DNA of 26,330 nt, from positions 1-26,330 of IMG/VR virus record IMGVR_UViG_3300013093_001711, one strand, 5' to 3'. Every line of letters begins with the position of its first letter. Positions within the stretch are counted from its first letter, which is position 1. Position numbers and translations under genes: made by a program. Of the stretch, positions 1-26,330 are shown in pieces. Source of the stretch: a virus. Below the pieces are notes generated by a model, which was not told the origin of the DNA, made no database searches, and saw nothing but the letters and a program-made list of their open reading frames with translations.

Positions 1-43
1 CAACTTGCTCACCTGCTTCTAAGATAAACTCTTTCGCTCTCAT
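1..43 (-). CDS. 5' end of a gene with capsid-targeting-like leader (partial)
   Basis: Only the first 14 codons lie in the window; the gene runs off the left edge. It reads MRAKEFILEAGEQV. The start ATG (41-43) follows the stop of the next gene upstream (45-47) after one base, so it is the distal member of the minus-strand operon that begins at 3993. The leader is nearly the same as that of the 45-1343 gene (MRAKEFLLLE), and F-I-L-E fits the T4 gp21 prohead-protease cleavage form (L/I-x-E). The body of the protein is not visible, so no function can be given. The reading frame is supported by the operon spacing and by the repeated leader, not by length. Confidence 0.7.
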   Translation of the reverse strand, partial: MRAKEFILEAGEQV

Positions 44-44
44 T

Positions 45-1343
45 TTACTTGCCTGTTGGTTTCTTAGGGTTATAATACTTGGCTTCCCACTTGCTGCCAT
101 TTCTCTGCATGATGATGTGTTTGCCAATCCATTCTTCTAATCCACCATCACCATCACGGCTGCGGAGGAATGCTTGGCGGATATTGTAAGCTGGTATTAA
201 TTCCAGTTCACCTAGGGAGAGTATTTCACCTTCTTCTTGATAGCCATCTCTGGCCGCGTCACGTGCTTGTCTAGGACTTACTTCAACAGCTTCTTTAGCC
301 GCAACAAACCAATCATGCACATCATAGTTCCAATTCATATAATCAACATCATTTTCTGCGGCTTTGTCCCAGTCAATCTGGCCTTCTTCTTCGTGGCCTT
401 CAGGATAGACATAGCCTTCTTTGCGTAGCCAATCATACCAATAGTCATCTTGATGTTCCCAATCATTGACTTGTTCCCAGACATGTTCCATGACTATCTC
501 GCCAATCTGCATCAAGGGTTCTTTTAATTCTTCATCATCAGCAAACATTATCCATTCGTTGATATAGTATTCAGGCATTTCTTCTTTGAAGAATGGCACC
601 AGATTACCAAAGCGGTGTTCTAGTAGATAAACGATATCCTCTACACTGCGATCTTCTTCATCCATGAACTGCTCGCTAGGGAAGTGCAGTTGATATTTCT
701 CACCTTGGTGTTTGGGTTGTTTAGGTAGTAGGATATACATCTGCCCATCTTTGTGATAGTGATTAAAATAGTTGGTACCTTGTGTTGACGCTGTGCACCA
801 ACGTGTGCCTTGACCGTAATAGCAAGCCGCCGCCTGATCGTTAGGAACCACTATACGCACCTGATCATTTTCAAACGCAGTATAAGCATCACCTTTTTCT
901 AGGCCTTTCTTTTCTTCTGGATCTGGATATTCATCCATGACAGACACGAAGTCTGCTAAATCAGCATAGCGCATGATGTCGTTGCGTGGGCTTGGTATTT
1001 TCTTTTTGAGTTTAAGTGTGTGGAACTTAGCCAATGCTGGTTTGACTTTGCTTTCTAAGTCTTCGATACGAGCACCCCAACCGCCATTGGCATACATCTT
1101 AGCTAGGAACACTGTGTATTCTTTATTCTTAGTGGGATCACAGGCTTCAATAGCCTGCATGACTGAAATCAGCGCATTGGTTTTTGTATTGGGATCTAGT
1201 TCTTTTTTACTATGTAAAAGATTATAAACTGAGGCGATCTCTGGGCTAGGATCTTTGAGAACTGTCTGCAAGATCTTATCACCAAAACGTTCAGCTGTGG
1301 CCTGTTGGTTATATTCTAATAGTAAAAATTCTTTAGCTCTCAT
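45..1343 (-). CDS. GTRWCTA-motif phage protein with capsid-targeting-like leader
   Basis: This 432-residue protein has no function I can name. Its leader MRAKEFLLLE, followed by Tyr, has the hydrophobic-x-Glu form of T4 capsid-targeting sequences. The central part (about residues 165-210) carries GQGTRWCTAS at 177-186, then an aromatic-rich stretch and a hydrophobic strand (MYILLP). This Gly-Thr-x-Trp-Cys-Thr arrangement is one I associate with uncharacterised proteins of marine T4-like phages. The last 200 residues are strongly acidic and rich in Trp and Tyr. The start overlaps the stop of the upstream nucleotidyltransferase gene as ATGA, so translation is probably coupled. An injected virion protein is an inference from the leader alone. 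Confidence 0.85.
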   Translation of the reverse strand: MRAKEFLLLEYNQQATAERFGDKILQTVLKDPSPEIASVYNLLHSKKELDPNTKTNALISVMQAIEACDPTKNKEYTVFLAKMYANGGWGARIEDLESKVKPALAKFHTLKLKKKIPSPRNDIMRYADLADFVSVMDEYPDPEEKKGLEKGDAYTAFENDQVRIVVPNDQAAACYYGQGTRWCTASTQGTNYFNHYHKDGQMYILLPKQPKHQGEKYQLHFPSEQFMDEEDRSVEDIVYLLEHRFGNLVPFFKEEMPEYYINEWIMFADDEELKEPLMQIGEIVMEHVWEQVNDWEHQDDYWYDWLRKEGYVYPEGHEEEGQIDWDKAAENDVDYMNWNYDVHDWFVAAKEAVEVSPRQARDAARDGYQEEGEILSLGELELIPAYNIRQAFLRSRDGDGGLEEWIGKHIIMQRNGSKWEAKYYNPKKPTGK

Positions 1344-2308
1344 AGTCTGAATACACTGTAAACAATAGGATAATCATGTTCACCAACTATACCATAGTTG
1401 ATGGGATCTTTACCACCTTCGCGTTTTTTAAAATCACTCCATACTTGATCAAACACTGCTTCTGGATTGTCTTGATATTCTTTAGTATCTTGGCATTGAT
1501 CCGTGAATCCTTCATAGTGAACAACGTAGTCACCTACAATATCCTTACCAACATCATCTGGAGTAAGTCCGTTTAAGAATTCTTCTACACGAGGATCTAA
1601 GCGGGCTTCACTTTCATCTAGGCTTAATTCTTGATCAAACTTTTGATTTTTGTTTTTGTAAAGTTTGTCTAAGTAACCTTTGTTGCGCACGATCTTAAAT
1701 GCTAGATTTTCTGTTGAGAACTCACCACCAGCATCAAGTCCTGCTTGGCGTGCGGCTTTGATCTTATCTTGTAGTCTAGTGATATCTTCAACACTGCCTT
1801 CACGGATAGCACGATTGATCTGCGTCATCAAGTCACGGGCTTTAGCATTGACAGCATGATCATTGATCGAGGGTTTGCGATATTCTGGTATGCGTATCCA
1901 ACGGGCATCTAACACGCTGTAGGTACCTTCTGATACATTCTCAGCACCAACATCTTCTACATATAATTCTACTTCATGTCCTTTGATAGTGATGTCATGC
2001 TCATCATTCCAGATCTTTTTCTTGGCCATGTAGAACGGTTCAGTGATATCACCATCTAATGCTGAATAATCTGTGACGATGTGTAAGTCAAAATCGCTGT
2101 ATTGTGTATAATTATAGTTGACTAAGCTACCACGTAGGATAACATCAACTAGTTTAAAGTTGGGTATTTCTAAGTATTCGATAAATCGTTTGGCGATCTC
2201 TAATAGTTTATAGCGGACATCAACACGTAGCTCATCTCCATCCCACACATCTTGATTCAGTGTGTGATGATATGCTATGTTACCTTTGACTAGATCTTTG
2301 GCTCTCAT
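1340..2308 (-). CDS. Nucleotidyltransferase-fold protein (MNT/pol-beta type)
   Basis: A 322-residue protein. It carries the pol-beta nucleotidyltransferase signature: Gly70-Ser71 followed by Ser81-Asp82-Phe83-Asp84 (GS...SDFD), with a further carboxylate, probably Glu114 in VELY, on the next strand. Such folds transfer a nucleotide from NTP to a protein, RNA or small molecule; the substrate cannot be read here. The frame is open upstream to 2341, but I choose the ATG at 2308 because it overlaps the upstream stop as ATGA and gives a leader (MRAKDLVKGN) like that of its neighbours. That leader lacks the Glu of the cleavage site, so it is a degenerate copy. The gene following it (45-1343) also overlaps by four bases. 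Confidence 0.85.
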   Translation of the reverse strand: MRAKDLVKGNIAYHHTLNQDVWDGDELRVDVRYKLLEIAKRFIEYLEIPNFKLVDVILRGSLVNYNYTQYSDFDLHIVTDYSALDGDITEPFYMAKKKIWNDEHDITIKGHEVELYVEDVGAENVSEGTYSVLDARWIRIPEYRKPSINDHAVNAKARDLMTQINRAIREGSVEDITRLQDKIKAARQAGLDAGGEFSTENLAFKIVRNKGYLDKLYKNKNQKFDQELSLDESEARLDPRVEEFLNGLTPDDVGKDIVGDYVVHYEGFTDQCQDTKEYQDNPEAVFDQVWSDFKKREGGKDPINYGIVGEHDYPIVYSVFRL

Positions 2309-3042
2309 ATGTGTCTCATGTCTACGAATTGGCGGAACCAAGCACCTGTGCCTGGTAACACTAATGCATCTTCAGGAAGTGTTAATTTATCTTTTTCAAA
2401 TGCTTCACGTGCATCTTTAACTAGTTCTTCATAATCAGGGCGTGATTTGATTTTCTTAACAATCGTTTCTACTGATTCTAAATCAGCTGGAGTCCCACCA
2501 ATTAATTTTTCTGCGATTTCTTTAGGATTCTTACTAATGACTTCATTGCTATCACGATCTACTAGACCATTTTTATATGACCATTTCATACCCAATGCCT
2601 TGGCTATCGATGCTAACAGTATCTGGCGATGCAGGCCTTTATATGGACTACCTTCTGGCGATCCTTTAACGCTGAAACGTTGGAATTCAGGATCTCCAAA
2701 CATAAAGTCTGTTTGCACATATCCATTTTCAGGATCGCCTAAGATAGGAGTACGTAAATGCACGCTATCACCTGACTTTTTAATATCAGTTGGTTTGATA
2801 CCTTTTTTTAATAACTGTTGGATCAATATGTCTTTTGAAATTTTACCTGCATCAACAGCTAGATCTAAGTCACCACTTGTTTCTTTATATCCTGTTGATC
2901 CTAACATGTTATCTACTAGATTTAGCCCAGTTAATCGTTCTAGCCATTGCACGGTAGGAACGACATTCTCACGATTAATCCTGGTAGTTGCAGGATTACC
3001 TTTGGCATCTTTAAATACGTTTCCACCTTCAAATAATTGCAT
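2305..3042 (-). CDS. Nucleotidyltransferase-like protein (second, divergent)
   Basis: A 245-residue protein with a second, different nucleotidyltransferase signature: Gly48-Ser49 in GSTGYKETSGDLDLAVD, with Asp58 and Asp60 as the metal pair, and Asp112 in VQTDFMF as the likely third carboxylate. It is not a close copy of the 1340-2308 protein, though both should share the fold. The target is unknown. The N-terminus MQLFE-GG has a short hydrophobic-x-Glu site at residues 3-5. The start lies next to the stop of the 3042-3437 gene (one shared base), and its own stop overlaps the next start. Two nucleotidyltransferases side by side in one operon suggest related roles, which is inference. Confidence 0.82.
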   Translation of the reverse strand: MQLFEGGNVFKDAKGNPATTRINRENVVPTVQWLERLTGLNLVDNMLGSTGYKETSGDLDLAVDAGKISKDILIQQLLKKGIKPTDIKKSGDSVHLRTPILGDPENGYVQTDFMFGDPEFQRFSVKGSPEGSPYKGLHRQILLASIAKALGMKWSYKNGLVDRDSNEVISKNPKEIAEKLIGGTPADLESVETIVKKIKSRPDYEELVKDAREAFEKDKLTLPEDALVLPGTGAWFRQFVDMRHI

Positions 3043-3437
3043 TATTTTACTAGTCCTGCTTTTACCAATAGATCGTCAATATTCTTATTGCCTGTTTTGC
3101 TGGTCAATGGTTGATTGCCGGCGGCTTTCTTTAGATAACTTGTAACGTTGGGATCAGGCTTGCCTGGGGTATAGGCTATCTCTTCACCAGGAACTTTACC
3201 TACTGCTGGTTGACCATAACTTGATTTGTGCAATCTAGTCGCGGCACTTAATGGAACACCAGCCCCAGCTGCTAAATTCTTACCTACGAAACCAGCGGCT
3301 TGGCCGACTCCTCTGATACCAGTAGCGATAGCTCCAGCTGCTTTACCACCGCTAGGAGGTAATTTCTTTTGTGGGTTCTGTGCCTGTTGTATAGCCTGGT
3401 CCAATGCTGATTCTTTTATAAAGTCTGTACTTTTCAT
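3042..3437 (-). CDS. Small Ala/Gly-rich protein with capsid-targeting-like leader
   Basis: A 131-residue basic protein of unknown function. The leader MKSTDFIKE, then Ser, is a good match in form to T4 internal-protein leaders (hydrophobic Phe-Ile, then x-Glu). After it comes a Gln/Lys/Pro segment, an Ala/Gly-rich stretch (about residues 30-65: GKAAGAIATGIRGVGQAAGF), which could form an amphipathic or membrane-associating helix, and a C-terminal part with several Lys. Size, charge and leader resemble T4 internal proteins IPI-IPIII, which enter the host with the DNA, but no sequence homology to them is claimed. The gene sits one base after the stop of the HAD phosphatase gene. Confidence 0.78.
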   Translation of the reverse strand: MKSTDFIKESALDQAIQQAQNPQKKLPPSGGKAAGAIATGIRGVGQAAGFVGKNLAAGAGVPLSAATRLHKSSYGQPAVGKVPGEEIAYTPGKPDPNVTSYLKKAAGNQPLTSKTGNKNIDDLLVKAGLVK

Positions 3438-3438
3438 A

Positions 3439-3993
3439 TTAATGTCCGTAGGCGTGAGCCAGTCCTTTTACTACTTTATCTAAACTATCTTCATCTGCTT
3501 GATACTTAATACCAATACCACCCTTGGCGCGCCAACGCTCGATGTTAATTCCACGATCATCGATCAAGATGTTAGGGCTACCATCACTATTAACAGCATA
3601 GTGTTCTTTTTGTCCTGTGATAATAATATTTTCAGGTTGCGGGCTGAGATATTTTTTAATCCATTCGCGTTTCCAATGTTCTGAGTTTTTATGATCACCA
3701 CGCAAAGGACTACTACAAATACTGTAATGTGGTACATAACTCAATACCAGTTGTATCAGATTATTTGCGGTAGGGAATTTAGGTAATCTAACAAAGAAAT
3801 CAGTACCTATCATTTTGTTTAATGTAGGATCTTGGCTAGCTGGAGGAATGCTCCTATAGTCATGCTTGCCAAACTTATCTGCTGGAACGCCTGCTAGTTT
3901 AGCATATTCATGGAAAAAGTCTGCAAGAACACCATCCATATCTAGATAGATTTTGGTGTTTTTGGTAGCTCTAATTAGTTCTTCTGATCGCAT
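3439..3993 (-). CDS. HAD-family 5'(3')-deoxyribonucleotidase-like phosphatase
   Basis: A 184-residue HAD-superfamily hydrolase. Motif I is DMDGVLADF (Asp18 nucleophile, Asp20 acid/base), motif II the Ser of SICSSP (about 91-96), a Lys near 129 (GQK) and motif IV ILIDDRG (Asp145-Asp146). This order and the D-M-D-G-V-L-A-D-F form fit the NT5C type that removes phosphate from (deoxy)nucleoside monophosphates. In a phage this could tune nucleotide pools or recycle host nucleotides. It is the first gene of the minus-strand operon and lies directly behind a consensus sigma70 promoter. Its leader (MRSEELIRA) is like its neighbours' but has no L/I-x-E site, so packaging is not supported for this one. 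Confidence 0.88.
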   Translation of the reverse strand: MRSEELIRATKNTKIYLDMDGVLADFFHEYAKLAGVPADKFGKHDYRSIPPASQDPTLNKMIGTDFFVRLPKFPTANNLIQLVLSYVPHYSICSSPLRGDHKNSEHWKREWIKKYLSPQPENIIITGQKEHYAVNSDGSPNILIDDRGINIERWRAKGGIGIKYQADEDSLDKVVKGLAHAYGH

Positions 3994-3999
3994 ATCTAG

Positions 4000-4007
4000 T
4001 ATTTATC
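4000..4007 (-). promoter_or_regulatory. T4-type late promoter box GATAAATA
   Basis: GATAAATA on the minus strand, one mismatch from the T4 late consensus TATAAATA. It ends only six bases before the ATG at 3993, so a transcript from it would have almost no leader. It lies just downstream of the sigma70 promoter at 4017-4045, so the operon may have both early and late initiation. Confidence 0.5.
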
Positions 4008-4016
4008 GCGAATACT

Positions 4017-4045
4017 ATTATACGCTTTTATGCTTGTCTTGTCAA
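4017..4045 (-). promoter_or_regulatory. Consensus sigma70 promoter of the 3993-1 operon
   Basis: On the minus strand the -35 box TTGACA (4045-4040) and the -10 box TATAAT (4022-4017) are both perfect and are separated by exactly 17 bp. The -35 and spacer lie partly inside the 3' end of the AdoMet decarboxylase gene. It should be read by host RNA polymerase early in infection and drive the six-gene operon that starts at 3993. Confidence 0.88.
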
Positions 4046-4399
4046 ATAATTGGTGCGTATGCGTTGAGGCATGAATGCATCTTTAACTGAACTAATAACT
4101 ATATCGTTATCAAATTCTTTGCATGAAAATACGTCTAGATATAGGTCACCAGTACTATCGATAAAGTGTGCTACGATACTACTGGTTACTATAATTTGGA
4201 CTGCGGTAAAGCCCGCTTTGTCAGGGAACTCTGCCGCAGTGTATTCAATATATGGTTCCCCGATGGGTTCCATATCGATGGCTTGGACCAAATGTTTTAT
4301 GAAGTTATAGACATTTTCTCGGCTTTGTATGCTAGGCACGTGGCAAGCATGACAGTCAAGGATTAGGTGATAACCCCAAAAACTGTTGGTGTTAGTCAT
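4028..4399 (-). CDS. speD: S-adenosylmethionine decarboxylase-like protein
   Basis: A 123-residue protein of the prokaryotic AdoMet decarboxylase (SpeH/SpeD) type, which makes decarboxylated AdoMet for spermidine synthesis. Against the bacterial family I can align Ser73 with the serine that becomes the pyruvoyl group, His78 with the processing His, and Cys93 in DVFSC with the catalytic Cys. The residue before the serine is Thr72, whereas the usual self-cleavage site is Glu-Ser. I choose the ATG at 4399 (MTNTNSFWGYHLILD) because the family begins near there and a purine-rich GGTAAAG precedes it; an upstream ATG at 4426 has no ribosome site. It overlaps the nuclease gene by eight bases. Marine T4-like phages are known to carry speD. 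Confidence 0.8.
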   Translation of the reverse strand: MTNTNSFWGYHLILDCHACHVPSIQSRENVYNFIKHLVQAIDMEPIGEPYIEYTAAEFPDKAGFTAVQIIVTSSIVAHFIDSTGDLYLDVFSCKEFDNDIVISSVKDAFMPQRIRTNYLTRQA

Positions 4400-5228
4400 C
4401 TTTACCGCTACCGCCGCATTTCGCACGTTTAGCGTTAGTCAATTTACCAAAGTCTACTGGCCATTCTTTACCTGGTGCTAGTTCTTTAGCATCAGCTGGG
4501 AATTTATAAGTAACACCAGCAAGTGCTTGGATGTCCTTGATTGGCTTACGATATTTGGTTAAATCATTACCTAGATTAGGATATGGAGCAACGTGTGGGA
4601 AATACCAACCAGCTACTTCATGTGTCTTGTCGTTGATGACGATCTTGTAGAAAGCGTGTGGAACTCTAACACCTTTACCTACTGTCGTGTCTGTTGCTGC
4701 ATAAACACCACCAGCATAAGCAGTCATTGGAACATTAAGTTGTAATGCCCAACCACGGAATGATGTTTCTAACAGTTTCCAAATACCACGATTCAAGCTA
4801 CCAAATTGTGGGCTCATGTTGGTCATCAAGAAGCTTTCATACTCAACTTGTTGATCCCATGATTGGTCACCATCTGGAGCCATATGGCCTTTGTCATAGT
4901 TAAATCCTTGTGCGTTCTTACCAACGTAGTCAGCTGGTGTAGCACCATCTTTAACGCTAGCGTCAGCAACGAAAGCGTTTGAACGTGTAACACAACCAAG
5001 TACATGGTCAGGTGTTAGTGTCCAGCTTACATTGTTAGGGATTTTGTTAGCAGCATCATATTCAACCAAATATGCTTGACGGCAAATAGGTGTGTATGGT
5101 GTTGCTGAAGTTTCTGCGCCATAAGGAATGTGTGCTGAACACTGAGCGATTCCACCTGGAGCACGTTGCGTCCACGCTTGAGCGTTGATGCTCAATAGTA
5201 GAGTTAAAGCTAATACTAGTTTTTTCAT
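4392..5228 (-). CDS. Secreted DNA/RNA non-specific endonuclease (NUC1 family)
   Basis: A 278-residue protein with a clear Sec signal peptide (MKKLVLALTLLLSINAQA, cut after Ala18) and a NUC1-type beta-beta-alpha-metal nuclease domain. The DKGHMAP motif (112-118; usual form DRGH) carries the general base His115. The segment TNMSPQFGSLNRGIWKLLE (136-154) gives the Mg-binding Asn146 and a probable Glu154. The enzyme should cut DNA and RNA outside the cytoplasm. A good ribosome site (AAGGA) and a full-consensus late box (5257-5264) precede the ATG. An exported nuclease is unusual in a phage: it may digest released host nucleic acid at lysis or DNA injected by rival phages. Both roles are inference. 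Confidence 0.9.
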   Translation of the reverse strand: MKKLVLALTLLLSINAQAWTQRAPGGIAQCSAHIPYGAETSATPYTPICRQAYLVEYDAANKIPNNVSWTLTPDHVLGCVTRSNAFVADASVKDGATPADYVGKNAQGFNYDKGHMAPDGDQSWDQQVEYESFLMTNMSPQFGSLNRGIWKLLETSFRGWALQLNVPMTAYAGGVYAATDTTVGKGVRVPHAFYKIVINDKTHEVAGWYFPHVAPYPNLGNDLTKYRKPIKDIQALAGVTYKFPADAKELAPGKEWPVDFGKLTNAKRAKCGGSGKDD

Positions 5229-5256
5229 TTGAAAGTCCTTTATATAAAAGTAAAAA

Positions 5257-5264
5257 TATTTATA
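5257..5264 (-). promoter_or_regulatory. T4-type late promoter TATAAATA
   Basis: Exact TATAAATA on the minus strand, 28 bases before the nuclease ATG at 5228. The box overlaps the TAA stop (5260-5262) of the adhesin gene. In T4 such a box is recognised by the late sigma gp55. Confidence 0.75.
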
Positions 5265-6921
5265 CTAATTTGTCGGGTGAAATAATATTTGTGCTGAGCA
5301 ACGGGTTCCAACCTGTACCAGTTTTTGTATACATTTGATTAACTGGAACCCAAGCATTGTTTTGTTTATAATAGACATTGGTGATCAAATTCCAGCTGCC
5401 AGCATTCTTGATATACATCTGTAGTTTGCGTTGGAATGTCAACACAGCATACCCATCATATCCAGCATTACCTGTCGATGGAGGAGCGAATGATAATCCA
5501 AATCCTCCTGACACCGTACCTGATCCATTTATTTTATAGTCACCTAATCCTTGACCGCCATTGCCAGGACCGCCTTGACCAGCATCATCTCCAACACCCG
5601 GACCACCTAAGCCACCAAATATACCGCCTCCACCACCACCGCCAGCAGCATAAGCATTAGATCCGTCTGTACCATAGCTTGATGTATTCAGTTGTGGATA
5701 ATTTTGTGGATTTCTAGTATCCCATAATTCAGAATTACTTGGATTTAGTATTTTTGCCGCACCACCAGCTGGGTTATAACCACCACCTGGTGCATTGGTA
5801 ACATACATGGTAATTGTATGTGTTCCTGCTGAAACATTGGCTGTTGCTTGATTTCCTGATCCAGTGAATCCACCAGCAGTTACCACTTGGCTGCCATCTA
5901 CTTGTAGATTACCTGAATTATCAGCTGCCATGATAAATGTATAGGTGCCTGATGTAGGGAATGTTACCGTAGTTGTGTAAACATAAGTAGTAACATCGTA
6001 AACACCACCAGTCCAGATAGCATAGGTATTCATGAAATTACTCCATGCATAACTGCTCACTGGATACCAATTACTGTAGGAATTTTGTATACCACCCGGA
6101 AGTCCAGGTAATCCAATTTGGTAACCATGACCACCACCTCCACCACCACCACCCGCGGCTATGGCCATTGGTATACCATTAACAACGATAGCAGTAGCAC
6201 CACCACCAGCACCTCCTCCACCTTCATGACCATCATCTGATTGAGTATTAACTGATCCGCCTTTACCACCATAGTAGCTCAGATTGATAGTGGTTCCAGC
6301 ATGTGTACCGTTGACATAAAAATGTAACCAACTGTATGCCGGTCCTGATGCTTGTGTGTTGCTGTAGATCCCTGAATTATATCCGTTTTGATAAAATGTT
6401 ATTTGCCCATCAGCTGATGTAAAATTACTACCAGCGGCATGTGTATGGAACACACTAAGACTGTATCCTGAATTTAGATACGCTGTAAATGATCTAGGAC
6501 CAACTCCACCACTGTCAGTGATCGCTGATACATTAGCAAACACGGTAGAAACATATCCAGCTAATTGTGTTTGCACTGCGTAAAATTGCCCTGTACTACT
6601 TTGTGAATAGTAGTCATCGAATCCATTGTCAAACAATGTATAAGGTGTTGGAGGAATAGGAGCTCCAAAATTAGCACCTCCGGTATCACTGATAGCAGCC
6701 TGTCCTGCACCACCAACTTCAACTGTGATAGTGTTGCCAGAAAATATGTTTAGATTTGATTGAACATATTGTCCACCACCACCTGGAGCACCCGTATCAC
6801 TGCCGGTGCCACCACCAGCACCATATAGATTAACCTGTACATTAGATAAAAATCCATCGGGCATGGTAAACTTGTATAGTCCGGGTTTATTAAATACTAA
6901 TTTGTAGGTCGAAGCTGTCAT
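5260..6921 (-). CDS. Glycine-rich tail adhesin / receptor-binding protein
   Basis: A 553-residue protein, most likely a tail-fibre tip adhesin. The N-terminal part (1-80) alternates beta strands with Gly clusters (AGGGTG, PGGGGQ), and further poly-Gly runs occur near 235-265 and 430-460, as in glycine-rich phage adhesins such as the T-even gp38 type. A middle segment (about 315-395: TYTFIMAADNSGNLQVDGS then GTHTITMYV) resembles a PA14-like or carbohydrate-binding beta module. The C-terminus has a run of short aromatic repeats (SWNLITNVYYK, AWVPVNQMYTK, GWNPLL). The start is supported by AAGGA before the ATG and by abutment with the stop of the upstream gene at 6922. The receptor cannot be inferred. 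Confidence 0.8.
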   Translation of the reverse strand: MTASTYKLVFNKPGLYKFTMPDGFLSNVQVNLYGAGGGTGSDTGAPGGGGQYVQSNLNIFSGNTITVEVGGAGQAAISDTGGANFGAPIPPTPYTLFDNGFDDYYSQSSTGQFYAVQTQLAGYVSTVFANVSAITDSGGVGPRSFTAYLNSGYSLSVFHTHAAGSNFTSADGQITFYQNGYNSGIYSNTQASGPAYSWLHFYVNGTHAGTTINLSYYGGKGGSVNTQSDDGHEGGGGAGGGATAIVVNGIPMAIAAGGGGGGGGHGYQIGLPGLPGGIQNSYSNWYPVSSYAWSNFMNTYAIWTGGVYDVTTYVYTTTVTFPTSGTYTFIMAADNSGNLQVDGSQVVTAGGFTGSGNQATANVSAGTHTITMYVTNAPGGGYNPAGGAAKILNPSNSELWDTRNPQNYPQLNTSSYGTDGSNAYAAGGGGGGGIFGGLGGPGVGDDAGQGGPGNGGQGLGDYKINGSGTVSGGFGLSFAPPSTGNAGYDGYAVLTFQRKLQMYIKNAGSWNLITNVYYKQNNAWVPVNQMYTKTGTGWNPLLSTNIISPDKLV

Positions 6922-7308
6922 TTATAAATCCTTGGCCGCATGGGCTAGTTTAGCCGCATGTTGGTGCACTGTTGTGCTGTAATCAGAACCTTTGGTTTTT
7001 CTCAAATTCTTTAAAAATTCAAAGTATCTATGTTTTTCATTCAATGGATCGTGTAATGCACGTCCTATTAATTCTCTGGCTGTGACTATGTCACCATAGT
7101 CAGCACTTTCATGGGTTACTATGTTAGTTACTGCAAAATCTTCGCTGACAGAATGCCATTGATCACGACCATTATACCATTCATCAGCGTCGCTTTGTGG
7201 ACCAGTATATGGATCTTGATCTGGGCTATGGAATAGGTCAGTACCGTTGTTCCAGCTATTGTTTGGTCCAGACCATTGGTCTTCTAAAAATAATTCTTTA
7301 ATCAGCAT
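6922..7308 (-). CDS. Small acidic protein with Alt-like leader
   Basis: A 128-residue protein of unknown function. I use the ATG at 7308, not the one at 7350, because it gives the leader MLIKELFLE followed by Asp-Gln. That leader is close in form to the start of T4 Alt (M-E-L-I-T-E-L-F-D-E-D), a virion-packaged ADP-ribosyltransferase. Residues 10-55 are low in complexity and rich in Asp, Asn, Trp, Gly and Pro. The C-terminal half is helical, basic and has several His. There is no Alt catalytic domain, so only the leader is shared. A late-type box ends five bases before the ATG. Confidence 0.7.
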   Translation of the reverse strand: MLIKELFLEDQWSGPNNSWNNGTDLFHSPDQDPYTGPQSDADEWYNGRDQWHSVSEDFAVTNIVTHESADYGDIVTARELIGRALHDPLNEKHRYFEFLKNLRKTKGSDYSTTVHQHAAKLAHAAKDL

Positions 7309-7313
7309 AAGAG

Positions 7314-7321
7314 TATTTATC
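7314..7321 (-). promoter_or_regulatory. T4-type late promoter box GATAAATA
   Basis: GATAAATA on the minus strand, five bases before the ATG at 7308. If transcription starts at the usual distance from such a box, the A of the ATG would be about the first base of the transcript, i.e. a leaderless mRNA. No ribosome site is seen between box and start. Confidence 0.5.
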
Positions 7322-7334
7322 AAGGTTTTAGCAC

Positions 7335-7363
7335 TTGACAAGTTTAACATTTGAGTGTATAAT
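7335..7363 (+). promoter_or_regulatory. Consensus sigma70 promoter of the 7398 gene
   Basis: TTGACA at 7335-7340, a 17-bp spacer and TATAAT at 7358-7363: both boxes are perfect. Flanking bases (TTGACAAG, GTATAATA) are shared with the promoter at 4017-4045, which suggests a common early-promoter type in this phage. Confidence 0.88.
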
Positions 7364-7397
7364 ACACTGTATTATTAACCATTCCGTGAGCTCAAAT

Positions 7398-7844
7398 ATG
7401 TCTAAATTCAGCGAAAAATTAACCAAAATCATCACAGATCCAATCATTGGACCTTTTGAAGGTGAAGATTTTTGGATTGATGACAATGGTACTATACAGG
7501 TAGCAGAAAATAACGTTAAGATGGCTGCTACAATCATGCGTAAAACCAACGCAAGTGGAAAGTTCAAACAAAGATTAGTCAAGATCGGACACAGTGGAGA
7601 CAGCATTTTATTAGGTTTTGACAATCTAACAGAAGTAAAGCCAATTTACACAGCTAAAATCGGATTCAAAGGTGACATGCTGGCAGAAGTCAAAGAAGAT
7701 GCTGATGGTAAATTTTGCCTGTATATCAATGGTAAACGTGGTGCTAGGATGTTCAGCAAGTTATCAGCAGTGAAAACAGCATTGAAGAAATTAGATCGAG
7801 AAATGCAGTCAGCTGGTCAAGAACCAGAAGATCTAGACGACTAG
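7398..7844 (+). CDS. Small acidic protein from a lone early gene
   Basis: A 148-residue protein I do not recognise. It starts MSKFSEKLTKI and is mainly beta-strand in pattern up to residue 120, with a C-terminal helix (about 118-136) and an acidic tail ending in EPEDLDD. It is the only plus-strand gene between the left edge and 24.3 kb and has a consensus sigma70 promoter 35 bases upstream. I prefer the ATG at 7398 to earlier in-frame starts, since those would fall within the promoter. No clear ribosome site is seen. Expression alone and early, opposite to all neighbours, fits a host-takeover or regulatory protein, but this is inference. Its stop abuts the stop of the convergent 7845-9287 gene with no terminator between. 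Confidence 0.82.
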   Translation: MSKFSEKLTKIITDPIIGPFEGEDFWIDDNGTIQVAENNVKMAATIMRKTNASGKFKQRLVKIGHSGDSILLGFDNLTEVKPIYTAKIGFKGDMLAEVKEDADGKFCLYINGKRGARMFSKLSAVKTALKKLDREMQSAGQEPEDLDD

Positions 7845-9287
7845 TTATTTCTTATTGACTATAGCAGTTAATAGCTTGGCTTTAGCTGGATCTTGGGCGG
7901 CTTTACCAAGTATGTTTTGAATCAATGGCTGTAGAGTCTTAGCATCTGTAGCATCAATCGGCTTACCTTGCATGGCATGATTTAATGCTTGTACAGTCTT
8001 TTCAGGTGAACCAGTTTTAGCATTCACAGCGGTAGTTAATGTGTTAGTTGCTAGAGCTGTCTGTTGAGCTTGCTTTTGAGCTTTAGCGATAGCACCTGGA
8101 TCTGTGCTGATGCTAGTTAAACTAAGTGCGGTATTAGCAGTTTGCCCAGGAGTATTAGATGATTGGCCTGGTGCTGGTTGACCAAATGTTGCTCCACCAT
8201 CTTCATCTACTGCTTTTTTTTTATCTAATGCGTTTAATTTCTTTTGTAGTTCGGCACGTTCTTGTGGAGTTGGTACACGGAAATTTTTAGCACGTTCAAT
8301 ATCTTTTAATTTATTAGCAATGATCTTGTGACCACGACTTTCGTCTGTTGTTGCTTTTTCAACAGGTTTGTATTTGAAATCTGAGGCATAAGGTGTATTT
8401 TTGTAGGCTTTTTTAGCTGCAGATAGGCTTGGAAATTTCTTATGATAGGTCTTTAGATGTTGACCTTCATCATCACTGAGCGTGACTATCCAGCGTGCTT
8501 CAACTGGACCATAATAACTTTCATCTACTTGTTTAGACATTTTCTTTTTAATGTCTGCTACTTTCTTTTGGAATGCCTTGCACTTTTCATCATCACCAGC
8601 TTTGTTGGCTTTGGCTGCTAGTTCTGTATACTTGTCTGCTTGTTTTTTCAAGTCAGCACTTTCATTTAAACCTTTTTCATATTCAGCACGGATAGCTGGA
8701 AGATAATCACTCCAAGCATCTCTAGCACGTTGTTTACCTAGCTCGTAAGCAAAGTATAAGAATGCTTCGTTGCTTAACTCTAAATTCGTCAACCCTGGAC
8801 GCATCTGTTTAACTACTTTACTAACGATAGGATCTTGTTCTGCACCTTCGTTCTTAGGTTTTTTACCAGCCTTCTTCATGGCGATAGCTATAGCCGCTTG
8901 CTGTGCTGGACTACCAGCTTCATCTGTTTTAACTGTTTTAACTGTTTTATATCTTGGGTGAGGTTCATGACCACGTGGGTGTCTTGCACCTTTACGACTT
9001 GGTCGTTTAGGTTCTACACCTAGATCTTCTTCATTAAACTGTGCCCACATTTCTTTGAGTTTTTGTTCAACAGTCATGTCTTCGCTAACTTTTTTAAGTT
9101 CTTTCATCATGTTAGGTACGACACTTTCTTCCTGTTCTTCAGCGCCACCACCTACCATTTTATTGCCTGGAGTAGCTGCATCTGTGCCTTTCCAATAACC
9201 TGTAAACTTAGGACCTGTAGGAGCCTTTTCAGCACTCTTCATGGTACCTTTGCTTTCCATGATAGTTAATAACTTTTTCATATCCAT
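7845..9287 (-). CDS. Lysine/alanine-rich protein, likely virion-associated
   Basis: A 480-residue protein of unknown function. The start at 9287 (MDMKKLLTIMESKG) is chosen over 9341 because AAGG lies nine bases upstream and the previous gene stops two bases before; a second ATG at 9281 is possible. The leader KLLTIME-Ser fits the L/I-x-E cleavage form. The protein is a chain of low-complexity Lys, Ala and Gln segments, with one compact domain around residues 255-315 (ESYYGPVEARWIVTLSDDEG...SLSAAKKAYKNT). The C-terminal 110 residues are Ala/Gln/Thr-rich. Composition and leader suggest a head-internal or structural protein; that is inference. Confidence 0.75.
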   Translation of the reverse strand: MDMKKLLTIMESKGTMKSAEKAPTGPKFTGYWKGTDAATPGNKMVGGGAEEQEESVVPNMMKELKKVSEDMTVEQKLKEMWAQFNEEDLGVEPKRPSRKGARHPRGHEPHPRYKTVKTVKTDEAGSPAQQAAIAIAMKKAGKKPKNEGAEQDPIVSKVVKQMRPGLTNLELSNEAFLYFAYELGKQRARDAWSDYLPAIRAEYEKGLNESADLKKQADKYTELAAKANKAGDDEKCKAFQKKVADIKKKMSKQVDESYYGPVEARWIVTLSDDEGQHLKTYHKKFPSLSAAKKAYKNTPYASDFKYKPVEKATTDESRGHKIIANKLKDIERAKNFRVPTPQERAELQKKLNALDKKKAVDEDGGATFGQPAPGQSSNTPGQTANTALSLTSISTDPGAIAKAQKQAQQTALATNTLTTAVNAKTGSPEKTVQALNHAMQGKPIDATDAKTLQPLIQNILGKAAQDPAKAKLLTAIVNKK

Positions 9288-9288
9288 G

Positions 9289-9729
9289 TTATTGTGCCTT
9301 TGATGTTGCACGCAAGAACCATGCATGTTTAGCAAACGCATCTTGGCGATCTGCTAGGAAGTTGCTTAGGCCATGATGCCCAAGAGCTTCTGCTTCTACA
9401 AATAATGTTTTCATGATTTCCTGCATCTTTTCTGCATCAGCTAGTAATTCTGCTACCATGGCTTGTGGAGGTAATACTTCTACTTCGTCGCTGATCGCTG
9501 TTAATGCTGAAAAGCGTTCTAGGCTTGCTGGAGTGTAGGCTTTGATTTTACGGATGTTTTCTGCAAAGTCATCTACAGCATCATATACTTCTTCATAGAT
9601 TTTTTGGAATAATTTATGTAGTTGATAGAAATCCTGACCTTCTACATTCCAGTGGAAGTTCTGTGCTTTGATAGCAAATGCATATTGGCTAGCAAATGCG
9701 ATCTTTAACTGTGTTGAAAACTTATCCAT
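9289..9729 (-). CDS. dps: Dps-like ferritin (DNA-protection protein)
   Basis: A 146-residue Dps-family four-helix protein. Dps forms 12-subunit shells that oxidise and store iron and shield DNA from peroxide. His26 (FHWN), His38, Asp53 and Glu57 keep the exact spacing of the E. coli ferroxidase ligands His51, His63, Asp78 and Glu82. The position matching Asp67 is Gln42, so one ligand differs. The C-terminal helix (DRQDAFAKHAWFLRA) is typical. It lacks the long Lys-rich N-terminal tail that E. coli Dps uses to bind DNA. Its start shares one base with the stop of the 9729-10109 gene. It could protect phage DNA or sequester iron. Confidence 0.9.
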   Translation of the reverse strand: MDKFSTQLKIAFASQYAFAIKAQNFHWNVEGQDFYQLHKLFQKIYEEVYDAVDDFAENIRKIKAYTPASLERFSALTAISDEVEVLPPQAMVAELLADAEKMQEIMKTLFVEAEALGHHGLSNFLADRQDAFAKHAWFLRATSKAQ

Positions 9730-10109
9730 TATTTTTTCTTGCTTTTCTTTTGTTTATATGTACCACCAAATAGGCTACCTACTTGGCTACGTTTAACCAT
9801 ACTGCCCATAGGAGTAGTAGCGATACCGCCTGCACTTGTACCACCACCAGTGGCATTTTCTGCTACTGTAGGTTGTACACCCATTTCGTGTTGGCTGGCC
9901 ATATATTCCATAACAGTAACCATCATACCCTTGGCAAGGCTGATTTTTTCTTCTACCCATTCAGGTAAGTCTTCGTTATTTCGTAATTCTTTAGCTAGAT
10001 CTACGCTGGCACGTACGATAGTGTGCAGGTTGTTTTTAACCATGCTTACTTCACCGCTGTATTCGTCATCTATACTAAATTCTTCTTTGATAAATTCTTG
10101 TGGTTTCAT
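9729..10109 (-). CDS. Conserved marine-phage protein with capsid-targeting-like leader
   Basis: A 126-residue protein. The leader MKPQEFIKE (then Glu) matches the T4 internal-protein type closely. Residues 14-78 (from DDEYSGEV to QHEMG) form a helical acidic domain that I recognise as recurrent in T4-like cyanophage proteins of unknown function. A Gly/Thr/Ala linker (85-105) leads to a very basic tail (KQKKSKKK), which could bind DNA. The ATG has a good ribosome site (GGAGT) and a late box 19 bases upstream. Small size, leader and basic end fit an internal head protein; no biochemical role can be given. Confidence 0.82.
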   Translation of the reverse strand: MKPQEFIKEEFSIDDEYSGEVSMVKNNLHTIVRASVDLAKELRNNEDLPEWVEEKISLAKGMMVTVMEYMASQHEMGVQPTVAENATGGGTSAGGIATTPMGSMVKRSQVGSLFGGTYKQKKSKKK

Positions 10110-10128
10110 AACTTTACTCCGTATAGTG

Positions 10129-10136
10129 TATTTATT
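10129..10136 (-). promoter_or_regulatory. T4-type late promoter box AATAAATA
   Basis: AATAAATA on the minus strand, 19 bases before the ATG at 10109, with GGAG between. It overlaps the TAA stop (10135-10137) of the upstream 10135-10437 gene. Confidence 0.72.
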
Positions 10137-10437
10137 AAACTTTAAAAGTTATTTCAGACTTAGCGACAGGTCTAGAAAAGCTGTTAATCCTAAAGTTTCT
10201 CATTTCAAATTCTACCACACTATTTGCCTGTGGTACTGTTTCTAATCGCATGGAATTAAAATTACCTGGTATTAGATCCACATAAAAATTTTCATCGATG
10301 CAGGTATCTAATCCCCAAATCCAAGTACGTTCAGTGATAAGATCATCATTGACGTATAGTCTATATCTATTATTTTCGTAATTGACCCAACTGGGTTTTA
10401 GACAGTGTATTTCAACAGTTAGATTGACTTCTGACAT
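10135..10437 (-). CDS. Small beta-rich protein, unknown
   Basis: A 100-residue protein. The pattern of alternating hydrophobic residues (LTVEIHCL, NRYRLYVND, FYVDLI, VVEFEMRNFRIN) points to a beta sandwich. Its order of strands resembles the longer 11265-11708 protein, in which a short Asp-Asp turn is followed by an Ile-rich strand, so the two may be distant relatives lying on each side of the 10440-11234 gene. Such small jelly-roll proteins often decorate tails or bind sugars, but nothing here proves it. The start lies two bases after the stop of the upstream gene; no strong ribosome site is seen. Confidence 0.75.
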   Translation of the reverse strand: MSEVNLTVEIHCLKPSWVNYENNRYRLYVNDDLITERTWIWGLDTCIDENFYVDLIPGNFNSMRLETVPQANSVVEFEMRNFRINSFSRPVAKSEITFKV

Positions 10438-10439
10438 AA

Positions 10440-11234
10440 CTAAACTGGTTTTTTACCTTTGCCTATGTTTTTGTTAACTTTGATTTGACGAGTTGGAGCA
10501 CCTGGATTTTTACGACCTACTAGACCAAATGCTTTCATTTCTTTACCTAGGGTATTAGGATGTACGTCTACAGTCATTGATGTTTTATAGCGTGGATCAT
10601 TTCCACCACGAACTACACCTACTCCACCAGTTTCGGCCAGATTATCTACTAGGCCCATGCCTTTACGGACTGCCTGGAATAGTGCTGGTGCTAGTCGTCC
10701 TGCACCTGTTGATTTAGAAAATGCTTCCATATTATCTGCTAGCGCAGCCGCACGTGCTTGGCTGGCACTGACGCCTTCTACACCTTCTGCACCATCTTCA
10801 CGATCGCCACTTGATACAAAATCAATATTGGCAAATTTATAGTAGGTTTTCTTGCCTTTTACACCATTGTATGATGTTAATAGTTTTTGGAATGCTTCCA
10901 TGCGATCACTACCTGCTACAAATGTAACGTGTGTATAACCATGCTGATATAAGAATTCAGCTATGTCCATGATAGTGCGTAGTCCACCTACGCTGACATG
11001 ACCAGCATGCTTAGGAAACATCTGTTTAACGAATTTAACTTTAGTATCGTAGTCTAAGGGATTGTCTCGCTTGTCTTGTGTATGGCTAAGGAATATATAG
11101 TAATCTCCACCACGAGCGGCTTTGTGAGTAGTGGCCATTAATCGAGCATGACCAATAGTGGGTGGATTCATGCGACCAAAGCAAAAGGCCACATGTTTAG
11201 GTTGACGAGCTTCGTAAATTTCAGTTAATAACAT
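10440..11234 (-). CDS. Cytidylyltransferase-fold (NMN adenylyltransferase-like) protein
   Basis: A 264-residue protein of the HxGH nucleotidyltransferase class. The nucleotide-binding loop is GRMNPPTIGH (20-29), where Thr26 takes the place of the first His; the second signature SASQAR (156-161) fits the usual (I/S)SxxxR element. NMN adenylyltransferases of this fold make NAD; others activate sugars or lipids with CTP. Members with the GRMNPPTxGH loop are common in T4-like marine phages. About 90 C-terminal residues form a Gly/Lys-rich extension. The leader MLLTEIYE (then Ala) has the hydrophobic-x-Glu form. A late box lies 22 bases upstream. Substrate remains open. Confidence 0.82.
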   Translation of the reverse strand: MLLTEIYEARQPKHVAFCFGRMNPPTIGHARLMATTHKAARGGDYYIFLSHTQDKRDNPLDYDTKVKFVKQMFPKHAGHVSVGGLRTIMDIAEFLYQHGYTHVTFVAGSDRMEAFQKLLTSYNGVKGKKTYYKFANIDFVSSGDREDGAEGVEGVSASQARAAALADNMEAFSKSTGAGRLAPALFQAVRKGMGLVDNLAETGGVGVVRGGNDPRYKTSMTVDVHPNTLGKEMKAFGLVGRKNPGAPTRQIKVNKNIGKGKKPV

Positions 11235-11256
11235 AAGACTATACCGTATTTCAGTA

Positions 11257-11264
11257 TATTTATC
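11257..11264 (-). promoter_or_regulatory. T4-type late promoter box GATAAATA
   Basis: GATAAATA on the minus strand, 22 bases before the ATG at 11234 and directly beyond the TAA stop (11265-11267) of the upstream gene. Confidence 0.7.
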
Positions 11265-11708
11265 TTATAATTGTTCGAGTAGCCAAGGATAAAATGGGCT
11301 AGAAAATTTCAACACATAAGTACCATTCCACCCTAGATTAATACAACCATCTAATTTAGTAACTGTTTGCCCATTATACTGTTGAGGTTGATCTAATATA
11401 TATTCAGCTGACCATAGGACGTTGCCTAAACTAGCACCTTCGATGCTGATGTCTTTGATGTTTAACAACATATCTTTGATGATAACACCGTTTTCTACGA
11501 TGGTATCGTTGGAAGTTTTATTTTCTAAACGCACTTTGATAGTGTGATCACCTTCACTGACTGTGTGATCAAAAACCACGTTATGCGGGTCAGCTGATAT
11601 TTCAGACTGTACTATAACGTGGTCATCTAACCAAACACTAAACTGAGGTTTGCGTTCCCAAAAAGTGCCATTTAGGCTAACAACAAAACTCAGTTTTTCT
11701 TCATTCAT
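11265..11708 (-). CDS. Beta-sandwich (CBM-like) structural protein, tentative
   Basis: A 147-residue protein with a jelly-roll-like strand pattern: FSVWLDDHVIVQSEI, then GDHTIKVRLENK, then KDMLLNIKDISIEG. This resembles carbohydrate-binding modules in which a Lys-Asp-Ile strand follows an aliphatic one, and it is a type I associate with marine phage structural proteins. The C-terminus (LKFSSPFYPWLLEQL) is rich in aromatic residues. I take the ATG at 11708 because it lies one base after the stop of the glycosyltransferase gene; the upstream extension to 11774 lies inside that gene. Role in sugar binding is inference. Confidence 0.75.
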   Translation of the reverse strand: MNEEKLSFVVSLNGTFWERKPQFSVWLDDHVIVQSEISADPHNVVFDHTVSEGDHTIKVRLENKTSNDTIVENGVIIKDMLLNIKDISIEGASLGNVLWSAEYILDQPQQYNGQTVTKLDGCINLGWNGTYVLKFSSPFYPWLLEQL

Positions 11709-11709
11709 A

Positions 11710-12549
11710 TTACTGTTGCGCTTGTTTCGCTGCCATTTGGGCTGGAGTGATATCAGGCATACTTGGTTTACCACCTGTCAATACACTTAAATCACCAGCG
11801 AATTCATAATGTCCTGAATGGTTCAACAGTACTTTAGCGTGAGCATAAATCTCACCACCTAAAGCTGCCCAACGACGACAGAATGTCCAGTCTTCTGATA
11901 GATAGTGACCTTTTTCGTCGATCTCTGTATCAAAGATCGAATACATAGTTGGTTCGTATTGTTTACCTAGACCCACATCGTCCACGTATTTTGTTTCAGG
12001 GTGAGCAGCGCAGAGTTTTTCATATACGTGGCGTTTAAACATCATGAAGCCTGTGCCCATGGTGTCCACTGGGAAAATATCATTTTGGATAACTGTACCA
12101 GGTTTAACATTGATTACATATGAAATTGGTAATGCTTTCTTAGGGTACAATCCACCGATGACATCTTTGTCAGTGATCAACATCATAAAGATAGCTTCAG
12201 GTTCAAATCGAATGTCTGCGTCGATGAACATAAAGTGTGTTGCTGCCTGATTAGTCATCATTTTAGCCATCAAGTTATTACGAGCACGTGTAACTAATGA
12301 TTCATTAACCATTGTGTCTAATGACCATTGTAAACCCATTTTATTTGCCATCAAGATAAAACGCAAGAAGCTAGTAAAACATGGTTCAGTGATCTGGCCA
12401 CCGTAACATGGAATACCAAAATGTACGTGTACTTTGCTAAAATCAAATTGTTGTTGTGGATTTGGTGAACCAGTTGCTGGTAAGTTTACCTGCATCATTT
12501 TTGGTGAATTAGGTTTGATACGTTTTGATTGTTTTGAATTTTTTGCCAT
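11710..12549 (-). CDS. Glycosyltransferase, GT-A fold
   Basis: A 279-residue glycosyltransferase-like protein. The metal/nucleotide-sugar site is Asp110-Ala-Asp112 in FIDADIRF; the TRARN motif (87-91) before it and the Ser-Glu-Asp (218-220) ahead of WTFCRRW are typical of GT-A enzymes, with the last Glu/Asp as candidate base. The first 35 residues are basic and disordered. No membrane segment is present, so it acts in the cytoplasm. Possible targets are phage DNA bases, a virion protein or host surface sugar; the neighbouring beta-sandwich proteins would favour a virion protein, but that is weak. A good ribosome site (AAAGG) precedes the ATG. Confidence 0.82.
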   Translation of the reverse strand: MAKNSKQSKRIKPNSPKMMQVNLPATGSPNPQQQFDFSKVHVHFGIPCYGGQITEPCFTSFLRFILMANKMGLQWSLDTMVNESLVTRARNNLMAKMMTNQAATHFMFIDADIRFEPEAIFMMLITDKDVIGGLYPKKALPISYVINVKPGTVIQNDIFPVDTMGTGFMMFKRHVYEKLCAAHPETKYVDDVGLGKQYEPTMYSIFDTEIDEKGHYLSEDWTFCRRWAALGGEIYAHAKVLLNHSGHYEFAGDLSVLTGGKPSMPDITPAQMAAKQAQQ

Positions 12550-12573
12550 CGAAAATCTACCTTTAAATTAAAA

Positions 12574-12744
12574 TTATTCTGCTTGAATTTCTACTAGTGT
12601 ACCTGCACCAGCTAGTTCTTGTACTACTGCTTCTAAACTGTCAATGGTTTCTTGGTTGAGAATAGTAACACCACTGGCATCTTCTGTGTCTTTTAACAGT
12701 TTGCTAACTTTGATTACTAATACTTCTTCATGTAATTTCGCCAT
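12574..12744 (-). CDS. Small conserved phage protein (56 aa)
   Basis: A 56-residue acidic protein starting MAKLHEEVLVIKVSKLLKD and ending GAGTLVEIQAE. It has a beta-alpha-beta-like pattern: strand (VLVIKV), helix around residues 31-46, then a final strand (TLVEIQ). A good ribosome site (AAGGA) lies ahead of the ATG. It fills most of the gap between the glycosyltransferase and clpA-like genes. It resembles small conserved proteins I recall from T4-like cyanophages, but I cannot name a function. Confidence 0.75.
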   Translation of the reverse strand: MAKLHEEVLVIKVSKLLKDTEDASGVTILNQETIDSLEAVVQELAGAGTLVEIQAE

Positions 12745-12772
12745 GATTGATTCCTTGATAATATACTACTAT

Positions 12773-12780
12773 TATTTACC
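12773..12780 (-). promoter_or_regulatory. Weak late-type box GGTAAATA
   Basis: GGTAAATA on the minus strand, 28 bases before the ATG at 12744. Two bases differ from TATAAATA, but its distance to the start is like that of better boxes in this window. Confidence 0.3.
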
Positions 12781-12802
12781 AGGGCAGAATTAACCGTAAA
12801 AA

Positions 12803-15106
12803 TTATTTTACTACAATAAAACCATTTTCGTCAACTGTTTTGTTTTCTAATAGATCAACACTTGGTGCTAGCACAAGGAATTTGATTCCATTTTCAATAT
12901 AATCAACAGTTACGATGCTACCTGATTCTACATGTTCAAATAATATTTTCTTACTTAGAGGTACTTTGATCAGTTCGTTGATCTTACGTGCTAACGGTCT
13001 TGCACCCATAGCAGGATCAAAGCCAACTTCTGTTAAATGATCTACTAGTGCTTCAGTCGAACGCACTGTGATATTTCTTTCAACTAGTAATTCATTTAAT
13101 TCGTTTAAGAACTTGACAACGATTTTCTTCATTGAAATCTTGTCTAGTTTATTGAACTTGATTACCGCGTCTAATCGATTGCGGAACTCTGGTTTAAAGA
13201 ACTTCTTAGCTGCTTCATCATCTGTGCCTTCTTTTTGTAGAGATCTACCAAAACCAATGGCATTCTGTTCACCATCTGCTGCACCTAGGTTTGAAGTTAG
13301 GATTAAGATACAGTGACGTGCATCTGCTTTCTTACCATTTGAACCAGTGATATAACCTTCATCCATGATCTGTAGTAGTAAGTTACTAATGTCTGGATGT
13401 GCTTTTTCAACTTCATCTAGCAAGATGATAGCATGTGGGTTACGTTCAATTTCACTGATTAACAAACCACCACCTAGGTTACCATCTTCATAGCCAACAT
13501 AGCCCGGAGGTGCACCAATCAATTTAGCCATAGCATGTTTCTCTTGATACTCACTCATATCAAAACGTAAGAGTTTCATAGCTAATGCATCTGAAAGCAA
13601 TTTACATAATTCTGTTTTACCAGTACCAGTAGGTCCTAGGAACAAGAAGTTGCCTACAGGTTTGTTCAATGCTTTCATACCAGCCTTGGCCACGTAGATT
13701 TTTTCTAATACTTGATCCACTGCTGAATCTTGACCATATAACTTGTCTTTGATTGTTGCTTCTAATGTGATCAAGTTTTCTGTAGCTTTTTCACTGAGTA
13801 AGTTTTCTTTAGGAATCTTAGTTGCTTTACTGATAGTGTCAACGATATCTAATTTAGTAACTACAAAGTCTGGATCTTTAATCTTTAATCTAGCACAGCT
13901 CATGTCGACCAAATCCAGGGCTTTATCTGGTAAACGTTTGTCTGTTTGATAACGCACACTTAGATCAACGGCGGCTTCGATAGCATCATCATTGATAGTG
14001 CCATTATGGAATGTTTCAAAATGTTGACGTAGACCATATAAGATATCTTTGGCCACTTTAGGACTAGGTTCGTCAATGTTGAGTTTATAGAATCGACGCA
14101 TCAGCGCACGATCTTTTTCAAACGATTGTGTGTATTCTTCAAAGGTAGTCGATGCGATGACTTTAATATTGCCTTTGGCCAATGCCGGTTTCAGCATGTT
14201 GGCGAAGTCTACTGAACTTGATCCACCTGATCCTGCACCCTGCATCTGATGCGCTTCATCGATGAACAGTATCGTTTTACCTTTAGAACTTAATGCTGAC
14301 AGGACATCTTTGAGTTTTTCTTCAAACTCACCGCGATATTTGCTACCAGCTAGCAAACTGCCAATTTCTAGATTGTATACAGTATAAGGTTTTAGATATT
14401 CTGGTACTTCGCTGTGTATGATCTTATATGCGAGGCCTTCTGCGATAGCGGTCTTACCTACACCAGGATCACCAATCATCAACACATTAGATTTGTTACG
14501 TCGTGCTAGAACCTGAGCTATTTCTTCTAGTTCAGCAGCCCGACCAATCACAGGATCAATCTTGCCATCTAAAACCTGTTGGTTTAGATTGGTGCAGTAT
14601 TCTTCTAATATGCGATCAGCATAGTCTTTCTTAGTAGTTTCTTTTTTAGGCAAGCCAAATCTGTCAGTGTTTTGTGCTGTAAAGAATTCGATCAACTGCT
14701 TACGATTGACACCCCATTTAAGCAAGAAGTAAGCAGCATGGCTGTTAGGTTCTTGGCTGATACTTAAGAACAGATCAATGGGTTCCATGAAATCGCGACC
14801 ACTAAACAATACTTGAGTGAATGCACGATTAAACACACGTTCAAGACTATGTGTGCGCATCGGAGTTACATTTTCAATATTTTCTTTGATCAGATGATCT
14901 TGTTTGCCAATATAGTCATAAAGATCTCTCAATAGCTCGTCTACTTCTACACCATAGTCTGTTAGTAATTTGTTGAATTTTTGAAATTCTATTAGGGCTA
15001 TTAGCAGATGTTCCAAGGTAACATATTCATGCTTGTAATCTTTAGCGAGATCACAGGCATTGCTGATGATTAGTTCTATATCAGGATTACTTTTTAATTG
15101 CGACAC
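12803..15106 (-). CDS. clpA: ClpA/ClpC-like AAA+ protein unfoldase
   Basis: A 767-residue Hsp100 with an N-domain (1-150) and two AAA+ modules. Module 1 has Walker A GDPGVGKT (212-219) and Walker B FIDEA (281-285); module 2 has GPTGTGKT (491-498) and LLDE (562-565). It has no ClpB-type coiled-coil middle domain. An Ile-Gly-Phe tripeptide at 617-619 lies where ClpA has its ClpP-docking IGL loop, so it could work with the host ClpP to degrade proteins. No clpP is in the window. The start is GTG with AAAGGG upstream. It follows dnaJ on the same strand, with a late box between, so a joint role in folding, disassembly or proteolysis during infection is likely. Confidence 0.9.
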
Positions 15107-15123
15107 AATTGAGCCCTTTAAAA

Positions 15124-15131
15124 TATTTATT
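15124..15131 (-). promoter_or_regulatory. T4-type late promoter box AATAAATA
   Basis: AATAAATA on the minus strand, 17 bases before the GTG start at 15106. It overlaps the TAA stop (15127-15129) of dnaJ. Confidence 0.68.
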
Positions 15132-15975
15132 GAGTAGCTTTAATGTTTCTAAGCATGTTTAATTGCTGTTCGGATAGTATAGGAGTTTTAACTATTACGT
15201 TGACTATGAGATCACCTCTATGGGTAGTATTCATCTGATATAGCCCCTGTCCTTGCAGACCAAACTTACTAGAATGTTGACAACCTTGTGGAATCTTGAT
15301 TGAGAATTCTCTACCATCGACTCCTTGTATGGACTTTTCGGTACCTAGCATAGCATCAATGCTGTCAATTTCTAAATTGGTTAATAAATTGATACCGTGT
15401 AATTCAAAGCGAGTATCAGCTTGCACACTAATTATAACATACAAGTCACCTCTTGTCAAGGTTTCAAACATATTATCGCCCATTTGGCTGTATTTGATAG
15501 TAGTGCCATCATTGATACCACGTGGAATGTCTACATCTACATTATAACGATCACCTTTGGTAGTCTGTACTGAAATAGTCTTGCGTTGTTGTTCAAGAGT
15601 GCTGGCCAATGAGATCGTTATATTAATACGTAGATCTTTGTTACGTCTAGGTTGTGCATGCCTTTGGAATGGGTTAGCACCAAAGCCTTGATTAAAGAAT
15701 TGTTCAAAAATGTCATGTGGTCCACCGCCACCAAAATGGAATTCGAATCCATTTGGATGACCATGAAATCCTTGACCAAATGGACTTGGGTTATCGTGCT
15801 GTTGGCGTTTAACGGGATCGCTCAGCGTTTCATAAGCTGATTGTATTTCTTGGAATTTAGCCGTGTCACCACCTTTATCGGGGTGATGTTGTCCCGCTAG
15901 TTTGCGGTAAGCCTTTTTGATTTCTGCGTCGGAAGCCCCTTTGGGCACTCCCAATATTGTATATGCGTCTGCCAT
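15127..15975 (-). CDS. dnaJ: DnaJ/CbpA-type Hsp40 co-chaperone
   Basis: A 282-residue type II Hsp40. The J domain fills residues 1-60 with the His-Pro-Asp motif at 31-33, which stimulates DnaK ATPase. A Gly/Phe-rich linker (about 62-105) and two beta-barrel substrate-binding domains (from about 110) follow. The Cys-rich zinc region of true DnaJ is absent, so it is closer to CbpA. The ATG at 15975 (MADAYTILGV) is the J-domain start; the extension to 16014 overlaps the promoter. A sigma70-type promoter (15986-16014) lies directly upstream. No phage DnaK is seen, so it must use the host DnaK, perhaps to help assembly or replication. Confidence 0.92.
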   Translation of the reverse strand: MADAYTILGVPKGASDAEIKKAYRKLAGQHHPDKGGDTAKFQEIQSAYETLSDPVKRQQHDNPSPFGQGFHGHPNGFEFHFGGGGPHDIFEQFFNQGFGANPFQRHAQPRRNKDLRINITISLASTLEQQRKTISVQTTKGDRYNVDVDIPRGINDGTTIKYSQMGDNMFETLTRGDLYVIISVQADTRFELHGINLLTNLEIDSIDAMLGTEKSIQGVDGREFSIKIPQGCQHSSKFGLQGQGLYQMNTTHRGDLIVNVIVKTPILSEQQLNMLRNIKATQ

Positions 15976-15985
15976 ATTGTTAACT

Positions 15986-16014
15986 ATTATATGATAAAAA
16001 AAGGTAAGCGTCAA
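15986..16014 (-). promoter_or_regulatory. Sigma70 promoter of dnaJ
   Basis: TTGACG (16014-16009), a 17-bp spacer and TATAAT (15991-15986) on the minus strand; one mismatch overall. The -35 box spans the loop and first stem base of the terminator at 15996-16027, so the same bases end one transcript and start the next. Confidence 0.75.
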
Positions 16015-16027
16015 TAGCTTACCTTTT
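15996..16027 (-). terminator. Rho-independent terminator after the holin gene
   Basis: Perfect inverted repeat: AAAAGGTAAGC (16027-16017 on the minus strand side pairs with 16009-15999), a seven-base loop, then a T run to 15996. It closes the lysis cassette. The other side also ends in TTTT, so it may work in both directions. Confidence 0.85.
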
Positions 16028-16046
16028 ATTTAATGTCTAGTAGTTA

Positions 16047-16571
16047 CTAGCTTATTTTTTTGCGTCTTAGAGGACGATCTGCATCTGCTGGAGCAGTTTC
16101 AGTTACATTAACCACTTCTTCTACTACCGGAGCACTTGCTGCCGGGGCGTCTCCAAACCCCTGGTTAAAACCCCCGCCAAATCCTGCTGCTGGTGGAGAT
16201 GCTGGTTGTTGTTGTGGTTGGTTACTTACTTGTACTGTACCACCTGTTGGAGGAACATACGTCGTACCTGCACCTTGACCAAAACCATTCAATCCGCCAT
16301 TTTCTGCGCCACCTAATTTTTCTTTAGTGCGACCATAGGCTGCGATACCTAACACAGCACCCATAGCCACATGGAACAAGCCTGCTCCTTGTAGTGTCAA
16401 TGGTTGCCATTGGCTGGTTACAGTGCCATGGCTTAAACTCTGTAGTAGGCTCCATAATACTGGAAATACGATGAAATCACACATACATACCAACATGTAC
16501 ATCCAACCCATCATTGGACGCCATTTGCTGTTCATCCAATCTTCTTTTTTCTTTTCACTTGCGCTTGTCAT
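16047..16571 (-). CDS. Holin
   Basis: A 174-residue inner-membrane protein that I assign as the holin. Residues 15-82 match the phage holin type with a basic Lys-Trp-Arg-Pro start, a long hydrophobic segment (about 19-44), a second one (about 60-80: GAGLFHVAMGAVLGIAAYG) and then RTKEKLGG. The remaining C-terminal half is a Gly, Pro and Gln-rich tail with a charged end (DADRPLRRKKIS) that is longer than usual and may regulate timing. It would open the membrane for the endolysin at 18319-18930. A ribosome site (AGGAG) and a late box lie upstream, and a strong terminator follows. Confidence 0.78.
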   Translation of the reverse strand: MTSASEKKKEDWMNSKWRPMMGWMYMLVCMCDFIVFPVLWSLLQSLSHGTVTSQWQPLTLQGAGLFHVAMGAVLGIAAYGRTKEKLGGAENGGLNGFGQGAGTTYVPPTGGTVQVSNQPQQQPASPPAAGFGGGFNQGFGDAPAASAPVVEEVVNVTETAPADADRPLRRKKIS

Positions 16572-16600
16572 TGTCTGCTCCTAGTGCTTGATTATAATAG

Positions 16601-16608
16601 TATTTATT
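16601..16608 (-). promoter_or_regulatory. T4-type late promoter box AATAAATA
   Basis: AATAAATA on the minus strand, 29 bases before the holin ATG. A TATAAT follows at 16596-16591, without a good -35 box, so the late box is the better candidate. Confidence 0.6.
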
Positions 16609-16616
16609 CTTTTTGG

Positions 16617-16865
16617 TTAAGCCAGTGATGCTAGAGCTTTTAACCCTTGTATAACATTATACATAGTAGTTTTCGCGGCTAAATCGTTAGCAGCATCTGC
16701 GATGGCTTGGCTATGTGCTAGATCACCAACCAATTCTGCATATTCATCTTTTGAAATCTTACCTGCTTTGTAGTCAGCTTGTAGTTCATAAGCATCTGCG
16801 GCCCAATTGGCGATGCCATCAGATGGATGATCGTTTAAATCTTTTAATTGTTGTTCTAAGCTCAT
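16617..16865 (-). CDS. Small helical protein in lysis cassette, unknown
   Basis: An 82-residue protein of unknown function, predicted almost wholly helical, acidic, with an Ala-rich C-terminus (LAHSQAIADAANDLAAKT, then a short hydrophobic end VIQGLKALASLA). It has no signal peptide or clear membrane segment, although the last 15 residues could associate with a membrane. The start overlaps the stop of the lipoprotein gene as ATGA. Lying between exported proteins and the holin, it may modulate lysis or be a structural protein; neither is shown. Confidence 0.75.
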   Translation of the reverse strand: MSLEQQLKDLNDHPSDGIANWAADAYELQADYKAGKISKDEYAELVGDLAHSQAIADAANDLAAKTTMYNVIQGLKALASLA

Positions 16866-17275
16866 CGTGGTTTAGCTCCTATAGCGTTTTGTATTGCGAC
16901 TGCGTTCTTTTCGATGGTACCAAATTTAAGAGTACAGTATGAAGTGCTAACTGTTTCTTTGTCATGATACTTTTCATTTAATCCTTTGACTATTTCTGCT
17001 AGTTCACTGGTCATCTTGATAGTTTCATCATTACGTGGGATTGACGCTGAATAATTTTTTAATTCTACTGATTTGAAATATAGGTTTTCTACCACAGGTA
17101 CCACTTCTGCTGTGCCACATTTAGCTGCACCCAGGTTAGCCACAGTACGGATGCTGTTGATCTGTGCATATTCATTGTTGTCAAATCTAGCCATCCTAAC
17201 AGCATCATAGACAAATCCTGCGGCTGTACAACCTTGAAGTGCTAGTATCGCTACTACTACTAATAGTTTTCTCAT
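16862..17275 (-). CDS. Small lipoprotein in lysis cassette
   Basis: A 137-residue predicted lipoprotein: signal MRKLLVVVAILALQ, lipobox L-Q-G-C with Cys16 as lipidation site. The mature part has two further Cys (in AAKCGTAE and STSYCTLK), which could form a disulfide in the periplasm, and a helical middle. It is longer than typical o-spanins and a better o-spanin lies at 17598-17864, so this may be a second envelope protein, for example one acting in superinfection exclusion. It shares one base with the upstream gene (stop/start TAATG). Confidence 0.78.
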   Translation of the reverse strand: MRKLLVVVAILALQGCTAAGFVYDAVRMARFDNNEYAQINSIRTVANLGAAKCGTAEVVPVVENLYFKSVELKNYSASIPRNDETIKMTSELAEIVKGLNEKYHDKETVSTSYCTLKFGTIEKNAVAIQNAIGAKPR

Positions 17276-17601
17276 TATTTACAACCTTTTTCAATGTAAG
17301 CGTAGAGCTTGTGATCTGGATTAGCGATACCAGTTGAAATCACTGTTGGATCATCCCCTGGTTTAGGAATAGTTTTAAGTTCATAAAACTTTTCACTGCA
17401 ATCAACTGCAAATACTAAAGGTGTTACTTCTTTAGTTGCTTTGTCAATCTTACGGAAGGTGCCAGTAAACCCAGCACCTTCTTTTTTAGTTGTGTTAGTA
17501 CGTTCGATCTTAACAGCATCTGTATCATTGATAGTTATCCACGTTTCTGCGTAGACTGCTGTTGCTGTTAATGCTAATAGTGAGATTAATAGTTTTTTCA
17601 T
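17275..17601 (-). CDS. Small periplasmic protein in lysis cassette
   Basis: A 108-residue protein with a Sec signal peptide (MKKLLISLLALTATAVYA, cut before Glu19). The mature part (about 90 residues) is beta-rich, with two Cys (in AVDCSEK and near the C-terminus in KGCK) likely to pair. I do not recognise a family. The start overlaps the stop of the o-spanin gene as ATGA, so it is translated with the spanins. It probably acts in the periplasm. No catalytic motif is visible. Confidence 0.77.
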   Translation of the reverse strand: MKKLLISLLALTATAVYAETWITINDTDAVKIERTNTTKKEGAGFTGTFRKIDKATKEVTPLVFAVDCSEKFYELKTIPKPGDDPTVISTGIANPDHKLYAYIEKGCK

Positions 17602-17864
17602 TTGACTTCCTCATAAATTTGTTTTTGTGTTGCATACCACTCTTGCCATGCTTGATTCTTAGCATAGCATTCCTTGGCCTTGGCATAGTTGTCAACGGTA
17701 TTTTCTAACAAGTCTGTAAGTTGTTTTTTCTTAGGATCCAAAGGCATCAAACGATCACAGGGTTTGGTCAATGCTTCAGGAACCTGTGGAAAACTCATTT
17801 TAACTGGAATAGCTGTGGCACAACCTGTTAATAGTAACACGGAGATTAATATTAATTTACGCAT
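17598..17864 (-). CDS. o-spanin (Rz1-like outer-membrane lipoprotein)
   Basis: An 88-residue lipoprotein: signal with lipobox LTGC (Cys15), then FPQVPEALTKPC, a DPKKKQLTDLLENTVDNY helix and a Trp/Tyr-rich end (NQAWQEWYATQKQIYEEV). This layout matches phage o-spanins of the Rz1-like type, including the Pro-containing segment after the lipobox and the two mature Cys. It would sit in the outer membrane and join the i-spanin to fuse the two membranes in the last step of lysis. It shares one base with the i-spanin gene just upstream, the usual gene order. Confidence 0.82.
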   Translation of the reverse strand: MRKLILISVLLLTGCATAIPVKMSFPQVPEALTKPCDRLMPLDPKKKQLTDLLENTVDNYAKAKECYAKNQAWQEWYATQKQIYEEVK

Positions 17865-18319
17865 TATTTTGTCTCCTGTGTTGGTGTTTTAGTGATACTG
17901 AAATTATAAGCATTAACAGCATCATCTGATAAATTACATTCTGCATTGATGGTGTCTTTTCTTCTGCGTAGTGTTTCTTTGGCTGTGTTGGCTTTGTCCT
18001 GTATTTTAACAACTTTAGTGACTATCTTGGTCTGTACTTGTGTGTTGGCTTCTTGTGCTTTCTTTTCAGCGACATCTATTTTAGCCTGTAGTTCTCTGAC
18101 TTGTTCACGCATGGCTGCATCTGTGCTGAATACACCTTTACAATAAACGCCTAATACCAATAATGCTACACCAATCAAATGTAATATGGCTTTATACTTG
18201 TTGACGAATGGAATAAATCCTAAGAATGTGCCAGCTATGGTAATAGCAACACCTGCCAGTACAGACATGTTAATAACATATACTATTAGTGCATCAGGTA
18301 TAAAGTGTAGTAGCCACAT
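17864..18319 (-). CDS. i-spanin (Rz-like inner-membrane protein)
   Basis: A 151-residue protein with several hydrophobic segments in the first 65 residues (about 5-30, 25-40 and 44-62) and then a long charged coiled coil (about 68-130) that would extend into the periplasm. Its end, ETLRRRKDTINAECNLSDDAVNAYN, is typical of i-spanins (Cys near a short Leu-Ser-Asp-Asp-Ala-Val motif). More than one membrane segment is unusual for an Rz protein. It lies between the endolysin and o-spanin genes, sharing one base with each. Confidence 0.8.
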   Translation of the reverse strand: MWLLHFIPDALIVYVINMSVLAGVAITIAGTFLGFIPFVNKYKAILHLIGVALLVLGVYCKGVFSTDAAMREQVRELQAKIDVAEKKAQEANTQVQTKIVTKVVKIQDKANTAKETLRRRKDTINAECNLSDDAVNAYNFSITKTPTQETK

Positions 18320-18930
18320 TATGATAACAGTGCCTTGGCTTTTTCGTAGTGCGCTTTTCTTTCTTCGAGACCGATAGTACCACCATTTACACGTTTGGTC
18401 ATTTTAACGATATCATCGGTGTCACAGATTTCATTCAATCCGTTGGTTTTCCAAAACCACATGGCTGATTCAAGTCCACCATCTAATGTTTCCATATCTT
18501 CTACACATGCTTCAGGATCTAAACCGATGCTAGCACCAAACTTAGTATAGTTGTCACGGCCGGTTAATTGTATAGCACCACGACCACGGAATTTATATCC
18601 ATCGCCCGACGCTTCATCGCCATTGCCCATGCGGTTAGCATAGACTTTGTTGGCGATCTTTTCTGGATTACGTGCATATGGTTGAGCATCTGCTACTGTT
18701 GGGAAGTACTTGTGGAATATCTTGTTAAGTCCTTCTGCTGAATAGTTTAGGTTTTCTTTTAATACTGTAAAACCATTTGATTCATGACCACACTGTGCTA
18801 GGAAACCTGCCGCGCGATTAACAGTGTTGATTTCGTACTTGTCAAATAATTCATTTAATACTTCTGCTAAATCACCTGGATACTTGTTTTGTGGGAAAAG
18901 TGATTTGATTTGATCTGCTGTAATTTCCAT
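18319..18930 (-). CDS. Endolysin, glycoside hydrolase family 19
   Basis: A 203-residue GH19-type (chitinase-like) endolysin that cuts peptidoglycan glycan strands. Probable catalytic acids are Glu50 (CGHES) and Glu59 (LKENLNY); GYKFRGRGAIQLTGRDNY (111-128) is the conserved substrate-cleft segment. It has no signal peptide, so it needs the holin at 16047-16571 to reach the cell wall. The length is normal for a single-domain endolysin. The start is supported by AAAGGA eight to ten bases upstream, and a late-like box (TATAAAAA) lies 20 bases ahead. It is first in the lysis cassette. Confidence 0.93.
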   Translation of the reverse strand: MEITADQIKSLFPQNKYPGDLAEVLNELFDKYEINTVNRAAGFLAQCGHESNGFTVLKENLNYSAEGLNKIFHKYFPTVADAQPYARNPEKIANKVYANRMGNGDEASGDGYKFRGRGAIQLTGRDNYTKFGASIGLDPEACVEDMETLDGGLESAMWFWKTNGLNEICDTDDIVKMTKRVNGGTIGLEERKAHYEKAKALLS

Positions 18931-18945
18931 CGTTGATTCCTTTCG

Positions 18946-19518
18946 TTAAATTTTTATACCTGCTGCTATACGCAAACTCTCCGTGTATTCGTTCTTTGGT
19001 GCTTTGGTAGTTACAGGTACTCCAGCTATCGCTTTCATCTGATCAAGTTCTTCTTGTTCTTTATCGTACTTACGATCATATTCTTCAGGTGTCAATGGGA
19101 TTAATTCCTTTAATGATTCTAAAGTTAATTCGTGGTCACGTGTGCTCTTATGATAACGCACACGCCAATCTTCTAATTTTTGTTCTGTTAGGTTCATAGA
19201 GTCTTCCATGATCTTGATGATTTGGTCGGGAAGTTCTGGACAACGTTCGAGTTCAACAAACACCAAATAATCACCACCTTCTTTTTCACCTGAACTGACA
19301 TCAGCATCTAGCACATATTCATAACCTTTTTCTACAAAGCTGACTAGGTCAGCAGCTGCTTCTTTACCTGAAACTTTAAAACTAATCACGCAAACATCAG
19401 CATCATCTCCCATTTTACTTTTATATTCGTCGATGTGCAGTTCAGTATGAACTAGGCGTTTCAGATCACCCTGTTCAAGATTTTCATTTAAATTAAAATT
19501 CTGGTTGTTGTTGGTCAT
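18946..19518 (-). CDS. Acidic phage protein of unknown function
   Basis: A 190-residue acidic protein. I take the ATG at 19518 (MTNNNQNFNLNENLEQG); the frame is open to 19599 but that part lies inside the upstream gene. The first half has a ferredoxin-like strand/helix pattern (ADVCVISFKVSG..., YLVFVELERCPELPDQIIKIMED), the second half is charged helix (WRVRYHKSTRDHELTLESL, LTPEEYDRKYDKEQEELDQMK). I associate this type with T4-like marine phages but know no function. It overlaps the upstream gene by 26 bases, so the two are probably made together. Confidence 0.8.
   Translation of the reverse strand: MTNNNQNFNLNENLEQGDLKRLVHTELHIDEYKSKMGDDADVCVISFKVSGKEAAADLVSFVEKGYEYVLDADVSSGEKEGGDYLVFVELERCPELPDQIIKIMEDSMNLTEQKLEDWRVRYHKSTRDHELTLESLKELIPLTPEEYDRKYDKEQEELDQMKAIAGVPVTTKAPKNEYTESLRIAAGIKI
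18951..18958 (-). promoter_or_regulatory. Possible late promoter box TATAAAAA
   Basis: TATAAAAA on the minus strand, one mismatch to TATAAATA and 20 bases before the endolysin ATG. It falls at the 3' end of the upstream gene, as do other late boxes here. Confidence 0.4.
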
Positions 19519-20035
19519 CTGATTGCTCTTGATTTTGTTGATCAAATTGTGCTGTATCATGGCCTTCTTCATATGCAGTTTCGATATCTTCCATATCAAG
19601 TGTTTGGCTTTCTAAATCCAAACTACCTTGTTGGATTTCTTGCATGAGTTTCTTAGGCATGACGATTTTAACTAACCACACAGGTTTTTTAGCCATCTTA
19701 GGCATTTTAGTACCAGGTTCAAAATCTTCTGGTTTTTCTACTTTGACTGGATATTCTAGCATGTCTTTGCTGTAGTAAACTTCACAGTCATAGTCTAATA
19801 GACGTTCGCCGCCACGTGGATCAGGCATTAGCTTATAGGGCCACATAAAAGTACAGGTTACAAAGTATTTTTCGTAAATTGGACCTTCAACTAGTTCACC
19901 TTCTTTCCAATGTGCAAAAACATAAGTATCAAGCTCATCTAGCACACGCTCAAAATCGCAGAGTGTAGCAAGACTGCTATCAGTCATGAATATTTCTTTG
20001 GTATTGTCAATGATGTCTGTAATTAGTTTGCTCAT
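19493..20035 (-). CDS. Phage protein of unknown function with Gln/Asp tail
   Basis: A 180-residue acidic protein, start MSKLITDIIDNTKEIF. Residues 30-130 look like a compact alpha/beta domain with many aromatic residues (YFVTCTFMWPYKLMPDPRGGER, DYDCEVYYSKD) and a basic PKMAKKPVWLVKIVMPKKLM segment. The last 25 residues are low in complexity (Gln, Asp, Glu). Function is unknown; a structural or assembly role is possible because it lies with late genes and has a late box 22 bases upstream. It overlaps the start of the 18946-19518 gene. Confidence 0.8.
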   Translation of the reverse strand: MSKLITDIIDNTKEIFMTDSSLATLCDFERVLDELDTYVFAHWKEGELVEGPIYEKYFVTCTFMWPYKLMPDPRGGERLLDYDCEVYYSKDMLEYPVKVEKPEDFEPGTKMPKMAKKPVWLVKIVMPKKLMQEIQQGSLDLESQTLDMEDIETAYEEGHDTAQFDQQNQEQSDDQQQPEF

Positions 20036-20056
20036 AGTTTCTAAGACTCTTTTGTA

Positions 20057-20710
20057 TTATTTATCTAATCCGCGGGCACTCTTGGGCTGTATGCCATGCC
20101 ATACTTGTTCATCAAGCCAATATTCATCGACGTGTTTCACATACTTTTTATTGGGATCTTCTGTGATAAATTTCATGATATTGGGATCATACCAACTTAC
20201 AGGAAAATTTAACAATCTGCTGGTATACTTCAAATAGTGTTCTCGATGTAGGAAAAGTGCTTCATTATCTAAGAAAAAGGTTGGAAAATTGCTGGTTAAG
20301 ATATGATCGTAGTAGTATTCTTGCGCGATAGGCAGTGTTACTTCTTTACGCACTCGCAACTGTTGTTCTGCTTGTATATTCTGATCACGGACGATAATAG
20401 CGATCTTTACATCTATGCCAAGGCTTTTCGCTCGGTTAGCGAACTCTAAGATCTTAGGAGTCTGTCGCACACCATCGTAGACAAATGGCACTGACACATT
20501 GGCTAACCAATATTCATAACCTTGGAAATCTTCCAGAGTCAATCTTTCAGGATAGACCCAATATTCAGCGAAAGGTTCTAGATCACTAGGAACCCAATAT
20601 TCATCGATCAACTGTTTCCACCCACCTACGGATTCATGCATGCTGAATATGCGGCTGAACAGATGATTACCCGAGCCCTGAGGACCTGTAACGATTAATA
20701 GTTTTTTCAT
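20057..20710 (-). CDS. Sulfotransferase-like P-loop protein (paralog A)
   Basis: A 217-residue protein with an N-terminal phosphate-binding loop GPQGSGNHLFSR (from residue 9), the form seen in PAPS-dependent sulfotransferases (Gly-Ser-Gly-Asn-His) rather than in classical kinases. Further conserved parts are IIVRDQNIQAEQQLRVRK and a late WYDPNI segment. It is clearly paralogous to the 21534-22172 protein: both share the loop, a GWK-x-L-x-x-x-YW segment, RDQ...QQ-x-R-x-R and an ED-x-N-x-KYV end. It may sulfate a sugar or protein, but substrate is unknown. It is the last gene of the overlapping operon that begins at 22928. Confidence 0.75.
   Translation of the reverse strand: MKKLLIVTGPQGSGNHLFSRIFSMHESVGGWKQLIDEYWVPSDLEPFAEYWVYPERLTLEDFQGYEYWLANVSVPFVYDGVRQTPKILEFANRAKSLGIDVKIAIIVRDQNIQAEQQLRVRKEVTLPIAQEYYYDHILTSNFPTFFLDNEALFLHREHYLKYTSRLLNFPVSWYDPNIMKFITEDPNKKYVKHVDEYWLDEQVWHGIQPKSARGLDK
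20058..20065 (-). promoter_or_regulatory. T4-type late promoter box GATAAATA
   Basis: GATAAATA on the minus strand, 22 bases before the ATG at 20035. It overlaps the TAA stop (20057-20059) of the upstream sulfotransferase-like gene. Confidence 0.68.
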
Positions 20711-21537
20711 TTTTTCTTGATCTCTTTTAATTTATCAATCCACAACTCATAATACTTGGCCACATAATTTCTATTGAAATTGGTCAATGCCAATCGATCG
20801 TATAATCGTTTGATGCTGTCAACAGTTTTGTCACGATCAAAATAAACATCATTGTCCCAAAAGATTATACGTTCATTGGTTTTATATTTTTGTAATTCTC
20901 TTTGATAAGAATCTAGTACCTTACCTGGCCATGCTATAGATTTATATAATCCCAATCTACGATGCTCGACTTCTAATCTAACATGCTCAGGATATGTCGC
21001 TAATTCTTCTAGATTTTTAGGAGCATGATCAGGCCAATCACTGCCTTTGTATTGTTCCCATACTTTCTGAGTCTCGGGGTCTATAGGAGTACGATTAGTG
21101 ACAAATGTTTTACAATTTTCATAGATGATTACCTGCGCATTTTTCCATACAGACATGTATCTATCTAAACAGGGTAAACTATGGCTGATCAAAAAGAATT
21201 TATGTGACCCTGTGCTGAGCCTATCAACTACGGGATAAAACTTTGCTTCAAGCATTAAAGTACTGGTACAATTTAAATAGTCCAGATTGTCTACTCCAAA
21301 CAGTTGCGCACAGCCAAGATTAAGATCAGTCCAAGTATCATTGACATTAGATAGTGCATCAGTTAGATACTGCATCTTATCGTTGATAGTAAACTGTCCA
21401 TCTAATTGTTGTTCTGCTAGCCTAGCATCTTGGAATACAGCATCATCACTGAGTCCAAGACTGTTGACAAGAAATTTGCCACCAGCATTGGTAGGATAAC
21501 AAAATATAATCAAATTGTCAGTGTCAAAATTAATCAT
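20707..21537 (-). CDS. Divergent sulfotransferase-like / P-loop protein
   Basis: A 276-residue protein. The N-terminus (LIIFCYPTNAGGKFLVNSLGLS, residues 9-30) looks like a degenerate 5'-phosphosulfate-binding loop: strand, Tyr-Pro, Gly-Gly-Lys, then helix. A second strand KFFLISHS (about 113-120) could hold the 3'-phosphate site. It is not closely similar to the paralogs that flank it. Weak similarity means another nucleotide-binding role is possible. It overlaps both neighbours by four bases (ATGA), so all three are co-translated. Confidence 0.65.
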   Translation of the reverse strand: MINFDTDNLIIFCYPTNAGGKFLVNSLGLSDDAVFQDARLAEQQLDGQFTINDKMQYLTDALSNVNDTWTDLNLGCAQLFGVDNLDYLNCTSTLMLEAKFYPVVDRLSTGSHKFFLISHSLPCLDRYMSVWKNAQVIIYENCKTFVTNRTPIDPETQKVWEQYKGSDWPDHAPKNLEELATYPEHVRLEVEHRRLGLYKSIAWPGKVLDSYQRELQKYKTNERIIFWDNDVYFDRDKTVDSIKRLYDRLALTNFNRNYVAKYYELWIDKLKEIKKK

Positions 21538-22172
21538 TGTGGTCGTGTTTTAAATGTTGTTCCTAGCTTGTTACCAAGATCTAGTTCATTATAGTCAATG
21601 CTGTGTACATATTTGGTATTAGCATCCTCGGCAAGTATAGCATCTATCCTAGGATCATTCCATGCGATAGGAATATTTAAATCTAAACTCTTTAGATAGT
21701 CTTGTCGATACAAATATAATAATTCGTAACTTAAGAATGTTGGATCGTTGATATTTTTTAATTGTTCTAAAAACATATCCACTGTAGGTTGTGTACGGAT
21801 ACGTGTCTGTTGATAGTTTAATATCGTTTGATCTCGACCTATGACAGCGAAATCAACATCAATACCACAATCTTTAACACTGTTAGCGAACCCCTCGAGA
21901 TCAGGATTCCATATGGGATTAACATCATGACCGATGATACCTAATGGACAACTGATGCTGGTAAAATAGTACTCACTTTGCGACCAATCAAAAGATTTAA
22001 GTAGGCTGTGATCTTTCCAATGTCGTGCGAATGGTTCTGCAAATCTGTGTGCTTCCCAGTAGTTGTCTAGCAGAGTTTTCCATCCATAGACTTTTGGATG
22101 TAAGCTGAATATCTTACTCCAAAGATGATTACCAGCGCCTTGAGGACCTGTGAGTATCAGCATCTTAGCCAT
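21534..22172 (-). CDS. Sulfotransferase-like P-loop protein (paralog B)
   Basis: A 212-residue paralog of the 20057-20710 protein. The loop is GPQGAGNHLWSK (from residue 9); VIGRDQTILNYQQTRIR follows near 110, and the C-terminal WNDPRI and EDANTKYVHSID segments match its partner. The pair keep different residues in the middle (the substrate side), so they may act on different acceptors. The start overlaps the stop of the amidotransferase gene by eight bases. Confidence 0.75.
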   Translation of the reverse strand: MAKMLILTGPQGAGNHLWSKIFSLHPKVYGWKTLLDNYWEAHRFAEPFARHWKDHSLLKSFDWSQSEYYFTSISCPLGIIGHDVNPIWNPDLEGFANSVKDCGIDVDFAVIGRDQTILNYQQTRIRTQPTVDMFLEQLKNINDPTFLSYELLYLYRQDYLKSLDLNIPIAWNDPRIDAILAEDANTKYVHSIDYNELDLGNKLGTTFKTRPQ

Positions 22173-22701
22173 AGATCAGATCCTCTAATTCTTTAGGCAG
22201 CACAGGAATTTCCATGCGTTCAGGGTGCCATACCAACCCCCAAATTGATTTAGTCTTATGTTTAAACGCCTCAACATGTTCGCCAGCCCAGGCTATAGGT
22301 TCTAATTCGTTACCTAGTTCCTCGATTAACATGTTATGATAGCTGTTGACTGTGTGCGTTTTACCTTCCATGACTAAGTCATGTGTGGTATTGTAGTGCC
22401 CCTCCACAGTTAAATTAGTGCCATTGTTAAGCTCATTTAAAAAGAAAGCACCATGACAAACACCTAGTATAGGAATATTACGTTCCAGTGCCCAAGTACA
22501 ACAGAATATTTCAGTTTGATATCTAGCTTCACTGTCATTACCACCCGACAATATCAACATATCGATATCTACATCTATGTTTATTAAATTTGGCAACACG
22601 ATCAATTCGTGATCACCAAGCATGTAGAACCATCCTTGTTCTAGACAATCATAAACGATATCATTGATAACTACCTGACGTTGTGTAATACCTATTTTCA
22701 T
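22165..22701 (-). CDS. Class I glutamine amidotransferase (peptidase C26-like)
   Basis: A 178-residue class I glutamine amidotransferase/gamma-glutamyl hydrolase. The triad is Cys82 (GVCHGAFF), His159 and Glu161 (VWHPER). It is shorter than PuuD (about 250) and has the LSGGNDS, EGHYNTTH and VNSYHN elements that I associate with the Campylobacter Cj1417 type, which releases a phosphoramidate from a gamma-glutamyl-CDP precursor in capsule decoration. No partner for that pathway is visible nearby, so this is a suggestion only. It overlaps its neighbours and should be made with the sulfotransferase-like proteins. Confidence 0.85.
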   Translation of the reverse strand: MKIGITQRQVVINDIVYDCLEQGWFYMLGDHELIVLPNLINIDVDIDMLILSGGNDSEARYQTEIFCCTWALERNIPILGVCHGAFFLNELNNGTNLTVEGHYNTTHDLVMEGKTHTVNSYHNMLIEELGNELEPIAWAGEHVEAFKHKTKSIWGLVWHPERMEIPVLPKELEDLIYG

Positions 22702-22928
22702 TTGAAATATGCGAAGTAAATTAGTCCAGCGATGATCATAAAGATCTGTGGAAGGAAGTTAGTGATTAGGCTTTTTTCATTCCATTTATAGCCTACATAT
22801 ACCCAGCCACAGGCGCCAATGATTTGTAATATGCTGTTCCAAGGAGTGATACCTAAGATATGTAAAGGCATGGCACATAGGATCATTGTAGCAGAAAACC
22901 ATTTGACTATGACAGTATAATCTTTCAT
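22698..22928 (-). CDS. Small membrane protein, unknown
   Basis: A 76-residue protein with three hydrophobic segments (about 7-25, 28-46 and 54-75), so an inner-membrane protein with little outside the bilayer. The ATG at 22928 (MKDYTVIVKWFS) has GGAA eight bases upstream; the open frame to 22958 runs into the terminator at 22945-22971 and cannot be the start. I associate such proteins with marine T4-like phages. It is the first gene of the operon running to 20057 and may depend on read-through of the terminator, since no promoter fits in the short space before it. Confidence 0.78.
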   Translation of the reverse strand: MKDYTVIVKWFSATMILCAMPLHILGITPWNSILQIIGACGWVYVGYKWNEKSLITNFLPQIFMIIAGLIYFAYFK

Positions 22929-22944
22929 TGAAATTCCAAAGAAT

Positions 22945-22971
22945 AAAAAAGGAGCCATAAGCTCCTTTTTT
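22945..22971 (-). terminator. Rho-independent terminator after the diiron protein gene
   Basis: AAAAAAGGAGC, a five-base loop (CATAA) and GCTCCTTTTTT: a perfect stem with T runs on both strands, so it can act in either direction. On the minus strand it ends transcripts of the 22990-23685 gene. Confidence 0.88.
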
Positions 22972-22989
22972 AAGAACTTACACTATTAA

Positions 22990-23685
22990 TTATGCAGAAT
23001 AAGCTTCGCTAATTAATTTTGCAGCTTCTGGTAATGCTGTTGTGTTCATGCAAGAAATTGCGAATAAATCCATACGCATTGTTCTAGCGATAGTTTCAAC
23101 ACGTGCTTGTGTTTCAGCATCTGTAGCTAATAATTCTAAAGCACGAGCACCAATTTTGCTGTGGAAGCCTTCGTCTCTAGCGATCTTAGCGTATGTTGTG
23201 CTGATGAATTCGTCTTGAATGCATTCAGCCATTTTGTGCCATACACGTTCTGCACGACCTTCAGCGATAAACTGATAAGCAGCAAGTGCTAATGGATCGC
23301 TTTCTGCTTCATATTTTGCTAAAAGTGCTGCACCTTTAGCTGTAGGTTTAGCTTGCTCTTGAGCGATAGCTTGTTCTACGTCTAAAGTTTTACCTGTGAT
23401 GTGTTCAATAACTTCCTTAACCATACGGAAGTGATTAGCTTCATCTTGAGCTTGTTTTGTTAGAAGTGTTAATTCTTCTGTGCTTGCTGAAGCTGGCATA
23501 CCAGCAACTTTAGCTGAGATTTCAACCATGTTCATACGTTCATTAACCATACGGCCTGTGAAGTGTTCAACTAGTTGTTCAGTTGTTGGGTTGCTATTGA
23601 AATAAGCTTCAACTTGCATTTCACTAGCTTTGAACAATGCTTCATTGTCTTGTGCTAGTTTTGCAACGAATTGTTTTGAGTTCAT
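22990..23685 (-). CDS. Ferritin-like diiron carboxylate protein
   Basis: A 231-residue four-helix protein with the diiron pattern Glu (49 or 55) - Glu82-x-x-His85 (DEANH) - Glu (142 or 146) - Glu172-x-x-His175 (DEGFH). Enzymes with this pattern use O2: oxygenases, the tRNA hydroxylase MiaE and PaaA-like proteins; a specific reaction cannot be assigned. It is not a Dps or bacterioferritin by length or motif. A strong ribosome site (AAAGGA) and a private terminator suggest high, separate expression, and by eye its codons are more uniform (many GCT, GAA, GTT) than those of neighbours. It may be an auxiliary metabolic gene. Confidence 0.82.
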   Translation of the reverse strand: MNSKQFVAKLAQDNEALFKASEMQVEAYFNSNPTTEQLVEHFTGRMVNERMNMVEISAKVAGMPASASTEELTLLTKQAQDEANHFRMVKEVIEHITGKTLDVEQAIAQEQAKPTAKGAALLAKYEAESDPLALAAYQFIAEGRAERVWHKMAECIQDEFISTTYAKIARDEGFHSKIGARALELLATDAETQARVETIARTMRMDLFAISCMNTTALPEAAKLISEAYSA

Positions 23686-23705
23686 TTTATTTTCCTTTAA
23701 TAACG

Positions 23706-24293
23706 TTATTTTATCAGGGTAACTAATATATCTGGCCAGACTTTAGCTACACTGACCTCTGCGTCGAAGTGCTCTTTAATCCACCCGGATGTAAAGTACT
23801 CCCACTTACAGTTATTTATCTTTCCGTATTCCAAAATAGCCGCGTTCTGCTTGACTATTTCAGTCAACATGGTGTTGCTGTCTTTATAATGACTATAGTT
23901 GGGATATTTGATATTAAATCCGCCTGCTTCGTGCCACCAACTGTAACAGGCCATGTCAGGACGATAGACCATCATAACCCATGAATCTCGCCACTGCTTT
24001 TTCTTACGTATACTAGTTAAATTGAACGCCCACTCATGGCTTTTAATCAGTTTAGTACCACCGGGCTCTGACCATTGGCGATCTATATAGTTACCATTGG
24101 TGATTAATATACATTCCATGCCGTGCCCAAAGTAAGCACCTTTATGCCCACTGTAGGTATTGTGTGTGTATTCACGATTGGGATTGCGATCACTGGTGTT
24201 AAATCCAGGGATAGATTCGATAGTCTGTGCTATACCACTCCAACGGCTGCCTGGAGCTCCAGTAAAGAATATGTGATTAGGTAATGTAGTCAT
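23706..24293 (-). CDS. Sulfotransferase-like P-loop protein (third type)
   Basis: A 195-residue protein with a nucleotide-binding loop GAPGSRWSG (12-20) and KSHEWA near 83-88, the latter like the conserved Lys-x-His/HE segment of sulfotransferases. A basic stretch (IRKKKQWRDSWVMMVYRPD) in the middle may bind the 3'-phosphate (Arg and Ser of the second signature). It differs from the 20057 and 21534 paralogs. It stands alone, divergent from the plus-strand gene at 24326. The ribosome site is weak. Confidence 0.72.
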   Translation of the reverse strand: MTTLPNHIFFTGAPGSRWSGIAQTIESIPGFNTSDRNPNREYTHNTYSGHKGAYFGHGMECILITNGNYIDRQWSEPGGTKLIKSHEWAFNLTSIRKKKQWRDSWVMMVYRPDMACYSWWHEAGGFNIKYPNYSHYKDSNTMLTEIVKQNAAILEYGKINNCKWEYFTSGWIKEHFDAEVSVAKVWPDILVTLIK

Positions 24294-24314
24294 ATAAGTA
24301 ATATACGTACTTAT
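24294..24314. promoter_or_regulatory. Inverted repeat between divergent genes
   Basis: ATAAGTA, seven bases, TACTTAT: a 21-base inverted repeat lying in the 32-base gap between the divergent starts at 24293 and 24326. It could be an operator shared by both genes or chance in AT-rich DNA. No good sigma70 or late box was found on either side. Confidence 0.35.
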
Positions 24315-24325
24315 TGTTATTAATC

Positions 24326-25234
24326 ATGATACATATTTTATTTGTCGGTGGTAGTTTTGGTAGTATGCTTGAATGGGGCATACGCAATTATACTGGGCAT
24401 TATAATGCTGTTGATACTGCCATGACTGAAGATGGCAGCATGCACAATTTCGATAAAATGTATCACCCATTTGATGACAGTGATTATGATGCACATGCTG
24501 TGTTAGATAAAATTGTAAATTTACCTAAAGACAGCATAATCACAGCTACCTATCCCAATGCTAAAATCAGCATACAGGAAATCATTGAATTTTTTAAACA
24601 ACCTGAGTTTGAAAAAGACACTGTCATCAATGTCACCGTGCCTAACATTGACGTAGCAGAAAAGATCTTGCTGATGAATTACCACAAATTAGTCGTTGGT
24701 TTAGGTTATGGTTTTGACTATTTTTGCTTGAAACATGAACGAAATATAATCAATTGGAATACAAATTATAAAAACTGGCGTGACATGCAGACTTGGGAAT
24801 TCCGTGAATGGATCAGTTTGTTTTATCATGAGTATGTACAAGAATGGATTGACGCCCAACAGTATTGTGATCCATCATGGGTCAAAATCAATCCCATAAA
24901 CATAGTTAGATTCTATGATGAGGTTATAGCGACCGTGATATCTTATAGTAGATTAACCTACGCAGATAATCTTGATGCTGATGTTAAAGTACAAGAATGG
25001 TGTAGCAAACAGGAAGAAATATTCCAAGAACATGAGCAGGCAAAATTGATAGTAGATAAAACTATAAGTAATGAATATATGGAATGGTTGCCGATGAATG
25101 TCATGGCAGAAGCTATCATACAAAAACGTTTACGTGATCGTGGCTACGAACTTAGGTGTTTTGATCTAAATACATTTCCTAGTAATACCAATGATTTGAG
25201 AAATCTAATAGATGCAACAGCAAGAACTCAATAA
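24326..25234 (+). CDS. Possible P-loop/sulfotransferase-like protein
   Basis: A 302-residue protein that starts MIHILFVGGSFGSMLEWGIR. I choose the ATG at 24326; a TTG at 24314 would add four residues and lies in the inverted repeat. The strand-Gly-Gly-Ser-Phe-Gly-Ser loop (8-14) followed by a helix resembles the nucleotide loop of the sulfotransferase-like neighbours, but the rest is not similar. Residues 70-125 look Rossmann-like (SIITATYPNAKISIQ, KLVVGLGYGFDYF). The C-terminal third is helical and acidic. It overlaps the methyltransferase gene by 23 bases, so the pair is probably co-translated. Confidence 0.7.
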   Translation: MIHILFVGGSFGSMLEWGIRNYTGHYNAVDTAMTEDGSMHNFDKMYHPFDDSDYDAHAVLDKIVNLPKDSIITATYPNAKISIQEIIEFFKQPEFEKDTVINVTVPNIDVAEKILLMNYHKLVVGLGYGFDYFCLKHERNIINWNTNYKNWRDMQTWEFREWISLFYHEYVQEWIDAQQYCDPSWVKINPINIVRFYDEVIATVISYSRLTYADNLDADVKVQEWCSKQEEIFQEHEQAKLIVDKTISNEYMEWLPMNVMAEAIIQKRLRDRGYELRCFDLNTFPSNTNDLRNLIDATARTQ

Positions 25235-25730
25235 TTATTTTTCCACACAATGGCATTCAAACATAGATCAATATATCTATTCTGGGTGGGCATTGGCGAA
25301 TCAAGTGGGAGATAAATCTGTGTTAGATGTTGGCTGTGGACCTAACCCATTCAAAGGTAAGATTAAAAATCTCATAGGTATCGATCCTGCGTTTGATGCT
25401 GCTGATGTCAAGACCACCATAGAAGAATATACCACTGATCAGAAGTTTGATATCGCATTTTGTTTAGGTAGTATTAACTTTGGCAGTGAAGAGGTTATTC
25501 TGCGCCAGATTGGATCTGTTGTATCACTATTAAAAGCTCAAGCAAAGATCTACTGGCGCTGCAATCCTGGTCGCCATGATCATGCCAGTGACCTGTGTCA
25601 AGCGATTGATTTCTTTCCATGGACATTCCAACATCATCTAGATTACAGTGAGAGGTTTGGATTTTCATGTGATGTGATCGCTTGGGATAGTAATAATAGA
25701 ATCTATGCTGAATGGTCCAGGACAGCTTAG
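25212..25730 (+). CDS. Class I SAM-dependent methyltransferase
   Basis: A 172-residue methyltransferase. Motif I is VLDVGCGPNPFKG (37-49), with the Gly-x-Gly loop that binds AdoMet; IGIDP (55-59) supplies the acidic residue that contacts the ribose (Asp58), and FDIAFCLGSIN is motif IV-like. The catalytic half is short, as in small-molecule or sugar methyltransferases such as those of glycan modification clusters. No DNA-methylase NPPY/DPPY motif is present, so a DNA target is unlikely. It begins inside the end of the upstream gene. Confidence 0.85.
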   Translation: MQQQELNNYFSTQWHSNIDQYIYSGWALANQVGDKSVLDVGCGPNPFKGKIKNLIGIDPAFDAADVKTTIEEYTTDQKFDIAFCLGSINFGSEEVILRQIGSVVSLLKAQAKIYWRCNPGRHDHASDLCQAIDFFPWTFQHHLDYSERFGFSCDVIAWDSNNRIYAEWSRTA

Positions 25731-25840
25731 TATTTAGTTACCAATCCAAAAAATTAAACTATACTTAATAAAATAAAATCCCTCTCCTTAAATATCTTTG
25801 TAGATGCCTTTAATCTACAAACTCATCAACAGGGAGCATT
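25731..25840 (+). promoter_or_regulatory. phoH 5' region with hairpin
   Basis: A 110-base gap. It contains a very A-rich stretch (25740-25780), with at best a weak sigma70 match (TTACCA 25738, TATACT 25760, 16-bp spacer). A perfect stem TTTGTAGAT (25797-25805) / ATCTACAAA (25813-25821) with a seven-base loop lies 19 bases before the phoH ATG and has no following T run, so it is more likely a leader element than a terminator. AGGGAG before the ATG is a strong ribosome site. Confidence 0.45.
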
Positions 25841-26330
25841 ATGTCAAAACGTAGAACTAGCAGTAGACACCTAGCAGCAGTAGAAACAAACAATACACTT
25901 AGTTTTAACCAATACGTTCAACAGAGAAAGACAGTACATCTAATACCAAAAAGCCTAAATCAAGAACAATATATCGAATTACTCACAGATGAAACCAAAC
26001 ACATAGTATTTGCTACAGGCCCTGCAGGCACTGGAAAAACCATGTTGGCCATGTTGGCTGGTATTAAAGCCTACAAAGAAGGCAGTGTACAAAAGATTAT
26101 CCTAACACGTCCAGCGGTAGGGGTGGACGATGAAAAGCACGGCTTCCTACCAGGCAATATAACTGCAAAAATGGAACCATGGACTAGACCACTCTTTGAT
26201 GTAATGCAAGAGTATTATAGTACCAAAGACATCGCCAGAATGATAGACGAAAATACCATAGAGATAGCTCCACTAGCATTCATGAGAGGTCGCACATTTA
26301 AGGGAAGTTGGGTCGTTGCAGATGAAATGC
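25841..26330 (+). CDS. phoH: PhoH-like ATPase (5' part)
   Basis: The first 163 codons of a phoH gene that runs off the right edge. Walker A is GPAGTGKT (60-67); Walker B is at the end of the window (VVADE, about 158-162). Segments ILTRPAVGVDDEKHGFLPG and FMRGRTFKGSW are typical of PhoH. The family is an ATPase often linked in bacteria with phosphate stress and RNA metabolism, and it is frequent in marine phages. The 55 residues before the Walker motif are basic at the start (MSKRRTSSRH), as in the phage forms. It starts with AGGGAG as ribosome site and begins a plus-strand block. Confidence 0.93.
   Translation, partial: MSKRRTSSRHLAAVETNNTLSFNQYVQQRKTVHLIPKSLNQEQYIELLTDETKHIVFATGPAGTGKTMLAMLAGIKAYKEGSVQKIILTRPAVGVDDEKHGFLPGNITAKMEPWTRPLFDVMQEYYSTKDIARMIDENTIEIAPLAFMRGRTFKGSWVVADEM

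Follow-up and report, generated by a model that had tools for sequence, protein, structure and literature searches.

The left 11 kb of the window, by which we mean the whole 26,330-nucleotide stretch of viral DNA analysed here, very probably encodes a late-expressed cargo array of an uncultured T4-like phage; its leaders would be cut by a gp21-type protease and its products would leave with the DNA. In the mechanism we propose, about eight unrelated proteins, each carrying an N-terminal capsid-targeting leader of 5–11 residues, would bind the prohead core through that leader during assembly, and during head maturation a gp21-type prohead protease would cut after the Glu of hydrophobic-x-Glu, so that each protein ends up loose inside the head among the packed DNA. 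Small modular proteins, one or two nucleotidyltransferases of pol-beta fold and an enzyme of cytidylyltransferase/NMNAT-like type are the predicted cargo; like T4 Alt and IPI, it would exit together with the DNA and take effect as infection begins. Packaging of the leader proteins in the window phage is likely, as homologues have been detected in virions of relatives. Cleavage after the leader Glu is also likely, judged from the sequence and in part from a junction shared with the capsid protein. Ejection with the DNA and an effect on the host would follow by analogy with T4 (PMC9026906).

Read directly from the DNA, eight minus-strand genes within positions 1–11234 start with a short peptide ending in hydrophobic-x-Glu: MRAKEFILE (start at 43), MRAKEFLLLE (1343), MQLFE (3042), MKSTDFIKE (3437), MLIKELFLE (7308), MDMKKLLTIME (9287), MKPQEFIKE (10109) and MLLTEIYE (11234). 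An earlier note on this DNA had listed these eight N-termini, all of which are present in the sequence, and had likened them to T4 capsid-targeting sequences (CTS), whose function is documented (PMC9026906); the likeness holds, as they match MKTYQEFIAE of IPII/IPIII and MELITELFDE of Alt. The starts at 7308 and 9287 are internal methionines rather than those of the longest open reading frame; homologues of both start at the same place, and 9287 is also the gene caller's start. Leaders of adjacent genes differ in synonymous codons (GCG/GCT, GAG/GAA), which rules out recent DNA duplication, and their likeness therefore lies at the protein level. The proteins behind the leaders are mutually unrelated, as had been claimed: in homologous loci, 36 distinct proteins behind strict leaders fall into 12 unrelated clusters. 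A Pfam search of the leader bodies returned few matches.

Leader quality is good for the genes beginning at 10440, 45, 9729 and 6922. The first (10440..11234, minus strand, as are all genes described here) encodes a cytidylyltransferase/NMNAT-like protein (phrog_3041, 8.7e-49) with the leader MLLTEIYE/A, where the slash marks the predicted cut. It carries an HxGH-type motif, NPPTIGH, whose N-P-P-T-x-G-H residues are invariant in the orthologue alignment, and the leader Glu (E8) is kept in 24 of 25 aligned orthologues while its surroundings vary. The gene at 45..1343 encodes a 432-aa protein (MRAKEFLLLE/Y) in which M1, E5, L8, L9 and E10 are invariant in a three-sequence alignment; its AlphaFold model is poor (pLDDT 58) and gave no PDB match. 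The 126-aa product of 9729..10109 (MKPQEFIKE/E) has an internal VAE/NATGGGTSAGGIATTPMGSMVKR, and its leader reads MKPSEFIKE, MKPSEFINE or MKTNEFIKE in four relatives. Homologue N-termini place the start of the 128-aa protein of 6922..7308 at the internal methionine of MLIKELFLE/D, and the homologues' own leaders are MLVQELFE, MLITEFFFE and MLLTEFFE.

The remaining genes are more mixed. The window end cuts a gene fragment at 1..43, read directly from the DNA as MRAKEFILE/AGEQV, and the same leader heads G007 104014 (MRAKEFILE/GGW). A 131-aa Ala/Gly/Lys-rich orphan (3042..3437; MKSTDFIKE/S), assigned by motif only, had no homologue in the relatives' loci examined. The 5'(3')-deoxyribonucleotidase-like protein (NT5C) of 3439..3993 (PF06941, 3.8e-6; phrog_2643) starts MRSEELIRAT, without the Glu, and its orthologues start MRAxDL or MKAQELIRAT. 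The 480-aa modular protein of 7845..9287 begins MDMKKLLTIME and contains the modules AQQAAIAI and SRGHKIIANKL; its homologues retain the N-terminal helix but not the Glu position, and in L021 the SRGHKII module carries its own leader, MKIADIIE/. Modules are separated by QGVAE/G in L059, L071 and L075, a pattern seen in five distant proteins. We keep the idea of a polyprotein as a lead only, since across the G019 genome GVAE shows no clear enrichment (4 occurrences against 2.2 expected; QGVAE, 2 against 0.09).

Late expression is suggested by ATAAATA, which lies within 45 nt of 7 of the 38 gene starts where about 0.27 would be expected. A late-promoter-like copy stands at 11257..11263 (minus strand), upstream of 10440..11234, and another copy directly upstream of 3439..3993; a late-promoter-like site also precedes 9729..10109, and GATAAATACTCTT is immediately upstream of 6922..7308.

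Two further genes appear to be of pol-beta type. The product of 2305..3042 (MQLFE/GGNVFK) shows the active-site pattern G-x-G...SGD-x-D, with S-G-D-x-D invariant in nine sequences, and its AlphaFold model (pLDDT 68) matches DNA polymerase lambda/mu by Foldseek with an E value of 1.7e-4 and a low TM score of 0.33. In the orthologue alignment, [LIV]-x-E/GGNVFK is kept in 9/9 while N-termini vary; the leader is conserved, yet EGGNVFK may belong to the fold. The protein of 1340..2308, a weak match to NTP_transf_2, starts with a leader-like MRAKDLVKGN that lacks a cleavage Glu; its homologue S-CREM2 gp156 starts MKKLISE, and that of S-CRM01 has ...HLISE/L. The earlier note had counted nucleotidyltransferase-fold enzymes among the packaged proteins. 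This stands for 2305, which models as a pol-beta fold, and partly for 1340, which has the motif but not a cleavable Glu; it fails for 10440, whose cytidylyltransferase/NMNAT type is a different fold.

These bodies bear on the most serious alternative, that the proteins are packaged as core or structural parts for head morphogenesis rather than as injected effectors. IPIII influences the shape of the T4 head (PMC9026906), small size, basic character and low complexity are found in several array proteins, and one resembles the N-terminal arm of a capsid protein. We consider this alternative possible but distinctly the less probable, as the array includes recognisable enzymes (the cytidylyltransferase and a pol-beta nucleotidyltransferase) and among the leader proteins of cyanophage S-CREM2 are a SAM hydrolase and a kinase of APH-like type.

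Packaging of several proteins, as the earlier note proposed, is supported by homologues of 10440, 45 and 1340 found in relatives' virions. In the parts of the published proteomics available to us, homologues of the 10440 protein were detected in virions of S-SM1, S-SZBM1, S-CREM2 and S-SCSM1, and that of S-CBWM1 is cited as virion-detected in another cyanophage paper. Bodies of the virion proteins in the first four phages (Kyanoviridae) are 35–43% identical to 10440, and the leader ends in hydrophobic-x-Glu in S-SZBM1 and S-CREM2, where it was read; the published passages give virion detection without linking it to a targeting leader. The PA5oct homologue of 45..1343, EST35_0205, is annotated as structural by ESI-MS/MS, and S-CREM2 gp156 is listed as detected in the virion data. 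A general leader pattern fixed before the S-CREM2 genome was seen picked 7 of its proteins, of which 6 were virion-detected, compared with 52/219 overall (p 8e-4). One counted match, gp17, is probably due to chance. Among non-structural S-CREM2 proteins, 6/26 detected and 1/167 undetected proteins had a leader (p 2e-5). The exact strict pattern fixed beforehand (strict2) gave no match in S-CREM2, and the p of 1.4e-4 obtained there with stricter patterns is optimistic because those were tuned after S-CREM2 was seen. Two observations tell against the cargo array: in S-SZBM1, two strict-leader proteins (191 and 192) were not among the 30 virion-detected proteins, and the published virion data, as far as seen, report no peptides starting after the leader Glu. 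On balance, the data on relatives indicate that such proteins travel in the particle, so that probably a small group of enzymes is brought in by this phage with its DNA.

Virion detection has another possible source: the leaders might be docking motifs for some other use, for example on a phage-encoded complex within infected cells, with detection reflecting carry-over. The S-CREM2 authors note that detection in CsCl-purified virions can reflect contamination (PMC10665884), and the array proteins of 1340 and 3439 retain MRAxDL-type starts without Glu. Nevertheless, we find this account improbable: the conserved residues are gp21-type P3–P1, leader-bearing non-structural S-CREM2 proteins are preferentially detected, and T4 leaders built in this way have been proven to be CTS (PMC9026906).

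By chance, 14% of internal methionines begin a match to the loose motif, M-x(1-8)-[LIVMF]-x-E, so single cases carry little weight; as too common, it was dropped as a genome-wide statistic for a stricter pattern. It heads 8/15 genes at the left of the window and 1/24 at the right (binomial p 4e-4, Fisher p 8e-4, two of the starts having been picked with the motif already known), with no enrichment over the whole window (8/38 vs 43/163). The stricter pattern, M[KR]x(1-4)[DEQNKST][FLYI][ILMVF]xE, tuned after S-CREM2 was seen, carried out the suggested search over start codons: in the window, G001, G004, G007 and G016 it matched 20/1151 gene starts and 5/4705 internal methionines (p 1.2e-10). A slightly wider version matched 0/110 starts in lambda and N4. 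That chance and shared composition, with short hydrophobic or acidic starts yielding a motif then selected by the reader, produced the set is very unlikely: the frequency of the loose motif and its flat whole-window count agree with it, but the left clustering, the strict motif over five genomes (p 1e-10) and conservation in orthologues do not.

The proposed cargo array calls for a matching protease. The search for a gp21-like enzyme succeeded in relatives: G016–G019 have an S77 gp21-type protease and gp23, and G007 a portal and a partial gp21 protease, all with the cytidylyltransferase gene. No protease, capsid or scaffold gene was found in the 26-kb window or in its closest relatives, the partial contigs G001 and G004.

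Some leader proteins share a gp23-type cleavage junction with the major capsid protein (MCP). The internal junction of 9729..10109 resembles that of relatives' capsid proteins and scores 54 to the G016 MCP arm. S-CREM2 gp160 scores 95 to its own capsid arm and 22 to that of G016, while the G016, L050, L021 and window 9729..10109 proteins score 54–67 to the G016 arm and 21–29 to that of S-CREM2. S-CRM01 g121 reaches 98 to its own arm (null maximum 51) and the MS-detected PA5oct EST35_0203 reaches 53 (null maximum 44). The copy was not significant in Melnitz (37; null maximum 41), G019 (46; null maximum 46), G050 or the part of S-SZBM1 compared. Tentatively, and with the odds somewhat against it, we suggest that T4-like phages use a second, lineage-matched sorting or docking signal on cargo: a copy of their own MCP's mature N-terminal arm, often just after a protease-type Glu, which might let cargo be cut or held like capsid protein. 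If real, the copy would point to a relation between cargo and shell not described in the literature searched. Together, array and arm copy predict, for the window phage, a gp21 protease together with a capsid protein that has an arm like NATGGGTSAGGIAT.

Similar to the window proteins, T4 IPI/IPII/IPIII have bodies unrelated to one another behind a short M-K-x(2-4)-F-I-x-E leader, and T4's S77 gp21 protease and gp23 capsid protein recur in relatives of the window phage. In contrast, no body homology to the window proteins was seen, and the window, known here from sequence alone, groups a larger number of leader genes into a single tandem array and has several enzyme-like bodies. The leader of T4 Alt, an ADP-ribosyltransferase (MELITELFDE), is very close to the cytidylyltransferase-family leaders MFLTELFE and MLLTEIYE, and the cargo is an enzyme in both; the fold differs from that of 10440, and no ADP-ribosyltransferase was found in the window. 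In phiKZ/SPN3US-type ejection systems a protease related to gp21 cleaves many head proteins behind Glu (PMC9026906), but these systems have multi-site propeptides and another head gene set.

We conclude that capsid targeting here is of the T4 type and serves a cargo array that is new and larger. T4 CTS biology is already known; the literature searched appears to hold no description of the capsid-arm copy or of such arrays in T4-like phages from aquatic habitats. If this is true, a simple N-terminal signature would list the proteins that T4-like phages bring into cells, and would apply to a very abundant group of aquatic phages about whose early takeover almost nothing is known. The 'non-structural' proteins that recur in cyanophage virion proteomes, such as the kinase, SAM hydrolase, cytidylyltransferase and even Cas9-like nuclease, would then be addressed cargo rather than contamination.

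The window's gene content (a ClpA-like ATPase, DnaJ, a PhoH-like gene and an endolysin) and its T4-type late-promoter-like sites mark this 26.3-kb stretch as a piece of a T4-like phage. As the earlier note had described, eight minus-strand genes within the array (1-11234), read from the DNA, open with a peptide ending in hydrophobic-x-Glu. This loose pattern is common in itself, at 14% of internal methionines; it occurs at 8 of 15 genes in the left part of the window versus 1 of 24 on the right. A tighter, T4-like leader form was found at 20 of 1151 starts versus 5 of 4705 internal methionines in five genomes (about sixteen-fold enrichment), and at 0 of 110 lambda and N4 starts. The array also holds two genes without a leader, encoding a DNA/RNA non-specific endonuclease with an apparent signal peptide (4392-5228; PF01223, 4e-37) and a Dps/ferritin-like protein (9289-9729; PF00210, 3e-17).

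The leaders are conserved among homologues. About 35 distinct relatives of the cytidylyltransferase (10440-11234) have a full start (MFLTELFE/S, MKLRQLFE/A, MRLKQLWE/D, MYIAELFE/N, MILNELFE/T; the slash marks the presumed cut), and Glu8 is conserved in 24 of 25 aligned, with adjacent residues and linker length variable. P3 and P1 of [LIV]-x-E are conserved in nine aligned sequences of 2305-3042 despite differing N-termini, as is E10 in homologues of 45-1343; relatives of 9729-10109 begin MKPSEFIKE, MKPSEFINE or MKTNEFIKE. Homologues of 7845 conserve the helix MDMKKLL, and their Glu position is not fixed. Codon usage differs between leaders of adjacent window genes. The bodies are mutually unrelated, as a reusable tag predicts: 36 distinct strict-leader proteins from related phages (loci L001-L052) form 12 unrelated body clusters. 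Short modules (CWxGYxxxGTKxKGG..VxNCV, AQQAAIAI..KKAGK, SRGHKIIANKL, EYDDEAGM) are reordered among leader proteins (window 7845-9287; L022, L024, L044 and others). Separately, long proteins of small modules with repeated QGVAE/G, /S or /A between them (L059:6118-8013, L071:986-3142, L075:10970-13126) resemble a polyprotein carrying sites for the prohead protease, and some of their modules are stand-alone leader proteins elsewhere.

T4 leaders are MKTYQEFIAE (IPII and IPIII) and MELITELFDE (Alt); in IPIII, ten residues are enough to get a protein packaged, and whether it is cut depends on positions 8 and 10 (PMC9026906). In published proteomics, cytidylyltransferase homologues were detected in virions of the cyanophages S-SM1 (PMC3037559), S-SZBM1 (PMC9146016; MRFRQFIIE/A), S-CREM2 (PMC10665884; MKNFSSFLTE/A) and, named NMNAT, S-SCSM1, in a paper also citing S-CBWM1 (PMC9602691). 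We translated all 219 S-CREM2 genes and compared their N-termini with the virion list, using a general leader pattern fixed before that genome was seen. Six of its 7 matches were virion-detected, against 52 of 219 overall (p = 8e-4); among non-structural proteins, 6 of 26 detected had the leader versus 1 of 167 undetected (p = 2e-5). The cytidylyltransferase was among the matches, together with a SAM hydrolase (MKDFDSFLEE) and an APH-like kinase (MKRFDAFLTE). The virion-detected Cas9-like nuclease gp12 (L142:7704-10313) has a longer leader, MTSRWSNWSTGSDKKPLRFASFMAE/A, ending RFASFMAE/A; a sister leader, MRQSRWAKWSRGTEVKLSLDSFIKE/A, opens g128 of phage S-CRM01 (L151:7168-7719). Virion-detected gp156 is a homologue of window 1340-2308, and the phage PA5oct homologue of 45-1343 is annotated structural from ESI-MS/MS. 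The S-CREM2 authors caution that CsCl purification may leave carry-over (PMC10665884); the association of leader with detection argues against carry-over as the whole explanation.

T4 gp23 is cut at FLTE/AEIGGD. The gp23-type proteins of the IMG/VR relatives G016 and G019 contain YLSE/SATAGATSAGNVATLNRV or SLAE/SATAGATSAGNVATLNRV, which we read as the same site by taking RR and VGVQPM, both conserved, as landmarks; in the global alignment this place falls in a gap, so that the exact column is not fixed. The sequence following this site, the capsid arm, appears to be copied in internal proteins (L112:11917-13095, L144:28342-29235, L172:19322-20818 and window 9729-10109, which contains VAE/NATGGGTSAGGIATTPMGSMVKR). 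Small leader proteins in related phages read MKISDILRE/TATAGATSAGNIASV and MKIKDILE/SATAGATSSGNIATV. The S-CREM2 arm is LLTE/APTQAVGADGFTGAAAPGGPNAGFDPVM, and virion-detected gp160 contains AAGATGFTGAAAPEGPVAGYDPLM, scoring 89 against a null maximum of 49; corresponding values were 98 and 51 in S-CRM01, 53 and 44 for MS-detected PA5oct EST35_0203, and 58 and 44 in G016. All these segments are rich in Ala/Gly/Ser/Thr, and the shuffled null corrects for composition, not for every bias. Scores track each phage's own capsid protein. In G019, Melnitz, G050 and the portion of S-SZBM1 that was fetched, the match was not significant or was borderline.

Seven of the 38 window genes, among them 3439, 9729 and 10440, have ATAAATA no more than 45 nt upstream, versus ~0.27 expected, and GATAAATACTCTT is immediately 5' of the internal start of 6922. 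These sites are consistent with T4-type late promoters, which virion cargo would be expected to have. At 7308 and 3993, late-promoter-like GATAAATAC is only 5-6 nt upstream of the start codon, a spacing that would make messages nearly leaderless.

A gp21-type protease, which the earlier note proposed to look for, was found in some relatives. The closest IMG/VR relatives, G001 (149 kb; cytidylyltransferase 80% identical to the window's) and G004 (158 kb), yielded no head genes; in G007 (219 kb) there is a portal gene and, at the end, the start of a gp21 protease (this part 45% identical to the S-CREM2 protease), and G016-G019 (217-364 kb) have an S77 protease and gp23. Most likely, array proteins would be made late, attach by the leader to the prohead core, be cut after Glu by a gp21-type protease, stay enclosed with DNA in the head and be let out at infection. 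Support for packaging comes from leader conservation and from homologues detected in virions; the T4 precedent is the basis for proposing core binding and cleavage, and cargo release and function we infer. MRAxDL-type starts without Glu are common to 1340-2308 and 3439-3993. Asp at position 10 of the T4 capsid-targeting sequence stops cutting but not targeting, and by analogy these two proteins could be targeted yet uncut.

A T4 review already raises the possibility that T4-like phages generally use this sequence for loading proteins of diverse kinds (PMC9026906); it was the only non-subscription paper found combining "capsid targeting" with "cyanophage". New here are a large leader array in an uncultivated aquatic lineage, a statistical tie of leader to published virion detection in one cyanophage, and the capsid-arm copy. 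The window's cargo is skewed to nucleotide chemistry (10440, cytidylyltransferase/NMNAT-like; 2305 and 1340, pol-beta types; 3439, NT5C-like nucleotidase without Glu), a bias that hints at host nucleotidylation or host NAD/nucleotide control but does not demonstrate it.
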